Positions 1 to 64,000 of a DNA stretch of 64,000 nucleotides are shown here, piece after piece. The stretch is from Candidatus Gastranaerophilales bacterium. GTDB taxonomy: Bacteria > Cyanobacteriota > Vampirovibrionia > Gastranaerophilales > Gastranaerophilaceae. The notes under the pieces were generated by a model, which was not told where the DNA came from, did not search any database, and worked only from the letters and a program-made list of their open reading frames with translations. The position numbers and the translations under genes were made by a program. Where the stretch lies: NCBI GenBank assembly GCA_947624325.1, contig CANQJT010000008.1:1-64000 (forward strand), given 5' to 3'. Positions within the stretch are counted from its first letter, which is position 1. Every line of letters starts with the position of its first letter.

Positions 1-14
1 TTATGGTGTTTCAA

Positions 15-1184
15 TTAATTTTGACTATAATAATATCTATATGACTTTTTAGACTCTCTATTACTATGTCCGCCACCGGAGAATAAAATACTTCCATCTT
101 GTAGTTTTGTCATTGTAGAATCCGATGTCCAAATATAATCATATAAACCGCCTTCCGTATATTCTTTCTTTTGGGTTTTAAGATTATATACCAAGGGTTT
201 ATATATATCTGATTGAACATATACAGAACTTGGAATATTATAAATTAGTTTATTATTGTCTAATAAAAGAATTCTACCTTCACTATACGGCACAGGAAGT
301 TCTCCTATTATTTCCGATGTGTTTGTTTTTATATTATATTTTTCAATACTTCTTACAGAGTCATGTGATGAGGAATCCACTCCTCCGATAACAAGTATAT
401 TTTCATCATCGTATTTAAAAACTTTTATTTTACCGCCTCCGCCTAACCTTTGTTCTTTTAATTCCCCTGTATATACGAAAACATTATCTGTTTGATTGTA
501 CTTAAATACATAATTTTTTTTCTTTGTCGAATCATTTTTCTTATAAAAAGGTAATCCAAAAACATAAATATCACCATTTTCGGTTTCAATGATTTCGGCT
601 TTTGTTGCTTGTGAATGTTCGTCTTTTATAAAATTTGAATCTGACACTCTAATATCTTCAGAAAATTTTTGATTCTTAATATCTAATATGTAGTTGCTAT
701 TTACACAGGGTATAAATATTTTATTATTTTTTAATTTAAGTGCACAGTCAGTATGTATACGCAAATGGGTTTTTATCTTAAATAATTCTTTTATGGTGTT
801 AGATTTATTATTATATATATTAAAAACAATTTCATGTATTTTTTTTAAGCTATAACATTCGTCACATTGTATACCCATAATAGTTTCATTATCTAAATTT
901 AAAAGACTAGAACCAAAAGCTTTATTTTTGGCAACAAGCGTAAATTTATTTGTTTTTGGGTCAAACACTTCGCTATATATGCCATGTGTATGAAATACTT
1001 TGCCATTATTCATCAGAATAGCTTTATTATGATATGGTATATCCATGTGCATTTTGCCAACAGAATAAATACCAGGCTTTTTATTTTGCTTCTGGCTATT
1101 GTCAGCATAAGAAATATCAAATCCTATAAACATAGTTGATAAAAGAGCGGTAAATAAACTTAATAATATTTTTTTATAATTCAT
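15..1184 (-). CDS. Secreted kelch-like beta-propeller protein
   Basis: The protein has about 389 residues from ATG at 1184; a TTG three bases upstream is also open but the ATG is preferred. The N-terminus is a signal peptide (KKILLSLFTALLSTMFIGF, then a cut near SYADN). The mature part contains repeated kelch-like blades: short beta segments with GG pairs followed by spaced aromatic residues, for example ILVIGGVDSSSHDSVRSIEKY and ILFSGGGHSN near the C-terminus. Kelch propellers usually bind proteins or glycans; the ligand here cannot be read from sequence. It is monocistronic, and a promoter with a G-rich spacer lies 30-60 bases upstream. Exported location is likely; function is unknown. Confidence 0.7.
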   Translation of the reverse strand: MNYKKILLSLFTALLSTMFIGFDISYADNSQKQNKKPGIYSVGKMHMDIPYHNKAILMNNGKVFHTHGIYSEVFDPKTNKFTLVAKNKAFGSSLLNLDNETIMGIQCDECYSLKKIHEIVFNIYNNKSNTIKELFKIKTHLRIHTDCALKLKNNKIFIPCVNSNYILDIKNQKFSEDIRVSDSNFIKDEHSQATKAEIIETENGDIYVFGLPFYKKNDSTKKKNYVFKYNQTDNVFVYTGELKEQRLGGGGKIKVFKYDDENILVIGGVDSSSHDSVRSIEKYNIKTNTSEIIGELPVPYSEGRILLLDNNKLIYNIPSSVYVQSDIYKPLVYNLKTQKKEYTEGGLYDYIWTSDSTMTKLQDGSILFSGGGHSNRESKKSYRYYYSQN

Positions 1185-1213
1185 CAAAAGATCTCAAATC
1201 TGTAAACAAAGTA

Positions 1214-1247
1214 ATTATACCACTTTTACCCCTCCCCGAAGCAAATT
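1214..1247 (-). promoter_or_regulatory. Extended -10 promoter with G-rich spacer, copy 1
   Basis: On the minus strand the order is TTGCTT, a C, GGGGAGGGG, TAAAAGTGG, then TATAAT, ending about 30 bases before the ATG at 1184. TG one base before TATAAT makes an extended -10. Nearly the same module occurs at 35353-35385 and 36283-36314, each time in the sense direction of the next gene. The spacer is long (19), so the extended -10 probably carries most of the strength. Confidence 0.5.
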
Positions 1248-1315
1248 GAAGAAATTACCTAATTCCCCGGCTTTTCTAATTTTTTACGGGCATGGCACAA
1301 ATTAATAACCAAAAA

Positions 1316-1334
1316 GCCTCGCAACTAGCGAGGC
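1316..1334 (-). terminator. Rho-independent terminator
   Basis: Perfect 7-bp stem GCCTCGC/GCGAGGC with loop AACTA; read on the minus strand it is followed by a run of T. It ends the small membrane-protein gene at 1358-1594. Confidence 0.8.
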
Positions 1335-1357
1335 TTATATTTTATAATTTCAGAATA

Positions 1358-1594
1358 TTATCTGTTATAATTTTCGTCTTCAATTTTTGATAATTTATCA
1401 TTAATCGACATAACAAGATAAATTAAGAAGAAAACAAAAATAAAACTTACAAGTCCTGCCCATAAAACACTTAATCCTGCCCAAAGTCCTTGAGAGCCAA
1501 TCATCATCACCGTAGAAATAACAAGTCCGATTAAAGTTAATATTGCCATAATATCAACAATTATTCCGCCGAATTTAACAACAAATTTTTTCAT
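1358..1594 (-). CDS. Small two-helix membrane protein
   Basis: A 78-residue protein with two hydrophobic segments (roughly residues 10-34 and 38-63) separated by a short loop containing SQGLWAG, and a charged C-terminal tail (INDKLSKIEDENYNR). A good ribosome site (AAGGAG) lies 7-8 bases before ATG at 1594, and a strong terminator follows. No family is recognised. The compact form suggests an inner-membrane accessory or stress protein, but this is only inference. Confidence 0.6.
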   Translation of the reverse strand: MKKFVVKFGGIIVDIMAILTLIGLVISTVMMIGSQGLWAGLSVLWAGLVSFIFVFFLIYLVMSINDKLSKIEDENYNR

Positions 1595-1740
1595 AATATT
1601 CTCCTTTGTTTAATCATTTTCATAATACTTTTTTATAAAAGTATTTGTATTATCGAGAAAGGTAATATAAAAGATTAAATTTGACCTTTAACAAAAGATA
1701 ATATGAAATTTGACTTTTTCTTAGACTAAATTTAAAATTA

Positions 1741-1757
1741 TATTCTTGAAAAGAATA
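1741..1757. promoter_or_regulatory. Inverted repeat before small secreted protein gene
   Basis: TATTCTT-GAA-AAGAATA is a perfect 7-bp inverted repeat. It lies between a plausible promoter (TTGACT-17-TAAAAT) and the ribosome site of the gene at 1779. Its place suggests an operator or a small 5' hairpin. Confidence 0.35.
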
Positions 1758-1778
1758 ATAACAAAAGTGGAGGTATAA

Positions 1779-2063
1779 ATGAAAAAGAGTTTAATTATAT
1801 TATCTGTCCTTGCATTATTATTTGTACAAACACCTGTCTTGGCAGGAACTCACGGTACTAACGGAAAAGTTACGGCAAAATCTATCGGTGCAGGAGCATT
1901 ATCACTCCTTGTTTGGCCCGGTATCGGACAAGCTGTTAACGGGCAAAAATCAGAAAAAAACTGGACACATGCTCTGCTTGGTTTAACAGGTGTATTTAGA
2001 ATTTGGTCTTGCTATGATGCTGTTGTAGATAGAGACGGCGGTGTCTGGGAAAACAGAATATAA
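1779..2063 (+). CDS. Small secreted or membrane-associated protein
   Basis: A 94-residue protein. Residues 1-22 form a signal peptide (KKSLIILSVLALLFVQTPVLA, cleavage expected after VLAG). A glycine- and alanine-rich hydrophobic stretch follows (SIGAGALSLLVWPGIGQAV), then HALLGLTGVFRIWSCYDAVV. The ribosome site GGAGG sits at good spacing. No known family is recognised. A GC-rich CGCTCG-repeat block begins directly after the stop. Confidence 0.6.
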   Translation: MKKSLIILSVLALLFVQTPVLAGTHGTNGKVTAKSIGAGALSLLVWPGIGQAVNGQKSEKNWTHALLGLTGVFRIWSCYDAVVDRDGGVWENRI

Positions 2064-2215
2064 TAAGGTATCGCAGCATTCCGCTCGCTGTCTTGAAATT
2101 TCTTTTCGCTCGGGATTGTCGCTCGTTCGACTTCGTCTTGCTCTCGCTCGATTTCGTTGCAGTGCTTCGCTTTGTAACACCACTTCGTGGCTTATCGTAA
2201 AATTTTGTTCGGACA
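2064..2215. repeat. GC-rich CGCTCG-repeat block
   Basis: A block much richer in G+C than its surroundings. CGCTCG occurs at 2082, 2107, 2120 and 2145, and CTTCG and TTCGTTG motifs recur; a CCAC-TTC-GTGG hairpin lies near 2180. It is open in several frames on both strands, including in frame with mnmE, but its arginine- and serine-rich translation looks like repeat-derived sequence rather than protein. A similar style of sequence is inserted in pilin-like gene 1 (37057-37140). It resembles decayed palindromic repeat DNA. Confidence 0.4.
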
Positions 2216-2247
2216 CATTTTTATGCAATAATTATCTTGAGGCGAAT

Positions 2248-3585
2248 ATGCAAAATCAATATATAACGGATACGATAAGCGCAATAGCTACACCGATAGG
2301 AAACGGCGGTGTCAGTATTATCCGTATTTCGGGTGATAAGGCTTTTCAAATTATTGATAAACTCTTTTCCGTCAAAAACTTAACCGCAGGCAGAATATAC
2401 CACGGCAATATACTTGAAAACGGTAATAAAACAGATGATGTAATAGTTCTGCCGTTTAAAGCCCCGAACAGTTACACCGGTGAAGATGTAATAGAAATTC
2501 AATGCCACGGCGGAATGCATATAACAAATAAAATTCTTGATTTAACATATAAAACCGGTGCTCGTCCCGCTCAAAAAGGAGAATACACAAAAAGAGCCTT
2601 CCTTAACGGTAAAATGGATTTATCCCAAGCAGAAGCCGTTTTAGACCTTATTCAAGCCCCCACTCAGAAATTTGCTGTGTCTACCGCCAAAAATTTATTC
2701 GGAAAATTATCGCTTGAAATTAAAAACATCAGGCATGAAATTATGGAGTTATTATCCAAAATCATTGCAGGAATTGATTTCCCCGAAGACGTTAAAGAGC
2801 CTGAATATGATTATATTGAAAAAACCATTGAAAATATTATTGAAAAAATCAACTATATTTTAAGCTTTTCTAAAAGTTCAAATATTTACAGGCAAGGCAT
2901 AAAAATAGTTCTTGCGGGCAGACCCAATGCGGGAAAATCCTCGTTATTCAATGCTTTATTAAATCTTGAAAGAGCTATTGTAACTGAAATAGCAGGCACG
3001 ACAAGAGATATTATTCAAGAAACGATTGATATAGAAGGAATTCCTGCAACCTTAATAGACACTGCAGGAATAAGAAATGACGAAAACTTAAACAAAGTGG
3101 AAGCAATAGGGATTGATTTTTCTAAAAAATACCTGACTGATGCCGATATTATTCTGTTTTTATACGATTTAAACGAAGGATTTACTAAAGAGGACAAGGA
3201 AATTTTAGACTCCTGCGAGGGGAAAAATTATATTAAAATTGCGACAAAATCAGACCTAACGACAAATAAAGATGATGATGCAATTTGTATTTCGCTTAAA
3301 ACGGGCGATAATCTTGATGTTTTAAAGAATAAAATAAAATCGCTTGTAACCGAGCAAAATCTTACAGAGGTTGAATTTATAACCAATAAAAGACAGCAAA
3401 ACTGCCTTGAGCAGACCAAAAATTCTCTTATAAATGCTTTAATTGCAGTCCAAAGAAAAGAAATTCAAGATTTAATCTCAATAGATATTAAATCTGCCCT
3501 CATGTATATTTCGGAAGTCTCGGGCGAAACCGTTACGGAGGATATTTTAAATAATATTTTTGATAATTTCTGTATCGGCAAATAA
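2248..3585 (+). CDS. mnmE: tRNA modification GTPase MnmE (TrmE)
   Basis: A 445-residue MnmE. With MnmG it makes the cmnm5 modification on wobble uridine of tRNAs. The N-terminal folate-binding domain begins TDTISAIATPIGNGGVSIIR. The G domain lies inside the helical domain: P-loop GRPNAGKSSL near residue 223, TEIAGTTRD switch I, DTAGI switch II, and TKSDL at the NKxD site. The C-terminus is FCIGK, carrying the catalytic C-x-G-K motif. The reading frame stays open upstream to 2041 through the GC-rich repeat block, but the family starts at MQNQYITDTI, so ATG 2248 is chosen (weak site TTGAGG upstream). Confidence 0.96.
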   Translation: MQNQYITDTISAIATPIGNGGVSIIRISGDKAFQIIDKLFSVKNLTAGRIYHGNILENGNKTDDVIVLPFKAPNSYTGEDVIEIQCHGGMHITNKILDLTYKTGARPAQKGEYTKRAFLNGKMDLSQAEAVLDLIQAPTQKFAVSTAKNLFGKLSLEIKNIRHEIMELLSKIIAGIDFPEDVKEPEYDYIEKTIENIIEKINYILSFSKSSNIYRQGIKIVLAGRPNAGKSSLFNALLNLERAIVTEIAGTTRDIIQETIDIEGIPATLIDTAGIRNDENLNKVEAIGIDFSKKYLTDADIILFLYDLNEGFTKEDKEILDSCEGKNYIKIATKSDLTTNKDDDAICISLKTGDNLDVLKNKIKSLVTEQNLTEVEFITNKRQQNCLEQTKNSLINALIAVQRKEIQDLISIDIKSALMYISEVSGETVTEDILNNIFDNFCIGK

Positions 3586-3672
3586 CCTCATTGTCCTGCC
3601 TGATGGGTAATAATAATTTTTCAAATTATATTTTAAATTTAATTTGTTATTTGATTTGTAAACGGATAAAAT

Positions 3673-4743
3673 ATGAATTTTCCTAAAGTTATTTTTAATA
3701 AAGATTTTAATATATTAAATGAAGCTTTCTCATATATTTCAAAGTATTCATCAGGTGAAATTATAATAACCGATGAGAAATTTAATATAATTTTTCAAAA
3801 TTCAAAATATTTTTTTAAGGATAACAAATTTGATATCTTAAGCCTCACTCCTGATTATGAAAATAAAAATTTAATAATAAACATTGAAAACTTTAAGCAG
3901 TCAGAAAAAAATCATTTGTATTTAAAACTTATATTTAACGATAAAAGTTTTATGAATAATCTTCCTATGGAAGTACATATATGTAAAATCAGGAATAAAA
4001 GAAATAAAGTAAAGGGTTATACAATAATAATCCAAGATATTACGCAGGAAGTAAAAAACAGAATACAAAAAGAAACCTTTATAGATATTTTAACTCACGA
4101 TTTAAAAAATCCCCTAAGAGCAAATATACAAGTTTTAGAGCTAATCTTAAAAAATAAATTCGGACAAATTGAAACTAAATTACAGCCCGTATTGGAGGAA
4201 CTGTTAAAATCGTGCCGTTTTATTAACTATATGGCGGATAATTTGATTATAAAATATAAAAATGAATTTAACCTGTATGAACTCCAAAAACAAAAGTATT
4301 CCATAGTAAATCTTGTAAAAGAAAAGTGTAATAACCTGAATAATTTTCTGGATAAAAAAAATCAGACACTTGAATTTACGGTAAAAGGCGAAATTAAAGA
4401 TTTAAATATTGATATAGATGAAATCGGCAAGGTTGTAAATAATCTTATTATTAATGCCTCAGAGCAGAGCAGTGAAAATTCAACAATTAAAGTTGAGATT
4501 GAAAACAATAAAGAAAATGTAAATGTATCTTTTACGGATTACGGCTATCCTAAAAGCGATAAAAATTTAAACGAAATTTTTGAAGAATTTATAACCTGCT
4601 CAAATAAATTCAGAAAAATCGGATTTGGATTAGAACTTTATAACTGCAAAAAAATAATAGAAGCGCATAACGGAATAATAAAGGCTCAAAACAGCGGTAA
4701 TAAAGGAACGCAAATAACTTTTTCGCTTCCTTCGGAAAGATAA
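3673..4743 (+). CDS. Cytoplasmic PAS-type sensor histidine kinase
   Basis: A 356-residue protein without membrane segments. Residues about 15-125 look like a PAS sensor (ending TIIIQDITQEVKNR). The HisKA H-box is ILTHDLKNPLRAN, with the phospho-acceptor His near residue 140. The ATPase domain has the N-box NNLIINASEQ, a degenerate G1 (FTDYGYP instead of DxGxG) and G2 GFGLELYNCKKII. It is probably an active kinase because the N-box and G2 remain, but the altered G1 is notable. No response regulator lies beside it, so the partner is unknown; the next gene is clpB. Confidence 0.85.
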   Translation: MNFPKVIFNKDFNILNEAFSYISKYSSGEIIITDEKFNIIFQNSKYFFKDNKFDILSLTPDYENKNLIINIENFKQSEKNHLYLKLIFNDKSFMNNLPMEVHICKIRNKRNKVKGYTIIIQDITQEVKNRIQKETFIDILTHDLKNPLRANIQVLELILKNKFGQIETKLQPVLEELLKSCRFINYMADNLIIKYKNEFNLYELQKQKYSIVNLVKEKCNNLNNFLDKKNQTLEFTVKGEIKDLNIDIDEIGKVVNNLIINASEQSSENSTIKVEIENNKENVNVSFTDYGYPKSDKNLNEIFEEFITCSNKFRKIGFGLELYNCKKIIEAHNGIIKAQNSGNKGTQITFSLPSER

Positions 4744-4800
4744 AAAATTAATTAATTATAAACTTTTTTAGATTTTTGAAAAAAAAGCATTAAACTAAAA

Positions 4801-4819
4801 ATATGGTCTTATACCATAT
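4801..4819. promoter_or_regulatory. Operator-like palindrome before clpB
   Basis: ATATGGT-CTTAT-ACCATAT is a perfect 7-bp inverted repeat ending 18 bases before the clpB ATG, just ahead of the ribosome site AGAGGTG. It is not a CIRCE element. Its position over the likely 5' end suggests a repressor site. Confidence 0.45.
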
Positions 4820-4837
4820 GAAAAGAGGTGTTCTTTA

Positions 4838-7453
4838 ATGATAGATTTTAACAGATTAACCGATTATACAAAGGAAATTATATATAGTGCTCAGCAGATA
4901 ATGTACAGATATAATAACTCACAATTAGAGCCTTTGCATATAATGCTTGCAATAGCGGAAGATACGGAAGGAATAGCAAAAGATTTCTGCGAAGAATTAA
5001 AAATTAATAATGACAGATTTAAACACCAGCTTGTAAATGAAATATCAACACTTCCGCAGGTGCAATCAACAAATCCTAATCAGCAGTTATATTTATCCCA
5101 AATGACAAATAAATTGTTTGATACGGCGCAGGAACAAGCGAATGCCTTAAAAGATTCATTTATCAGCATAGAACATATTTTAATGGCAATGACAGAACTT
5201 ACGGGTTCACAAATACAGCAAATTTTAAGTTCAAACAGAATAACAAAAGATACAATTTTAAACGCAATGAAGAAAGTCAGAGGAAACAGAAAAGTGGATT
5301 GCAAAAACGCAGAAGAACAATATAAAGCACTTGAAAAATATTCAACCGATTTAACCTCGCTTGCCCGTAAAGGCAAATTAGACCCTGTTATAGGTCGTGA
5401 CGATGAAATAAGGAGAGTTATACAGGTATTAAATCGTAAAACAAAAAATAACCCCGTATTAATAGGGGAACCCGGTGTAGGTAAAACCGCAATAATAGAG
5501 GGTTTAGCCCAAAGAATAATAAGAGGCGACGTACCTGAAAACTTAAAAGAAACAAAATTAATTTCGCTTGACTTAGGCGCACTTATTGCAGGTGCAAAAT
5601 TCAGAGGCGAGTTTGAAGAACGATTAAAAGCGGTTTTAAAGGAAGTTGAAGACTCTAACGGCGAAATAATAATGTTTATAGATGAACTTCATACGGTGGT
5701 AGGTGCAGGTGCAACGGAAGGTTCAACCGACGCAGGCAACCTGTTAAAACCAATGCTGGCAAGAGGAACATTAAGATGTATCGGTGCAACAACCATTAAC
5801 GAATACAGAAAATACATAGAAAAAGACCCCGCACTTGAAAGAAGATTTCAGCCTGTTATGGTTGATGAACCTTCTATTGAAGATACGATAAGTATATTAA
5901 GAGGGCTTAAACAAAGATATGAAGTCCACCACGGGGTAAGAATAAAAGACTCCGCACTTGTTGCTGCGGCAAAACTCTCAGATAGATACATAACAGACAG
6001 ATTTCTGCCTGATAAAGCCATTGACTTAGTGGATGAAGCGGCATCTTCACTCAGAATAGAAATAGACTCCATGCCAGAAGAACTTGATATGCTCGTAAGA
6101 CAAAAAATGCAGTTAGAAATTGAAAGAGAAGCACTAAAACAGGAAGAAAACTCGGATAATGCCGAAAAAATCCAAAATATAGAAAATATATTAAAAGATT
6201 TAAATGAGAAAATCGATAAATTAAAAACCCAGTGGGAAATGGAGAAACGGTCAATCCAAGGCGAGGCTTCAATAAAAGAAGAAATAGAAAAAGTAAAAAT
6301 TCAAATAGAAGAAGCAGAGCGCAATATGGACTTGCAAAAAGCTGCTGAATTAAAATACGGAAAACTTATTGGTCTGGAAAAACAGTTAAAAGAAGCAGGC
6401 GAAAATACTCAAAATCATAAAAATACTTTATTAAAAGAAGAAATAGATGAAGACGATATAGCGGAAATCGTAAGCAAATGGACGGGTATTGCAGTAAATA
6501 AACTGCTCGAAAGCGAGATGCAGAAACTCGTTAATATGGAAGAGTTTTTGCACAAAAGAGTAATCGGGCAGGATGAAGCAGTTACTGTTGTATCAGATGC
6601 CATAAGACGGGCAAGATCAGGGTTAAAAGACCCTAACCGCCCTATCGGAACATTTATTTTCTTAGGCCCGACGGGTGTAGGTAAAACGGAACTTGCTAAA
6701 GCCTTAGCGGAATTTATGTTTAACGATGAAGATGCGCTTATAAGAATAGATATGTCAGAATATATGGAAAAACATACCGTTGCAAGATTAATCGGGGCGC
6801 CTCCGGGGTATATCGGCTACGATGAAGGCGGACAATTAACGGAACACGTAAGAAGAAAACCGTACTCTGTCGTACTTTTTGATGAAATCGAAAAAGCACA
6901 TCCCGATGTATTTAACATAATGCTTCAAATCTTTGATGACGGCAGATTAACTGACTCAAAGGGCAGAACCGTTGACTTTAAAAATACTTTAATTATATTA
7001 ACAAGTAATATAGGCAGCGACATAATTCTTAAAAATACCCTTGAAGCAATGCTGTCGGAAAAACAAGCCGAACAGACAAAAGAAGAAGTAATGGCTTTAA
7101 TGCAGCAAAGATTTAAACCCGAATTTTTAAACAGAATAGATGAAATAGTATTCTTTAAGGCTTTAACTATGATGCAATTAGCTAAAATTGTTGATATTCA
7201 AGCCGAGCATCTGCATAAATTATTAGCTGAACAAGATATAACAATTAAAATAACTGATGATGCAAAAGAATATCTGGCACAAAAGGGCTACAATCCTATA
7301 TACGGTGCAAGACCTCTAAAAAGAACGATAAGACAGCTTGTAGAAAACCCAATGTCCAAAAAAATTCTAAAGCAGGAAATTAAATCTCACTCAAAAGTTA
7401 TAATCGATGTAAATAACGATGAATTAACTTTTAAAACGGAAAATCTTGATTAA
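4838..7453 (+). CDS. clpB: ATP-dependent disaggregase ClpB
   Basis: An 871-residue Hsp100 chaperone that rescues aggregated proteins with DnaK. The Clp N-domain covers about 1-145. The first AAA+ module has Walker [10 protein letters not shown] (near 210) and Walker [11 protein letters not shown] long coiled-coil middle domain (about 410-530) separates ClpB from ClpA and ClpC. The second AAA+ module has GPTGVGKTE (near 610) and [14 protein letters not shown], then a D2 small domain ([14 protein letters not shown]). Length and order are typical. A 7-5-7 palindrome lies directly upstream, suggesting repressor control. Confidence 0.95.
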
Positions 7454-7478
7454 AACATACACACAAGTACTATTTTAA

Positions 7479-7502
7479 CCCGAAGGATTAAGTTTCTTCG
7501 GG
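7479..7502 (+). terminator. Terminator after clpB
   Basis: CCCGAAG...CTTCGGG stem followed by ATTTTCTTTATT. It overlaps the 3' end of the convergent small gene at 7488-7772. Confidence 0.65.
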
Positions 7503-7772
7503 ATTTTCTTTATTATTGCCATGAAGACTTAACCAGAAATTTTTTATTCTGGTCCCTATAGAATCAAGTTTTATATCACTAAAATCATCTTCATCTTCTT
7601 TTTTTTTGGACGATGAAAATTCAAATACATCTTGTTCTTCTTTATTATTTTGTCCTTCTTTCTTTTTTCTTTCCTGCTGAAAATAGCCCAAATTCCCCGC
7701 ACCTCCGTCATTTGTATGGTGCGATTTTTGTATTGCAGGTAAATTGTCAGGACCATTTATACCGAATGACAT
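7488..7772 (-). CDS. Small highly charged protein
   Basis: A 94-residue hydrophilic protein with Lys- and Glu-rich runs (QQERKKKEGQ, SSSKKKEDEDDFSD), probably largely disordered. The N-terminus MSFGINGPDNLP and the C-terminal IGTRIKNFWLSLHG are the only parts likely to be ordered. A ribosome site (AGAGG) precedes ATG at 7772. No family is recognised. Confidence 0.55.
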   Translation of the reverse strand: MSFGINGPDNLPAIQKSHHTNDGGAGNLGYFQQERKKKEGQNNKEEQDVFEFSSSKKKEDEDDFSDIKLDSIGTRIKNFWLSLHGNNKENPEET

Positions 7773-7933
7773 TTTTTATGCCTCTTTTATAAAAGAACAC
7801 AATTTCTATTATTATTATATACTACTTTTGTAGAGTTTTAAATCATGAGTTTAGAGGATTATTAAGTTTGTTAAAAATTAGCAAATTTTAAAATTTTTAG
7901 ACATTAAAACAACATAAATAAAGAACCCGTATT

Positions 7934-10900
7934 ATGCAGATAAATCCGATTAATTTAATAAAAATAACTAATAATACTACACTACCAAAAAGGAATTTTA
8001 TATCAATTCCTTTAAAAAATGATGTTTTTGAAAGAACAATCTCATTTAAAGGACTGCCTCAGCCTCAAATTGCAAAAACAGTTCCCGTGCATTTAACAGG
8101 TGAAGAAAGATTAAATTTAATATCAGGTAAATATCAAAATAATTCTAATAACAAAATTATAAGGGCATTAAACAATAAAATCGTATGTCTTAGCGATGAA
8201 GAATTTAATAGAGCAATTGAAATCGCCGATACAAAAGGAATTAATATAGAACAGGCTCTGCCTTTAGCTGCTTTTCATAATGACGATGAAAGCATTGAAA
8301 GAGCAAAAAAATTAATCGGCAAAAAAGTAAATAACCAAAAAATTCCCGAAGAGTTAATTGCTGTTCTTGCAAAAGAATATTCTGATGAACAAATGCAAAA
8401 AACCGCTGATTTTGTTGATTCGGTGAAAAAAATAACAATTGATTACAGAACACTTCTAACGGTTAAAGATTTAGACAATGAACAAATACAAAGATTAACG
8501 GAACTCTCTAAATCACTAACATCAAGGTATGCAATAGCCCTTTCAAGATTATCAAAAGAGGAATATCAATCAGCGGAAAAACTTATGGATGATTTGGGTA
8601 TGGGGACTATAAAAGCCGTTCAAATCGCCTCTATGGGAATTGATGCAGTAAATAATACCATAAAATTAATCGAAAATAATATTAATCCCGACCTTAGTTT
8701 AATATCAGCGGATAAAGAAACCATTGAAAGAGCAATAAAAATCAAAAAAGATTTTGGAAAATATTATTTGCAGGATTATTATCTCGCTGACATTGCAAAA
8801 AATAAAAAAGGATATGAAAGACTTAGTGAAATTTTTCAGGACAAAGATTCTATCTTATTTAATAAAATAGCTAATAGGGATATAATAACTATAGAAGATG
8901 ATAAATTATATCATAAAGCATTAAGATTAATAAAAGAAAATCTTATAGATGCAGAAGATGCCGAAGATTGTGCAAGAAGCATAAGTGATGAAAATGAAGA
9001 AAAAGAATTTCAACTGCTGAGAGAAATTTATAATTACATACACAGTCTTCCGGGGATTACTTCTTGTCAAGCATATATGGCAGGTATAATAAATCAAGGC
9101 AGGATAAACGAAAAAACACTTTCTGATGCTGAAAAAATATATGATAATTATATTGCACGGCACAGAGGTTATTTTTTATATAACTTTGAAGGCGAACAAT
9201 TAGATATTGCCTTAAAAATGGCAAGGGCAGGAATTTCAAGAGAATATATAACTCAAGAAAAAATTAAAGGTTTAAAAAATGATGCACAGCTTGATGAAAC
9301 TTTAAAACAATATGAAGACTATAATAACAATTCATATGATAATAGAGAAGGAAAAATATTTATAAGCGAACAATATTTCTCTTTATATGCTTCATTAAAT
9401 GACGAACAAAAACAAACCGCAATGAAATTGCATGAAGAATATAATATATCTCAGGATTTAGCTGCAATATGGGCTAAAAAATATAATAAAGAACAAATCG
9501 AAAGAATAATGTACTTAGATTATTTTATAATAGATGAAACACATATTCCGGATATAATAGAGATGGATGAAACAAGTTATGAACACTTTTTATATTTGGA
9601 ACAGAACTATGAAGTAAAAGATATTCCTTTACAAATAAAAATAGCAAAGCTTGATGATGATAAACTTGAGAAATTATTAGATTTATGCGATGAAAAAGAC
9701 ATAAGCTTTAAAATCGCATATGAACTTGTTAATTTAAATGATAAATATTTTAAGCAAAATTTAGATTTATGGAAAAATTACAATACAGATATTAATACCT
9801 TAATTTTATTGGATCAAATTGGTGATATCGCATATAAAAGACTTCCTTTAGCTGCAAAAGCAGCTTCTTACGGACAGGATATGCTGGAAAAACTGTTAAG
9901 TCTAAATAAAAAAGAATACAAAAAAGCGCAAAAATTATATAAAGATAAATATACATCTGATTTTTCAATTTTGGGAGCAAAATTAAATGATGAGGATTTA
10001 GCTAAAGCTAAGAAACTTATCCATTGCTTTAATACTTCGGAAGTATTTTCTATTATTGAAAAATATAATGATGAAGAAATTGAAAAAATAATATATTGGA
10101 AAAAAAAGGGTGTTCCTTATTCTCTTTTACAAGAGTTTTTAAATCTTAATGATGAAGAAATTAAAAAAGCACGGATTATACTTGATAAAGCACATGAAAT
10201 ATCACCTGAAAACATGTGGGTTATTAAATCTGACGATGATACTTTTAACAAAATTTGTTCATTCTTTTTTACGGATAATTTATATTCATTTAATTCAGCA
10301 AAAAATTTAAATTTTAAAGATTTCAATGAACAAAAATATCAAACCTGTAAAAATATAAAATCAGACCATCAATATCAAATTATGGAATATTTATTGGAAA
10401 TGACCAATGAGGAGATAAAGAATTTAATTTATTTTAACCCCAGATTATCAATGTCAAAAAATTACATAATGCCTGAGGATATAATTAAATTTGATGAAAA
10501 AACAATCTCACAGGCAATAAAATTAAAGGCATTAGATTATGGTGATTATGAAAATAATTTAATTCCTTATTTATGCAGGCTTGATAATGCAAGATTAGAC
10601 AGAGTTTTAAATAGTCTTAACCTTTATGATTATAATGCATCAGATTTTAAAGAAATAGCTTTATATATAAATAATCTTGAGGATATTAAAAAATTGCCTT
10701 TCAGCAAAAAAATACAATTAAAACAAGATTTAATTACAAGAAGATACCATTTTGAAGATAACCCGAACATGGTAAATGAAATGAAAGATATTGATACCAT
10801 TTTAAAAGCCATTGATAAATCATTTGAAACATCTATAATCCCTGCCGATGTAAATACGGAAAACATAAAACAAATGATGAAGGGGTTCTTTGCCAATAAT

Positions 10901-12529
10901 GAAGAAATCGAAAATACACTTAAAAATGCAAATATAGAAAAATACGGAAAAAACGGTCTGCCTTTAAAATATTCAAGAAATCAATTTTTAAGTGATTTAT
11001 CAAATATATTAAATTCACTTGATGAAAAAGATAAAAATAAATTAACAAAAAAACTCCAGATTCAGTTAAAATACGCAAATAATGAAATAATCGGTTATGA
11101 CGGTATTATTGCATTAAATGAACTTGATTTAAATAATAAAATTGAAAAACAAATTTATGATACTGCTCATAAATTTATATATGAAAATAAAATAATAACA
11201 GGTAATAAAGATCTGGATAATTGTTTAAATTCACTGATAACCGGCATGCCCGAGTTTATTAACGTAATAGGCAAAAAACAGCATGCCGTACAAAACTATT
11301 CGGTAGATGTACATATATTAAAAGTTTTAAAGGGTGTTCTAAACGATGAAAATTATAAAAATCTTACGGATATAGATAAAACCGCATTAAAATTTACTGC
11401 AATATTTCACGATATAGCAAAACCTGACGGAGTAAAAGACCCAAATCACCCTGCATTATCCGCTGTTTATGCAAAATCAATAATGAATAAATATAATTTC
11501 CCTGAAAGTTTTAAAGACAGAGTATATGAACTTGTAAAAAATCATCACTGGCTTGCTGATTACAATAACAACAAGAACGATGAAACTTATACGGCAAGTT
11601 TATTCAGATACAGAAACGATTATGAGATATCAAAAATTCTAACAAGAGCCGATTTAAAAGGGGTAAGCGATTTTGTCTATAATTTATATATATCGGCACT
11701 TTCCAAATCAGAGCAGAGTGATATCGTTGAAGCTTTAAATAACATTAATTCAACGGGACAATTACTTTATACAAGTAAAATAATAAATAAAGATTTAATC
11801 CCGATAAAAGAAGACAGAAGAACAGGTAAACAATATAAAGTTATAAATTTTTCAAATTTAGATTATAATTTTGATTTATCACAATACGGATTTACAAAAG
11901 GTACAACACCCGAAAATTTAAGACTTTTGGTTCATTCAAGCAAACTTGCCGAAAATTTAAAAGTTGCTAATTTGTTATCTGATATAGAAAATTCAGGGTT
12001 TATATGCACTTCATTTATTTCTTTAAATAACAAAACATTCTATCAGGATAATTCTTTTGGTTTAAGTATTGAAGCAGAACATAAAAATATAGCCAATGCT
12101 TCAAAATCAAACCAAAGTTCAGGCAGAAATAAAGATTTTAAAGACTTCAGCAAAATCATAAACGGGAAAAAAACTAACTCTTACAGAACATTAATTCCTA
12201 CGGAAATAAAAAAGATTTTATCACTTTCTAAACAAGAATATAAAATTTTATACGAACAACTGATAAATAGAAAATATTTATCTCAGATAAAGGATACCGA
12301 GGAATTTACAATCGGAGATAAAAAATTAACGGGATTACAAATAAAATCGGCAATAAAAAAAGCAGATGATTTGTTAATTAAAGATAATAACAGTCATAAT
12401 GAAGTAAATGTATATAATCCTAAAGTTAATGCTCTTATTGTAAAAGTAAACTCTTTGGAAGAAATTCCATATAAATTACTTGACTTTGCGGAAGAAAACG
12501 ACTTACCTATATATATTTTAGGTAAATAA
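7934..12529 (+). CDS. Giant helical-repeat protein with C-terminal HD domain
   Basis: A 1531-residue protein without a signal peptide. The N-terminus carries a short SFKG motif near residue 38. From about 60 to 900 there are many imperfect repeats of roughly 30-40 residues shaped like LNDEEIKKARIILDKA, LDDDKLEKLLDLCDEK and LSDEEFNRAIEIADTKG, indicating an alpha-solenoid. An HD-type metal phosphohydrolase domain follows at about 1120-1260: VDVHILKVL, FHDIAKPDG (HD near 1159), VKNHHW near 1208 and TRADLKG. The rest is lysine-rich. HD proteins cleave phosphoesters, often of nucleotides; the substrate here is unknown. The solenoid could bind protein or RNA. It stands alone. Confidence 0.7.
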   Translation: MQINPINLIKITNNTTLPKRNFISIPLKNDVFERTISFKGLPQPQIAKTVPVHLTGEERLNLISGKYQNNSNNKIIRALNNKIVCLSDEEFNRAIEIADTKGINIEQALPLAAFHNDDESIERAKKLIGKKVNNQKIPEELIAVLAKEYSDEQMQKTADFVDSVKKITIDYRTLLTVKDLDNEQIQRLTELSKSLTSRYAIALSRLSKEEYQSAEKLMDDLGMGTIKAVQIASMGIDAVNNTIKLIENNINPDLSLISADKETIERAIKIKKDFGKYYLQDYYLADIAKNKKGYERLSEIFQDKDSILFNKIANRDIITIEDDKLYHKALRLIKENLIDAEDAEDCARSISDENEEKEFQLLREIYNYIHSLPGITSCQAYMAGIINQGRINEKTLSDAEKIYDNYIARHRGYFLYNFEGEQLDIALKMARAGISREYITQEKIKGLKNDAQLDETLKQYEDYNNNSYDNREGKIFISEQYFSLYASLNDEQKQTAMKLHEEYNISQDLAAIWAKKYNKEQIERIMYLDYFIIDETHIPDIIEMDETSYEHFLYLEQNYEVKDIPLQIKIAKLDDDKLEKLLDLCDEKDISFKIAYELVNLNDKYFKQNLDLWKNYNTDINTLILLDQIGDIAYKRLPLAAKAASYGQDMLEKLLSLNKKEYKKAQKLYKDKYTSDFSILGAKLNDEDLAKAKKLIHCFNTSEVFSIIEKYNDEEIEKIIYWKKKGVPYSLLQEFLNLNDEEIKKARIILDKAHEISPENMWVIKSDDDTFNKICSFFFTDNLYSFNSAKNLNFKDFNEQKYQTCKNIKSDHQYQIMEYLLEMTNEEIKNLIYFNPRLSMSKNYIMPEDIIKFDEKTISQAIKLKALDYGDYENNLIPYLCRLDNARLDRVLNSLNLYDYNASDFKEIALYINNLEDIKKLPFSKKIQLKQDLITRRYHFEDNPNMVNEMKDIDTILKAIDKSFETSIIPADVNTENIKQMMKGFFANNEEIENTLKNANIEKYGKNGLPLKYSRNQFLSDLSNILNSLDEKDKNKLTKKLQIQLKYANNEIIGYDGIIALNELDLNNKIEKQIYDTAHKFIYENKIITGNKDLDNCLNSLITGMPEFINVIGKKQHAVQNYSVDVHILKVLKGVLNDENYKNLTDIDKTALKFTAIFHDIAKPDGVKDPNHPALSAVYAKSIMNKYNFPESFKDRVYELVKNHHWLADYNNNKNDETYTASLFRYRNDYEISKILTRADLKGVSDFVYNLYISALSKSEQSDIVEALNNINSTGQLLYTSKIINKDLIPIKEDRRTGKQYKVINFSNLDYNFDLSQYGFTKGTTPENLRLLVHSSKLAENLKVANLLSDIENSGFICTSFISLNNKTFYQDNSFGLSIEAEHKNIANASKSNQSSGRNKDFKDFSKIINGKKTNSYRTLIPTEIKKILSLSKQEYKILYEQLINRKYLSQIKDTEEFTIGDKKLTGLQIKSAIKKADDLLIKDNNSHNEVNVYNPKVNALIVKVNSLEEIPYKLLDFAEENDLPIYILGK

Positions 12530-12567
12530 TATTTGCAATATAATAAATAATCTTATATTATTTTCTT

Positions 12568-13356
12568 ATGAGTAAAATATTATTATTTATACCTTGCTAT
12601 AATTGTGAAAAAGAAATAACAAAAGTTTTAAGCTCACTTAAGGATTTTAAAACTTATTTTAATGAAATTATTGTAATAGATAACATAAGTAAAGATAATA
12701 CATTAAATAATGCAATAGATTTTGCAAAAGATAATCCCGACATGCCTTTAAAAGTTATGCAAAATGAGCAGAATTATAATCTTGGCGGTTCACATAAAGT
12801 TGCATTTGAATATGCAATTAAAAATAATTTTGATTATGTAATTATTTTACACGGGGATAACCAAGGGAATATTGCCGATATAAAAGAAATTTTAAATTCA
12901 CAAACTTACAAAAATTATGATTGCTGTCTGGGTGCAAGATTTATGAAAGGTTCAAATCTTATTAATTATTCTTTATTTAGAATTATTGGCAATATAGGAT
13001 TTAATATACTATTTTCATGCTGTTTATTTAGAAAATTATATGATCTGGGAGGCGGATTAAATATTTATTCAGTTAATATGCTAAAAAATAAATACTGGTT
13101 CAAATTTCCCGATGCATTAACTTTTAATTATCTTATGACAATGGCACTCGATTATTACAAACAAAATTATATGTTTTTTCCGCTTACTTGGAGAGAAGAC
13201 GGGCAGGTTTCTAATGTTAAAGTGGGTTCTCAGGCTGTAGATTTACTAAAAAAATTATTTTCTTTTTTAGTAAATAAGAAAAAATTTATATTAAATGAAC
13301 ACAGAAATAATGTTATTAACGAATATAAATCAAATATTATTCATTCAAATACTTAA
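12568..13356 (+). CDS. Family 2 glycosyltransferase (DPM1-like)
   Basis: A 262-residue GT-A enzyme. The N-terminal fold reads KILLFIPCYNCEKEI, then EIIVIDNISKDNT; the nucleotide/metal site is VIILHGDNQGN near residue 95. A later segment (FRIIGNIGFNILFSCC) is hydrophobic, as in polyprenyl-phosphate sugar synthases. It probably transfers a sugar to a lipid carrier or surface glycan. The -10-like TATATT lies only 8 bases before ATG with no ribosome site, so the mRNA may be leaderless. The 3' end overlaps the convergent gene by 4 bases. Confidence 0.8.
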   Translation: MSKILLFIPCYNCEKEITKVLSSLKDFKTYFNEIIVIDNISKDNTLNNAIDFAKDNPDMPLKVMQNEQNYNLGGSHKVAFEYAIKNNFDYVIILHGDNQGNIADIKEILNSQTYKNYDCCLGARFMKGSNLINYSLFRIIGNIGFNILFSCCLFRKLYDLGGGLNIYSVNMLKNKYWFKFPDALTFNYLMTMALDYYKQNYMFFPLTWREDGQVSNVKVGSQAVDLLKKLFSFLVNKKKFILNEHRNNVINEYKSNIIHSNT

Positions 13357-14918
13357 ATATTTTCATATAACATATTTTTACCCAAGAAATAAAGCAGGTG
13401 ACAATAAGGATAATGATGAAGTGCAGCAATATTTAAATAAATTAATGCACAAAGCTGTTTTACTTTTTTAACATCAAAGTTGTTTTCTTTAAGCCATAAG
13501 TAAAAATATTCTTCGCATTGTATTAAAACAGGTTTTCGTTCAAATGTATAATTGATAATATTTTTATTTATTTCAACCGAATATTTATTTTGAGCAATTA
13601 ACTCATGACAAATAATTAAGCCATGCAGCAGCTTAGCCAAATCATAATAAATATCACCGAAATCAAGCCTTCCGCCAAAATTTTGACGCCAATCCAAAAA
13701 TGTAAATTTATCATTTTCTTTATCATATAAAATATTTTCAAAATGAAAATCACCGTGGAAACCGCCTATTAAACCGCATATAATATTATTCCAATCAAGT
13801 TTATTTATAATTTCACTTAATTTTGGCAGATTTTTTCCGTTTATTACAGTTGCTTCATCACTCATTGAGAAATTTTTATAATATAGATTAATTCTGTCTA
13901 TGGTTTTTTTATAATAAAAATTATTACAGATATCATTAAATTCTGTATCTTTTTTCCCCGTTCCCCAAAAATCCAATGAATAAGCCAGCAATTTTTTAAA
14001 CAAGTCAAGATTAGCTGATTTTGATAATACTATACCGTTTTGTTTTTTGTAGCAATACATATTTTCGGTAAAATCAACAATTTCAGGCACAAATCCTTTG
14101 AGATATTTAACCCTTTCAACCCTGTCTTTTATAAATTTTTTATCATCACTGTATTTAATTACTTTATTATTAACAAACCATATAGTTTCATTCGGTTTTG
14201 GAAGAATATTAACTTTTTCTTCGCTGTTAAAATATTTTTGTGTATTTTCAAATTCTTCAATATTACCTGTATCAAACCATATAACATTTTGAGCATACAA
14301 ATTATTTTCTTGAGCGAACATAGAAAGTACATAACTTTCACCCGTTTCAATTGCCGTTTGACCGCCTTTATGCATTTGCGTCCAAAATTTTTTATAATCA
14401 TAAATGCATGCAAGCCCTATATAAGGCTTTGCGGTTTTTGATGCCATACCTTTTTCATAAAATTTTACAGCTTTATTATCTTTAATTTCGACGGTTCTAT
14501 ACTGATTAATGTTATCTCTTTGTCCGTAAAATACAATATTTTTGTCAGGATAAGGGATTTGACCTTTTATTAATGTATCACATGAACAAAAAACAAAAGG
14601 TTCATCCAGATATTTTTCACAAGATAATATTGAAAGTCCCAACCCGGAGCCTTCACCTTCAAATTTTTCAACTGTTGAAAAATAAAATACTCTATCAGGA
14701 TGTGCAAGCGATAAATATTGTTTTACCAAATCACCTTTATAACCCAACGCAATAACAAACTCGCATGTTTTAGGGAACATTTCAATTATTCTTGATATAA
14801 CAGGTTTATTTCCTATACCGACAAGAGATTTATTTAAATATTTTGTTAAATCCTTGAGTCTGGCACCTATTCCTGCCGTAGGAATTAATACTTTATATTT
14901 ACTTTCTGTTATAGTCAT
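13353..14918 (-). CDS. Sugar nucleotidyltransferase fused to an APH/choline-kinase-like kinase
   Basis: A 521-residue fusion. The N-terminal half (about 1-235) is an NTP transferase: VLIPTAGIGARLKDLT with the G-x-G-x-R loop, KPVISRIIEMF, then FCSCDTLIKG. The C-terminal half is a protein-kinase-like phosphotransferase with the catalytic loop HGDFHFEN (near 388) and the metal site FLDWRQNFGGRLDFGD. It would phosphorylate a sugar or small alcohol and activate it as an NDP derivative. It is last in a four-gene minus-strand operon, and its start overlaps the cupin gene by 20 bases. The exact substrate cannot be told. Confidence 0.82.
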   Translation of the reverse strand: MTITESKYKVLIPTAGIGARLKDLTKYLNKSLVGIGNKPVISRIIEMFPKTCEFVIALGYKGDLVKQYLSLAHPDRVFYFSTVEKFEGEGSGLGLSILSCEKYLDEPFVFCSCDTLIKGQIPYPDKNIVFYGQRDNINQYRTVEIKDNKAVKFYEKGMASKTAKPYIGLACIYDYKKFWTQMHKGGQTAIETGESYVLSMFAQENNLYAQNVIWFDTGNIEEFENTQKYFNSEEKVNILPKPNETIWFVNNKVIKYSDDKKFIKDRVERVKYLKGFVPEIVDFTENMYCYKKQNGIVLSKSANLDLFKKLLAYSLDFWGTGKKDTEFNDICNNFYYKKTIDRINLYYKNFSMSDEATVINGKNLPKLSEIINKLDWNNIICGLIGGFHGDFHFENILYDKENDKFTFLDWRQNFGGRLDFGDIYYDLAKLLHGLIICHELIAQNKYSVEINKNIINYTFERKPVLIQCEEYFYLWLKENNFDVKKVKQLCALIYLNIAALHHYPYCHLLYFLGKNMLYENI

Positions 14919-15243
14919 CGGATAATCTCACAGTATCATCTGTATCGGGAGTAGATGTTTCCAAATATATACAATCGGTTACTCCTTCCATTCTATGAAT
15001 TATTTTAGGAGTAATTGTTACGGCTTCGCCTTGTTTATATATTTTTGATTTTAAATTTTCTGTACTATCCCCTTCAATTATTTTTAATTCTCCTGAAACA
15101 ACATATATAGTCTCACATTTTTTATTATGATATTGAAGTGAACATCTATGATTTTTTTTCATAGTAAGTCTTTTTAACATATATTGTTCATTTATTTCAA
15201 GTATTTCTTCACTTCCCCAGGGTTTTTCTATGAATTTATACAT
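14899..15243 (-). CDS. Cupin-domain sugar isomerase-like protein
   Basis: A 114-residue single cupin. KPWGSEEILEINEQY at the start and the core HRCSLQYHNKKCETIYVVSGEL resemble the cupin half of type II mannose-6-phosphate isomerases; the second motif is GEAVTITPKIIHRMEG. The metal His and Glu positions are present (QYHNKKCE, IIHR). It probably isomerises, epimerises or binds the sugar made by the neighbouring enzymes. It overlaps the upstream gene by 16 bases and the downstream fusion gene by 20, so translation is probably coupled. Confidence 0.75.
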   Translation of the reverse strand: MYKFIEKPWGSEEILEINEQYMLKRLTMKKNHRCSLQYHNKKCETIYVVSGELKIIEGDSTENLKSKIYKQGEAVTITPKIIHRMEGVTDCIYLETSTPDTDDTVRLSDDYNRK

Positions 15244-16403
15244 GTTAATTCCTCTTTTAATATTTTATTCTTATTAAATAATTCTAAATATTCTAAAATA
15301 TTTGACTTAACTTTTTCTTTCAGATAATCGTCAACGGAAAAATCTTTAATTTTCATTTGGAGTTTATCTTTAATTTTTAAAAATTCATCATTTGAAAATA
15401 TATAATGACCGGCGATTACTGCCTTATCAATTTTACTTAATGCTGATTTATTTATAACCCATTTTTCCCATTTTTTTGAATTATAAGCCAATTCGCAAAA
15501 TTCATTTAATAAATTATCAAGTTTATATTGTTCCAGTAAATGAACAAAAGCTTTAGTTTCACAAACTCCAAATTCAGGTGCAACATTTGCCGCACTTATT
15601 TTATATTCCGGGAAAATTTTTAAAATATTTCTTTTTAAATAATCAGTATTATGAACTTTTATAAAATATTTATGATTAAGACATTCATTTATTAATTCTT
15701 TTATATAAGAAAAAGCATTATTATTTTGATTTAAAATACCTATATTTTCCATTTCCATTACTTTTGTTCCTATTTGAGTAACAACAAATAACGGATTTTT
15801 TAAATTATAATTTGAAAACATTTTATTAATATTATTTAACATATTTACATAAGCATTTTTATTATTAAAATAAATCATTTGTTCTTCCGTGCCGATTTCA
15901 AATTCTATATCTTTTTGGCATTTGTCAGCATAAGAAGAACAAGCAGAATAAAGTTCAATTAATCTGATAAAAATTTCATCTGATGAAATTTGTTCAAAAA
16001 TATCAATACTCGGGTCAATATGCAAAATATCAAATCCTGAATCAATATCGGTTTGAAATGAATCAATTGAAGATTTCATTGCATCTTTTAATGAATAATT
16101 ATTAAATACTTCAAAATTATTCTGCCAAGGTCCGCCATGATCACGAGCTAAAATAATATTATCTTTTTTAGAATTTATTTTAATATAATTAACAAATTCT
16201 TCTGTAGACCAATTATTTACATAACCTCTGTTAATTTTATCGGAATCTATCTGCCTTCTGCTGGCTATTAACATTATGGGAATATCTGATTCATTAGCTA
16301 TTTCAACAGCTGCGTTAACTGTATTTAAGCTCATAGGGCCGATACCTAACAATGTATTTCCATTATTTATATAATTTTTTAGTTTAATTATTTTTTTATT
16401 CAT
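15228..16403 (-). CDS. GatZ/KbaZ-like tagatose-bisphosphate aldolase family protein
   Basis: A 391-residue TIM-barrel protein resembling the so-called non-catalytic subunit of class II tagatose-1,6-bisphosphate aldolase: GNTLLGIGPMSLNTVNAAVE, IPIMLIASRRQID, IILARDHGGPWQNN, DILHIDPSID, EIGTEEQM and PEFGVCETKA. No GatY/KbaY catalytic partner lies nearby. Its place between a KdsC-like phosphatase and a nucleotidyltransferase suggests a role in making a sugar phosphate for surface glycans rather than galactitol breakdown. The ATG overlaps the phosphatase stop by 4 bases. Confidence 0.8.
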   Translation of the reverse strand: MNKKIIKLKNYINNGNTLLGIGPMSLNTVNAAVEIANESDIPIMLIASRRQIDSDKINRGYVNNWSTEEFVNYIKINSKKDNIILARDHGGPWQNNFEVFNNYSLKDAMKSSIDSFQTDIDSGFDILHIDPSIDIFEQISSDEIFIRLIELYSACSSYADKCQKDIEFEIGTEEQMIYFNNKNAYVNMLNNINKMFSNYNLKNPLFVVTQIGTKVMEMENIGILNQNNNAFSYIKELINECLNHKYFIKVHNTDYLKRNILKIFPEYKISAANVAPEFGVCETKAFVHLLEQYKLDNLLNEFCELAYNSKKWEKWVINKSALSKIDKAVIAGHYIFSNDEFLKIKDKLQMKIKDFSVDDYLKEKVKSNILEYLELFNKNKILKEELTCINS

Positions 16404-16879
16404 ATTAAATTATACGGTTCAAAAAATTTTTCCATTATATGAAAACAAGCTTCTGCAACCGCCCTTTTTCCGCCTACTCGTTTGGTAACATAATCAGACA
16501 TTTTTTGTGCATTTATATCGGAATCAGATGTTGAAATAGAATAACCGACTTGTTTCATAACTAACCCGTCAAAAATTCCATCTCCCATATAAATAACTTC
16601 TTCAGGATTATATCTTTCTTTTATCCATTCAATTCTTTTATTGGTGCTTACACAATCAACGGGAAATTTCATGTCATTTATTCGTTTTTGAGTAATCTTA
16701 AATCCTCTTTTATCCCCTGATACAAATCTAATTTCAATATAAGGCGACAATAAGTTTAAAGCATCATTATCATCAGGTCCGAATTTTTTCAAGACTTTTC
16801 CTGTTTCGGAATAATAAAATCCCCCGTCAGTTAATACTCCGTCTACATCTAATATAAATACTTTAGGTTTTATGTCCAA
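16400..16879 (-). CDS. KdsC-like HAD sugar phosphatase
   Basis: A 159-residue capless HAD phosphatase. Motif I is FILDVDGVLTDGGFYYSETG, motif II RFVSGDKRG, a Lys equivalent lies in KRIEWIKE, and motif III is VIYMGDGIFDG. Layout and length match KDO-8-phosphate or N-acylneuraminate-9-phosphate phosphatases. No KdsA, NeuB, KdsB or NeuA is in the window, so the natural substrate is probably the product of the GatZ-like protein next to it. It is first in the operon that runs to 13353. Confidence 0.85.
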   Translation of the reverse strand: MDIKPKVFILDVDGVLTDGGFYYSETGKVLKKFGPDDNDALNLLSPYIEIRFVSGDKRGFKITQKRINDMKFPVDCVSTNKRIEWIKERYNPEEVIYMGDGIFDGLVMKQVGYSISTSDSDINAQKMSDYVTKRVGGKRAVAEACFHIMEKFFEPYNLI

Positions 16880-17074
16880 CTTTAATCCTTCTATTTCTCT
16901 TTAATCTTATCACAAATTTTCTTTTGTAACTATAAACAAATTTACATTAAAACCAAAAAAGTTATTTAATCTAGTGGCGCACTCTGCCATTCTTCAATCC
17001 TCACTTTCTTTAAAATCTTAAAAGAAAAAATAAATCTTGTCAATAATTGCAATAATTGAGAAATAACCAGTTAT

Positions 17075-17117
17075 TGTAGAATATAATCTACTGATAATTT
17101 GTAGAGTATATCCTACA
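17075..17117. promoter_or_regulatory. Tandem operators and promoter of XRE gene
   Basis: Two near-palindromes (17075-17092 and 17100-17117) share the pattern TGTAGA-N6-TCTAC(A). The first covers a TATAAT (17082-17087); the second contains TACAAT (17114-17119) only 6 bases before the ATG. Starts are 25 bp apart, a little over two helical turns. The arrangement fits autorepression by the downstream HTH protein. Confidence 0.6.
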
Positions 17118-17125
17118 ATAATAAA

Positions 17126-17350
17126 ATGTCATTAAAAACGATACAAAATGCAATAGGTAAAAGGTTAAGAGGTTTGCGAATTGCTAAAAACCTTAGTCAA
17201 GAACAAGTTTCTTTAGAGGTTAATATATCAAGAGATCATTTATCAAACTTAGAAAATGGCAAATTCCCTATTAATATTAAAACTCTTTATAAATTAGCAC
17301 AATTTTTTGAAGTAGATATTGAATACTTTTTCTTAGGCTTAAAGCACTAA
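17126..17350 (+). CDS. XRE-family HTH transcriptional regulator
   Basis: A 74-residue protein that is essentially one Cro/C1-type helix-turn-helix: IGKRLRGLRIAKNLSQEQVS, then ISRDHLSNLENGKFPINIKT and LYKLAQFFEVDIEYFF. It lacks any sensor domain. The two TGTAGA-type palindromes upstream are probable self-binding sites. No ribosome site is visible and the -10 is 6 bases from ATG, so the transcript is probably leaderless. Tiny XRE proteins like this often control mobile or phase-variable loci, but no such link is shown here. Confidence 0.85.
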   Translation: MSLKTIQNAIGKRLRGLRIAKNLSQEQVSLEVNISRDHLSNLENGKFPINIKTLYKLAQFFEVDIEYFFLGLKH

Positions 17351-17425
17351 TTATATTTCGGATTGAAATTCAAGGCATCCTCGATGTTTTTATCAAATTT
17401 GCTTTTTGGTTCTTCTATATTTTCC

Positions 17426-18955
17426 TTAAATTCTAATTGAATTAGTGCTGAATTTTTTTAAATATGCAGGTATCATTAAAAAATAAAATATTCCTGTTAT
17501 ACAAATCGGTAAATAATAATCAAAATATGGTACCGGAGATGTTAAAAACATAATCATAAAATGAAACAATAAAATTAATGATAAAAACAAGTAAAATTTA
17601 TCTTTTTTATTAAAAATAACTACAAATATAAATGATAAAAATAAAGTTAATAAAACTGCAGGAAGATTATAAATAAAGATTATTTTTTTATACAAACTGC
17701 TATTATATTTATCACAATTAAAAAATGCCGGTTCTAATTTACAGATGGCGGATTTTCTTATTTTTGATACCGAATCATTACTTTCCCAATTTTCTTCCAT
17801 AGATAAATCACCATGAGATAATTTTGAATCCGATAAAAGTTTATATCTTAATTTAATAAAATTTTTAAAATTAGATTTTAATAATCTTGTAAAAATAATT
17901 AAATATTTTTTCTCATTAAAACTATTAAAATCAATCTTAAACGCATTAAATTCCATTATGTTTTGATTATTTGGGTTAGCTATAAGTTTAAGAGCTTGTA
18001 AATCATTATCATCTGCTTTTAAATTATCATAACCATTAAACATTCTCTGAAACTCAAAAAATATCGGAATCCATTTATATGACCTTTGTATATTTATACC
18101 TATATTTTGACTTACTCCGATGATAAATGATGTAGAAATTAAAATCAAAATATACAATAAACTTTTCTTCAAATTTAATTTATCTTTAAAAATAAAAAAT
18201 AGACCTAAAGGCAATAAAATAAAATATATAAATCCTTCACCCCTGTACATAGAAATAACAGAAGAAAACAAACCTGCAATAATAATATTTTTAATTGAAA
18301 TTTCAGATTTATTTAAATATTTAATGAAAATCAAAGAAACAAAGAACCAAAGTATAAAACTATAAAAACAAATTCTGGCAGGACATAAAGCTGCATTTAA
18401 TACAAAAGGAAGAATAAAAGTAATAAATGCAAGTATAAATAATTTATTATTAAATATATTTTTTAATTTAACAAAAATAAAAGAAAAAGCAGAGGAAACT
18501 AAAGTAATTTCCGTAAGACAAATTGCCGATTTATGTCTGAAAATTTGAAGGATAATTGCATAATATGCTGCAGTAATAGTATGATACCAATGTGACCATA
18601 CACCAAAGTCATATACCTTTACTTCAGACAATAAATACTGTTCGTCAACAGTAAACTTCCCCCCCCCATCAGTAAATATTAAACAAAAAAAGGTTAGTAA
18701 TATCAAAAAGTAAACTGTAAAAATTTTCAGAAAAAGTATAAATTTTTTATCTTTATTTTTAATTTTATCAAATATAAATATAGGTAATTGATAAATAAAA
18801 ATTAATAAAAACAAACTTAAAATTTTTGTAATTAAATAAAATTTATTATTTAAAACAATATCATTTATAGAATTTAAATCTAATTTTAAAGTAAATAAAA
18901 AATGTATAAATGCAAATATCAACAAAATTAATCTGAATAAAATATATTTTTTCAT
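17426..18955 (-). CDS. Polytopic membrane protein, GT-C glycosyltransferase-like, with in-frame G9 tract
   Basis: A 509-residue protein with about ten or more hydrophobic segments. After the third or fourth helix comes LIFTDGGGKFTVDEQ, with acidic residues in the first large outer loop as in GT-C (PMT/ArnT-like) enzymes, then DFGVWSHWYHT. Gly 97-99 are encoded by a run of nine G (18659-18667 on the plus strand), currently in frame; a one-base change would truncate the protein near residue 100. It starts directly after the SGNH-like gene, forming a two-gene operon. A role in modifying surface glycans is likely but inferred. Confidence 0.7.
   Translation of the reverse strand: MKKYILFRLILLIFAFIHFLFTLKLDLNSINDIVLNNKFYLITKILSLFLLIFIYQLPIFIFDKIKNKDKKFILFLKIFTVYFLILLTFFCLIFTDGGGKFTVDEQYLLSEVKVYDFGVWSHWYHTITAAYYAIILQIFRHKSAICLTEITLVSSAFSFIFVKLKNIFNNKLFILAFITFILPFVLNAALCPARICFYSFILWFFVSLIFIKYLNKSEISIKNIIIAGLFSSVISMYRGEGFIYFILLPLGLFFIFKDKLNLKKSLLYILILISTSFIIGVSQNIGINIQRSYKWIPIFFEFQRMFNGYDNLKADDNDLQALKLIANPNNQNIMEFNAFKIDFNSFNEKKYLIIFTRLLKSNFKNFIKLRYKLLSDSKLSHGDLSMEENWESNDSVSKIRKSAICKLEPAFFNCDKYNSSLYKKIIFIYNLPAVLLTLFLSFIFVVIFNKKDKFYLFLSLILLFHFMIMFLTSPVPYFDYYLPICITGIFYFLMIPAYLKKFSTNSIRI
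18659..18667. repeat. Homopolymeric C9 (G9) tract inside membrane-protein gene
   Basis: Nine consecutive C on the plus strand, coding Gly-Gly-Gly (codons 97-99) of the minus-strand gene 17426-18955. The gene is ON at this length. Confidence 0.9.
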
Positions 18956-19882
18956 TTAAATTCCTAATTTTTTTAATATTTTAGGCAGGATTAAATCCCA
19001 AATTTTACCGTTAGGATGATACCCGTCAACGACATATTCATCAGCATTAAAATCAAGTTTATAGTTTTCTAACTCTGTCAGATCAATAACAGTAAAACCT
19101 TTTTCCCTTAAATCATTCCAAATTAAACTACTATCTAAAGGACCTTTAGAATGCTCCAATGGATATAATAAGATAACAAGTTTTGAATTAGGCCAATGTT
19201 TTTTAAATTCTGTTTGAGCTTCGGTAAAATATTTTTCAACTAATTCATTTTCAGTTATTTTGTGTGTTCTGTAATTATAGTTATACTGAAAAACTTCAAC
19301 AAACAAAAACCTGTCATAAAACTTAGGCTTCATTTCTACAAGTTTATTATTCTTCAGTTTATACCTTGGCTGAAAATCAAGCCATAGAGGGTGAATTTTA
19401 AATTTACTTATTCTGTTAACGTGGTCATAAATATAAACATAAATAATATATTCAGGCTCCGGAATTTTTGTATAAAAATCATTTCTTTTTGATAAATATA
19501 AATATTGATCAAGTCCAAAGCCCTTGCCTGCTCTGTTATAAACTGGTCTTCCCGTTAACTTGGCTGTTTTAGCAGATACTGTTTCATCTTCAGAAAGACC
19601 ATCACCATATGTAAATGAACATCCCATAAATAAAATCGGTTTTAACTTTGAATTTGTATTTTGATCTTTTCGAAAAGACGGTGAAAAAGCATTACCAAGA
19701 ACTTCTCCATTTAACATTTTATCAAAATAAGTATCTACATCCATGGAATGTAATAAAATATTTTTATAATTTTTAATAAAATTATATTTTCCGCCCCAAT
19801 TACAAGCCGTATAATATTCAACCGAAAAGAATACAGTTAAAATTATTAAAATATTAAGTATTATTACACCAATTAATTTCAT
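18956..19882 (-). CDS. SGNH-hydrolase-like membrane-anchored protein
   Basis: About 308 residues from ATG 19882 (MKLIGVIILNILIILTVFF, an N-terminal anchor). A longer open frame reaches 19951, but TATAAT sits 7 bases before ATG 19882, so the longer form is unlikely and the mRNA may be leaderless. Block I is ILFMGCSFTYGDGL, with Ser in a GCSF version of GDS. The C-terminal block is VVDGYHPNGKIWD, giving the Asp and His of the triad. Such proteins are often O-acyl esterases or transferases on polysaccharides. A paralogue is at 34050. The next gene follows without a gap. Confidence 0.7.
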   Translation of the reverse strand: MKLIGVIILNILIILTVFFSVEYYTACNWGGKYNFIKNYKNILLHSMDVDTYFDKMLNGEVLGNAFSPSFRKDQNTNSKLKPILFMGCSFTYGDGLSEDETVSAKTAKLTGRPVYNRAGKGFGLDQYLYLSKRNDFYTKIPEPEYIIYVYIYDHVNRISKFKIHPLWLDFQPRYKLKNNKLVEMKPKFYDRFLFVEVFQYNYNYRTHKITENELVEKYFTEAQTEFKKHWPNSKLVILLYPLEHSKGPLDSSLIWNDLREKGFTVIDLTELENYKLDFNADEYVVDGYHPNGKIWDLILPKILKKLGI

Positions 19883-19968
19883 ACATAATATTATACACGA
19901 AATTGAATTTTTATTAAAAATTGTTATATATAGTATTGTTTTAACCGACAATATGATAAGTTATAAGT

Positions 19969-20961
19969 ATGACAAATTTTAATCCGATGCAATTTATAAA
20001 CAGTTTTATAAACGGTTATAATACTGCAAAAAGTGCAAATATACAGAATAATCCTCAATTAAATCAAACTGTGCAAACTGAAGTTCAAAATCAGCAAATG
20101 CAGACTCTTTTACCAAATACTACAGCACAGCTTAATACAACTGCGGCAGAACTTACAATGCTTAATCAAGAGCAAACCGTTAATATGCTAAAAGAATTGT
20201 TAAATTTTCCGAAAGAATTACAGCAATTATTCAGCCAATTAATAGCAAATTCGCAGATTTCAAACAGAGATTTAGGATTAATATTACTTGCGGCAAGTAC
20301 AAATTTACCTCAATTATCATCTCTTCTGCAAGGCAGTGCAAAAGAAGCAATGACAAATTTATATCAAATGCTTGCGCAATATAATCAGCTGGGATTAAGT
20401 ATAAAAGATGAACAGCTTTATGAATTATCAAAATTTATATCATTTGTAAGCGCCGCATCAACCAATGACATACAGAGTTTAAAAACAACGTTAATGCTGT
20501 ATCTGCCTTGGCTTCCTTTAACCAATCCCGAAGCTTTTAAACTGGAAATAGGCAAAAAAGGTTCTGATGGCGGAAATATAAGCGATGATTTTATTTCCGT
20601 ACTTATTGCAACCGAAAATTACGGAAATTTTCAAGCGGATATTTATAAAACAGATAAAGACGGAATAAAAATTCAAAGCATAACCTCTCAAACTTTTCCT
20701 GTTGAAATCTATATAAATTTAATGAAAGAAGAAGGAAAAAAATACAATATAAATATAAATTTTGATACTGCTAAAAAAGAAGCATTTAATAAGGAAAAAA
20801 ACGAAAAAGCATCAACACAAGTATGTATGAATGTAGGGCCGGGGGTTAATCCGTTTTTATTATTAATTTCAAACTCATTAATAAAGGCCGTTCATTTAAT
20901 AGATACAAAAGAAAAATTAAAAGAACACAGAAAAGAGAAACTGGAAAATGGCAAAAGTTAA
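19969..20961 (+). CDS. Asn/Gln-rich protein of unknown function
   Basis: A 330-residue protein with no signal peptide. Residues 1-60 are rich in Asn, Gln and Thr (NPQLNQTVQTEVQNQQMQ), probably disordered. A helical middle follows (MLKELLNFPKELQQLFSQLI, then LGLILLAAS). The C-terminal third is a mixed alpha/beta domain (NFQADIYKTDKDGIKIQ, FPVEIYINLMKEEGKKYNI). The shape is loosely reminiscent of hook-length or secretion-ruler proteins, but no diagnostic motif is seen, so no function is given. Its end overlaps radA by 14 bases, so the two are probably co-transcribed. Confidence 0.6.
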   Translation: MTNFNPMQFINSFINGYNTAKSANIQNNPQLNQTVQTEVQNQQMQTLLPNTTAQLNTTAAELTMLNQEQTVNMLKELLNFPKELQQLFSQLIANSQISNRDLGLILLAASTNLPQLSSLLQGSAKEAMTNLYQMLAQYNQLGLSIKDEQLYELSKFISFVSAASTNDIQSLKTTLMLYLPWLPLTNPEAFKLEIGKKGSDGGNISDDFISVLIATENYGNFQADIYKTDKDGIKIQSITSQTFPVEIYINLMKEEGKKYNININFDTAKKEAFNKEKNEKASTQVCMNVGPGVNPFLLLISNSLIKAVHLIDTKEKLKEHRKEKLENGKS

Positions 20962-22321
20962 AACAAAATGGGTATGTCAAAACTGCGGATATGAAACGGC
21001 AAAATATATAGGCAAATGTCCTGATTGCGGTGAGTGGGGAACATTAACGGAAGAAGTTGAAGCAAAACAAACTAAATCTGTAATAAATACGGTTTTTGAT
21101 AATAATCCCGTTTGTTTAATAAATGAAATAGAAATAACTGAAAATATAAAATTTCCTACAGGATTTGAAGAATTAGACAGAGTTTTAGGCGGAGGATTAG
21201 TCCAAGGTTCGCTTGTATTACTGGCCGGTGACCCGGGGATAGGGAAATCCACCCTTATTTTGCAAACGGCAGGAAATATTTGCGCTCAAGGTAAAAAGCT
21301 TTTATACGTCTGCGCAGAAGAATCAGGCTCTCAGGTTAAACTTCGTGCAAGAAGATTAAATGTCAATTCCGACAATTTATATGTTTATTCCCAAACAAAT
21401 TTAGAAGCGGTAATCAATCAAATTGACATTATTAAGCCTGAAATTTTGGTTATTGATTCAATACAATCTATCTATACATCAAACATAACAAGCTCATCAG
21501 GAAGTGTATCTCAAATTCGTGAGTGTACAAATACATTAATGGATATTGCAAAAAATAAAAATATAACCGTCATTGTTATCGGACATGTTACAAAAGACGG
21601 AAACATTGCAGGGCCAAAAGTATTAGAGCATATGGTCGATACGGTGATTTATTTTGAGGGGGATAAATATAAATCGCAAAGGCTGTTAAGGTCAATAAAA
21701 AACCGATTTGGCTCAACAAATGAAATCGGAGTATTTAATATGGCAGAAAACGGGTTAAATGAAGTAACAAACCCAAGTGAACTGTTTATGAAAGAAAGAA
21801 CGGATAATGCCACCCCCGGAAGTGTAATAATAGCAACAAATGAAGGCACAAGAGCATTGCTTGTAGAAGTTCAGGCACTTGTCGGAACAACCTCTTATCC
21901 TTCACCAAGAAGAGTTTCTACAGGTGTAGAATATAACAGACTTTTACAAATAATTGCGGTTCTTGAAAAAAGAATCGGCTTAAATCTTTCCAAACATGAT
22001 GTATACGTAAATGTAATAGGCGGAATAGAAATAGATGAACCTGCGGCAGATTTAGGTATAGCACTTGCCATTGCAACTTGTTTCCGTGATGTAGCAGTTG
22101 ATCCTGATTGCGTTATAATCGGGGAAATAAGTCTTTCAGGCGAAATAAGAAATGTTTCTAACATTGAAAAAAGAATTTATGAAGCTCAAAAACTGGGATT
22201 TAAAAAAGCTATTATCCCTAAATTAAGCAAAAAACTTTCGGAGGAATTTAATATAGATATAATTCAGGTTCCTCGTTTAATGGATGCAATAACAGCTTGT
22301 GTATCCAAACGTTCTAATTAA
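20948..22321 (+). CDS. radA: DNA repair protein RadA (Sms)
   Basis: A 457-residue RadA/Sms, a RecA-like branch-migration helicase. The N-terminal zinc finger is CQNCGYETAKYIGKCPDC. The ATPase domain has Walker A GDPGIGKSTL near residue 98 and LVIDSIQSIY as Walker B. The RadA signature KNRFG is at about 250 (SIKNRFGSTNEIG). The Lon-like C-terminal domain has DVYVNVIGGIEIDEPAADLG. Length is normal. The ATG lies inside the end of the upstream Q/N-rich gene. Confidence 0.97.
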   Translation: MAKVKTKWVCQNCGYETAKYIGKCPDCGEWGTLTEEVEAKQTKSVINTVFDNNPVCLINEIEITENIKFPTGFEELDRVLGGGLVQGSLVLLAGDPGIGKSTLILQTAGNICAQGKKLLYVCAEESGSQVKLRARRLNVNSDNLYVYSQTNLEAVINQIDIIKPEILVIDSIQSIYTSNITSSSGSVSQIRECTNTLMDIAKNKNITVIVIGHVTKDGNIAGPKVLEHMVDTVIYFEGDKYKSQRLLRSIKNRFGSTNEIGVFNMAENGLNEVTNPSELFMKERTDNATPGSVIIATNEGTRALLVEVQALVGTTSYPSPRRVSTGVEYNRLLQIIAVLEKRIGLNLSKHDVYVNVIGGIEIDEPAADLGIALAIATCFRDVAVDPDCVIIGEISLSGEIRNVSNIEKRIYEAQKLGFKKAIIPKLSKKLSEEFNIDIIQVPRLMDAITACVSKRSN

Positions 22322-22420
22322 TATGTGTCTTGAAGTATTGAATTTTTAATATTTATAGATGATGCTGTATACTTAAATAATTAATATAATTTATATAATA
22401 AAATACATTGAGGGTAAGCC

Positions 22421-23326
22421 ATGGCAGATGATAATAAAACCCAAGGAGAAGTAAAAACTCCAAAATATAAATACTTAATAACACAGAATGAATTAAACGG
22501 GAAAACTGAACGAATTTTAAACAGCTATGAACTTTCATATGTAGGTATAGGTAATCGTTTAAAACAGCTTTTTACCAATATGCATTTGCATCAAGGCGAA
22601 TATGATACCATAAATATACATTGGCCTATTACAGGTTTGGTAGAAACTCCATTTAAAGAATTATTTGAATTTACGGCTTTTCCTCGAATTAATGAAATAA
22701 ATTACTCTATTTTTTTAGATAACAAATATTATGAAGAAGGAACTTGGCAATTATTTTTAAAACCTGAAGAATTTCGTAGATTACGAGAATACGGTTTAAA
22801 AGAACTGGATTTTGCATATAATTCAATTCCGCAGGAATTTATTGACCTGTTTCTTCCTTATTTTAACGCACTAAAACCGGGGAAACAATCACAAGAATTA
22901 ATAAATACAATACAACTTCCCGAAAAGTGTGTTGCGGTTCATATAAGACATATGGCAGACTGGAAAAGATGGAACAGATGGAATGATAATGACATAAACT
23001 TGTTTATTCAAGAAATGCATAAATATGATAAGGATACATATTTTTATGCTGCATGCCAGTGTCAGGAAGTCAGAGAGATAATATTTAAAGAATTTAAAGA
23101 CAGAGTAATAGCACTTCCGAGAGATTACAGTAAAAAAGATAATATTCGTGATGTTGCAGATATGTTTTTATTATCTAAACCTAAAAAGTTGATAGGAACA
23201 TACGGTTCAACTTTTACCGAATGTGTATGGTGGCTATCAGGCTGTAAACAGGAAGTAACAATTATCGGTTCAAAAGACAGCTGGGCAAATAACGGACTGC
23301 CTGACAGTTTACAACCGAAAAAATAA
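22421..23326 (+). CDS. Fucosyltransferase-like glycosyltransferase
   Basis: A 301-residue protein with features of the GT11/GT23/NodZ superfamily: CVAVHIRHMADWKRW holds the H-x-R GDP-fucose-binding motif, and the later block KKLIGTYGSTFTECVWWLSG matches the S-T/S-F segment that ends the nucleotide pocket. The N-terminal part (SYVGIGNRLKQLFTNM) matches the G-x-G-N-x-L loop of this fold. It is probably cytoplasmic and adds fucose or a similar 6-deoxy sugar to surface glycans. A good ribosome site (GAGGG) precedes ATG. Confidence 0.7.
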   Translation: MADDNKTQGEVKTPKYKYLITQNELNGKTERILNSYELSYVGIGNRLKQLFTNMHLHQGEYDTINIHWPITGLVETPFKELFEFTAFPRINEINYSIFLDNKYYEEGTWQLFLKPEEFRRLREYGLKELDFAYNSIPQEFIDLFLPYFNALKPGKQSQELINTIQLPEKCVAVHIRHMADWKRWNRWNDNDINLFIQEMHKYDKDTYFYAACQCQEVREIIFKEFKDRVIALPRDYSKKDNIRDVADMFLLSKPKKLIGTYGSTFTECVWWLSGCKQEVTIIGSKDSWANNGLPDSLQPKK

Positions 23327-23335
23327 TATATTTAA

Positions 23336-23372
23336 TCTGGTGTCGCAACCGTAAAGTTGCCCAGACTCCAAT
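23336..23372 (+). terminator. Possible terminator between convergent genes
   Basis: TCTGG and GCAAC pair with GTTGC and CCAGA (a 5+5 stem with a 4-base bulge), followed by a short T-rich stretch. The segment from 23329 is also 17/19 identical to 16963-16981, so it may be part of a small repeat. Confidence 0.35.
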
Positions 23373-23384
23373 TTTATTCGGCAA

Positions 23385-24461
23385 TTATTTATAATCATAC
23401 CATTTTTCAAAAGTTGAAAAAAATATAACAGTGTAATTCTTCACACCTTTTTCAATACGAAAAACCTTATCCCAAAAGAAAAATAACGGGTAATAAACAA
23501 AAAACGAAAGTTTGGTAAATCTGTCTATTAAAAACAGGGTTCTGTTTCTGACAAATTCTTTATCCTGCTCTTGGATTTCAAGAATATTCTTAAAATCATA
23601 TTTCATCATATTAAAAAACTTGCGTTTATAAGGCAGATGTATTTTCATAAACCACCAGTAAAGAGTTATAACTTTATAATCCCAATAAAAATATTTCATC
23701 TCATCAAAAAGTCCTATTTTTTTAAGATTATCTCCGATTAAATTAAAAATCTTAAGATAATCAAAGAAAATATGATTTCTTGAGTTAGTAACCGCATTTT
23801 TTCTGTTACAACGATAAAATATTAAATCTTCCCGAAGGATTGATATTTTATCAGCTTTAAAAAGGGCATCATAAACAAAAACATTGTCTTCAAAAAAGAT
23901 TTCACCCGGAAATTTAACATCTTTACCTATAAGGAAGTCTCTTCTGTACATCTTATCCCAAGGGACGGAGGTCTGCCAAAAGATACTGTATTTAATATCT
24001 CGCCAATTAAAAGTTTTATCGTCAAACTCGGTCGGAATTTGTTTTAACTTAGCATAAACATGCCCTTTATCAATTTTTCCGGTTAAATCATCAAACTGAT
24101 TCCAGGTGCATATTGTAATATCCGCATCAGATTCAGTTATTCTTTTATAAAGTTTTTCAATGGCATTAAGCTCCATATAATCATCACCATCAATAAAGAA
24201 AATATATTGACCTCTTGCCATTTGAACACCAAAATTTCTGGCAAGCCCCTGTTTTAAATTTTTAGAATTTTTGTATATTGTAAATCTGTTGTCATTTTTT
24301 GCATATTCATTAATTATTTCAAGAGTTTTATCCGTAGATTTATTATCAACGATAATGATTTCAATCTCTTTAAAAGTTTGATTAACAACACTGTCAAGAG
24401 TTTGCCTTATATATTTTTCAACATTATAAACAGGTATAACAACGGAAACTTTCGGATTCAT
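23385..24461 (-). CDS. Family 2 glycosyltransferase (GT-A)
   Basis: A 358-residue protein from ATG 24461, with GAGGTG just upstream; a GTG six bases earlier is less likely because it lies in that ribosome site. The GT2 domain is VSVVIPVYNVEKYIRQTLDS, IIIVDNKSTDKT, then QYIFFIDGDDYMELNAIEKL with the DxD-type metal site. After the domain comes a basic and aromatic C-terminal half (MKIHLPYKRKFFNMMKYDFK). It is probably a cytoplasmic, membrane-associated enzyme of surface polysaccharide or LPS core assembly. It converges with the fucosyltransferase-like gene. Confidence 0.85.
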   Translation of the reverse strand: MNPKVSVVIPVYNVEKYIRQTLDSVVNQTFKEIEIIIVDNKSTDKTLEIINEYAKNDNRFTIYKNSKNLKQGLARNFGVQMARGQYIFFIDGDDYMELNAIEKLYKRITESDADITICTWNQFDDLTGKIDKGHVYAKLKQIPTEFDDKTFNWRDIKYSIFWQTSVPWDKMYRRDFLIGKDVKFPGEIFFEDNVFVYDALFKADKISILREDLIFYRCNRKNAVTNSRNHIFFDYLKIFNLIGDNLKKIGLFDEMKYFYWDYKVITLYWWFMKIHLPYKRKFFNMMKYDFKNILEIQEQDKEFVRNRTLFLIDRFTKLSFFVYYPLFFFWDKVFRIEKGVKNYTVIFFSTFEKWYDYK

Positions 24462-24527
24462 ACTCACCTCTAAATTTATTATACCTAAAAATATTTATGA
24501 TAAAATTTTTTTATAAACGAGGTAGAT

Positions 24528-25106
24528 ATGCACGAAATTTTTATAAAGATGAACGAATTTTTTCAGTCCATGGGAGTACAGGGATTAGCATTAAATTCTT
24601 TTATAGAGAGTTTTTTTCTTGTACCGCCGCCTGATTTTCTGTTAATAGTAATGGATTTGGCAAATCCTGCAAAAGCTTTATTTTATGCACTGATATGTAC
24701 AATAGCATCAGCATTTGGCGGTGCAATAGGGTACGGCATAGGTTACTTTGGAGGCAGACCTGCTTTTAACTGGTTCTTTAGAAAAGGCGGAAAAGAAAAA
24801 TTTGAAGCAGTTGAAAATTTATACAACAAATACGGAACATTAGCGGTTTTTTTCTCTGCTTTTACTCCTATTCCTTATAAAGTCTTTACTATAGCAAGCG
24901 GAATATTAAGTATGAACTTTTTTAAGTTTATGCTTGCAAGCTTTTTCGGAAGAGGGTTAAGATTTTTCATTGTAAGTATTGTCTTAATGCTTTTCGGCGA
25001 AGCCGTTAAACAGTATATTGAACTTGTTATAATTGCCGTTACAATAGTTATAATCTTATTTTTTGTCATACTTTACAAAAAAAGAAAATCCTTAATAAAA
25101 CAATAA
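24528..25106 (+). CDS. YqaA/DedA-like VTT-domain membrane protein
   Basis: A 192-residue polytopic protein of the VTT (SNARE-associated/DedA) superfamily, nearest to the YqaA group. It shows ESFFLVPPPDFLLIVMDLA, a GGAIGYGIGYFGGRPA glycine-rich segment, FTPIPYKVFTIASGILSMN (conserved P-x-x-K/F-T region) and ASFFGRGLRFF with conserved arginine. Four to five helices and a basic C-terminal tail are visible. DedA proteins flip undecaprenyl phosphate or phospholipids; whether this YqaA type does so is inference. Confidence 0.85.
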   Translation: MHEIFIKMNEFFQSMGVQGLALNSFIESFFLVPPPDFLLIVMDLANPAKALFYALICTIASAFGGAIGYGIGYFGGRPAFNWFFRKGGKEKFEAVENLYNKYGTLAVFFSAFTPIPYKVFTIASGILSMNFFKFMLASFFGRGLRFFIVSIVLMLFGEAVKQYIELVIIAVTIVIILFFVILYKKRKSLIKQ

Positions 25107-25156
25107 TGAACCTTTATTTTTTATTATCGTTATATAAGGTATAATATTTTTAAACC

Positions 25157-26578
25157 ATGAAAAAAATAATGAAAAAATTATATATAATAATATTTGCGAT
25201 ATTTTTATCAACGTGCGAAGCACTGGCAATAGAAGAAATAACGCAAGGTACAACATTAACCGTTAATGATTGTATTGAACTTGCAATAAAACACAGTCCC
25301 GAAGTTCAAATCTATAAAGAATATATTGAACTTTATAATGCAAGACTCGGGCAGAGCAAGGCGAGCTATTTCCCTTCAATCGGTGCTTCAGGCGGTTATG
25401 ATTTTAATAATACGGAAACAAAATACCGTACAACAAATAATAAAAATTTTTCGGCATCGGTTTACTTAAATCAATTGATATACAGCTTCGGAAAAGTATT
25501 TTCCCAGATAAAAATGCAGAAATTTTATAAAATAGCAGCTCAATATGATTATGAAAATTCAATTTTAACAACAACAAACAGAGTAAAATCCGCATACTAC
25601 GGAGTTTTAGCGGCTAAAGCTAATTTAGATATTCAAAAAGCAAATGTTATGGTAAATGAAAGACAATATAATCGTACAAAAGCTTTTTTTGAAGAGGGTT
25701 TAGTTTCTAAAATAGACCTTGTAAACCAGGAAGTTTATTTAAGCGATGCAAAAATAAGTCTTGTCAATGCCGAAAATATTTATCAAAATTCAATAGTTCA
25801 ATTAAATAATGCAATGTATATTCCGAATGCTCCCGATTATCAAATAGAAAATACGGAAACATTTAATTTTAAAAATAATTATGCGGAAATTAACCTTATA
25901 AATATAGCAAACACAACAACAAAAGAAGACGGAACAATAGAACCAAAAGATGCTGTTTTAACAATGCAGGTTGAAAAAACCAACATACTTGAAAATTATA
26001 AATTTACAAAATATCCGTATACACTTGAACAGTCAATAGAAAAAGCCTATAAAAACCGTCCTGATTTATTATCAATGGAAGCAACAAAAGATGCGGTTAA
26101 CGAGGCTTTAAAATATACTAAAAAAGAATATTTTCCTAATCTTACGGGGCAGGTAGGCTATAACTGGGCGAATAATACACTTTATTCAACAAACGGTTTT
26201 AATATAGGAGCATACCTTTCCACAAGCAATTTAAACATAATGGAAACCAAAATGAGGATTAAAGAAAGTAAATCCCAGCTTGAAATTGCAAAAAGAAATG
26301 TTGATTTAGTTAAACAGAATGTATATTTTGATGTTCAAAGCGCATATATAAATATGATTCAACTTGAAAAAAACATACCTTTAATGCAGACAAAAGTAAA
26401 ACAAACTCTTGAAAACTATGAACTTGCAGATGCCAGATACGAAGTAGGTTTAGGCAATTTTATCGAACTTCAGGACGCAAAAGAAAATTATAATAATGCT
26501 CAAAGAGACTATGTTCAAAACATTTATAATTATAATGTTGCCCTGACTAACCTCCAAACCGCAATGGGAGAAAAATAA
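25157..26578 (+). CDS. TolC-family outer-membrane efflux protein
   Basis: A 473-residue protein. A signal peptide occupies about residues 5-25 (KKLYIIIFAIFLSTCEALA). Two homologous halves follow, each with long amphipathic helices: DCIELAIKHSPEVQIYKEYI near the start and QSIEKAYKNRPDLLSMEATK at the start of half two. The C-terminus VALTNLQTAMGEK is typical. It forms the trimeric outer-membrane channel for the MacAB-type transporter directly downstream; its last base is the first base of the next ATG (TAATG). Start 25157 or Met5 at 25169 are both possible. Confidence 0.92.
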   Translation: MKKIMKKLYIIIFAIFLSTCEALAIEEITQGTTLTVNDCIELAIKHSPEVQIYKEYIELYNARLGQSKASYFPSIGASGGYDFNNTETKYRTTNNKNFSASVYLNQLIYSFGKVFSQIKMQKFYKIAAQYDYENSILTTTNRVKSAYYGVLAAKANLDIQKANVMVNERQYNRTKAFFEEGLVSKIDLVNQEVYLSDAKISLVNAENIYQNSIVQLNNAMYIPNAPDYQIENTETFNFKNNYAEINLINIANTTTKEDGTIEPKDAVLTMQVEKTNILENYKFTKYPYTLEQSIEKAYKNRPDLLSMEATKDAVNEALKYTKKEYFPNLTGQVGYNWANNTLYSTNGFNIGAYLSTSNLNIMETKMRIKESKSQLEIAKRNVDLVKQNVYFDVQSAYINMIQLEKNIPLMQTKVKQTLENYELADARYEVGLGNFIELQDAKENYNNAQRDYVQNIYNYNVALTNLQTAMGEK

Positions 26579-27714
26579 TGAAAAAAATAATAATACTGAT
26601 TTTAATAATACTTGTTATTGTACTTCCTTTTATATTTACTAAAAAAGGCGGAAAAGTAAAATACACAACCGCTCCCGTAAAAGTCAGAACAATAACGCAG
26701 ATAGTTGAAGCAACAGGAACGATTGAACCTGTTAATACAGTTGATATAGGTTCACAGGTATCAGGCTTAATCAGTGATATTTATGTTGATTATAATTCTG
26801 AGGTAGAAAAAGGACAGCTACTCGCCCAGATAGATACATCACTATTTGAAGCCCAGCTTCAGCAGGCAACGGCAAACATTAATAATGCAAAAGCAACTTT
26901 AGCCAAAAATCAGGCGGTTTTAGACTATGATACAAAAACATATAAAAGATACAAAAATCTTTATAACAGAAACTTAGTTTCAAAAAACGATTTGGATTCA
27001 GCTGAATCCGCTTATAAATCAGATTTAGCACAAGTTGCTGCGGCAAGAGCATCTATTATGCAGGCTCAGGCAAATTATGCAACGGCTTCTGCTAATATGC
27101 GCTACACAAAAATAATCTCGCCTGTTAAGGGAATAGTTATTTCTAAAGAAGTAGAAGTCGGACAGACTGTTGCGGCAAGTTTCCAAACTCCGACACTGTT
27201 TCAGGTAGCCGAAGATTTAACTAAAATGCGTATTGAAACAAGTGTATCTGAAGCCGATATAGGCAAAGTTAAAGAAGGACAAGATGTTGACTATACACTT
27301 GACGGCTACCCCGACAGCACCTTCCACGGAAAGGTTATTCAGGTAAGATTATCACCCACAACAGAATCCAACGTAGTTACTTATACCGTTATTATTGAAG
27401 TTGAAAATGATGAGGGTAAATTAATGCCGGGCATGACGGCAAATGTATCAATAATAACAGATAAAAAAGAAAATATATTAACCGTCCCGAATGTTGCTTT
27501 GAAATTTACTCCTTTAGACAATAAACAAAAGTATGAGCATAAAGGAATTTGGATAGAAAAGAAAGGTAAACCGTACAGAATTAATATAGAAACAGGTGTA
27601 AGCAACGATTCTTATACGGAAATCATCTCAAATGAAATACAAGAAGGCGATAGAGTTTATACAGGTAAAACAATAAAAGGTAAAAAAGAACAAATGAGGG
27701 TGCCAAGACTGTAA
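26578..27714 (+). CDS. macA: MacA-like periplasmic adaptor
   Basis: A 378-residue membrane-fusion protein. One N-terminal helix (KKIIILILIILVIVLPFIF) anchors it. The lipoyl halves are GTIEPVNTVDIGSQVSGLIS and GIVISKEVEVGQTVAASFQT, flanking an alpha-hairpin rich in Ala and Gln (about 95-165). Beta-barrel and proximal domains follow (DVDYTLDGYPDSTFHGKVIQ, GMTANVSIITDKK). It connects the MacB permease to TolC. Its ATG overlaps the tolC stop and macB follows two bases later. Confidence 0.92.
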   Translation: MKKIIILILIILVIVLPFIFTKKGGKVKYTTAPVKVRTITQIVEATGTIEPVNTVDIGSQVSGLISDIYVDYNSEVEKGQLLAQIDTSLFEAQLQQATANINNAKATLAKNQAVLDYDTKTYKRYKNLYNRNLVSKNDLDSAESAYKSDLAQVAAARASIMQAQANYATASANMRYTKIISPVKGIVISKEVEVGQTVAASFQTPTLFQVAEDLTKMRIETSVSEADIGKVKEGQDVDYTLDGYPDSTFHGKVIQVRLSPTTESNVVTYTVIIEVENDEGKLMPGMTANVSIITDKKENILTVPNVALKFTPLDNKQKYEHKGIWIEKKGKPYRINIETGVSNDSYTEIISNEIQEGDRVYTGKTIKGKKEQMRVPRL

Positions 27715-27715
27715 T

Positions 27716-28432
27716 ATGAGCCTTATTGAAGTAAAACATGCAATAAAAACATATCAAACAGGTGATGAAAGCTTTAATGCTTTGGATGATGTATCACTAA
27801 GTATTGAAGAAGGTGAATTTGTAGCTATAATGGGAACATCAGGAAGCGGAAAATCAACTTGCATGAATATGCTTGGCACTTTGGATAAACCAAATTCAGG
27901 CAGTTATCATCTTGATGGAGTTGATGTTTTATCGCTTTCGCCCGACGAATTATCAGATATCAGAAATGTAAAACTTGGGTTTGTATTTCAGGGGTTTAAC
28001 TTAATACCCAGAACAACTGCACTTGATAATGTGGAGCTTCCCATGATATACAAAGGAATCCCCGAAGAAGAACGGCACGAAAGAGCAAGAAGGGCATTAA
28101 AAATAGTGGGGCTTGAAAAAAGAGAAGACCATATGCCAAATCAAATGTCAGGCGGTCAGCAGCAAAGAGTAGCCATTGCAAGAGCCATTGTAAACGATGC
28201 GCCCTTAATACTGGCAGATGAACCTACAGGTAACTTAGATACCAAAACAAGTATTGAAGTTATGGAGTTTTTTGTTAACTTAAACAATCAAACAGGTAAA
28301 ACAATTGTTTTGGTTACGCATGAACCCGATATTGCAGAATATTGCAAAAGAGTTATTCGCTTTAAAGACGGAAAAATAATATCTGATATGCCAAAAACCG
28401 AATGGCAAAAGACAAGGACAGCGCAAACATAA
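27716..28432 (+). CDS. MacB-type ABC transporter ATP-binding protein
   Basis: A 238-residue ATPase of the LolD/MacB group. Walker A is GTSGSGKST near residue 40, the Q-loop FVFQGFNLIPR, the signature MSGGQQQRVAIARAI near 143, Walker B LILADEPTGNLD and the H-loop VLVTHEPDIAEYC. As in many non-proteobacteria the ATPase and permease are separate genes. It probably powers export of a lipid, peptide or antibiotic through the TolC partner in this operon. Confidence 0.93.
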   Translation: MSLIEVKHAIKTYQTGDESFNALDDVSLSIEEGEFVAIMGTSGSGKSTCMNMLGTLDKPNSGSYHLDGVDVLSLSPDELSDIRNVKLGFVFQGFNLIPRTTALDNVELPMIYKGIPEEERHERARRALKIVGLEKREDHMPNQMSGGQQQRVAIARAIVNDAPLILADEPTGNLDTKTSIEVMEFFVNLNNQTGKTIVLVTHEPDIAEYCKRVIRFKDGKIISDMPKTEWQKTRTAQT

Positions 28433-29661
28433 TGATAGACTTTAAATCAACAATGAAAATGGCTGTAAATTCACTAAAGGTGAATAAACTTCGCTCTGCC
28501 TTAACAAGTTTGGGCATAATTATTGGTGTAAGCGCTGTTATTATAATGCTTGCCATAGGAACTGGAGCAAGCAAAAAAGTTCAGGAAAATATGGAATCTA
28601 TGGGTTCAAATATGCTTACAATCCGCTCTACGTCAGCAAGAACAGGAGGAGTAAGCATGGGGGTCGGCACCCGTCCGACATTAACTTTAAAAGATGCCAT
28701 AGCCATACAAAAAAATGTCGCAAATGTTGATGCTGTTGCACCTGCTTCAAGCGAAGGAAAACAGCTGATGTACGGAAACCAAAACTGGCAGACAACTGTT
28801 TACGGAACAACTCCGCCTTACCTTTATATCAAAAACTATGAAATAGAAGAAGGCAGAGGTTTTACTTTTGAAGATGTTAAAAATAGTGCCAAAGTCGCCT
28901 TAATAGGTTCAACAGTGGCAACAGAGCTTTTTGGAGATGTATCACCGCTAAATAAAGTTATAAGAGTAGGTAATGTTCCGTTTAAAGTTTTAGGAACTTT
29001 AAAAACAAAAGGTTCTCAAGGTCCTTTTGATCAGGACGATTTAATTTTTATTCCCATAACAACAGCCCAAAAAAAATTATTCGGTGTATCTTTCCCTGGA
29101 ACCGTCAAAATGATTATAGTAAAAGGTACGGACGGGGATACTCTTAATGAAGTTGAAAAAGATATAACAGAGCTTCTGGCACAAAGACACAATATCGGAA
29201 AAAATCAGGTAAATGATTTTGAAATAAGAAACTCTGCAGAGTTTCAGGAAAAAATGAAATCCACCGTAAAAACTTTTGCAATACTTTTGGCTTCAATAGC
29301 TTCCGTATCTTTGCTTGTAGGAGGTATCGGAATTATGAACATAATGCTTGTATCCGTTACTGAAAGAACAAAAGAAATCGGTATAAGAATGGCAATAGGA
29401 GCAAGAGCATCAGATATAAGACAACAATTTTTAATAGAATCATTTATGCTTTCAATGATAGGCGGACTTATAGGTGTAGTTACGGGAATATTAGGTGCTA
29501 AGTCAGTTGAATTTTTCTCTGAAGGAATGAGTGTATCTATTTCACTGTTTTCAATATTCTTATCACTCGGATTTTCAGGGCTTGTCGGAATAGCTTTCGG
29601 CTATTACCCGGCTTATAAAGCTTCTCTTTTAAATCCAATTGATGCATTAAGATATGAATAA
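28432..29661 (+). CDS. MacB-type ABC transporter permease
   Basis: A 409-residue permease. The chosen ATG at 28432 overlaps the previous stop in TAATG; an in-frame ATG at 28402 would overlap the ATPase gene by 31 bases. TM1 is LTSLGIIIGVSAVIIMLAIG, followed by a periplasmic MacB domain of about 230 residues, then three C-terminal helices with the FtsX signature (ERTKEIGIRMAIGARASDIR) and FGYYPAYKASLLNPIDALRYE at the end. It completes the tolC-macA-ATPase-permease operon. Confidence 0.92.
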   Translation: MIDFKSTMKMAVNSLKVNKLRSALTSLGIIIGVSAVIIMLAIGTGASKKVQENMESMGSNMLTIRSTSARTGGVSMGVGTRPTLTLKDAIAIQKNVANVDAVAPASSEGKQLMYGNQNWQTTVYGTTPPYLYIKNYEIEEGRGFTFEDVKNSAKVALIGSTVATELFGDVSPLNKVIRVGNVPFKVLGTLKTKGSQGPFDQDDLIFIPITTAQKKLFGVSFPGTVKMIIVKGTDGDTLNEVEKDITELLAQRHNIGKNQVNDFEIRNSAEFQEKMKSTVKTFAILLASIASVSLLVGGIGIMNIMLVSVTERTKEIGIRMAIGARASDIRQQFLIESFMLSMIGGLIGVVTGILGAKSVEFFSEGMSVSISLFSIFLSLGFSGLVGIAFGYYPAYKASLLNPIDALRYE

Positions 29662-29946
29662 TTAAGCTTTAAAATTTATACCGCCGTATTTAGGTACTGA
29701 AGATTTTATTTTTTTACCCAAAGCTTTTTCGTAAGCTTCAATTAATCTTGATAAAACACTTATTTTAGTTTCATTAGCTTTGTTTGAAAGTTCAAACATA
29801 TCTGCTTGAGCAAAAGAAGGTCTTAAAGGCTGGCTGTTTCCGAAAGACAAAGATGAAAGCATTTTGCTTGATGCTTGAACCATTTGACTTTGTGCCATAT
29901 TTCTAGATAATATCGCATTTTGCATTGCTAAATACGATGAAATCAT
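29662..29946 (-). CDS. Small helical protein with INFKA end
   Basis: A 94-residue, Met- and Ser-rich helical protein (LAMQNAILSRNMAQSQMVQA) ending GGINFKA. It has no signal peptide or membrane helix. A ribosome site (AAAGGAG) precedes the ATG, and the upstream region is shared divergently with the gene at 30052. The short F-K-x ending resembles SFKG-type motifs in other small proteins of this lineage; function is unknown. Confidence 0.55.
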   Translation of the reverse strand: MISSYLAMQNAILSRNMAQSQMVQASSKMLSSLSFGNSQPLRPSFAQADMFELSNKANETKISVLSRLIEAYEKALGKKIKSSVPKYGGINFKA

Positions 29947-30016
29947 TTTCTTTTACTCCTTTACATTAATATTATAACATTTTTTATATCTATTTAAACC
30001 CTATTTTTTAAATTTT

Positions 30017-30045
30017 TTGCTATATTTTTTCAAAATTATTATAAT
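30017..30045 (+). promoter_or_regulatory. Promoter placed for a leaderless mRNA
   Basis: TTGCTA-17-TATAAT, with only 6 bases between the -10 and the ATG at 30052. No ribosome site is visible. Confidence 0.5.
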
Positions 30046-30051
30046 TTTTTT

Positions 30052-30360
30052 ATGATACTAAAAGAATTTTCAAAATATTTGCAGGAAAATAAAGATAAAA
30101 ATTCCGTAATTTTATTAAACGAATGGCTTTTAAACAGATTAATAAATCCTTCTTTAAATAAAGTTGATAACATAATAAAAGCTGAACTTTATCTTGCAAA
30201 AAATAATAATGATAAAACTTTAATAATAGCAAAAAGCGATACGGGCAGAACTTTATTAAATGCACTTTATAATTTTTCTTTAAGTTTTGAACAGTATAAA
30301 CTTGCAAAATTTTTGCACGATAAAAAATCAACAGATTTTAATGATAAAAAAACCCAATAA
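30052..30360 (+). CDS. Small conserved-type protein of unknown function
   Basis: A 102-residue hydrophilic protein (ILLNEWLLNRLINPSLNKVD, LLNALYNFSLSFEQYKLAKF). It is largely helical and lacks a signal peptide. A promoter ends 6 bases before ATG and a terminator lies directly after the stop, so it is a monocistronic, probably leaderless gene. It borders the origin-like region, but nothing links it to replication. Confidence 0.5.
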   Translation: MILKEFSKYLQENKDKNSVILLNEWLLNRLINPSLNKVDNIIKAELYLAKNNNDKTLIIAKSDTGRTLLNALYNFSLSFEQYKLAKFLHDKKSTDFNDKKTQ

Positions 30361-30362
30361 AA

Positions 30363-30385
30363 AGGCATGCTTTCATGCTTTTTTT
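30363..30385 (+). terminator. Rho-independent terminator
   Basis: GGCATG-CTTT-CATGC stem followed by seven T; it ends the gene at 30052-30360. Confidence 0.75.
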
Positions 30386-30700
30386 GTATCAAAAATTTAC
30401 AAATAAAATTTATAATTATTTGTAGAAAACTTGTAGAAAACTATTTTTTATTATGTATAAAATTTAAAAAATATTTATAAAAAATTTAATAATTAAAAAA
30501 AATATAAATTTTTATACATTTTTTAAACATATTTGAATAAAAAATCTACAATTTTTATACAAAACTAAAAATCAATAATAATAATGTTTTTTAATACTTT
30601 TATACAATTTTTTTTAATACTTATTACTACTGTTATTTTTTTTATAAAAAATATAATAATTAATAATTAAATAAAAAATGCCGAGATTTTTATTTTTCTT
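30386..30700. other. Candidate replication origin (oriC) upstream of dnaN
   Basis: An almost pure A/T intergenic region of about 350 bases. Six copies of the nonamer TTTTNTACA lie within 190 bases: minus strand at 30421-30429, 30432-30440 and 30454-30462; plus strand at 30510-30518, 30553-30561 and 30598-30606. The first two are TTTTCTACA in tandem, 11 bases apart, and differ from the consensus DnaA box TTATCCACA at two positions. The rest are TTTTATACA. Long A/T stretches at 30610-30690 could be the unwinding element. dnaN follows directly, as at mapped origins of some cyanobacteria. Confidence 0.55.
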
Positions 30701-30738
30701 ATATAATATAAATGTGAAAAAGAGAATTGAGGGTAATT

Positions 30739-31854
30739 ATGCTTTTTACAATAGATAGAGATTCTTTATTAAATAAATTGAAAATAGTTGAAAAAGTAAC
30801 GGCACAAAGAGGAAATGTACAACCGGTACTTGCAAATGTTTTATTTGATGCAAAAGATAATACTCTTAACCTGAGTGCTACCGATTTAGAAATATCAATA
30901 AAAGCAAAAACAACGGTAGCCGTTAAAAAAGAAGGAAAAATAACACTGCCTGCAAAAAAATTGCTTGAAATTGCAGCTAAATTACCTGATAAACCGGTTG
31001 AATTTTCACTGAATGAAGATACAAATATAGTAAGTATTACTTGCGGTAATTCTAAATTTGAAATAATAGGTATTTCCGCACAAGAATTTCCTAAAACCGA
31101 AGAAGATGTTGAAGGCGGAACTGAAATAGAAATTGAACTTGAACCGTTATTAAAATCAATAAAAAATACTGTTTATGCAGCTGCAAATTATGAAAACAGA
31201 AATGTAATTTCAGGTGTATTTTGTTTAATAAAAGATACAAAGCTTGAAATGGCTGCAACAGACGGAAACAGATTAACAAGAATTATAGAAACCATTAAAA
31301 ATAAAGACGGTAAAAATGCAAAAATTGTTATTCCGTCTAAAACTTTAAATGAATTTGTAAGAATATGCTCATTTATTGTAGAAAAAAATGTTACTTTAAT
31401 TGTTGATAAATCAAGATTAACTTTAAAAACAATGAGTTTTTCAATTAATTCAAGATTAATAGAAGGTGAATATCCTCCTTATGAACAATTAATACCGAAA
31501 ACTATGGCAAATAATGCAATTGTATCAAGAGATGATTTGATTTTAGCTCTGGATAGAGTCTCAACAATGGTTAATGACAGAACAAGCATAGTTAAATTTA
31601 TGTTTGAAAATAATCAGTTAATATTAAAAGCTGAAACACCAAATTCAGGTACATCAGAAGATATAATTGAATGTAATTATAAAGGTGATGATTTAGCAAT
31701 AGCTTTTAATTATAAATATGTTCTTGATTCCGTAAAAACAATGGAAGCAAAAAATGTAAAAATAGGATTAAACGGCAGTGTTTCAGCTACCGTATTTAAA
31801 CCTGACAGCGAAGAAAATTATATATGTTTAATAATGCCGATACAAATAAGATAA
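30739..31854 (+). CDS. dnaN: DNA polymerase III beta sliding clamp
   Basis: A 371-residue beta clamp from ATG 30739, preceded by GAGGG. An in-frame TTG at 30727 is part of that ribosome-site region and is unlikely. The three repeated domains are visible: MLFTIDRDSLLNKLKIVEKV and VLFDAKDNTLNLSATDLEIS; domain II VYAAANYENRNVISGVFCLI and LEMAATDGNRLTRI; domain III AIVSRDDLILALDRVSTMVN. The C-terminus YICLIMPIQIR is the conserved clamp end. dnaA is not adjacent; an origin-like region lies upstream. Genes thrB and pgk follow closely. Confidence 0.97.
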   Translation: MLFTIDRDSLLNKLKIVEKVTAQRGNVQPVLANVLFDAKDNTLNLSATDLEISIKAKTTVAVKKEGKITLPAKKLLEIAAKLPDKPVEFSLNEDTNIVSITCGNSKFEIIGISAQEFPKTEEDVEGGTEIEIELEPLLKSIKNTVYAAANYENRNVISGVFCLIKDTKLEMAATDGNRLTRIIETIKNKDGKNAKIVIPSKTLNEFVRICSFIVEKNVTLIVDKSRLTLKTMSFSINSRLIEGEYPPYEQLIPKTMANNAIVSRDDLILALDRVSTMVNDRTSIVKFMFENNQLILKAETPNSGTSEDIIECNYKGDDLAIAFNYKYVLDSVKTMEAKNVKIGLNGSVSATVFKPDSEENYICLIMPIQIR

Positions 31855-31862
31855 GGTAAATT

Positions 31863-32789
31863 ATGAAGGTTAGTGTAAAAGTTCCGGCGACATCAGCCAA
31901 TTTAGGACCCGGATTTGATTGTTTGGGATTAGCTTTGCCCATATATAATGAAATAACTGTTGAAGAAACCGTTATGCCGGGAAGCGGTATTGAGATAAAT
32001 ATTATTGAAGAAGATATAGATTATGATATTTTATCTGTTCCAAAAGATAAAAATAATATAGTTTATAAAGCAATCGAGCTTTTATATAATTTTATAGGGC
32101 AAAGTGTAAGTGATATAAAAATAACTGTTAAAACAAATATTCCCGTAACTAGAGGATTAGGTTCAAGTGCGTCGGTAATAGTCGGTGGACTTATCGCTGC
32201 TAATGAACTTTTAGGTAAACCTGCAGATGATGCAGTATTACTTTCTATAGCATCAGAAGTGGAAGGACATCCTGATAATGTTACACCTGCTATGTTTGGC
32301 GGATTTTGTTTATCTTCGCTGGAAGATGACGGCAGTGTTTCATATTCTAAAATACCTTGGCCCGAAGATTGGAAATTAACTGTTTTAATTCCCGATTATG
32401 AACTTGATACAAAAATAGCAAGGTCACTATTACCTGAAACTATAAGCATTCCTGATGCATCTTTTAATATAAGAAAATGTGCCATGCTGATTGATTCTGT
32501 ATACAGATGTGACAGCGAACAAATGAAAAAATGTATGAAAGATAAACTTCATCAGCCGTACAGAAATCAACTTGTAAAAGGTTTTAGTGAATTAACGGAG
32601 CTTTTGGAAAATAAAGAAGATATTTTAGGCTGTGTAATATCAGGTGCAGGGCCTGCTATATTAATTGTTTCCGTTAATGACGGTTTTGAAAAAGTTCAAA
32701 ATGATGTTAAACAAATTTTTGAAGATTTAAATGTTAAATGCGATATAAGAACATTAGATATTGAAAATGAAGGCAGTAAAGTTATATAA
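31863..32789 (+). CDS. thrB: Homoserine kinase
   Basis: A 308-residue GHMP kinase. VKVPATSANLGPGFDCLGLA at the N-terminus and the ATP loop TRGLGSSASVIVGGLIAANE are diagnostic of ThrB; VISGAGPAILIV is the third GHMP motif. It phosphorylates homoserine in threonine synthesis. It starts 8 bases after dnaN and ends 10 before pgk, so the three are probably one transcript. Confidence 0.95.
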   Translation: MKVSVKVPATSANLGPGFDCLGLALPIYNEITVEETVMPGSGIEINIIEEDIDYDILSVPKDKNNIVYKAIELLYNFIGQSVSDIKITVKTNIPVTRGLGSSASVIVGGLIAANELLGKPADDAVLLSIASEVEGHPDNVTPAMFGGFCLSSLEDDGSVSYSKIPWPEDWKLTVLIPDYELDTKIARSLLPETISIPDASFNIRKCAMLIDSVYRCDSEQMKKCMKDKLHQPYRNQLVKGFSELTELLENKEDILGCVISGAGPAILIVSVNDGFEKVQNDVKQIFEDLNVKCDIRTLDIENEGSKVI

Positions 32790-32799
32790 GGAGAAATAA

Positions 32800-33996
32800 A
32801 TGAAAAAATCCATTAAAGATTTAGGCGACATTAAAGGAAAGAAAGCTCTTGTAAGAGTTGATATTAATGTTCCTTTAGACGAAAACAAAAATGTTACTGA
32901 TGATACAAGAATTCAGGCAATTTTGCCTACATTAAATTTCTTAAAAGATAAGGGTGCAAAAATTGTTTTAATGGCGCATTTAGGCAGACCAAAAGGTGAA
33001 AAGAATCCTGAATTTACTTTAGCACCCGTTGCTAAATATATGACTAAACTTCTCGGTGAAGAAGTTATGTTTATTCCGGATGTTGACGTTGCTGAAAAAA
33101 TGCTTGCCGATTTAAAAGAAGGTCAAATAGCACTCTTAGAAAATATCAGATACTATAAAGAAGAAGAAGCGAAAGATGATGATATGACTTTTGCAAATAA
33201 ATTAGCTAAACTTGGTGATTTTTATGTTAATGACGCATTCGGTGCAGCTCACAGAAATCATACTTCAACTGCAAAATTAGCTAAAGTTTTAAAACCTGCC
33301 GTATCAGGATTATTAATGGAAAAAGAAATCAGATGTTTATCAGAAGCTCTTGATAATCCGACAAGACCGTTTACGGCTGTAGTAGGCGGTGCTAAGGTTT
33401 CATCAAAAATCGGAGTTTTGGAAAATCTGCTTGATAAGGTTGATAATATGATAATCGGCGGCGGTATGGCTTATACATTTGTTAAAGCTAACGGCGGTAA
33501 AATAGGTAATTCTATTTGCGAAGACGACCAATTGGATGTTGCAAGAGCAATTGAAAAGAAAGCTCAGGAAAAAGGTGTTAAACTTGTTATGGCAACAGAT
33601 GTATTAGTTACAAATGATTTTTCAGGCAACGGCGAAAATAAATTCGTTAAAATTAATGAAATTCCTGACGGATTTGAAGGTGTTGATGCAGGTTTAGAAT
33701 CAAGAAAAGCTTTTGCTGATGTATTAAAATCATCAAAAACAATTCTTATGAACGGACCTGTAGGCGCTTTTGAAAACCCGAAATTTGCAGAAGGAACAAA
33801 AGCAGTTCTTCAAGCAATAGTAGAAGCAACTAAAAATGGTGCAACATCTGTTATCGGCGGCGGTGACAGTGTATCTGCAGCTAAAAAATTCTGCAAAGCT
33901 GAAGATTTTACACATGTATCAACAGGCGGCGGTGCTTCATTAGAATTTATTGAAGGTAAAATTCTTCCGGGTGTTGCAGCTTTGGATGATAAATAA
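32800..33996 (+). CDS. pgk: Phosphoglycerate kinase
   Basis: A 398-residue enzyme of normal length. KKALVRVDINVPLDENKNVT, LMAHLGRPKGEKNPEFTLAP and DAFGAAHRNHTSTAKLA form the substrate side; GGAKVSSKIGVLENLLDKVD and the C-terminal ATP site GGGDSVSAAKKF with THVSTGGGASLEFIEGK complete it. It makes ATP in glycolysis. AAGGAG lies 7 bases before the ATG and a strong terminator follows the stop. Confidence 0.98.
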   Translation: MKKSIKDLGDIKGKKALVRVDINVPLDENKNVTDDTRIQAILPTLNFLKDKGAKIVLMAHLGRPKGEKNPEFTLAPVAKYMTKLLGEEVMFIPDVDVAEKMLADLKEGQIALLENIRYYKEEEAKDDDMTFANKLAKLGDFYVNDAFGAAHRNHTSTAKLAKVLKPAVSGLLMEKEIRCLSEALDNPTRPFTAVVGGAKVSSKIGVLENLLDKVDNMIIGGGMAYTFVKANGGKIGNSICEDDQLDVARAIEKKAQEKGVKLVMATDVLVTNDFSGNGENKFVKINEIPDGFEGVDAGLESRKAFADVLKSSKTILMNGPVGAFENPKFAEGTKAVLQAIVEATKNGATSVIGGGDSVSAAKKFCKAEDFTHVSTGGGASLEFIEGKILPGVAALDDK

Positions 33997-34010
33997 ATTT
34001 ATTTTTAAAA

Positions 34011-34036
34011 GACCGGCTTTTTAGCCGGTCTTTTTT
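34011..34036 (+). terminator. Rho-independent terminator after pgk
   Basis: Perfect 8-bp stem GACCGGCT/AGCCGGTC with loop TTTT, followed by six T. Confidence 0.93.
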
Positions 34037-34049
34037 GAAAGGGTGAAGT

Positions 34050-35033
34050 ATGAAAATTTTTTTAAAATTATTTTTAACTTTTATAATTTCTTTCGGATGT
34101 TTAATATTATTTGATTATTGTTTTTTTAAATTTGAAATTATGCAAAAAGCGGATTTGTATAAATCTTTTGAAAAATATAATTTTTTTATCAAATTACCAA
34201 AATATTTTATTAAAATACAACCGTTTAAAAATACATATGAAGATATTAAACATTATGGTTTCAGACCTGTAATGAATGCAGATAGTAAATTAAATCCCAT
34301 TGTTATATTCGGATGCTCTTATGCGTATGGTTATATTTTTGAAAATGAACAAACAATTTCATATATAATGTCAAAATATTCTAAAAGACCAATTTATAAC
34401 AGAGCATATAACGGATTTGGTGTTCAACATGCCATATATCAATTAAAAGATGAAAGTTTTTATAAAAGTATAAAGAGACCAAGATATATATTTTATGTTT
34501 TTATGGAAGATCAATATAAAAGGTTATATTTAGATTGTTTTACCGATATATCTTCAGATTCATATTATTTAAATTACAAAAGGGATAAAAATAATAATTT
34601 AATTGAAAATAAACCATTTTTAAATATCTACTATAATCTGGCTATTATCAGACATATATATAATAAAATTAAAAGTGATTATGTATATAAAGCTCTTTGG
34701 ATAAAACCAAATCAAGAAATATATGATTTTTTACTTTTACATTTAAAAAATATAAATGATTTAATAAAATCTGATTGGAATGATGAAACAAGTAAAGATA
34801 AAGAAAAAACAAAGTTTGTAATAATAACTTTTGAATCCACTAAAAATGAATATTGGAAACCGCAAGCAGAAAAAATGGGAATAGATGTAATTGATGTTGA
34901 GGAAATTTTAGGCGAAACAAATTTAACAGATATTAAAAAAGGTTATTTTGAACCTGAAATATGCGGACATCCAAACGGAAAATTATTCAAAAAATTAGTA
35001 AAAAAATTAAAAGAAATTTATCCTGATTTATAA
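34050..35033 (+). CDS. SGNH-hydrolase-like anchored protein (paralogue)
   Basis: A 327-residue protein with an N-terminal anchor (LKLFLTFIISFGCLILFDYC). It parallels the gene at 18956-19882: PIVIFGCSYAYGYIFENEQT matches the GCSF block, KRPIYNRAYNGFGVQHAIYQ matches the RPVYNRAGKGFGLDQYLYL segment, and CGHPNGKLFKKL matches the His block. In the last block the Asp of DGYH is replaced (EICGH), so catalysis is less certain. It is probably an outer-envelope glycan-modifying or glycan-binding protein. Ribosome site GGGTGAAG is present. Confidence 0.65.
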   Translation: MKIFLKLFLTFIISFGCLILFDYCFFKFEIMQKADLYKSFEKYNFFIKLPKYFIKIQPFKNTYEDIKHYGFRPVMNADSKLNPIVIFGCSYAYGYIFENEQTISYIMSKYSKRPIYNRAYNGFGVQHAIYQLKDESFYKSIKRPRYIFYVFMEDQYKRLYLDCFTDISSDSYYLNYKRDKNNNLIENKPFLNIYYNLAIIRHIYNKIKSDYVYKALWIKPNQEIYDFLLLHLKNINDLIKSDWNDETSKDKEKTKFVIITFESTKNEYWKPQAEKMGIDVIDVEEILGETNLTDIKKGYFEPEICGHPNGKLFKKLVKKLKEIYPDL

Positions 35034-35352
35034 GAAAATTTAAATATCTAAAATTTCGGTTAAATTTTTAGTTTTTCCGTTATTATAATTTTTTAACATC
35101 TTTTGCATTTCTTCTGCAACATTTTCAGGTTTTACGGTTTCGGTATCCCCAACAATATTTGGGTATTTTTTATAATCACCCAATGCAAATCTTTTATTAG
35201 ATGAACTTTTTGTGCCATTTTTTAAAATAAAATGCAGCTTTTTAATAAGACTTTCAGAAAGTTCATAATTAGCTTTATCTATAATCAGGTCTATACACTT
35301 AAAATGGTTAACGGTTTCCAAAACATCATCCACATTAACAGTATTTTTTTCA

Positions 35353-35385
35353 ATTTGCCTCGGGGGGGGGTAAAAGTGGTATCAT
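35353..35385 (+). promoter_or_regulatory. G-rich-spacer promoter module, copy 2
   Basis: TTGCCT, C, nine G, TAAAAGTGG, TATCAT. This is the same layout as copies at 1214-1247 (minus) and 36283-36314. It lies about 105 bases before the HTH gene at 35492; a closer TATAAT lies nearer that gene. The G9 sits in the spacer, so length change could also alter promoter strength. Confidence 0.4.
35362..35370. repeat. Homopolymeric G9 (C9) tract
   Basis: Nine G on the plus strand. It lies within the promoter module for the plus-strand gene and within the possible 5' coding end of the minus-strand Fic remnant. Confidence 0.9.
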
Positions 35386-35491
35386 TATAATTAATATGAT
35401 TAATAATATAACATAAATATTATAAAATATATTGAAAATTATAATAAATAAGTTATAATATAAATGGAAAATTATAATATATAGGTTATAA

Positions 35492-35935
35492 ATGGATAAT
35501 AAAAAAATACTTAGACACTCTTATCAAAAGAAATTTGATGTATTAAAAAAGGCTGTTATCGAACGACCGAAACAGGGTTGGTTAAAAACAATCCGTGAGT
35601 TTTTAGGCATGACAACTACGCAATTGGCAAAAAAAATAGATGTTTCTCAGCCAAGAGTTATAAATATGGAAAAAAACGAACAAAATATTAAAATATCAAC
35701 TATGGAAAGAATTGCCGATGCTCTAAACTGTGATTTTGTATATGCATTTGTGCCAAGAGAAAATATTGATGATATTATTTATAATCAAGCAAAAAAGAAA
35801 GCCTTAAAAATAATGAATAAAGTTAACAAGAATATGGGGCTTGAAAATCAACTTACAGAAAGTGAAGATACATTGGAAGATTTAATTAAAGAACTTACGG
35901 ATAACAACATTGCAAGAATTTGGGATGAAGATTAA
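35492..35935 (+). CDS. Mobile mystery protein A (XRE-type HTH)
   Basis: A 147-residue protein. WLKTIREFLGMTTTQLAKKI with DVSQPRVINMEKNEQNIKIS is the helix-turn-helix; MERIADALNCDFVYAFVPRE is the characteristic continuation of the family named mobile mystery protein A, which is normally followed by the Fic protein called mobile mystery protein B. That partner is present here only as a wreck starting 3 bases downstream. The pair is known from mobile regions and behaves like a toxin-antitoxin-type couple by context, which is inference. This gene appears intact. Confidence 0.82.
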   Translation: MDNKKILRHSYQKKFDVLKKAVIERPKQGWLKTIREFLGMTTTQLAKKIDVSQPRVINMEKNEQNIKISTMERIADALNCDFVYAFVPRENIDDIIYNQAKKKALKIMNKVNKNMGLENQLTESEDTLEDLIKELTDNNIARIWDED

Positions 35936-35937
35936 AT

Positions 35938-36271
35938 ATGAATACATTTGAAACCGATGATAATTCAACTCCTTTGACGGAAGAGGAAAAAGAATGACAT
36001 TAAATTTTGGATAGATAATAAAACTTTTTCCGAAAAAGAAATTGCAATAAGATTTCATCACAGATTAGTTCAGATACATCCGTTTCCTAACGGGAACGGC
36101 AGGGTTTCTCGTTTAATGGCGGATTTGTTAATGCGTAAATTAGGGCAAAGAGAGTTAAATTGGGGGTCAGAAAATTTAGAAAACATTTCAGATATAAGAA
36201 AAAAGTATATTTTTGCATTACAAGAAGCTGACAGAGGAAATTATAACAGTTTGTTAGAATTTGTTGAATAA
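35938..36271 (+). pseudogene. Decayed mobile mystery protein B (Fic)
   Basis: The ATG at 35938 reads a typical start (NTFETDDNSTPLTEEEKE) and then a TGA at 35995. One frame over, from 35996, the C-terminal part continues: IKFWIDNKTFSEKEIAIRFH, VQIHPFPNGNGRVSRLMADL with the full Fic catalytic motif, LNWGSENL and LQEADRGNYNSLLEFVE, ending at 36271. Roughly the first half of the protein between these parts is missing. So a large deletion plus frameshift has inactivated the gene, while the catalytic motif itself is intact. It supports identification of the upstream gene as protein A. Confidence 0.8.
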
Positions 36272-36282
36272 TAATTACTTGC

Positions 36283-36314
36283 ATTATATCGGGGATGGGT
36301 AAAAGTGTTATAAT
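36283..36314 (+). promoter_or_regulatory. G-rich-spacer promoter module, copy 3
   Basis: CGGGGATGGG, TAAAAGTGT, TATAAT (36309-36314), with TG one base before the -10. It lies 46 bases upstream of the nitroreductase ATG and shares the layout of copies 1 and 2. Confidence 0.5.
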
Positions 36315-36360
36315 TATTTTGTTCACAAGTTAAATTAAATAATACAAAAGGAGTTTAATT

Positions 36361-36867
36361 ATGTCATTTTTAGAATTAGCGAGCAAAAGATATTCCTGCA
36401 GAAAATTCAGTGATAAAAAAGTTGAACAGGATAAAATTGATAAAATACTTGAAGCAGGAAGAATTGCTCCGACTGCCGTTAACTATCAGCCTCAAAGAAT
36501 TTTCATTTTACAAAGTAACGAAAGTCTTGAAAAATTAAAAACGGTTACCCCGTATCATTTTGATGCGCCTCTTGCTTTTTTAATCTGTTATGATAATACC
36601 GTAAGCTGGAAAAATCCTTTTAATAATCTTGATGAAGGGATTGTTGATGCAAGTATTGTTACGGCTCATATGATGTTAGAAATTGCCGATTTAGGCTTAG
36701 GTTCAACTTGGGTCGGCTATTTTGATTCAAAAACCGCACAAAATACATTTAATTTACCTGATAATATTATCCCTGTTGCAATACTGCCTATAGGATATCC
36801 GAATAAAGAACCTTCAAATATGCACAATAACAGGCATGAATTGTCAAAAACAGTTAAATATTTATAA
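36361..36867 (+). CDS. Nitroreductase-family FMN oxidoreductase
   Basis: A 168-residue protein. FLELASKRYSCRKFSDKKVE is the standard start (R-x-S-x-R/F region), EAGRIAPTAVNYQPQRIFIL binds FMN, and MLEIADLGLGSTWVGYFDSK with ILPIGYPNKEPSN is the C-terminal signature. The family reduces nitro groups, quinones or flavins with NAD(P)H. It is short, of the small nitroreductase type found in anaerobes. AAGGAG precedes the ATG and a strong terminator follows. Confidence 0.9.
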   Translation: MSFLELASKRYSCRKFSDKKVEQDKIDKILEAGRIAPTAVNYQPQRIFILQSNESLEKLKTVTPYHFDAPLAFLICYDNTVSWKNPFNNLDEGIVDASIVTAHMMLEIADLGLGSTWVGYFDSKTAQNTFNLPDNIIPVAILPIGYPNKEPSNMHNNRHELSKTVKYL

Positions 36868-36888
36868 TTTTTTACCAATAATAAAAAA

Positions 36889-36915
36889 CCTCCTTAAATT
36901 TTAAGGAGGTTTTTT
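36889..36915. terminator. Terminator after nitroreductase gene
   Basis: A 21-base near-perfect palindrome (arms CCTCCTTAAA and TTTAAGGAGG) flanked by A and T runs, so it works in both directions. The identical palindrome recurs at 37819-37839, on the other side of pilin-like gene 1. Confidence 0.88.
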
Positions 36916-37032
36916 GTATTACTTCAATATAGTAAAGATATTATTATAAAATTAAATTTCATCTTTATATTTTTATTGCAGAAGTATATTCAATTTGATA
37001 TAATTAGTTAAAAATAAAGGAAATAAAGTATT

Positions 37033-37753
37033 ATGAATAAAGTGAATACCCCCCCCGAGCGGATTTTGCGTAGACTGGAGTCGTAGCAAACCGGAGCGAA
37101 GCCGAAGCGCTGAGGCAGAAGTTTTGCAACAACGAAGTGAACAAAATCCAAGACAAAGAGCTTTAAAAGGCTTTACATTATCCGAAGTTCTCATTACTCT
37201 GGTTATTATTGGTGTTATCTCTGCGATTGCTATTCCTAATGTTTTAGTTAACTCTCGAAAGAATGAAGCAAGTGCAAGATTAAAGAAATTTTATTCAGAA
37301 ATGAATAAAGCTGTTCTTATGGCAAAAGCTCGAGGAAATGATTGGGAATTTTGGGCTGACTCACCTAATAACGATATAGAAAGTTATGCAAAACTGTATC
37401 TTTTACCTTATCTTAATTATACAAAAACAGAAAAAATAAATGACTCATTATACATATATTTAACAGATGGTAGTTATCTTTACATACATAGCGGTGATTG
37501 TATGGATTTAAAATATGATTTAAACGGACTTAAAAAGCCAAATGTAGCAGGAAGGGATATATTTACATTTTTATATTGTCCGTATTCAATGTCTCAATAT
37601 CTTGCTACAGGGCAAGTAATACCTGTCTTAAATAAAGAAATGCCAAGATCTACCGCCATTGAACTATGTAAAACAACAAATCAATTATATTGCTCAGGTG
37701 TTTTATATTATGACGGTTGGGAGTTTAAAGACGATTATCCTCACAGAATTTAA
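37033..37753 (+). CDS. Type IV pilin-like protein 1, phase-variable candidate (frame interrupted at C8)
   Basis: The prepilin signature GFTLSEVLITLVIIGVISAI (G|F cleavage, Glu at +5) is followed by a pilin body with paired Cys and the end YYDGWEFKDDYPHRI. The ATG at 37033, with a ribosome site and the same first codons as pilin 2 (MNKVNTPP), reads through C8 into a stop at 37084. With one C fewer the frame is open across 37057-37123 to the pilin, giving about 239 residues with an unusually long leader of 47. A TTG at 37124 is the only internal start near the signature and has no ribosome site. It is probably a surface or secretion pilin, OFF here. Confidence 0.8.
37049..37056. repeat. Homopolymeric C8 tract after pilin 1 start
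   Basis: Eight C at codons 6-8 of the ORF from ATG 37033. C7 or C10 would place the ATG in frame with the pilin body. Confidence 0.9.
37057..37140. repeat. GC-rich insert in pilin 1 leader
   Basis: GC-rich stretch with GCGAAGC-type repeats, coding an Arg-, Ser- and Glu-rich segment (WSRSKPERSRSAEAEVLQQR). Pilin 2 has only 7 codons (TALKRNK) at this place. The stretch has no stop in the pilin frame. It resembles the block at 2064-2215. Confidence 0.4.
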
Positions 37754-37818
37754 TTTATAAATGGAAAAATATCTGACAAAATTAAAATGTAGATTGTATC
37801 CGATAATTAACAAAAAAA

Positions 37819-37846
37819 CCTCCTTAAATTTTAAGGAGGTTTTTTT
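37819..37846. terminator. Bidirectional terminator between pilin 1 and dnaK
   Basis: The same 21-base palindrome as at 36889-36909, with A7 before and T7 after, serving the convergent pilin 1 and dnaK genes. Confidence 0.9.
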
Positions 37847-37860
37847 GTTGATTAATTATA

Positions 37861-39717
<1,857 letters not shown>

Positions 39718-39803
39718 TTATTATTTTTTCTCTATTAATTTTTATAACATCCTTTTTTAAAATTCTTAAAAAAATAAACAAAAAATTAATATTTTAAAAA
39801 TAA

Positions 39804-41384
39804 TTATGGCTTTGTATTTAATAAAAAATTATTATCCGTTAATCTGTTAAACTTTATGTTATTTAATTCTTCTTCGGTAAAAATACCCCCCCCCATTGCT
39901 TTATATTCTTTATCTACTATTTCTTTATCCGTATATATTACTTTTTGTGTAATATTCATCCCTATGTTATTTAAAAATATTATGTATGTATTATCAGGAT
40001 ATATAACATTTTTTTCATTTTCTTTTGAATTATAAAATAAGCCCCAATTTAACGGATTGTTAAAAATTTCATAATCCAAATAAATTGTCTTATTTTTTAA
40101 ATTAGCAAGTCTTATTATTTTTTCCGATTTATAATGAGTTATTTTTAAAGGAATTAAAATATTTTTTATAAAATTATTATAGAAACTGATATTTTTATTT
40201 ATTAATAGTATTGAACTTAAAAGTACAACGATAAAAACTAAATTCACAATGTAATTTTTTAGAATTTTATTTTTTAAAATTACACTAAATAAATATAAGT
40301 TAAATGCTAAAATTATCATTTCATATGTGGTTTGAATGTCGGGATGTATTATATAGAAGCTGTTATTTGTATTTGGATAATACCCTAAACCTATTAATGA
40401 AAAAAAGAATATTAATAATCCTAATAAATAACTTATAACAATTTTTATACTATTTTTTTCATTTGTTTTGAAAAATAATACTGCAATTTGAGATATTAAT
40501 AAAACATATGCAATAATATGTTTCATTAATAAGTATTTAATATATTCTTTAATAAATTCAGGAAGTATTTTAAATATATTAGTGAAAAAATTTAAATCTA
40601 TAATAAGATTTGGTGTTTTTCTGATAAATGCTCCGAATTTAAATAAAAATAAGCTTGAGGAAATGCTGAAAATTAATATTATAACCAGTAAATAAAATCT
40701 TTTATTTGAGATTTTATTTTTATCAAATAAAGATAAAAAAGTATAAATTAAAGTACCTAATATTACAAGTATACAAGTCAATTCACAGGATAAACAGCAA
40801 AGAATAGTTAAAAGACATATTATAAAATAATCTTTATATGTAATTTTATTTAAAGTTTTTATTAAATAGAAAAATAATAAAAGAAATATAAAAATAGGCA
40901 TATTTAACCTGAAAAATCCATCATAAGTGAATATCATCAGATTTGATTTTTGTAATGCATACATATAAAAAGAAATTATAAATAAATAAACTGTTATAGG
41001 CAGTTTATAAATTATATTATCAGATTTATTCAGAAACATAATTTTTATAGGTATAAAAGAAAAAATAAGAATTAAAAAAGATTCTATAAACGAAAAATAT
41101 TCGCTCTTAAAATCACTCGGATGGATATTCAAAATTGGCGGAATATATGTACCAAGTAATTTTTCCAAGATAGAAGGTATTATAAGTCCGTTTGCATATG
41201 CAGAATTAAAAAAAATTTTTATAAAGGATTCATGTAAAGTAGTATCTGTATCATCAGCAAAAATAAATGAATGCTTAAATAAATTTAAAATTATAAAAAA
41301 TAAAATCAATAAAACAGGAATATTTATAAATAAGTTTATTTTTTCATTTTTAAAAGAATAAAAAATATTACGGATATTTTTCAT
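39804..41384 (-). CDS. Polytopic membrane protein with C-terminal G9 tract
   Basis: A 526-residue protein with about ten hydrophobic helices. It is a paralogue of 58753-60288: both have an acidic first outer loop (FADDTDT versus CFNDDDFF), ILNIHPSDF/LLNIHPDDF after the second helix, and similar ends (FTEEELNNIKFNRL versus FSENELKELKFARL). The fold suggests a GT-C-like or polysaccharide-related enzyme. Codons for AMGGGIF near residue 497 contain nine G (39886-39894), in frame now; slippage would replace only the last 30 or so residues. Confidence 0.7.
   Translation of the reverse strand: MKNIRNIFYSFKNEKINLFINIPVLLILFFIILNLFKHSFIFADDTDTTLHESFIKIFFNSAYANGLIIPSILEKLLGTYIPPILNIHPSDFKSEYFSFIESFLILIFSFIPIKIMFLNKSDNIIYKLPITVYLFIISFYMYALQKSNLMIFTYDGFFRLNMPIFIFLLLFFYLIKTLNKITYKDYFIICLLTILCCLSCELTCILVILGTLIYTFLSLFDKNKISNKRFYLLVIILIFSISSSLFLFKFGAFIRKTPNLIIDLNFFTNIFKILPEFIKEYIKYLLMKHIIAYVLLISQIAVLFFKTNEKNSIKIVISYLLGLLIFFFSLIGLGYYPNTNNSFYIIHPDIQTTYEMIILAFNLYLFSVILKNKILKNYIVNLVFIVVLLSSILLINKNISFYNNFIKNILIPLKITHYKSEKIIRLANLKNKTIYLDYEIFNNPLNWGLFYNSKENEKNVIYPDNTYIIFLNNIGMNITQKVIYTDKEIVDKEYKAMGGGIFTEEELNNIKFNRLTDNNFLLNTKP
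39886..39894. repeat. Homopolymeric C9 (G9) tract near 3' end of membrane-protein gene
   Basis: Nine C on the plus strand, coding the Met-Gly-Gly-Gly region of the minus-strand gene 39804-41384. It is in frame here. Confidence 0.9.
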
Positions 41385-41414
41385 TATAAAATCCTTATAA
41401 TTTATAATAATATC

Positions 41415-41442
41415 TTAACAAAAAAATTAAACATATTATAAT
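41415..41442 (+). promoter_or_regulatory. Promoter of nanE-like operon, leaderless layout
   Basis: TTAACA-16-TATAAT, the -10 ending 8 bases before the ATG at 41451; no ribosome site is visible. Confidence 0.5.
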
Positions 41443-41450
41443 ATTTATAT

Positions 41451-42131
41451 ATGAATATAGTTGAGCAATTAAAAAACGAAGTAATAATATCCGTACAAGC
41501 GATGCCCGATGAACCAATGTACGATGAAATAGCCCTTACTGCAATGATGAAATCAGTAATTAATGGCGGTGCAAAAGGATTAAGACTTGCCGGAGCAAGA
41601 GATGTTAAAAATGCAAAAAAGCTTTTTGATGTTCCCGTAATCGGGCTTACAAAGCCTGATAAACTGCCTGATAATTGGAAAGAAATTGTTTATATAACAC
41701 CGACATTAAAAGAAGTTGATGAGCTTATAAATGCGGATGCGGATATTATAGCTACTGATGCAACTCAAAGACCAAGACCAAAAGAAAGCTTAGATGAAAT
41801 TCTTAAATATATAAAAAGTCATAATAAGCTTGCAATGGCGGATATTTCCACATTTGAAGAAGGAATAAAAGCTCGAGAGCTTGGTTTTGATATAATATCA
41901 ACAACACTTTCAGGTTATACTCAATATTCACCTATGATAAATGAAACTCCGGATTTTGAGCTGCTTAAAGAACTTACAAAAGAGCTTGACTGCCCCGTAA
42001 TTCTTGAAGGTAGAATTTGGGAGCCTAAGGAAGTTGATAAAGCATTTTCGCTGGGTGCATATAGTGTTGTAATCGGTTCAGCTGTTACACGACCGCAATT
42101 GATTACAAAAAGATTTTGTAAAAGAGGATAA
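41451..42131 (+). CDS. nanE: N-acylglucosamine-6-phosphate 2-epimerase (NanE-like)
   Basis: A 226-residue TIM barrel. VIISVQAMPDEPMYDEIALT is the NanE start, GGAKGLRLAGARDVKNAKKL, VIGLTKPD, DIIATDATQRPRP and LAMADISTFEEGIKARELGF continue the family, with CPVILEGRIWEP and VVIGSAVTRP near the end. It interconverts ManNAc-6-P and GlcNAc-6-P. It is coupled with the ROK kinase 2 bases downstream. No sialic acid lyase (NanA) or transporter is next to it. Confidence 0.93.
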   Translation: MNIVEQLKNEVIISVQAMPDEPMYDEIALTAMMKSVINGGAKGLRLAGARDVKNAKKLFDVPVIGLTKPDKLPDNWKEIVYITPTLKEVDELINADADIIATDATQRPRPKESLDEILKYIKSHNKLAMADISTFEEGIKARELGFDIISTTLSGYTQYSPMINETPDFELLKELTKELDCPVILEGRIWEPKEVDKAFSLGAYSVVIGSAVTRPQLITKRFCKRG

Positions 42132-42133
42132 TT

Positions 42134-43048
42134 ATGAAAAAAGTATTGGCAATAGATGCAGGCGGTACAAAGATATCATATGCAATAGTTAATGACAGCG
42201 GTAATTTTTTAAATGAAATTAAGACAATTTCAACACCTAAAACTATAGAAGAACTTACAAATGTATTTAAAGATATAATATGTGAAAATGAAAAAAATAT
42301 TGATATTACTGCATTTGCTACGGCAGGTGCCGTTAATATAAATAATACAAAAGTAGATTCATCAACTCCGAATATGCCTGAGGGTTATAATAATTTAGAT
42401 TTTACATCATTAAGCAGGAAACCTGTTTTTGTAGAAAATGATGCAAACTGTGCGGCATGGGCAGAGTATAAAATCGGTGCTGCACAAGGTGAAGAAAATA
42501 CCATAACAATAACCCTCGGAACAGGAGTCGGAGGCGGTTTTATCATTAACGGCAGACTGCTCAGAGGTAAATCAGGAAGAGGCGGTGAAGTCGGCAGTAT
42601 GAAAATCAACGGACAGGGAAGAATTTGTACCTGCCGTAGAAAAGATTGCTGGGAAAGTTATGCTTCCGGTACGGGACTTAAAAAAACTGCCCAAGAAATT
42701 GCTCTTTATGATGAAAGTTTTATAAATTCTGTTTTTAAAGATAAAAATCCTATGGATATTACAACTTATAATATTATTGAAGGTCTTAATAAAAATGATG
42801 AATATTCAAAAAAAGTTTTTGATATCTGGAAAAAAGACCTTATAACGGGTTTAATAAATATAACAAATATTTTTGATCCGGAAAGTGTAATAATTTCAGG
42901 CGGAATGGGTAAGTTTATTAATACGGATGAAATCCAAGATGCAGTAAATAATGAAATAGTTGTATCTCCCGTTAAAATAAAACTTGCTAAAGCAGGAAAT
43001 AATTCCGGCATGATAGGCTGTGCTTTGTTGGCTTGTGAAAAAATTTAG
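42134..43048 (+). CDS. ROK-family sugar kinase (NanK-like)
   Basis: A 304-residue ROK kinase. The phosphate loop is LAIDAGGTKISYAIVND; FVENDANCAAWAEYKIGAAQ holds the catalytic Asp, GTGVGGGFIINGRLLRGKSG the sugar-binding part, and RICTCRRKDCWESYASG the zinc-binding Cys cluster. The pairing with NanE suggests ManNAc kinase, but a glucokinase role is also possible. Its start is 2 bases after nanE. Confidence 0.9.
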   Translation: MKKVLAIDAGGTKISYAIVNDSGNFLNEIKTISTPKTIEELTNVFKDIICENEKNIDITAFATAGAVNINNTKVDSSTPNMPEGYNNLDFTSLSRKPVFVENDANCAAWAEYKIGAAQGEENTITITLGTGVGGGFIINGRLLRGKSGRGGEVGSMKINGQGRICTCRRKDCWESYASGTGLKKTAQEIALYDESFINSVFKDKNPMDITTYNIIEGLNKNDEYSKKVFDIWKKDLITGLINITNIFDPESVIISGGMGKFINTDEIQDAVNNEIVVSPVKIKLAKAGNNSGMIGCALLACEKI

Positions 43049-43096
43049 ACTATATTCACATTTTAAGTTATAATAGTAAAAATTGATGAGGTTAAT

Positions 43097-43501
43097 ATGA
43101 AGATAGTTTTAAGTATATTTTGTTGGATAACAGCTGTATTTTGCTGCTGGTTTCCATTTGCATATAATCATAGTTTAATGGACAGGCAGGAAGTAAAAAT
43201 AAGTCATATACTTGTTGATACAAAAGATGAGGCTTTAAACTTAAAAGAAAGAATTCAAAATGGTGAAGATTTTGCTGAATTAGCAAAACAATATTCCAAA
43301 TGTTCTTCTAATGTTGACGGCGGTGATTTAGGATTTAATATGAGGGGCAGGCTTGTTAAAAATTTTGAAGATACTGCTTTTAATATTGAATTAAATAAAT
43401 TATCAGACCCTATTGAAACTCCGTACGGATGGCATATTCTGAAAATTACGGATATAAAATATTTATCAGATAAGGAAAATCTTGGAAAAAAATTATATTA
43501 A
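43097..43501 (+). CDS. Exported parvulin-type peptidyl-prolyl isomerase
   Basis: A 134-residue protein with an N-terminal hydrophobic segment (IVLSIFCWITAVFCCWFPFA) followed by a single parvulin domain: VKISHILVDTKDEALNLKER, NGEDFAELAKQYSKCSSNVD, GGDLGFNMRGRLVKNFEDTA and ETPYGWHILKITD. It probably helps fold envelope proteins. It is much shorter than SurA or PrsA, having almost only the catalytic domain. A ribosome site (GAGG) precedes the ATG. Confidence 0.9.
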   Translation: MKIVLSIFCWITAVFCCWFPFAYNHSLMDRQEVKISHILVDTKDEALNLKERIQNGEDFAELAKQYSKCSSNVDGGDLGFNMRGRLVKNFEDTAFNIELNKLSDPIETPYGWHILKITDIKYLSDKENLGKKLY

Positions 43502-43528
43502 TTAATCTTTAAAAAAGATAATATTAAT

Positions 43529-43557
43529 TTGTATAAAAAATTTTTTTTTTATATAAT
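43529..43557 (+). promoter_or_regulatory. Promoter with A6T10 spacer
   Basis: TTGTAT and TATAAT are separated by exactly 17 bases made of A6, T10 and A. It drives the gene at 43587. A homopolymer in the spacer could vary in length. Confidence 0.6.
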
Positions 43558-43586
43558 CGTACTGTCAAGGAAATAAAGGATACGTT

Positions 43587-44288
43587 ATGACAAGAAATCA
43601 ACTTCCAGAAGGTGTAGGTAAAAAAATAGTAGAAGCTTTAAAAAGACAAGCAGAAGCTGATATTACTCCTATTGAAGATGAAAGCCTTTCTGTTAGCAAT
43701 GATCTGCCTTTAACTGAAATTAAAGACACTTTACCTGAAATTCAATATGAAACAGTTAATGATGATGTTATTGTTGAAGAAGAAAATGAATTTAATCCTG
43801 AAACAGTTAAGTTAAAATCAGAACAAAATGATACGGATTTATTAGATCAACCTCTTCTTAAAACAAAAGATGAATTTTTATCCGAAACGGCACCTGTACA
43901 AGAACAGCCTCAATATTTTACCGATATTCCTATTAATAATGAAAAAATTAATAAAAATATAAATATTTCATATGAAAAATCAAACATGCCTGCGAATGTT
44001 GCCACTTTAAGAAAGCTTATAATGGGGCTTCCTGCAGGTGTTTCTAAGCAGACAGGTGCTCAAATTATAAAACAAACATTTGATGCTATGGGTATTCCTA
44101 TGAATAGTGTTCTTAAAGAAGCACAATCATTTCAAGAAGAACTTAACAGTTCTACAAGAGAATGTATGATTAAAATTCAGGAGTATAAAACTCAAATACT
44201 TCAATTAGAACAATCAGTTCAGGAATATCAAAGAAATGTTTCCCAGGTAAATGATTTGGTTAACTTGTTTCTGGCTGCAGATAAGTAA
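43587..44288 (+). CDS. Acidic protein with C-terminal coiled coil
   Basis: A 233-residue protein. Residues 30-130 are acidic and probably disordered (DDVIVEEENEFNPETVKLKS). The C-terminal half is ordered and helical: NVATLRKLIMGLPAGVSKQT, GAQIIKQTFDAMGIPMNSVL, then a coiled coil (IQEYKTQILQLEQSVQEYQR). The NVATLRKLI...GVSKQTGAQII...AMGIP pattern resembles small helical modules that recur in this lineage but was not matched to a named family. No signal peptide; function unknown. Confidence 0.6.
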   Translation: MTRNQLPEGVGKKIVEALKRQAEADITPIEDESLSVSNDLPLTEIKDTLPEIQYETVNDDVIVEEENEFNPETVKLKSEQNDTDLLDQPLLKTKDEFLSETAPVQEQPQYFTDIPINNEKINKNINISYEKSNMPANVATLRKLIMGLPAGVSKQTGAQIIKQTFDAMGIPMNSVLKEAQSFQEELNSSTRECMIKIQEYKTQILQLEQSVQEYQRNVSQVNDLVNLFLAADK

Positions 44289-45047
44289 TTAAATTTTATT
44301 ATTTACTCCGTAACCGAATAATGCAAAGTCGTATTTAATCGGGTCATTTGGGTCAAAAGATTTTAAAATATCAGTAAGTTCGATAACGGTTTCATAACCG
44401 TTATCGTTTCTTTTTATTAATCCTAATTGTCTTCCTATTTGAGCTACGTGTGTATCTAAAGGAATTAATAATTCGCTTTTAGGAATAAAATCCCAAATTC
44501 CTATATCAACCGCACTTTTTCTGACAAACCATCTTAGGAGCATATTTAATCGTTTTAATGCACTTTTTTTGGCGGGGTTCGGTAAAAGATGATAAAATCC
44601 TTTTGTAATATTTTCTTTATCCGCCCTTGCGTAAAAGTAATCAACTACTCCTTGAAACATATGCCATATTTCATTTTTTTGGATGTAATAATACTTAAAA
44701 AGACTCCCGATTGTTTCATTTTCGCTGTATAAAAAGTTTAATATCTTTAAAATTTCTGTTAAATCACAATCTTTTGAAAACCTGTAATCACAATCTTTTA
44801 TATTATTATTCTTATAGTTAAATGATTTTACATATTCATAGGGTTTATTTCCCATTATATTAAATATATGATTGAGTTTTGCAATAAAAACTTCCCGTTT
44901 GCCGTATGCAAACATTGAAGAAATAAACCCTGCAATTTCTATATCGTTTATGTTTGTATACCTGTGGATAAATTGCACGGGGTCATCTTTAATAAAATCA
45001 ACTGTTTCATATTGCTCAATGTATTTATCAAGCTGAGTTTTAAGCAT
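44289..45047 (-). CDS. TIGR02757 (DUF2400) family protein
   Basis: A 252-residue protein of the TIGR02757 family: DPVQFIHRYTNINDIEIAGF, ISSMFAYGKREVFIAKLNHI, KRLNMLLRWFVRKSAVDIGI and LLIPLDTHVAQIGRQLGL, ending DPIKYDFALFGYGV. The middle and C-terminal parts resemble helix-hairpin-helix DNA glycosylases, but biochemical function is unknown. Its start overlaps the tadA stop by 8 bases, so the genes are coupled. Confidence 0.85.
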   Translation of the reverse strand: MLKTQLDKYIEQYETVDFIKDDPVQFIHRYTNINDIEIAGFISSMFAYGKREVFIAKLNHIFNIMGNKPYEYVKSFNYKNNNIKDCDYRFSKDCDLTEILKILNFLYSENETIGSLFKYYYIQKNEIWHMFQGVVDYFYARADKENITKGFYHLLPNPAKKSALKRLNMLLRWFVRKSAVDIGIWDFIPKSELLIPLDTHVAQIGRQLGLIKRNDNGYETVIELTDILKSFDPNDPIKYDFALFGYGVNNKI

Positions 45048-45477
45048 TCCTTAATCCTTCAAAATAATCTTTTAATATTTTAGTGCATTCTTCTTCCATA
45101 ATTCCGCCTTTAACTTCGGCATTATAGTCCATTATTTTTCTCATATCCGATTTAGAACAAAATGCCCCGTTTAATAAATCATATGCACCAAAATATATCT
45201 TTTGAATTCTTGCTTGTAATATTGCACTTGCACACATCGGGCATGGCTCAAGAGTTATATAAATTTCGCAATCATTCAGCCTCCAATTTTTTAGTTTTTT
45301 GCAGGCTTTTTCAAGAGCAAGCATTTCGGCATGATATATTACATTATGCTTTTTTTCTCTTTCATTTACCGCTTTTGCTATTATTTTGCCGTCTTTAACG
45401 ATAACTGCACCTATAGGAATATCTTTTCCTGATTTTTTAGCAAGCTTTAAAGCTTCTTTCATAAATTCATTGTTCAT
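45040..45477 (-). CDS. tadA: tRNA-specific adenosine deaminase
   Basis: A 145-residue zinc deaminase. The catalytic motif is NVIYHAEMLALEKACKKL (HAE) and the zinc cysteines are in TLEPCPMCASAIL. KIYFGAYDLLNGAFCSKSDM is the region that distinguishes TadA from guanine deaminases. It converts A34 to inosine in tRNA-Arg. Its start overlaps the end of the histidine-kinase gene by 11 bases, so it is probably translated from the same transcript. Confidence 0.94.
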   Translation of the reverse strand: MNNEFMKEALKLAKKSGKDIPIGAVIVKDGKIIAKAVNEREKKHNVIYHAEMLALEKACKKLKNWRLNDCEIYITLEPCPMCASAILQARIQKIYFGAYDLLNGAFCSKSDMRKIMDYNAEVKGGIMEEECTKILKDYFEGLRNA

Positions 45478-47161
45478 TATTTCCCTCTTTATATAACGGA
45501 ATTACGATTTTTACGCAAAAAATATTATCGGTTGTGGATTTTAAATGTACACTTCCATGCATGGCTTCCGTTAAACCTTTTACAATATATAATCCAAGCC
45601 CAGTACCTCTTGTTGTTCTTGTTGTTTTATCATCTATTCTGATAAATTTGTCAAAAAGGGTATTAAGTATATGTTTTTCTATATAATCTGACTGATTAAT
45701 TACTTTTATTGTTGCTTTTTCTTCATCATGTTTAGCTTCTATTTTTATAGGAGTATCGGGGTATGCATATTTATTGGCATTACTTAAAAGGTTGATTATT
45801 ATCTGCTCTAATCTGTCTTTATCCGCTAAAATATCGGGGAAATCATTTGTGATATTATTTTCAATTACTCTTTCTTCAATATTTTTAACTGAATATATTG
45901 AATTTTCAATAATATTTAAAAGGTTTACTCTTTCAAGATTTATATTTAATTTTGCCCCTTCAATATCCGGAATAACAAGTAAATCCTCAATCATACGAGA
46001 TAATCTTTCAGACTGCTGTTTTATAATTAAAAGTGATTTATGTTTTGTTTCTTCATCAATTTCAATATCTGTTCTTAAAAGTCTTGAAGTATAGCCCCTG
46101 ATACTTGTTAAAGGTGTTCTTAATTCGTGGCTGACGGTATCCACTAAATTAGAGCGGAAACTGTCAAGTAATTTAAGTTCTTTATTCTTTTCTTTTAATT
46201 TTTTATATGATGCATTAATTTCATTTATCATGCTGTTAAATTCTTCAGATAAAAATAATATTTCTCTGGGGGTAAAAATGTTTGTTAAAGGAGTAATCTG
46301 TTTTTTATAGTTGCCCCTTGATACTGCAATAATTCCTTTAAATAATTGCCTGATATTAAAATATAAATAATAGCTGTACAGTAATGTTAAAAATAGTGTG
46401 ACTGCTGCGGCAATTAAAAAAGCTGCAAGAATTTTCAATCTCGCTTTATTTATTGTGGATTGTGTCAGTTCTTTAGTTGTATTTACAATTATAATTAGCC
46501 CGATATCATCCATTTTAAGATAAACTCTGGGCTGATTTTTTATTGTTTCAAACCTCGTAATTATATTATTTACAAGGTTTACGGGAAGCTGTTTTATATT
46601 TTTCTGAAAATCTTGTTCATCATAATTATGCGAAAATATTAATTTGCCTGATTTATCAACAATATAAACCCTTCTGTTTTTTTCATCCTGAATATTTGAA
46701 AAAATATTATCTTTAATTAGTTTTGTATTGATTTCAGCTTTTAAATATTTATCGTCATGGATTTTTTCCGTTATCCATAATTGTTCCGTTTCGGAGTTAT
46801 ATGTTATTCTTTTTTCTGTATCAAAGTCTTTTTGTTCGGAAGGTCTTATTATTTCAAAGTTTTTAAATACTTCGCTGTTTATTGCTAAATCTTTTAAATA
46901 TAAATTTTGTTGGTATTCTGAAGGTATGTGTTTTACTGAAATAATAATTTCATCAAGTCTGTGATTATCGGCATTAAGAATTGAATTAATATTATTTTCA
47001 ATTATTTTGGCAATAATTTGAGCGCTGTAACCGAGTTCGTTTCTTAGTGAATGCTGGCTGACGTTGTTTATAATAAACCAAGAAATAACAGACGGAACCA
47101 AAACTCCGATTAAGGATATAATTATAATTTGTTCAACAATTTTAAGTCTTTTAAACTTCAT
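45467..47161 (-). CDS. Membrane sensor histidine kinase
   Basis: A 564-residue kinase. TM1 is about residues 12-30 (IIIISLIGVLVPSVISWFII), an outer sensor of about 200 residues follows, TM2 is ILAAFLIAAAVTLFLTLLYS, then a HAMP-like linker and a short coiled coil. The H-box is VDTVSHELRTPLTSIRGYT. The ATPase domain has NLLSNANKYAYPDTP and TTRGTGLGLYIVKGL. It is the partner of the response regulator 11 bases upstream. The stimulus is not evident. Confidence 0.93.
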   Translation of the reverse strand: MKFKRLKIVEQIIIISLIGVLVPSVISWFIINNVSQHSLRNELGYSAQIIAKIIENNINSILNADNHRLDEIIISVKHIPSEYQQNLYLKDLAINSEVFKNFEIIRPSEQKDFDTEKRITYNSETEQLWITEKIHDDKYLKAEINTKLIKDNIFSNIQDEKNRRVYIVDKSGKLIFSHNYDEQDFQKNIKQLPVNLVNNIITRFETIKNQPRVYLKMDDIGLIIIVNTTKELTQSTINKARLKILAAFLIAAAVTLFLTLLYSYYLYFNIRQLFKGIIAVSRGNYKKQITPLTNIFTPREILFLSEEFNSMINEINASYKKLKEKNKELKLLDSFRSNLVDTVSHELRTPLTSIRGYTSRLLRTDIEIDEETKHKSLLIIKQQSERLSRMIEDLLVIPDIEGAKLNINLERVNLLNIIENSIYSVKNIEERVIENNITNDFPDILADKDRLEQIIINLLSNANKYAYPDTPIKIEAKHDEEKATIKVINQSDYIEKHILNTLFDKFIRIDDKTTRTTRGTGLGLYIVKGLTEAMHGSVHLKSTTDNIFCVKIVIPLYKEGNNEQ

Positions 47162-47172
47162 GAGTTGTCCTT

Positions 47173-47883
47173 TTATTCAGCTTCATCACCAAAGGGAGTA
47201 AGTTTATAACCTACATTGGTAACGGTGTGAAGGTATTCGGGAATTTTAGGATTGTGTTCTATTTTCTGTCTTAATCCGCCAACGTGTACTCTTAACATCC
47301 TAACATCATCATCAGAGTTATACCCCCATACTTCATTTAAAAGTACTGCGAGTGAAACTGCATTATTAAAATGCTGCATAAGGCAGTATAAAATTTCAAA
47401 TTCCGTCGGAGTTAATTTTATTCTTTTTGTTTTCACTTCGGTTTCAAGAGAATCGGGGAACAGTTCTATATCGCCTATTTTTAATATTTCTTGGGAAACA
47501 GTTTGTTCTTTCTTTGAAGAATTGCTTCTTCTTACAAGGGCTCTTACTCTTAATAAAACTTCCTGAATATCAAAAGGTTTGACAATATAATCATCCGCAC
47601 CGGAGTTAAATCCTTGAGTTTTATCGTTTATTGTGCCTTTTGCCGTGAGCATTAAAATCGGAGTTTCCGGTTTTGAAAGTCTTATATTTTTACATACATC
47701 AAATCCGTTCATTTTAGGCATCATAACATCAAGCAGTATTAAATCATAGTTGCCCGTAAGTGCTTTTTGCAGGGCTTCTTCGCCGTCTTTTGCCGTTTCA
47801 ACCGTATATCCGCTGTGTGATAAATCAAATTCCAAAAGGTCTCTGATTTCAAAATCATCATCCGCTACTAAAAGTCTTTGCAA
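47173..47883 (-). CDS. OmpR/PhoB-family response regulator
   Basis: A 236-residue regulator. The receiver has LVADDDFEIRDLLEFDL, the phospho-acceptor Asp in YDLILLDVMMPKMNG near residue 52, and Lys in DYIVKPFDIQE. The C-terminal winged helix shows LTPTEFEILYCLMQHFNNAV and RVHVGGLRQKIEHNPKIP. The start appears to be TTG (LQRLLVADD), with GAGGG eight bases upstream and no ATG nearby. It forms an operon with the kinase, tadA and the TIGR02757 gene. Confidence 0.95.
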   Translation of the reverse strand: MQRLLVADDDFEIRDLLEFDLSHSGYTVETAKDGEEALQKALTGNYDLILLDVMMPKMNGFDVCKNIRLSKPETPILMLTAKGTINDKTQGFNSGADDYIVKPFDIQEVLLRVRALVRRSNSSKKEQTVSQEILKIGDIELFPDSLETEVKTKRIKLTPTEFEILYCLMQHFNNAVSLAVLLNEVWGYNSDDDVRMLRVHVGGLRQKIEHNPKIPEYLHTVTNVGYKLTPFGDEAE

Positions 47884-47954
47884 TATTTATCCCTCTTTTT
47901 TTTATTATTATTGCATATTATATGTTTTTTCTCAATTAATGTTATTATTGTTTT

Positions 47955-48779
47955 ATGAAAAAATTTTATAAAATTACGGGTTATTTTATATTAATAATCG
48001 GAGCAATTTCAATGCTTCTGCCTTTTATTTATATGCTTAGTTTATCGTTTATGACGGATAAGCAGGTTTTTACGGCGACAGTAAATTTTATTCCTAATCC
48101 GATAACGGAAAAAAACTATGAATATGTAATTAAAAATGCTGATATCTTTAAATATTTTTTCAACAGCATGTTTGTTGCAATTGCAACGACAATAGGTCAG
48201 GTAATAATTTCTGCAATGGCAGGCTACGGGTTTGCAAGATTTAACTTTAAATATAAAGAAATTTTGTTTATATTAATTTTAATATCAATGATGATACCGC
48301 CTCAGGTGAATATAGTTCCTTTGTTTTATCTGATGAAAGAATTTCATTGGATAGATACATATTGGGCATTAATAGTTCCGGGGTTATTCGGAGGATTTGG
48401 TGTATTTATGATGCGCCAGTGGTTTAAATCTATGCCTGATGATATGGAAGCATCAGCTAAAATAGACGGATGCAATATTTGGGAGGTATTCTTTAAAATA
48501 GCCCTGCCACTTTCTGTTCCGGCTTTAGCAACGTTGGCGATATTTACATTTATAACAACCTGGAACAGTTTTATGTGGCCTTTAATAGTTACAAATTCAG
48601 ATGCTATGAGAACACTGCCTTTAGGTCTGGCTAATTTTAAAGGAAGCTTTAGAGAAATAACCGATTGGGGAGCATTATGCGCATATTCCGTTATATGCTG
48701 TATTCCCGTAATAGGTGTATTTTTACTTGGCAGAAAGTATTTTATAAACGATATTTTATCGGGCGGAATTAAGGAATAG
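47955..48779 (+). CDS. Carbohydrate ABC transporter permease (MalG-like), orphan
   Basis: A 274-residue permease with six helices. The EAA loop is MEASAKIDGCNIWEVFFKIA, LPLSVPALATLAIFTFITTW follows, and the C-terminal region is FLLGRKYFINDILSGGIKE, typical of the CUT1 MalG family. The gene stands alone: no MalF partner, binding protein or ATPase is in the window, so these must be encoded elsewhere or the gene is a leftover. Confidence 0.93.
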   Translation: MKKFYKITGYFILIIGAISMLLPFIYMLSLSFMTDKQVFTATVNFIPNPITEKNYEYVIKNADIFKYFFNSMFVAIATTIGQVIISAMAGYGFARFNFKYKEILFILILISMMIPPQVNIVPLFYLMKEFHWIDTYWALIVPGLFGGFGVFMMRQWFKSMPDDMEASAKIDGCNIWEVFFKIALPLSVPALATLAIFTFITTWNSFMWPLIVTNSDAMRTLPLGLANFKGSFREITDWGALCAYSVICCIPVIGVFLLGRKYFINDILSGGIKE

Positions 48780-48818
48780 TTTACATAAAAATGTAAATAA
48801 TATTTTTAATATACAAAT

Positions 48819-48979
48819 AAAAAATATAAAGTTTTTAACCTGATACTTCGTTTCTGTTTCACTAACTTCAACTAAGGGCTTCGTAACTCGCCTGAAGGCT
48901 CAGACAGACGAAGCCTAGATGTTGTTTTAGTAAGTGAACCTACGAAACTATGTATATGGTTAAAAACTTTATATTTTTT
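48819..48979. repeat. Nested inverted-repeat element
   Basis: Outer arms 48819-48840 and 48958-48979 are a perfect 22-bp inverted repeat. Inside, GGCTTCGT (48877-48884) pairs with ACGAAGCC (48908-48915), and inside that GCCT-GA-AGGC (48890-48899) forms a third hairpin. The core is GC-rich relative to the neighbourhood. It lies between the orphan permease and pilin 2. It could be a transcribed structured RNA, a double terminator or a small non-autonomous mobile element. Confidence 0.65.
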
Positions 48980-49044
48980 TATTTTCATTGCACCGGCATT
49001 TTTAATTTGGTATAATTATTTTCAAATAAAAGGAAATAGACATT

Positions 49045-49672
49045 ATGAATAAAGTGAATACCCCCCCCCACGGCGCTAAAACGCAATAAAGGCTTTACAT
49101 TATCCGAAGTTCTCATTACCCTCGTTATTATTGGTATTATCTCAGCGATTGCAATTCCTGCTGTTTTTGCAAATTCAAGAAAACAGGAAACGGTTGCGAG
49201 AATTAAAAAAATGTATTCGGCTTTAAATAATGCAAATCTAAGAGCAAAAGCAGACGGAAATGATTGGGAATTTTGGGCTGAGTCAGATTCTCCTAATCAG
49301 GATGCTGAATTTTTTACAAGACAATACTTATTACCCTATTTTAATTATATGAAAACAGAAAGAATAGGAGGCATTTTTTATGTATATTTGACTGACGGCA
49401 GCTATATGTATGTTCAGAACGGCGGATGTATGGATTTCTATTTTGATGTCAATGGAAAGAAAACCCCAAATATAGTTGGAAAGGACATATTTGATTTTAT
49501 ATATTGTTCTTATAATTATCCCGATACACATATAAAAGGCAGAATATCGCCCCATTTATTTGAAGACGGCTCAAGAGAAATAGCTTTGGAACATTGTAAA
49601 GCTGCTCCTCACATGTGTACAGAATTACTATACTATGACGGTTGGGAATTTAAAGATGATTACCCGTATTAA
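49045..49672 (+). CDS. Type IV pilin-like protein 2, phase-variable candidate (frame interrupted at C9)
   Basis: The ATG at 49045 (ribosome site AAAGGAAA, extended -10 TGGTATAAT upstream) begins MNKVNTPPP, reads C9 and then stops at 49087. With one C fewer it would read MNKVNTPPTALKRNKG, then FTLSEVLITLVIIGIISAI, a textbook prepilin with a 16-residue leader and Glu at +5, giving about 208 residues. The body (NDWEFWAESDSPNQD, YVYLTDGSYMYVQNGGCMDF, YYDGWEFKDDYPY) matches pilin 1. The part from Met at 49211 is open but lacks the signature, so it would not be exported. OFF in this sequence. Confidence 0.82.
49061..49069. repeat. Homopolymeric C9 tract after pilin 2 start
   Basis: Nine C directly after MNKVNT. 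C8 restores the pilin frame. Confidence 0.92.
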
Positions 49673-49721
49673 CCTTAGTTTTATACGGTTTGACAGTTAA
49701 ATTATACTGTATTGCAAAAAA

Positions 49722-51320
49722 TTAACCTGCGTTTTTAAAGTCGCTGCCGCCTACAATTCTTAATCTGCGTTCAGTGCCTTCACCGACACTTTCGCTAGAT
49801 AAGTTATGTTGTTCAACAAGTTCATGCTGGAGTTTTCTTATCTGTTGATTTTGAGGCTGAAGTTCAATATTATCTGCTCCGTCAAGTATTTTTTGAATAG
49901 CTGCTTTTGCTTCATCCAGCGCCCGTTCGGCATCATCATAATATCCTTGAAGAGTTTCACTATCCGTTATATGAAGTGCCTCTTTGACAACTTTTTGCAC
50001 CTGTGACATTGAGTTTGAACGAACATAATAAATCGGGAGTTTATAATCGTTTGCAACACTTAAAATTTTTGTTCCGCCTTTTGCAAAAGCTTTATGAACT
50101 ATTACAATATCAGCATCTTCAATGTTTCTTGTAATTTCTGCCTGTAAGTTTAACCTTTCGAGTACTTTATCCAAAACAGTTCTTGATACTGCATAAATAT
50201 AAATTTTTTTGAAATCCTTTACTTGTTTTACGTACTCTTGTCTTGAGAAACTGAATTTTAATTTTTGACTTGCAAGGTTTTCTTCTTCTTCCTTTATTTT
50301 TTCCTGAACTATTACTTGTTCTTCTTTAGGTTGATTGTCGTATACTTGGTCAACTTTTCTTATTTCAGGGCGGATAGGCCAGCCTCTTAAAATGTAATCA
50401 ACAGCTTCTGCCGTATTTTTATAAACAGCAAGAGTGTTCCTATCAATAATTTCAATAACAATATCAAAGGTGGGTTGTTTTTCTCTTTCTAAAACCGTTT
50501 TTTGAGACCCTCTGCGCTTTGCTTCATCGTCACCTAAAGTAACGGAGCTTACTCCTCCGACTAAATCAGATAATGTGGGGTTTTTTATCAGGTTATCAAG
50601 AGTATTACCGTGAGCCGTTGCAATAAGCATAACACCACGTTCCGCTATTGTTCTTGCAGCTTGAGCCTCTTCTTCAGTACCGATTTCATCAACGACAATA
50701 ACTTCAGGTGTATGGTTTTCAACCGCTTCAATCATAACATCTTTTTGATAAATCGGCTGAGAAACCTGCATTCTTCTTGCACGACCGATTGCAGGATGCG
50801 GAGTATCACCGTCGCCTGCTATTTCATTTGAAGTATCAACAATAACAACTCTTTTCCCGAGGTCATCCGCTACAAGCCTTGAAATTTCCCTTAATTTAGT
50901 TGTTTTTCCGACTCCGGGTCGTCCTAAAAATAATATGCTTTTATTTTGAAGTACAAAATCTTTTATGCAGGCAATAGTTCCCGTAACAACACGGCCTATT
51001 CTGCAAGTAAGACCTACTACTTTACCCTGCCTGTTTTTTATTGCACTTATTCTGTGCAAAGTTCCTGCAATACCTGAACGATTATCATTTGTAAACGGCT
51101 GAATTCTTGATGTGATATATTGTATATCTTCTTCGGTTATAATATCACTGCCGATAAAATCTGTCCTTTTATCCGAATAACGAATTTCCCCAATCCTGCC
51201 TAAATCAAGCACCAGTTCAATGGCATCATCTAAATTGTACGGCTTTAGTGCTTCTACAATCTTTGGCGGTAAAATTTCAATTAACCTTCTTAGGTCATTG
51301 TGAAATTGTATCTTATCCAT
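49722..51320 (-). CDS. Ycf45-like AAA ATPase with R3H domain
   Basis: A 532-residue protein. The N-terminal SpoIIIAA/Ycf45-like ATPase has Walker A GRPGVGKTTKLREISRLV, VVIVDTSNEIAGDGDTPHPA, Walker B VIVVDEIGTEEEAQAA and TAHGNTLDNLI. After a linker of about 100 residues comes an alpha/beta region (IYIYAVSRTVLDKVLERLNL) and then the nucleic-acid-binding R3H end (LQHELVEQHNLSSESVGEGT). This R3H-fused form is typical of cyanobacteria and plastids. The cellular role is not established. A structured leader of about 135 bases precedes the ATG. Confidence 0.88.
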   Translation of the reverse strand: MDKIQFHNDLRRLIEILPPKIVEALKPYNLDDAIELVLDLGRIGEIRYSDKRTDFIGSDIITEEDIQYITSRIQPFTNDNRSGIAGTLHRISAIKNRQGKVVGLTCRIGRVVTGTIACIKDFVLQNKSILFLGRPGVGKTTKLREISRLVADDLGKRVVIVDTSNEIAGDGDTPHPAIGRARRMQVSQPIYQKDVMIEAVENHTPEVIVVDEIGTEEEAQAARTIAERGVMLIATAHGNTLDNLIKNPTLSDLVGGVSSVTLGDDEAKRRGSQKTVLEREKQPTFDIVIEIIDRNTLAVYKNTAEAVDYILRGWPIRPEIRKVDQVYDNQPKEEQVIVQEKIKEEEENLASQKLKFSFSRQEYVKQVKDFKKIYIYAVSRTVLDKVLERLNLQAEITRNIEDADIVIVHKAFAKGGTKILSVANDYKLPIYYVRSNSMSQVQKVVKEALHITDSETLQGYYDDAERALDEAKAAIQKILDGADNIELQPQNQQIRKLQHELVEQHNLSSESVGEGTERRLRIVGGSDFKNAG

Positions 51321-51323
51321 ATG

Positions 51324-51447
51324 TCCCTTTCGCTAATGTATGCGCTCAGGTGATTTTAACTTGTACCCGATAAAGGACTTTTGCCGTTTTTCAGCTTTTT
51401 TCTTGCTCTCGGCTGTCTGTTGCCTGCCCTTAATCGGGGGCTGCCTA
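51324..51447 (-). ncRNA. Structured 5' leader of the Ycf45-like gene
   Basis: Transcript expected from the extended -10 at 51455-51460. A 13-base arm at 51426-51438 pairs with 51366-51378 (12 of 13 pairs, one G-U). Inside, GCCG/CGGC (51410-51413 with 51383-51386) and AGC/GCT stems form. The region is GC-rich compared with the surroundings and ends with a ribosome site AAAGGGAC. No known riboswitch class was recognised. It may be a regulatory leader or a separate small RNA. Confidence 0.45.
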
Positions 51448-51454
51448 CACTTAT

Positions 51455-51463
51455 ATTATACCA
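51455..51463 (-). promoter_or_regulatory. Extended -10 promoter of the Ycf45-like gene
   Basis: On the minus strand AAAAAGTGGTATAAT matches the -10 part of the G-rich-spacer module but lacks the G run. TG one base before TATAAT. Confidence 0.5.
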
Positions 51464-51577
51464 CTTTTTACAAACTTTTCCACATTGTTTTACTATATTT
51501 GTAGTAATGTAACATCGGGTTTATATTACAATTATTTTAGTATTTAATATATCTTAATATTTCGCCATAAAAGATAT

Positions 51578-52183
51578 ATGTGTAATAATAATCTTATGTT
51601 TAAAAATTATGAAAAATATCTGGCATTCTTAAATAGTAAGCTGGCAAGTTTTTTTGAAAGGCAAAAACCTTATATTAAATGTCATAAAGGCTGTGCTAAG
51701 TGCTGTAAAAATGCGGAATTCCCTTATTCTAAAACGGAATTTAAATATTTATTGTCGGGATTTTTAACTCTGGATAAAGAAGTTCAGGATAAAATTGAAA
51801 ATAATATTAAAGAGATTGTTGACAGAAAAAAAGAGTTTAAAGGGGATAAATTTTTATATAACTGCCCTTTTTTAATTGATGATATATGCTCTGTTTATGA
51901 ATATAGAGGTGTTGTCTGCAGAGCTTTCGGGCTTATTGAAAGTGTTAAAAACGGAAATTCTAAAATTCCTTTTTGTGCTTTTGAAGGATTAAATTATTCA
52001 AATGTCATAGATGTTGAAAAAAAGATGATTACTGATGAAAAGTTTAAAGCCTCAGGTATAGAACAAGAACCCGTTAGTTTTAATGTGGGATATAAATTTT
52101 TAACCGATGAAGCTTTTGAAAATAAGTATAATTTTAAGTTTGAAGAAAAGAAAGCTTTAATAGATTGGTTTATCAATGAATAA
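51578..52183 (+). CDS. YkgJ-family cysteine-cluster protein
   Basis: A 201-residue protein. The metal-binding cluster is PYIKCHKGCAKCCKNAEFPY (C-x3-C-x2-CC), with further cysteines in NCPFLIDDICSVYEYRGVVC. The family (YkgJ, zinc- or iron-chelating domain) is widespread and poorly characterised. ATG 51578 or Met at 51596 are both possible. A bidirectional terminator follows the stop. Confidence 0.87.
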   Translation: MCNNNLMFKNYEKYLAFLNSKLASFFERQKPYIKCHKGCAKCCKNAEFPYSKTEFKYLLSGFLTLDKEVQDKIENNIKEIVDRKKEFKGDKFLYNCPFLIDDICSVYEYRGVVCRAFGLIESVKNGNSKIPFCAFEGLNYSNVIDVEKKMITDEKFKASGIEQEPVSFNVGYKFLTDEAFENKYNFKFEEKKALIDWFINE

Positions 52184-52214
52184 AAAACACTGCATAAATA
52201 ATATGCAGTGTTTT
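52184..52214. terminator. Bidirectional terminator
   Basis: AAAACACTGCATA and TATGCAGTGTTTT form a 13-bp stem with loop AATAA, between the convergent YkgJ-family gene and fusA. Confidence 0.88.
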
Positions 52215-52276
52215 ACTTGATTTATTATATTTAAGCCTTGCTTTAGACCCGCTCTGCGGGCTCTGCGTAAAATCCG

Positions 52277-54361
52277 CTATACATTAGCGCCGGCTTTAGA
52301 AATGATTTCTTCCTGAACATTAGCCGGAACTTGTTCATATTTCAAGAATTCCATAGAGAATGTACCTCTTCCTTGAGTATTTGAACGTAAGTCGGTTGCA
52401 TAACCGAACATGTTGCCTAAAGGAACCGTACATCTGATAATTACATTACCTGTGTTGCCTAAAGGTTCTTGACCTTCAACTCTTCCTCTTCTTCTTGAAA
52501 TATCACCGATAATAGTACCTGTATATTCATCAGGAATTTCGATTTCAACTTTCATCATAGGTTCTAAGATGCAAGGTCTTGCTTTTTTACATCCGTCTTT
52601 AATAGCCATAGAGCCTGCGATTTTGAATGCCATTTCTGATGAGTCAACTTCGTGGTAGCTTCCGTCATAAAGTTCAACTTTAACGTCTATCATCGGATAG
52701 CCTGCTAAGATACCGCCTTCAAGCGCTTCTTCCATACCTTTTCTTGCAGGTTCAATATATTCTTTAGGGATAGCACCGCCGACGATTTTGTTTTCAAATA
52801 CAAAGCCTTCATTTTCGCCTGCAGGTGAAATTCTGATTTTAACGTGACCGTATTGACCTTTACCGCCTGACTGACGAATGAATTTAGAGTCTTGATCAGC
52901 ATTACCTAAAATTGTTTCACGGTATGCAACCTGCGGTTTACCTACATTTGCATCAACTTTAAATTCTCTTAATAAACGATCTACGATAATATCCAAGTGA
53001 AGTTCGCCCATACCTGAAATAATGGTTTGACCTGTTTCTGTATCGGATTTAACTCTGAATGAAGGATCTTCTTCTGCAAGTTTTTGAAGAGCTATACCCA
53101 TTTTATCCTGGTCTGCTTTTGTTTTTGGTTCAATAGCAACAGAGATAACGGGGTCAGGGAATTCCATTTTTTCTAAGATGATTGGTGCATTTTCTTCACA
53201 AAGTGTATCACCTGTTGTTGTATCTTTTAAACCAACGGCAGCGCAGATATCACCTGCATAAACTTCCGTGATTTCGTTTCTTTGGTCTGCATACATTTGT
53301 ACCAAACGGGAAATTCTTTCTTTATTTCCGTTTGTTGCGTTTAATACGTATGAGCCTGCGGTTAATTTACCTGAGTATACTCTTAAGAAGGTTAAACGTC
53401 CTACATAAGGGTCTGTCATAATCTTAAATGCCAATGCTGAGAAGGGTTCTGCTTCTGATGAATGTCTTGCAACTTTTGTTCCGTCTTCAAGTTCGCCTTC
53501 AATAGCTTTTACATCTAAAGGTGAAGGCATATAGTCCATAACGGCATCAAGTAATAATTGAACACCTTTATTTTTAAATGCCGTACCGCAAGTTACGGGA
53601 ACAATTTTGTTTTCGCAAACTGCTTTTCTTAAAACTTTTTTGAGTTCTTCTACGGTTGGTTCTTCGCCTTCCATAAATTTCATCATTAAGTCATCATCAA
53701 ATTCAGAAATTGCTTCAACTAATGCTGCGTGGTATTCTTGAGCTTTATCCATCATATCTGCAGGGATTGGTTCTTCTTTAATATCAGTACCTAAATCATT
53801 TGTGTAGATTTCGGCTTTCATATTCATAAGGTCAATTAAGCCCGTAAATTTATCTTCTGCACCGATAGGTAATTGAATAGGAACTGCATTTGCGTTTAAT
53901 CTGTTTTTAATTTGGTCAACTACTCTATAGAAGTTAGCGCCTGTTCTGTCCATTTTGTTAACGAATACCATTCTTGGTACTTCGTATCTGTTAGCTTGTC
54001 TCCAAACTGTTTCGGATTGTGATTGAACACCGCCTACTGCACAGAATACAGCAACAACACCGTCTAATACACGGAGCGAACGTTCTACTTCAATTGTGAA
54101 ATCAACGTGCCCGGGGGTGTCGATGATGTTAAATTGATGGTTTTTCCACATAGCAGTAACTGCTGCTGATTGGATTGTAATACCTCTTTCTCTTTCCTGA
54201 TCCATAAAGTCGGTTACGGCAGCGCCATCATGTACTTCACCGATTTTATGTGTTTTACCTGTGTAGAATAAGATACGTTCTGTGGTTGTTGTTTTACCTG
54301 CATCGATGTGAGCAGCAATACCGAAGTTTCTTACTCTCTCTAAGGGAACTTGTCTTGCCAT
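52277..54361 (-). CDS. fusA: Translation elongation factor G
   Basis: A 694-residue GTPase that drives ribosomal translocation. The G domain has [20 protein letters not shown], switch I with [32 protein letters not shown] and [10 protein letters not shown]. Domains II-V follow with [18 protein letters not shown] and [20 protein letters not shown] at the end. Length is normal. It stands alone here, away from the usual rpsL-rpsG-tuf operon. Downstream a short GC-rich hairpin (CCCGC-AGA-GCGGG) precedes the shared terminator. Confidence 0.98.
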
Positions 54362-54552
54362 TTTCTTTTTCCTTTATTTATCTCTACTAATTTAAATTTA
54401 TTCTTAGCTTTCGCCTTTAGTAATAATTTTTACATAAAGATAATTTTTTTTAAAGTATTCTTTTGTGAAGAAAAATTAATATATTTTATAAATTCCTAAA
54501 GTTTTTTTTAAAATTGCCGATTAAACAAATATTAGATTTAGAGGAGTTAGTG

Positions 54553-54762
54553 ATGTTTAAAATTGAAAATTTAAGAAAGTACAGAGGTTTAATTGGAAGT
54601 ACGAGAGAATCTGTAGAAGCAATTCAAAGATTTATTGAAAAAAATAAAAATGAAAATATAAATATGGTTGTTGAAGAAGAGCCTGCAGCTTCTATTAATA
54701 AGGTTTTAAATGCCGCTATTGAAGAGGATATTGAAATCCAAAATATTATAAATAATTTATAG
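54553..54762 (+). CDS. Small acidic helical protein
   Basis: A 69-residue protein from ATG 54553, preceded by GAGGAG. An in-frame TTG at 54514 has no ribosome site. The sequence starts MFKIENLRKYRGLIGSTRES, continues IQRFIEKNKNENINMVVEEE and ends with two acidic helices. No signal peptide and no recognised family. It lies 60 bases before asnS. Confidence 0.5.
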   Translation: MFKIENLRKYRGLIGSTRESVEAIQRFIEKNKNENINMVVEEEPAASINKVLNAAIEEDIEIQNIINNL

Positions 54763-54823
54763 TTATTTAAAACTTATTTAAATTATGTTATTATTAACCC
54801 ACTAGGTATAAAAAGGGGTTAAT

Positions 54824-56107
54824 ATGAAAAAAATTTGGATACGGGATATTAAAAATTATGAAGGTCAAGAAGTAACACTTCAAGGCTGGCTTTATAATAA
54901 ACGGTCAAGCGGAAAACTTCATTTTCTTCAGCTTCGTGACGGAACAGCTGAAATTCAGGCAGTTGTTTTTAAAGGCAATGTTTCTGAAGATGTTTTTAAT
55001 TTAGCAGATAGAATTCCGCAGGAAAGTTCAGTTGAAATAACGGGAACGGTTAAAAAGCATGACCGTTCTAAAATCGGATTTGAACTTGATGCAACTGATG
55101 TAAAAGTTATTTCTGTTGCCAATGATTATCCTATTACTCCGAAAGAGCATGGTACACACTTTTTAATGGAGCATCGTCACTTGTGGCTTCGTTCTTTAAA
55201 ACAAAAAGCCATTTTAAATATTCGTCACAGAATTATTAAATCTGTTCGTGATTTCTTTGATTCACACGGTTTTACTTTAGTTGATGCACCGATATTCACT
55301 CCTAATGCTTGTGAAGGTACAACAAACCTTTTTGAAACCGATTATTTTGATACAAAAGCATATTTAACGCAATCAGGTCAATTATATATGGAAGCTGCAG
55401 CAATGGCTGTCGGTAAAGCATATTGCTTCGGGCCTACATTTAGAGCCGAAAAATCCAAAACAAGACGTCACTTAACCGAATTTTGGATGGTTGAACCGGA
55501 AATCGCTTTCGCTGATATTTATGATGATATGGATTTAGCTGAAGAATTTGTTGAATATATAGTTCAGCAGGTTGTTGAACATAATAGAGCCGATTTGGAA
55601 ACCCTTGAAAGAGATATTTCTAAGCTTGAAAATATTAAAAGACCCTTCCCGAGAATTTCTTATGATGAAGCTATTGAAATACTTCACAAAAAAGGTAATG
55701 ATACTCCTTGGGGTGAGGATTTTGGCGGAGATGAAGAAACTTTAATTTCGGAAGAATTCGATAGACCCGTTATGATTCACCACTACCCGATGGCGGTTAA
55801 AGCATTTTATATGAAACAAGACGGAAATAAAGCTGCCTGCGTTGATGTGATAGCACCTGAAGGCTACGGAGAAATGATAGGCGGAGGTCAAAGAGAAGAA
55901 GACCTTGATAAGTTGTTAGCAAAAATTAAAGAACAGGGACTTCCTGAAGAAGTATTTGACTGGTACTTGGATTTAAGGAAATACGGCTCTGTTCCGCATG
56001 CCGGTTTCGGACTTGGTATAGAAAGAACCGTTGCTTGGATTTGCGGATTGCCTCACGTTCGTGAAACAATTCCGTTCCCGAGATTAATGGATAGAATCAG
56101 ACCATAA
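54824..56107 (+). CDS. asnS: Asparaginyl-tRNA synthetase
   Basis: A 427-residue class IIb synthetase. The OB-fold anticodon domain is [20 protein letters not shown]. The catalytic core has motif 2 [20 protein letters not shown] and motif 3 [36 protein letters not shown] and [20 protein letters not shown] favour AsnS over AspS, which would be much longer. It charges tRNA-Asn directly. The ribosome site AGGGG precedes the ATG. Confidence 0.94.
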
Positions 56108-56189
56108 AATATTTTGTTCGGACAATTTTTTAATAATTTAACATAACTTAAAAAATAGTTTTTAAATTAATTTATTTTATAATGAAAAT

Positions 56190-56675
56190 ATGAAAATATT
56201 AGGAATAGACCCCGGGCTTGCTATTGTCGGATATTCTGTTATAGAGGCTGAAAATAGTGAAAATATACTTATAACCTCAGGTTCAATACAAACAGATAAA
56301 ACAAAACCTGATTCTGCAAGGCTTTTTGAAATAGAAAATGACCTTAATACAATAATTTCAAAATATCAGCCTGATACTGCAGCAATTGAAAAACTTTTCT
56401 ATTTTAAAAATCAAAAAACCGTTATTCCCGTAGCCGAGGCAAGAGGAGTGATTTTATCGGTTTTGGAAAAAAATGAAATTCCCATAGCGGAATTTACTCC
56501 CATTGAAGTAAAACAAATAATTACGGGGTACGGCAGAGCTTCAAAAGAAGAGGTAGCTAAAATTGTCGGGCTATCTGTTAAATATAAAACACTCCCAAAA
56601 CTTGATGATACTTTGGATTCTATTGCAATAGCACTTTGTTATCTCAGAAATAATTTAACTGTGGAGATTAAATAA
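56190..56675 (+). CDS. ruvC: Holliday junction resolvase RuvC
   Basis: A 161-residue RNase H-fold nuclease. ILGIDPGLAIVGYSVIEAEN gives the first catalytic Asp (residue 6), AIEKLFYFKNQKTVIPVAEA the Glu, and LDDTLDSIAIALCYLRNN the last acidic pair (Asp where E. coli has His/Asp). It resolves recombination intermediates with RuvAB, which are not adjacent. A TATAAT ends 6 bases before ATG with no ribosome site, suggesting a leaderless mRNA. The stop overlaps the next ATG in TAATG. Confidence 0.95.
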   Translation: MKILGIDPGLAIVGYSVIEAENSENILITSGSIQTDKTKPDSARLFEIENDLNTIISKYQPDTAAIEKLFYFKNQKTVIPVAEARGVILSVLEKNEIPIAEFTPIEVKQIITGYGRASKEEVAKIVGLSVKYKTLPKLDDTLDSIAIALCYLRNNLTVEIK

Positions 56676-57115
56676 TGATTGATAAATCACTTATTAAAAT
56701 AATTATAGTTTCATCATTAATATCAGGTGCGGTTTTAGGGGTAATTCCTTTAATCCCTGCATTTATCTGGATAGCTTTTATTCTTTTAATGTTTTTTATT
56801 GCGCCTTTTATTTTAATATATATGAAAAGGCTTAATTTAATTAAAACCATTGATATTGAGAACTCTTTAATAATTGGTGCAATATCGGGTTTTAGCGCCT
56901 GCTTTGGATTTGCTGTAATTTATTTTCCAATAGCTTTCATTCTTCAATTGATTTTCAAAGTACAATCATTTATTTGGATAAAAGTAATATTTGTAAATTT
57001 TGGATTTTTAATTCCGATGATTATATTCACGGCACTTCTTTGCGCTTTATTTAATACTTTTAGCGCTTTTATAACTGCATATTTATATTCGTATTTTGGA
57101 AATAAAGGAAACTAA
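56675..57115 (+). CDS. Four-helix membrane protein
   Basis: A 146-residue hydrophobic protein with about four transmembrane segments (LISGAVLGVIPLIPAFIWIA, LLMFFIAPFILIYMK, GFSACFGFAVIYFPIAFILQ, FGFLIPMIIFTALLCALFNT). The pattern of short loops and helix pairs recalls DUF-type small membrane proteins. It overlaps ruvC by one base and ends one base before the mtnA ATG, so it sits in an operon with them. Function unknown. Confidence 0.6.
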   Translation: MIDKSLIKIIIVSSLISGAVLGVIPLIPAFIWIAFILLMFFIAPFILIYMKRLNLIKTIDIENSLIIGAISGFSACFGFAVIYFPIAFILQLIFKVQSFIWIKVIFVNFGFLIPMIIFTALLCALFNTFSAFITAYLYSYFGNKGN

Positions 57116-57116
57116 A

Positions 57117-58178
57117 ATGTCATTTAATTCAAAAATAAAAACTATAGAATGGGTAAATAATTCATCCAGAATGATAGATCAAACAGTGCTTCCTAAAGAA
57201 TTTAAAACCGTTGATATAACTACAACGAAAGGTATGTATACAGCGATAAAAGATATGATAGTTAGAGGCGCACCGGCAATAGGAATAGCAGGAGCACATG
57301 GGGTTGCACTTGGTGCAATAGAATTATCCAAAACCGAAACAAATAAAGAGGAATTTTTAAATAAATTATCTGAAAAAGCTGAATATTTAAAGTCCTCAAG
57401 ACCGACAGCGGTAAATTTAATGTGGGCGGTTGATAAGCAGATAAAACTTGCAAAAGAAATACAGGGCAGTATTGAAGAAATAACAAAAGCTTTAATACAA
57501 AACGGTATAAAACTTGAAAATGAAGATATAGAAATAAATAAAAAAATGGGAGATTATGGCGCAGAGGTTGTTCCGAAGGGTGCAGCAATTCTGACTCACT
57601 GTAATGCAGGGGCATTGGCAACAGTGGGTTACGGTACTGCACTTGGAGTTATAAGAAGCGCATACGCAAAAGACCCTACAATAAAAGTATTTGCCGATGA
57701 AACTCGTCCCCGTCAGCAAGGTGCAAGACTTACCACCTGGGAATTAACTCAAGACGGCATACCTACAACATTAATTACTGACGGAATGTGCTCTTATTTT
57801 ATGTCTAAAGGTATGATAGATATGGTAGTTGTTGGTGCGGACAGGATTGCTGCCAACGGTGATACGGCAAACAAAATAGGTACATATACAGTAGCTATTG
57901 CCGCAAAATATCATAATATTCCGTTTTATATAGCAGCACCGTTGTCTACAATTGATGTTTCAATAAAATCAGGAAAAGAAATCCCCATTGAAGAAAGAAA
58001 CCATGAAGAAGTTACACATATAAACGGCGATTGGATTTGCGCTAAGGATGTTAATATTATTAATCCCGGATTTGATGTTACTCCTAATGAACTTATAACA
58101 GGTATTATTACGGAAAAAGGTATTTTAAAACCGGATTTTAAAGAGTCTATAAAAAACGCATTTTGTAATTACAAATAA
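57117..58178 (+). CDS. mtnA: Methylthioribose-1-phosphate isomerase (MtnA)
   Basis: A 353-residue enzyme of the eIF2B-like aldose isomerase family. IKTIEWVNNSSRMIDQTVLP starts it; MIVRGAPAIGIAGAHGVALG is the substrate loop; ILTHCNAGALATVGYGTALG contains the catalytic Cys; ADRIAANGDTANKIGTYTVA holds the catalytic Asp. It acts in methionine salvage, though some members act on ribose-1,5-bisphosphate. ATG 57117 is chosen because AAGGA lies 8 bases upstream; a TTG at 57096 is open but precedes it. Other salvage genes are not in the window. Confidence 0.93.
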   Translation: MSFNSKIKTIEWVNNSSRMIDQTVLPKEFKTVDITTTKGMYTAIKDMIVRGAPAIGIAGAHGVALGAIELSKTETNKEEFLNKLSEKAEYLKSSRPTAVNLMWAVDKQIKLAKEIQGSIEEITKALIQNGIKLENEDIEINKKMGDYGAEVVPKGAAILTHCNAGALATVGYGTALGVIRSAYAKDPTIKVFADETRPRQQGARLTTWELTQDGIPTTLITDGMCSYFMSKGMIDMVVVGADRIAANGDTANKIGTYTVAIAAKYHNIPFYIAAPLSTIDVSIKSGKEIPIEERNHEEVTHINGDWICAKDVNIINPGFDVTPNELITGIITEKGILKPDFKESIKNAFCNYK

Positions 58179-58231
58179 ATTGAAAAACAACTTTGATAAT
58201 GATATAATCGGCTTATAAAAAGGAGATAGTT

Positions 58232-58699
58232 ATGAAAAATAATTTAAAAATGTTGACCGTTTCATTAATTGCTTTTGGGATAGGTCTTACAGCTGGAAAT
58301 TATGCTGTATCTGATGTTCCGTCAAATTTTAAGGTTGCAGTTGTAGATGTACAACAAGTAGTTGCTTCTTCACCGCAAGTTAAAGCTTTGAAAGATGAAC
58401 AAAAAAGAAAAGGTCAGGAATTAGCTAAATTTATTGAAACCGCTAAAGCTGCTCTTGATAAAGAAAAAGATGCGGCTAAAAGAAAAGCTTTAGAACAAAA
58501 ATACAATAAAGAATTTAATGCTAAAAGAGATGCTATAGCTAAAACTTATGAAACAAAATTATTATCAATTGATAAAAATATTTCAACAATTATAAATACA
58601 AATGCTAAAAATAGCGGATATAATCTTGTACTTGCAAAAGGTGCAGTTTTATCGGGCGGAGTAGATATTACGGATCAAATAGTTAAAGCTGTTAAATAA
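58232..58699 (+). CDS. OmpH/Skp-like periplasmic chaperone 1
   Basis: A 155-residue protein with a signal peptide (LKMLTVSLIAFGIGLTAGNY), the conserved beta strand KVAVVDVQQVVASSPQVKAL, long Lys/Ala-rich helical tentacles and the end YNLVLAKGAVLSGGVDITDQ, which is the second conserved strand. Skp-type trimers carry unfolded outer-membrane proteins across the periplasm. A paralogue is at 61425. Ribosome site AAGGAGA. Confidence 0.93.
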   Translation: MKNNLKMLTVSLIAFGIGLTAGNYAVSDVPSNFKVAVVDVQQVVASSPQVKALKDEQKRKGQELAKFIETAKAALDKEKDAAKRKALEQKYNKEFNAKRDAIAKTYETKLLSIDKNISTIINTNAKNSGYNLVLAKGAVLSGGVDITDQIVKAVK

Positions 58700-58752
58700 A
58701 ACTTTTAATAAATATTCCGGCTAAAATTTTATTTTTAAGGAAAAATTTTCAA

Positions 58753-60288
58753 ATGAATAAAAACAGAAATTTCATTATATTTACATTCTTTTTAATGTTA
58801 ATTTCTGTTTTTATTATTTGTTGTGTTAAGTATTTTGGTAAAAATTCATGTTTTAATGATGATGATTTCTTTTATGCAAGATATATGATTGGTGAATCAT
58901 ATTTTGATTCTTTTAAGTTTTCAATTTTCCACGGGGGTGGATATTTAGGTTTATTTTTATGTAAATTTTTATCATTCGGTTTACCTTGTTTATTAAATAT
59001 TCATCCTGATGATTTTATTTGTAATCAGGAAGGGATAATAAGAGGTATTTTTACTTGTTTTATTCTTTTTTCAATATCTTTATTTAGTATTATTAGGAAT
59101 AAATCTAAATTATTATATTTGGTTTCTTTTTTATTTATAACATTTTATTATTTCAATTGTGAATTTATTTATTTTACGAGTTTAGTTAATTATAATTTTT
59201 ATAGGTATTTTTTTTCTTTATTGTTCTTTTCAATTTTTTGGTATTTTATATACTCCGATATGCTCAGAGATAAAAAAGAGTCAAAAATTAATTATTTTAA
59301 ACTATTTTTAGTATGTATATCAGGGTTTATAGTGGGTACTTCATCAGAAATTAATTTTTTTGTTTCCTCGTCTTTAGCAATTTTAATTATTATTTATAAT
59401 TTAATAAGTAAAAAAAACAAATTTAATTTAAATATAAATTTTTATTTGCCAATTACTTTTTTGTTTATAAGTATGATAAATTTTGTACTTTCTTCCGGAT
59501 TTAGAAAAGTTGCAGCTGACAGAGGAATGGCTGATATACATATTACATTTCAAACTCTTAAAGAATACACAAATTTATATTTGGATGTTTGTTTTTTAAA
59601 AAATTATTATTATTGGATTTTCTTTATTATTTTATTGATTTTATCATTAATTTTTTGTTATAGAAAAAAATTGTTTAAAGATATTATTTTCCCTATATTT
59701 TTTCAAATATCATTATTAACGGTTATGTATTCATTAGTATTATGCGGAAAAACATTTGGGGGTGATTATTTTTTATGCCATCATAATATTATTTTTCTTT
59801 ACAGAATGTTAATTATGTATCCGATACTGATTCTTTTTGATTATGTATTAAAAAATATTTATGAAACGGTTAAATATAAACAAGTATTTTTACGGACAGT
59901 ATGTGTATTAATCTTAGTTTCATTAATTTGTATGAATATAGACTTTATTAATAAAATTAAAATCCATAGTAATGTTTTTTATAAATACAAAAAAGAAACA
60001 TATATGTGTCAAAAAATTGTAAGATATTATTACCTAAAAAAAGAAATAATCAAAATTCCGCAATCTTTTATATTTGACTTACCTCTGGATAGTGAAATAC
60101 ATGCAAATATATATAAAAATTCATTATATAAAATATATAAAGATAATGGTTATATAAATATTAATTTTATGATAGTTCCGAATGGACTTGAAGTCTTTTT
60201 CAAAGATGGCGGCAAATTTAGTGAAAATGAACTAAAAGAATTAAAATTTGCAAGATTATATGATGATGATTTTGTATTAGGTAAGTAG
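58753..60288 (+). CDS. Polytopic membrane protein (paralogue of 39804-41384)
   Basis: A 511-residue protein with about ten hydrophobic segments. The first outer loop is acidic (CFNDDDFFYARYMIGESYFD), then HGGGYLGLF and CLLNIHPDDFICNQEGI; a later loop has SSGFRKVAADRGMADIH. The C-terminus FKDGGKFSENELKELKFARL aligns with that of 39804-41384 at the place where the latter has its G9 tract; here the Gly codons are GGC GGC and not a run. It is probably a GT-C-like or glycan-related membrane enzyme. Function is not established. Confidence 0.7.
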   Translation: MNKNRNFIIFTFFLMLISVFIICCVKYFGKNSCFNDDDFFYARYMIGESYFDSFKFSIFHGGGYLGLFLCKFLSFGLPCLLNIHPDDFICNQEGIIRGIFTCFILFSISLFSIIRNKSKLLYLVSFLFITFYYFNCEFIYFTSLVNYNFYRYFFSLLFFSIFWYFIYSDMLRDKKESKINYFKLFLVCISGFIVGTSSEINFFVSSSLAILIIIYNLISKKNKFNLNINFYLPITFLFISMINFVLSSGFRKVAADRGMADIHITFQTLKEYTNLYLDVCFLKNYYYWIFFIILLILSLIFCYRKKLFKDIIFPIFFQISLLTVMYSLVLCGKTFGGDYFLCHHNIIFLYRMLIMYPILILFDYVLKNIYETVKYKQVFLRTVCVLILVSLICMNIDFINKIKIHSNVFYKYKKETYMCQKIVRYYYLKKEIIKIPQSFIFDLPLDSEIHANIYKNSLYKIYKDNGYININFMIVPNGLEVFFKDGGKFSENELKELKFARLYDDDFVLGK

Positions 60289-60290
60289 AT

Positions 60291-61304
60291 TTAACAGCAA
60301 ACTTTATTAATAATGCCTGATAAAGCCTGTAAATCTTTATACAACTCAGCAAAATCGCTCGGATAAAGAGATTGAGCTCCGTCGCAAAGTGCGGTTTCGG
60401 GAGAATTATGAACCTCAATAATTAAACCGTCTGCACCTGCTGCAATAGCAGCTTTAGACATTGGTGCCACTTTGTCTCTTAAACCTGTAGCATGACTGGG
60501 GTCAACTATTATAGGCAGATGGCTTATTTTTTGAACAACGGGAATAGCTGAAATATCAAGTGTATTTCGTGTCATGGGTTCAAATGTTCTAATACCTCTT
60601 TCGCAAAGAATTACTTCTCTGTTTCCGCCGGAAACAATATATTCTGCGGACATTAATAATTCTTCAATAGTTGCACTCAAACCTCTTTTTAAAAGCACGG
60701 GTTTTCTTATTTCACCAAGGCATCTTAACAGGTTAAAGTTTTGCATATTTCTTGCGCCTACTTGAAGAATGTCAACATATTTAAGAAATAAAGGGATTTG
60801 TCCTACTTCCATAACTTCGGAGGTAACAGCCATACCATACTTATCAGCAACTTCCCTTAAAATTTTTAAACCTTCTTCACCAAGTCCTTGAAATGCATAG
60901 GGTGAAGTTCTCGGTTTAAAGGCACCTCCTCTTAAAATTTTTACACCGCATTTTGCCAGTTTCTGTGCTGTAGCATCAACCTGCTCATAAGATTCTACAC
61001 TGCAAGGACCTGCTATCATCCCGACATGCCCACCGCCAAATTTAACTCCGTTAACTTCTATTATTGTATCGTTAGGTTTAAATACTCGGCTGACAAGCTT
61101 ATATGGGGAGGATATCCTTATAACTTCTTTAACACCGTCTAAAAGTTCTATATCTCTTTTATCTATAATTTTTGAACCTACAGCTCCTATTACTGTATGG
61201 TCTTCACCTTTTGAAATATGGGTATCAAATCCCTTTTGTTTTATAAATTCTAGAACTTTTTGTATTTTATCTTCGCTTGCGCTTGATTGCATTACTACTA
61301 ACAT
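60291..61304 (-). CDS. aroF: 3-deoxy-7-phosphoheptulonate (DAHP) synthase, type I-beta
   Basis: A 337-residue enzyme, first in the shikimate pathway. An N-terminal ferredoxin-like domain (about 1-70: VLEFIKQKGFDTHISKGEDH) precedes the barrel, as in Thermotoga-type DAHP synthases. The catalytic core shows GMIAGPCSVESYEQVDATAQ, LRGGAFKPRTSPYAFQG, LLKRGLSATIEELLMSAEYI and LPIIVDPSHATGLRDKV. The N-terminal domain usually gives feedback inhibition. AAGGAG precedes the ATG. It is monocistronic; it converges with the membrane-protein gene. Confidence 0.95.
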   Translation of the reverse strand: MLVVMQSSASEDKIQKVLEFIKQKGFDTHISKGEDHTVIGAVGSKIIDKRDIELLDGVKEVIRISSPYKLVSRVFKPNDTIIEVNGVKFGGGHVGMIAGPCSVESYEQVDATAQKLAKCGVKILRGGAFKPRTSPYAFQGLGEEGLKILREVADKYGMAVTSEVMEVGQIPLFLKYVDILQVGARNMQNFNLLRCLGEIRKPVLLKRGLSATIEELLMSAEYIVSGGNREVILCERGIRTFEPMTRNTLDISAIPVVQKISHLPIIVDPSHATGLRDKVAPMSKAAIAAGADGLIIEVHNSPETALCDGAQSLYPSDFAELYKDLQALSGIINKVCC

Positions 61305-61424
61305 TTAATTATCTCCTTAAAATCATTATATTATGGACATAGAAATTAACAAATTTGAAATACAAAAATATATCGGTTATATTATATAAATAAGAGCTTG
61401 AAAAATAGAAAACAGGAGGGAATA

Positions 61425-61877
61425 ATGAAAAAGATAAAAGTTATTTTAACAGGTTTGTTAATAATGTTTGCAGCTAATTTAACTGCGAATGCTACAACAA
61501 TAGGATATGCAGATTTTCAGAAGGTGCTTTCCGAATATTCTTTTGCAAGAAATACTTATAAAGATTTAGATAACAAACTGCTTGAACTTCAGCAGTATGT
61601 AATTGATAAAGATAAGCAGTTTAAAACTATTGAATCACCAATTCAAAGAAAAACATTTGAAGATCAAATCCAAAAAGAATTTAAAGTTAAAGAAGACAGA
61701 ATTTATGATTTAAAAGACCAAAAAGAAAAAATCATAAGAGATAATGTACTTGCAGCATCAAAAGCAGTAGCAGCTGCTAAAAAACTGGATGTAATACTTG
61801 ATTACGGTGTTGTATATGCAGGCGGTGTTGATGTTACAAATGATATTATTCAATATTTAAATACACAGAAAAAATAG
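61425..61877 (+). CDS. OmpH/Skp-like periplasmic chaperone 2
   Basis: A 150-residue protein from ATG 61425, preceded by AGGAGGG. An in-frame TTG at 61398 would put that ribosome site inside the gene and is rejected. It has a signal peptide (VILTGLLIMFAANLTANA), the strand TTIGYADFQKVLSEYSFARN, a charged coiled-coil middle and LDVILDYGVVYAGGVDVTND near the end. It is a second Skp-type protein 2.7 kb from the first. Confidence 0.93.
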   Translation: MKKIKVILTGLLIMFAANLTANATTIGYADFQKVLSEYSFARNTYKDLDNKLLELQQYVIDKDKQFKTIESPIQRKTFEDQIQKEFKVKEDRIYDLKDQKEKIIRDNVLAASKAVAAAKKLDVILDYGVVYAGGVDVTNDIIQYLNTQKK

Positions 61878-61893
61878 TAAGGATATAACTAAA

Positions 61894-61932
61894 AAGAAGC
61901 CTAAACACATTGTGGAATTGGCTTCTTTTTTA
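61894..61932 (+). terminator. Rho-independent terminator
   Basis: AAGAAGCC pairs with GGCTTCTT around an 18-base loop, followed by six or more T. It ends the ompH-like gene. Confidence 0.75.
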
Positions 61933-61947
61933 TTTTAGGAGATTTAT

Positions 61948-63252
61948 ATGAAAATTATTGACATTATAGAAAAAAAGAAAAAAGGCGGAATATTAACCGA
62001 AGAAGAAATAAAGTTCTTTATAAGCGGTGTTATGAATGGTTCAATAGAGGACTATCAAACAAGTGCATTATTAATGTCAATATATTTTCAAGGTATGAAT
62101 ATTGATGAAACAACTCTTTTAACAAAGTATATGGTTGAATCCGGCGAAATTCTTGATTTAAGTGATATATCAAATAATATAGTTGATAAACATTCAACCG
62201 GCGGTGTGGGTGATAAAATAACATTAATATTTTTGCCGTTAATGGCTGCAGCAGGAATATATACCGCAAAATTATCGGGAAGAGGCTTGGGACATACAGG
62301 CGGAACTATTGATAAACTTGAATCTATCCCGAGTTTCAGGACTGATTTAACAATAGAAGAATTTAAAGATAAAGTAAAGGAGCATAAAACCGCAATTGCG
62401 GCTCAGACATTATCATTAGCCCCTGCTGACGGTAAATTATATGCGCTGAGAGATGTAACTTCAACAGTTGATATAATACCTCTTATAGCTTCATCTGTTG
62501 TATCAAAAAAGATAGCATCCGGGGCAAACCATATAATTTTAGATGTTAAATACGGTTCGGGCGCTTTTATTAAAACGGCAAAAGAAGCTGAAAAACTCTC
62601 ACAAATAATGGTTGAAGTAGGTAAAAGACTCGGAAGAAATATATGTGCAGTTATAAGCTCTATGGATAAGCCTTTAGGCAGAGCAATAGGAAATTCCGTC
62701 GAAATTCAGGAGGTAATAGAGTTTTTAAAAGGCAATAAAGATGAGGATTTAAAAGAAATAACATATACACTTTGTGCGGAAGCACTTGAAAAAACGGGGG
62801 TCTGCCCTGATAAAAATAAAGCCTTTAAATTTTTGGATGAGTTAATAGAATCAGGGAAAGCACTTGAAAAGTTTAAAGATATCATAATCTCACAAAACGG
62901 CGATGCATCTGTTATTGATGATTATACAAAATTACCTCAGGCAAGCATTAAATACGAAGTAAAATCATTAAAAGACGGTTTTGTTTCAGATATAGATGCA
63001 TTAAAAATAGCAAAAGCTTGTAAAAATTTAGGTGCAGGCAGAGAGAAAAAATCGGATTCAATTGACTATAGTGCAGGAATTTATTTAACTCAAAAGGCAT
63101 CTGAACCTGTTCAAAAAGGTGAAACTATTGCTGTTATTTATACAAATAAACAAGAAACAATAAAAGATGCGGAAAATTTAATACTTTCCGCATACAAAAT
63201 AACAAATAAACCCGAGAAAAGAAAATCTTTAATTTATAAAATAATCAATTAA
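61948..63252 (+). CDS. pdp: Pyrimidine-nucleoside phosphorylase
   Basis: A 434-residue enzyme of the thymidine/pyrimidine phosphorylase family. It starts MKIIDIIEKKKKGGILTEEE; the phosphate-binding signature is VDKHSTGGVGDKITLIFLPL and SGRGLGHTGGTIDKLESIPS follows. DVTSTVDIIPLIASSVVSKK and HIILDVKYGSGAFIKTAKEA complete the core. It splits uridine or thymidine to base and (deoxy)ribose-1-phosphate. Length and order fit the Gram-positive-type Pdp; choice between DeoA and Pdp is uncertain. AGGAG precedes the ATG. Confidence 0.94.
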   Translation: MKIIDIIEKKKKGGILTEEEIKFFISGVMNGSIEDYQTSALLMSIYFQGMNIDETTLLTKYMVESGEILDLSDISNNIVDKHSTGGVGDKITLIFLPLMAAAGIYTAKLSGRGLGHTGGTIDKLESIPSFRTDLTIEEFKDKVKEHKTAIAAQTLSLAPADGKLYALRDVTSTVDIIPLIASSVVSKKIASGANHIILDVKYGSGAFIKTAKEAEKLSQIMVEVGKRLGRNICAVISSMDKPLGRAIGNSVEIQEVIEFLKGNKDEDLKEITYTLCAEALEKTGVCPDKNKAFKFLDELIESGKALEKFKDIIISQNGDASVIDDYTKLPQASIKYEVKSLKDGFVSDIDALKIAKACKNLGAGREKKSDSIDYSAGIYLTQKASEPVQKGETIAVIYTNKQETIKDAENLILSAYKITNKPEKRKSLIYKIIN

Positions 63253-63659
63253 ACTTTCACATTCGCTTCTAAAATACTTTGAAGAATTTCAGCGCAGTCT
63301 TTAACCATATTCGTGCAATGAAGCCTTCTTTCGGGCGAGTGAAAATCGCTGAAACCTGCACTTAATACCTTACAGCAGGTTACTTTGTATTTTTGGGTAA
63401 ATTTTTCATAAAATTCTTTAGCTAAAGCTCTGGCTTTTTTACCGTCACGGTCGATATCATTTCTTCCGAACATTGCACCTATTATCATTTGAGAACCTGC
63501 AACAGCACCGCAAAGACACCTTACACCCATACCGCCGGAAAATGAAGTTGATATACTTACAGCTTCATTAGAAATATAACCTTTATCAGCTGCCGCTTTT
63601 ACTATTGATTCAGAACAGGAATATCCTTCCATAAAATATTTTAATGCCGATTCTTTCAT
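63249..63659 (-). CDS. C_GCAxxG_C_C family redox-type protein
   Basis: A 136-residue protein from ATG 63659; GGAGGG sits before this codon, and the earlier in-frame ATG at 63671 would contain that site. The family cysteines are all present: YFMEGYSCSESIV, GVRCLCGAVAGSQMIIGAMF, KVTCCKVLSAG and LHCTNMVKDCAEIL. The family is named for its conserved cysteines and probably binds metal or takes part in electron transfer; function is not established. It overlaps the end of the phosphorylase gene by 4 bases, tail to tail. Confidence 0.9.
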   Translation of the reverse strand: MKESALKYFMEGYSCSESIVKAAADKGYISNEAVSISTSFSGGMGVRCLCGAVAGSQMIIGAMFGRNDIDRDGKKARALAKEFYEKFTQKYKVTCCKVLSAGFSDFHSPERRLHCTNMVKDCAEILQSILEANVKV

Positions 63660-63718
63660 ATAACCCTCCATTTTTTTATATTATATAATAAATTTTTTTG
63701 TTTTTTTTATTTACCCAC

Positions 63719-63747
63719 TTGAAAAATCATGAAAAATATGTTACAAT
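63719..63747 (+). promoter_or_regulatory. Strong sigma70-type promoter
   Basis: TTGAAA-17-TACAAT, with a start expected near 63754 and a ribosome site AAGGAAA before the ATG at 63770. Confidence 0.7.
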
Positions 63748-63769
63748 TGTAGTATAAGGAAACATTAAT

Positions 63770-64000
63770 ATGTATGCACCGGCAGAACAAAAACTATTTT
63801 TTTGCTCGGAGAAAACGGTCATAAAGCTAGGGATATTGATAACGGCGATAGCAGTTTTCTCGGGGCAGAATATGAGTATAAGTGCATATGAGACAGGGAC
63901 TGTATTAAAAGGTTATATACAAGAGAATACTATATTAAAAGAGCATAATGATGCTCTTTTTTTATTGCAAAATCAATGGAACGAAAGTATTAAAAAGAAA
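63770..64000 (+). CDS. Partial membrane-anchored protein cut by window end
   Basis: The open frame from ATG 63770 runs 77 codons off the window edge. Residues 1-20 are polar (MYAPAEQKLFFCSEKTVIKL), followed by one hydrophobic helix (GILITAIAVFSGQNMSI) and then a helical segment starting ETGTVLKGYIQENTILKEHN with heptad-like spacing, suggesting a coiled coil. It has a promoter and ribosome site. Codon use differs slightly from its neighbours (ACG, GGG, AAG more frequent near the start). The family cannot be told from the N-terminus alone. Confidence 0.7.
   Translation, partial: MYAPAEQKLFFCSEKTVIKLGILITAIAVFSGQNMSISAYETGTVLKGYIQENTILKEHNDALFLLQNQWNESIKKK

Follow-up and report, generated by a model that had tools for sequence, protein, structure and literature searches.

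A predicted chromosome replication origin upstream of dnaN in a Gastranaerophilales bacterium, with DnaA boxes that diverge at position 6

The window analysed here is a 64,000-nucleotide stretch of DNA from a Candidatus Gastranaerophilales bacterium. It contains dnaN, the gene for the DNA polymerase III sliding clamp, and directly upstream of that gene a gap of 378 bases (30361-30738) with a G+C content of only 12.4%. The ORF on the other side of the gap (30052-30360, 102 aa) has no Pfam match, and same-genus relatives have a similar sequence ahead of the gap. Structured RNA and tRNA searches of the window found none. The initial annotation had described the gap as featureless apart from a cluster of box-like nonamers, a description that proved too spare, since a trinucleotide run (30621-30635), a hairpin (30365-30378) and a TATAAT (30702-30707) are also present. 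The features of the region are as follows:

30365-30385, plus strand: hairpin GCATG-CTTT-CATGC with a T run after it, probably terminating the upstream ORF and marking the left border of the predicted origin
30421-30429, minus strand: predicted DnaA box TTTTCTACA, tandem copy 1 (motif search, genome scan, alignment)
30432-30440, minus strand: predicted DnaA box TTTTCTACA, tandem copy 2 (motif search, genome scan, alignment)
30454-30462, minus strand: predicted DnaA box TTTTATACA, often TTTTAAACA (A6, that is, A at position 6) in relatives (motif search, alignment)
30510-30518, plus strand: predicted DnaA box TTTTATACA (motif search)
30521-30529, plus strand: candidate weak DnaA box TTTTAAACA (A6), read from the sequence
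30553-30561, plus strand: predicted DnaA box TTTTATACA (motif search, alignment)
30598-30606, plus strand: predicted DnaA box TTTTATACA, adjoining the DnaA-trio; many relatives have TTTTCTACA here (motif search, alignment)
30621-30635, plus strand: DnaA-trio run TTA TTA CTA CTG TTA, 14 nt from the box and conserved in the alignment
30636-30690, no strand assigned: near-pure A/T stretch, probable unwinding element, placed by the known layout of the basal unwinding system (BUS)
30702-30707, plus strand: TATAAT, probable -10 element of the dnaN promoter; columns 30700-30708 are invariant in 12 aligned relatives
30739-31854, plus strand: dnaN (PF00712, PF02767 and PF02768, all over cut-off)

A terminator scan returned one terminator-like site, given on the minus strand at 30378-30365, with 0.1 expected in shuffles, and the hairpin and T run are conserved in the 12-row alignment. 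The promoter scan did not return the TATAAT at 30702-30707. The sequence at 30521-30529 is listed as a candidate weak box because A6 sites are found above chance (186 against 48 expected) in K433 genomes, those whose DnaA has Lys at the equivalent of E. coli residue 433.

Six TTTTNTACA sites were found by motif search of the window within 186 bases (30421-30606), three on the minus strand (30421, 30432 and 30454) and three on the plus strand (30510, 30553 and 30598). This agrees with the initial annotation, which had counted six nonamers, three per strand, in about 190 bases upstream of dnaN, and which had correctly placed the tandem copies two changes away from TTATCCACA; the tandem sequence, TTTTCTACA, is also one change from the cyanobacterial TTTTCCACA. 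Neither the window as a whole (17 sites against 13.05 expected, a number reached by 21 of 100 shuffles) nor the genome (205 + 237 matches, 442 in all, against 271 + 240, or 511, for the reversed control) is enriched in the motif, and the signal therefore lies in the clustering alone. If this absence of enrichment is taken to favour a chance cluster in an A/T-rich spacer, resampling of the gap points firmly the other way: at least six sites were reached in none of 20,000 draws under an order-1 Markov model (mean 0.225 sites) and in 1 of 20,000 under an order-2 model (mean 0.805). Elsewhere in the window, any 186-base span that begins at a site holds that site alone. The cluster is thus as strong locally as first claimed, and its conservation across genus and order, described below, already contradicts a chance origin, to which we give practically no credence.

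The canonical box TTWTNCACA is matched 9 times in the window (9.85 expected) and only once in the gap, by TTTTTCACA at 30713. The canonical C at position 6 is missing from all six clustered boxes, which have T6. Position 6 distinguishes the boxes of the lineage, with T there or, less often, A; the best consensus is TTTTCTACA. The lineage-specific box that had been proposed stands, with its definition refined to T or A at position 6 and to the TTTTCTACA consensus.

Conservation was followed in 58 genomes, 49 of which, the window's own included, yielded dnaN; DnaN is 97% identical in the same-genus genomes G034 and G010. The tandem pair TGTANAAAANNTGTAGAAAA, with its 11-bp spacing, occurs at 42 places in 33 of the 58 genomes, and the 1.98-Mb genome of the window has a single copy, at 30421-30440. 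By taxonomic level, the pair is present in 29 of 35 same-genus genomes (own included), in 4 of 22 from the same order and not in the one genome that represents the rest of the class. All but one of the 42 places lie at most about 400 nt upstream of dnaN, and the reversed control gave 1 match. The initial annotation had asked whether the motif is as dense in other intergenic regions; the pair is unique in the genome and the window spans outside the gap are limited to one site, both of which favour the gap. Six same-genus genomes lack the pair: in three dnaN itself was not matched, in a fourth dnaN lies 45 nt away from the end of a contig, and the dnaN gaps of the last two (G014 and G032) contain no T6 boxes. 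The same-order gaps contain longer TTTTCTACA arrays, and a clear cluster at dnaN is absent from several other genera of the window's family, among them g21, g31 and most of g23.

The pair was also sought in the genomes of 84,980 species, where 34 stretches matched, 25 of them with titles that name Gastranaerophilales, Melainabacteria or Cyanobacteria; NCBI taxonomy places Gastranaerophilales within Candidatus Melainabacteria, beside Cyanobacteriota. Seven of the 34 (Clostridia, Clostridiaceae, Erysipelotrichia, SAR324, Clostridiales, Lachnospiraceae and Bacteroides) were set aside as chance matches, with no further T6 boxes around the pair. A search for the pair in phages gave 0 stretches in viral_contigs. 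T6/A6 clusters with the tandem pair were also seen at L407:1104, L410:2180, L411:605, L432:5349 and L433:3239 (L408:7547 is similar). These contigs are labelled Gastranaerophilales, except one that has no label, and no dnaN was found in the stretches examined; the clusters are possibly relocated origins in genera with an empty dnaN gap.

The arrangement of the right half of the gap recalls a known unwinding module. Beyond the last plus-strand box (30598-30606) come a spacer of 14 nt, five trios and then almost pure A/T, and the complement of the trio run is 3'-AAT AAT GAT GAC AAT-5'. A box with at least three trios and a spacer of 8-20 nt was found in 61 of 81 scored gaps (29 from the window's own genus, the others from genomes in which C6 or T6 is clearly in excess), while shuffled sets gave a mean of 0.3 and a maximum of 1. 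Spacers of 12, 13 and 14 nt account for 16, 12 and 24 gaps, respectively. The strict pattern is absent from the other 20 gaps, including those of G045 and G040. According to PMC8287927, the published BUS has 3'-GAT-5' trios and a spacer that peaks at 10-13 bp with a maximum of 16 bp; with five trios 14 nt from a correctly oriented DnaA box, the window exceeds the minimum of three trios within 16 bp that defines a BUS. As described in PMC8287927, the BUS of Bacillus subtilis and others shares with the window a DnaA box, a short spacer, trinucleotides of the 3'-GAT-5' type and A/T-rich DNA, while the box of the window's lineage deviates at position 6, which is why a search for the canonical pattern may overlook this BUS.

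Together, the box cluster, its conservation, the box-spacer-trio layout, a skew flip in G045 and the independence of the module from dnaN in G009 lead us to conclude that chromosome replication in this Gastranaerophilales (Melainabacteria) species very probably starts from the gap at 30361-30738. DnaA would bind the divergent boxes TTTTCTACA and TTTTATACA through its domain IV and, from the plus-strand box beside the trio, would extend onto a single strand of the DnaA-trio run. The adjacent A/T stretch may then be opened as in the BUS, with initiation taking place there.

One competing explanation is that the boxes regulate the transcription of dnaN, as sites bound by DnaA or by another repressor, and that the origin lies elsewhere. 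Their position directly upstream of dnaN, beside a conserved TATAAT, fits such a role, and the skew of the window's own contig does not decide the matter. In the same-genus genome G009, however, the module is intact, with the tandem pair, other boxes and the trio run all on contig C139, where the next gene encodes a helix-turn-helix protein on the opposite strand, and the dnaN of that genome is on C299 with no boxes upstream. The module at positions 1-1100 of C139 (L422; see also L027) could reflect a natural uncoupling of oriC from dnaN or an assembly break, and misassembly is possible because G009 is a metagenome assembly. The box-spacer-trio layout also argues against this explanation, as does the skew flip at the orthologous gap of G045, and we consider it very unlikely. 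In members of f8 and f13, dnaN closely follows dnaA and the trio run lies in the gap between them. A location of the window genome's origin at dnaA was tried and rejected: the 3.5-kb dnaA locus has 2 TTTTNTACA sites (0.81 expected) and no cluster.

GC skew, which the initial annotation had proposed as a check, gave a divided answer. The orthologous gap of G045 (same order) coincides with a sign change: skew is negative in all seven sampled stretches to the left of dnaN and positive in 12 of the 13 to its right (20 stretches of 20 kb from an 852-kb contig). A G-C walk across positions 243001-284000 of G045 is lowest at 262798, and the dnaN start at 263115 follows 317 nt downstream. The single-contig genome G058, at the class level, is likewise consistent, with skew turning from negative to positive between 1,644,000 and 1,740,001 and dnaN at 1,737,812. 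Agreement is poorer in G021 (same genus), where 13 kb separate the minimum from dnaN. The window's own contig, at 74 kb too short and noisy to be decisive, has a weak cumulative-skew minimum at 20529, about 10 kb from the gap. The candidate oriC of the initial annotation is strongly supported by the uniqueness and recurrence of the tandem pair, the trio layout and the G045 skew flip.

The DnaA protein of this genome was examined for changes that might accompany the divergent boxes. It is complete (470 aa, PF00308 and PF08299 over cut-off), is present in one copy, and is encoded apart from dnaN on another contig (G000:C2:79883-81292). E. coli DnaA domain IV with DNA is reportedly the subject of work by Fujikawa in 2003. 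The canonical recognition helix GGRDHTT, with Asp at E. coli position 433, is replaced here by NRKHTT, whose Lys falls opposite Asp433 of E. coli DnaA (1j1v) and the corresponding Asp of 3pvp and 8btg in the alignment. A look at domain IV, also recommended at the outset, thus revealed a substitution of the residue equivalent to D433. Asp433 occurs in none of the 115 class members tabulated. Of the 136 genomes with both a dnaN-upstream stretch and a DnaA domain IV, 21 have D at residue 433, none of them a member of the class, and the class members have K in 92 cases, N in 6, R in 6, T in 6, G in 3 and Q in 2. Three f11 genomes (G061, G067 and G079; L299-L301) have the helix GRGNSA or GRGNSS, in which H434 is also lost, and almost no box-like sites upstream of dnaN; their DnaA is possibly further recoded or reduced. 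Two separate observations concern dnaA loci. A second dnaA-dnaN pair lies side by side at G002:C9:10057-12877, with 40% and 28% identity to the proteins of the window's genome, and is probably a contaminating contig. Downstream of dnaA, at L001:2602-2814 and 3206-3418, are two small helix-turn-helix genes of equal length that look alike by eye.

How does residue 433 relate to the base at box position 6? Matches to TT[AT]TNXACA were counted by base X up to about 900 nt upstream of dnaN. D433 genomes (21) gave C61 T3 A3 G1, with about 2-3 expected each, and K433 genomes (92) gave C19 T366 A186 G18, with 14, 36, 48 and 12 expected. N433 genomes (6) gave C35 T1 A7 G1. The small groups gave A4 for Q433, C2 A11 G3 for T433 and C2 T11 A6 G5 for R433, and the G433 rows have almost no boxes. 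Within R433, G217 gives T8 and the f15 pair G4 A5 C1. Any code must be loose, given this disagreement between R433 genomes and the ambiguity of T433 in f12.

On a DnaN tree of 103 rows (a quick LG+G4 tree with no bootstrap, the window's genus thinned to 12 rows and 38 rows without clear box excess unscored), 65 rows show a clear base; among these, D and N rows have C6 in 14 of 14 cases and all others lack it in 51 of 51. The N433 rows form one clade inside the window's family, a change from K to N accompanied by C6 again. Each trait changes twice on the tree, together in both independent pairs (sign test p 0.5). With only two independent switches, significance is out of reach, and a code linking residue 433 to base 6 is likely but unproven.

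Could the boxes simply have drifted from C6 to T6 in an A/T-rich genome, with residue 433 changing independently? The 12.4% G+C of the gap, the small number of independent switches and the incomplete consistency of the Lys and Arg rows all leave room for such drift. Nevertheless, T6 is kept by three f8 members with a locus G+C of 0.47-0.49 and C6 is found in the N433 clade despite its 0.25-0.36, so that base composition does not explain base 6; the A/T-rich D433 genome G271 (locus G+C 0.30) has C2 T1. We regard drift as unlikely, though a serious contender. Covariation in the sequences suggests instead, with rather better than even probability, that the base preferred at box position 6 is determined by residue 433, and the boxes of the lineage would have T6 rather than C6 owing to the Lys that its recognition helix has in place of E. 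coli D433. On balance we lean towards a recoding of the DnaA-box language in the whole class, in which D433 became Lys as C6 became T or A, a nested Asn clade returned to C6, and the Q, T and R branches adopted A or G.

PMC5043019 lists helix 5 residues 432-435 and 438-439 as base-contacting and describes the 433-434 dyad as highly conservative. D433 has been described as conserved across bacterial classes, and a cited paper assigns it to box position 7, not 6. Our covariation points to position 6, the neighbour of 7, so that residue 433 would have to contact both base pairs, or the change would have to work indirectly. Epsilonproteobacterial origins likewise combine a lineage-specific box with domain IV changes, but as presented in PMC5043019 they have T at position 5 and vary at residues 435 and 438-439 while keeping 433-434, whereas the window's lineage changes position 6 and residue 433. 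The cyanobacterial oriC with box TTTTCCACA (Synechococcus PCC 7942, Anabaena PCC 7120 and Cyanothece ATCC 51142), as described in PMC4674748, adjoins dnaN and shares with the window its position upstream of that gene, clustered boxes, T at position 3 and an A/T-rich stretch. In comparison with these origins, the window's lineage has T or A rather than C at position 6 and Lys433 rather than Asp, and is richer in A/T. A literature search with subscription papers outside its coverage found no earlier report on TTTTCTACA, a Gastranaerophilales oriC, a Melainabacteria DnaA or origin, or this DnaA specificity and coevolution.

The layout of this predicted origin is already known; the box and the recognition residue are a new variation. 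The locus provides a probable origin for a large uncultured lineage of gut and environmental bacteria, useful for metagenomic estimates of growth rate, and origin finders based on canonical boxes can be blind in Gastranaerophilales. The natural series at DnaA residue 433 (D, K, N and possibly Q, T and R) offers a test of how DnaA specificity evolves without killing the cell. If recoding is indeed class-wide, residue 433 would act as a natural switch of specificity and leave the initiator partly insulated against foreign origins.

Follow-up and report, generated by a model that had tools for sequence, protein, structure and literature searches.

In Neisseria gonorrhoeae, the type IV pilin gene pilE contains a C8 run, and translation is stopped when one C is gained or lost (PMC5610331). 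The opa genes of Neisseria constitute a surface-protein family in which each gene carries its own CTCTT slippage repeat in the leader-coding region (PMC3960869), and the genome of Campylobacter jejuni NCTC11168 contains 29 poly-G/C loci of 7 or more bases, with lengths of G8 to G12 (PMC4965091). Homopolymeric tracts near the 5' ends of genes have also been described as a means of inactivating genes (PMC2831843). According to a 2025 review, it is a major open question why genomes rich in phase-variable loci seem confined to pathogens, which may reflect a database bias (PMC11868660). No report of phase variation in Melainabacteria/Gastranaerophilales was found in the literature that we searched, a search that was not exhaustive.

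The sequence analysed here, referred to as the window, is the whole stretch of 64,000 nucleotides of contig CANQJT010000008.1 from a Candidatus Gastranaerophilales bacterium (assembly GCA_947624325.1). It contains a prepilin gene, pilin 1, which probably belongs to a group of accessory prepilin genes of Gastranaerophilaceae that are phase-variable, OFF by default and switched by slippage. Its likeness to gonococcal pilE lies in a C8 run within a pilin gene and in the fact that a change of one C decides translation. In pilE, however, the run is located in the semivariable part of one normally ON gene, and silent pilS cassettes are used by recombination, whereas the Gastranaerophilales prepilins are many complete genes, normally OFF, whose tract lies in the leader, close behind the start codon. 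No homology between the two switches has been shown. As in opa, a surface-protein family has its own slippage repeat in each leader, but the opa repeats are pentamers in genes for outer-membrane proteins, while those described here are mononucleotide C/G tracts in prepilin genes with a strong OFF bias. With C. jejuni they share a low-GC genome and many C/G tracts in surface-structure genes; the differences are another phylum, up to 179 tracts of at least 8 bases per species, prepilins as a main target and an organism that is not a known pathogen. The survey of gene inactivation recorded chiefly poly-A/T tracts no longer than 7 bases and found long poly-C/G to be rare in general, in contrast to the long C/G tracts found here near the 5' end. 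Apparently new are the lineage, the scale, the default-OFF bias, and the fact that entire prepilin families carry the tract behind their start codons.

All features of pilin 1 lie on the forward strand. An extended -10 promoter element, TGaTATAAT (36996 to 37004), and a ribosome-binding site, AAGGA (37017 to 37021), were read in the sequence, with the ATG start codon 11 nt further on (37033 to 37035). The C8 tract (37049 to 37056), which is the proposed slippage switch, lies 16 nt after this well-placed ATG. With eight C residues the frame is closed by an in-frame TAG (37084 to 37086), and the gene is therefore OFF as assembled; with one C fewer or two more (C7 or C10), a single open frame of 239 codons extends to the stop at 37753. 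Both the tract and its effect on the frame are shown. The mature pilin, with the N-methylation motif GFTLSEVL and the stop codon, occupies positions 37169 to 37753 according to an N_methyl match and an alignment, and an intrinsic terminator follows on its 3' side (37807 to 37851). The criterion for a prepilin motif (basic leader, G or A, F-T-L-x-E, hydrophobic helix) was met, with an N_methyl score of 20.3 bits, slightly below the Pfam cut-off of 21.2. A simple sigma-70 scan, which requires a -35 element, did not list the extended -10; by eye, similar elements were also seen 5' of pilin 2, pilin 3 and the copies in genome G003.

The initial annotation, made from the sequence alone, had placed the ATG at 37033, with a ribosome site and an extended -10 upstream, the C8 tract, and a stop at 37084, and had stated that removal of one C opens a frame through GFTLSEVL to 37753; all of this held on direct reading. 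Its statement that poly-C slippage switching is known in Neisseria and Campylobacter agrees with the literature (PMC5610331, PMC4965091). It had also claimed that pilin 2 shares the first codons and the tract; the codons were confirmed as identical, and the tract of pilin 2 is C9.

Pilin 2, also on the forward strand, starts with an ATG at 49045 to 49047, its first codons being those of pilin 1 (the first 16 nt are identical). It is OFF as assembled, and its C9 tract (49061 to 49069) would open the frame at C8 or C11. The mature protein, for which a 50-residue N-terminal helix plus a beta-sheet is predicted, is encoded, together with the stop codon, at 49091 to 49672; in the structure model (pLDDT of 83), a helix from residue 4 to 54 is followed by six strands forming a beta-sheet domain. 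The predicted model thus has the order expected of a type IV pilin, a long helix at the N-terminus and then a beta-sheet domain; assembly into pili is inferred. A PDB fold search with the predicted pilin 2 structure gave no match at an E value of 0.001 or better. A third copy, pilin 3, located near the end of contig C12, carries a C10 tract and opens at C8 or C11; in the assembly, all three genes are out of frame. The closest named pilin matches came from Candidatus Gastranaerophilales genomes from samples labelled Lapin.

The leader of pilin 1 contains a GC-rich insert (37061 to 37149, forward strand) with inverted ends GGATTTTG/CAAAATCC, which is absent from pilin 2. Within it lies a TTG (37124 to 37126) in the pilin frame, with GAGG upstream, an alternative start that would bypass the tract. 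Related inserts with inverted ends GGATTTTG(C)/(G)CAAAATCC were found in pilin 3 (L025, about 1391 to 1503) and in L132 (279 to 390), and in all three carriers the insert is stop-free in the pilin frame. It resembles, possibly, a small inserted element absorbed into the coding sequence. A high-copy repeat was considered and rejected, since the genome holds a single further good copy. Upstream of tract-bearing prepilins (48848 to 48935; L025, about 1640 to 1770), GC-rich intergenic stretches with many CGAAG/CTTCG motifs were also observed, and these may be dispersed repeats.

Long C runs are far more frequent in the window than expected. Overlapping C7 matches numbered 14, against 0.82 expected from shuffled sequences. 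Of the C runs, 37 have length 4, 4 have length 5, one has length 8 and three have length 9, with no runs of 6 or 7; the lack of runs of 6 to 7 where runs of 8 to 9 occur points to maintained tracts. Besides the pilins, three genes of the window, all on the reverse strand, carry such tracts. A Fic-like gene (35040 to 35385) has a C9 tract (35362 to 35370) 15 nt after an ATG, is OFF, would open at C8 and may be phase-variable. Two genes without a Pfam match are ON: one of 509 amino acids (17426 to 18955) with an internal G9 tract (18659 to 18667), and one of 526 amino acids (39804 to 41384) with a G9 tract near its 3' end (39886 to 39894). The small Fic-like gene adjoins a gene whose start is at 35492 and whose product is helix-turn-helix-like.

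A similar picture was obtained for the genome as a whole (1.98 Mb, 20 contigs), which contains 62 C/G runs of 8 or more bases, all 8 to 11 long, versus about 0.9 expected at 30% GC. Among the 55 tracts with enough flanking sequence, 41 lie clearly in coding frames. The non-pilin genes include sugar epimerases, glycosyltransferases, a polysaccharide pyruvyl transferase, an FkbM methyltransferase, PMT_2-type membrane transferases, hexapeptide acyltransferases, radical SAM proteins and several unmatched membrane proteins. These functions, mostly related to surface glycans or membrane proteins, are the usual content of contingency loci.

The arrangement seen in pilin 1 is a conserved module, formed by a ribosome site, an ATG, a short segment, a C or G tract, a basic leader and G/A-FTLxEV, and it was found in more than 100 prepilins from 32 species, both in the same genus and in other genera. 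The leader tract reads MNKVNTPPTALKRNKG in pilin 2, MDKRNTPPEALKRRNG in G003 and MNRPNTPPESIKRNKG in G017, and it is present in many more families. A pattern combining tract and prepilin motif matched in 32 of 239 family genomes, with up to 26 matches in one, while the reversed control pattern gave about 5 matches in total. A scan of viral contigs for the pilin start yielded no match. In the fetched loci, the segment between tract and motif was stop-free in the pilin frame in 116 of 119 instances, whereas each of the other frames was interrupted in 77, so that the leader downstream of the tract is constrained as coding sequence in the pilin frame. In 105 of 115 relatives, the tract is preceded by an ATG with a comparable ribosome site; an in-frame ATG, GTG or TTG between tract and motif is present in 12 of the 115 (ATG in 3), and pilin 2 has none.

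Selection on the coding frame is likewise shown. The dN/dS values of the mature domains of OFF copies, calculated for the closest pairs, ranged from 0.16 to 0.42, and the domains were intact, from which we conclude that the OFF copies are functional genes under purifying selection. The tract itself differs in length between loci with nearly identical flanks: C9 in G017 versus C8 in G015 (98% identity), C10 versus C9 in two copies of G000 (95%), G11 versus G10 in two prepilins of G019 (92%), and C11 or C12 in near-identical prepilins of one geometry in G175. These differences are shown for near-identical copies and one cross-species locus, and not for the pilin 1 locus within its species; G015 and G017, as a close pair, have few tracts in common and rendered one informative difference. 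The initial annotation had proposed comparing the tract in related genomes, and the comparison revealed a tract conserved after the start codon across species, with lengths that differ between near-identical copies. Four criteria for a contingency locus were satisfied: a tract far beyond chance, a one-unit change that switches the frame of a complete gene, length variation among copies, and surface genes as carriers. A fifth, reversible high-frequency switching in a clonal population, is inferred.

A marked excess of OFF copies was observed among the prepilins. Of 108 scored copies from 32 species, 99 were OFF and 9 ON, while random frames would leave one third ON. In the five genomes scored for both classes, prepilins were 4 ON and 36 OFF, versus 53 ON (56%) and 41 OFF for the other tract genes (Fisher p of 3e-7). 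The commonest tract length differs among species, being 9 in G008 and G094, 10 in G063, G083 and G071, and 11 to 12 in G175, and in each of them the open prepilin frame is set off that length. Because the prepilin copies share ancestry, their counts lack independence, and G008 paralogues dominate them. When averaged per species, the ON fraction was 0.11 (p of about 0.007); the excess is shown, but it is weakened by shared ancestry. G019, for its part, shows no OFF bias (4 ON and 6 OFF, close to random).

In the mechanism that we propose, the C tract that follows the start codon would gain or lose a C by slipped-strand mispairing during replication, and only one tract length in three would join the ATG to the leader and mature pilin. 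With the commonest length of the species out of frame, each pilin would be OFF in most cells and made by rare slip variants. Selection would favor OFF in most cells, the population would carry many pilus types and single cells few, without recombination, and all copies would appear OFF in a consensus assembled from such a population. Slippage in living cells is inferred, since neither reads nor a second genome of the same species were available; for the same reason, mixtures of C7, C8 and C9 could not be seen. The N_methyl scores slightly short of the Pfam cut-off and the absence of a significant PDB match also count against the proposal. The poly-C switch proposed in the initial annotation is thus supported but not proven, every sequence test that could have broken it having gone its way. 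Any benefit is also inferred, and evasion of phages or of host antibodies, or changed adhesion, may be considered. A bolder reading, on which we would not commit ourselves either way, is that complete prepilin genes form a large repertoire dispersed over the genome, from which single pilins are drawn by random slippage, each gene being kept OFF by a leader tract so tuned that the length commonest in the species is out of frame. If true, a gut commensal among the non-photosynthetic cyanobacteria would achieve antigenic variation with neither recombination nor invertible promoters; a default-OFF prepilin set, if real, would represent a novel mode of deploying a repertoire of surface antigens.

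Programmed frameshifting or transcriptional slippage could be invoked instead. The tract would then be fixed, and slipping of the ribosome or of RNA polymerase would yield a constant small share of product from an OFF gene. In favor of it, nearly all copies are out of frame, and the shift needed is often the same within a clade (+1 at C10 in G063, G083 and G071; -1 at C9 in G008). However, pilins 1 and 2 need one C fewer and pilin 3 one more, the direction differs among other relatives too, the G175 copies of one geometry carry both C11 and C12, and C9 or C10 tracts leave many other genes of these genomes in frame. The criterion of a fixed tract and a fixed direction across homologues was not met, and because the direction needed differs between copies and species we consider this explanation unlikely. 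Low-level leakage by slippage on top of phase variation may nevertheless occur.

The two remaining alternatives are less probable still. Translation might begin downstream, at TTG 37124 in the case of pilin 1, making the tract irrelevant to expression. This is backed by the in-frame TTG itself, with its GAGG, and by an internal in-frame ATG giving a short leader in pilin 3 and L132. Against it stand the scarcity of in-frame starts past the tract among the relatives and their absence from pilin 2, the ATG and ribosome site that precede nearly all tracts, and the segment directly after the tract, stop-free in the pilin frame only. The initial annotation had named this TTG as a possible true start, which is still tenable for pilin 1 itself, but most relatives have no internal start, and as a general explanation it is very improbable. 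We give equally little credit to the view that the OFF copies are decaying pseudogenes or that the tract lengths are assembly errors. Nearly all copies are indeed out of frame in the assemblies, and a few loci of G019 and G103 have suspicious runs of 14 to 52, but the mature frames of about 200 codons are intact with dN/dS of 0.2 to 0.4, the leader is stop-free in the pilin frame, and genes with C9 or C10 are in frame in the same assemblies. Phase variation by slippage thus remains the preferred reading.

Tract numbers were compared across the sampled family, which we take to be Gastranaerophilaceae, as inferred from the order name. The median among its 170 species was 16.5 tracts (8 or more bases) and the maximum 179, whereas 22 genomes of other families in the order had a median of 2.5 and at most 15. 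The C. jejuni figure of 29 was reached by 66 of the 170 species, loci being counted there from 7 bases and here from 8. An uncultured gut-commensal family with up to 179 tracts per genome makes the question of restriction to pathogens testable with existing stool metagenomes. Species of the window's own genus have either dozens of tracts or almost none. MutS and MutL are present in tract-rich and tract-poor species alike, and mismatch-repair loss as the cause of the tracts was rejected on these grounds; since both kinds of species occur in a single genus and carry MutS/MutL, they lend themselves to a natural comparison. A range from 0 to over 100 tracts between species of one genus was also noted in the genomes of genus g1 and family f1, unrelated to whether MutS or MutL is present.

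An unusual expansion of prepilins was observed in G008 and G019, with 74 and 63 prepilin-like matches, respectively (L134-L153, L164-L173, L181-L250). In the tract-bearing prepilins of G008, the leader mostly ends in A or S, and not in G, before FTL. At about 3090 to 3130 of L138, in the same genome, an orphan prepilin start (ATG, 26 nt, G9), with stops behind it, lies between two divergent prepilins and may be a remnant of gene turnover.
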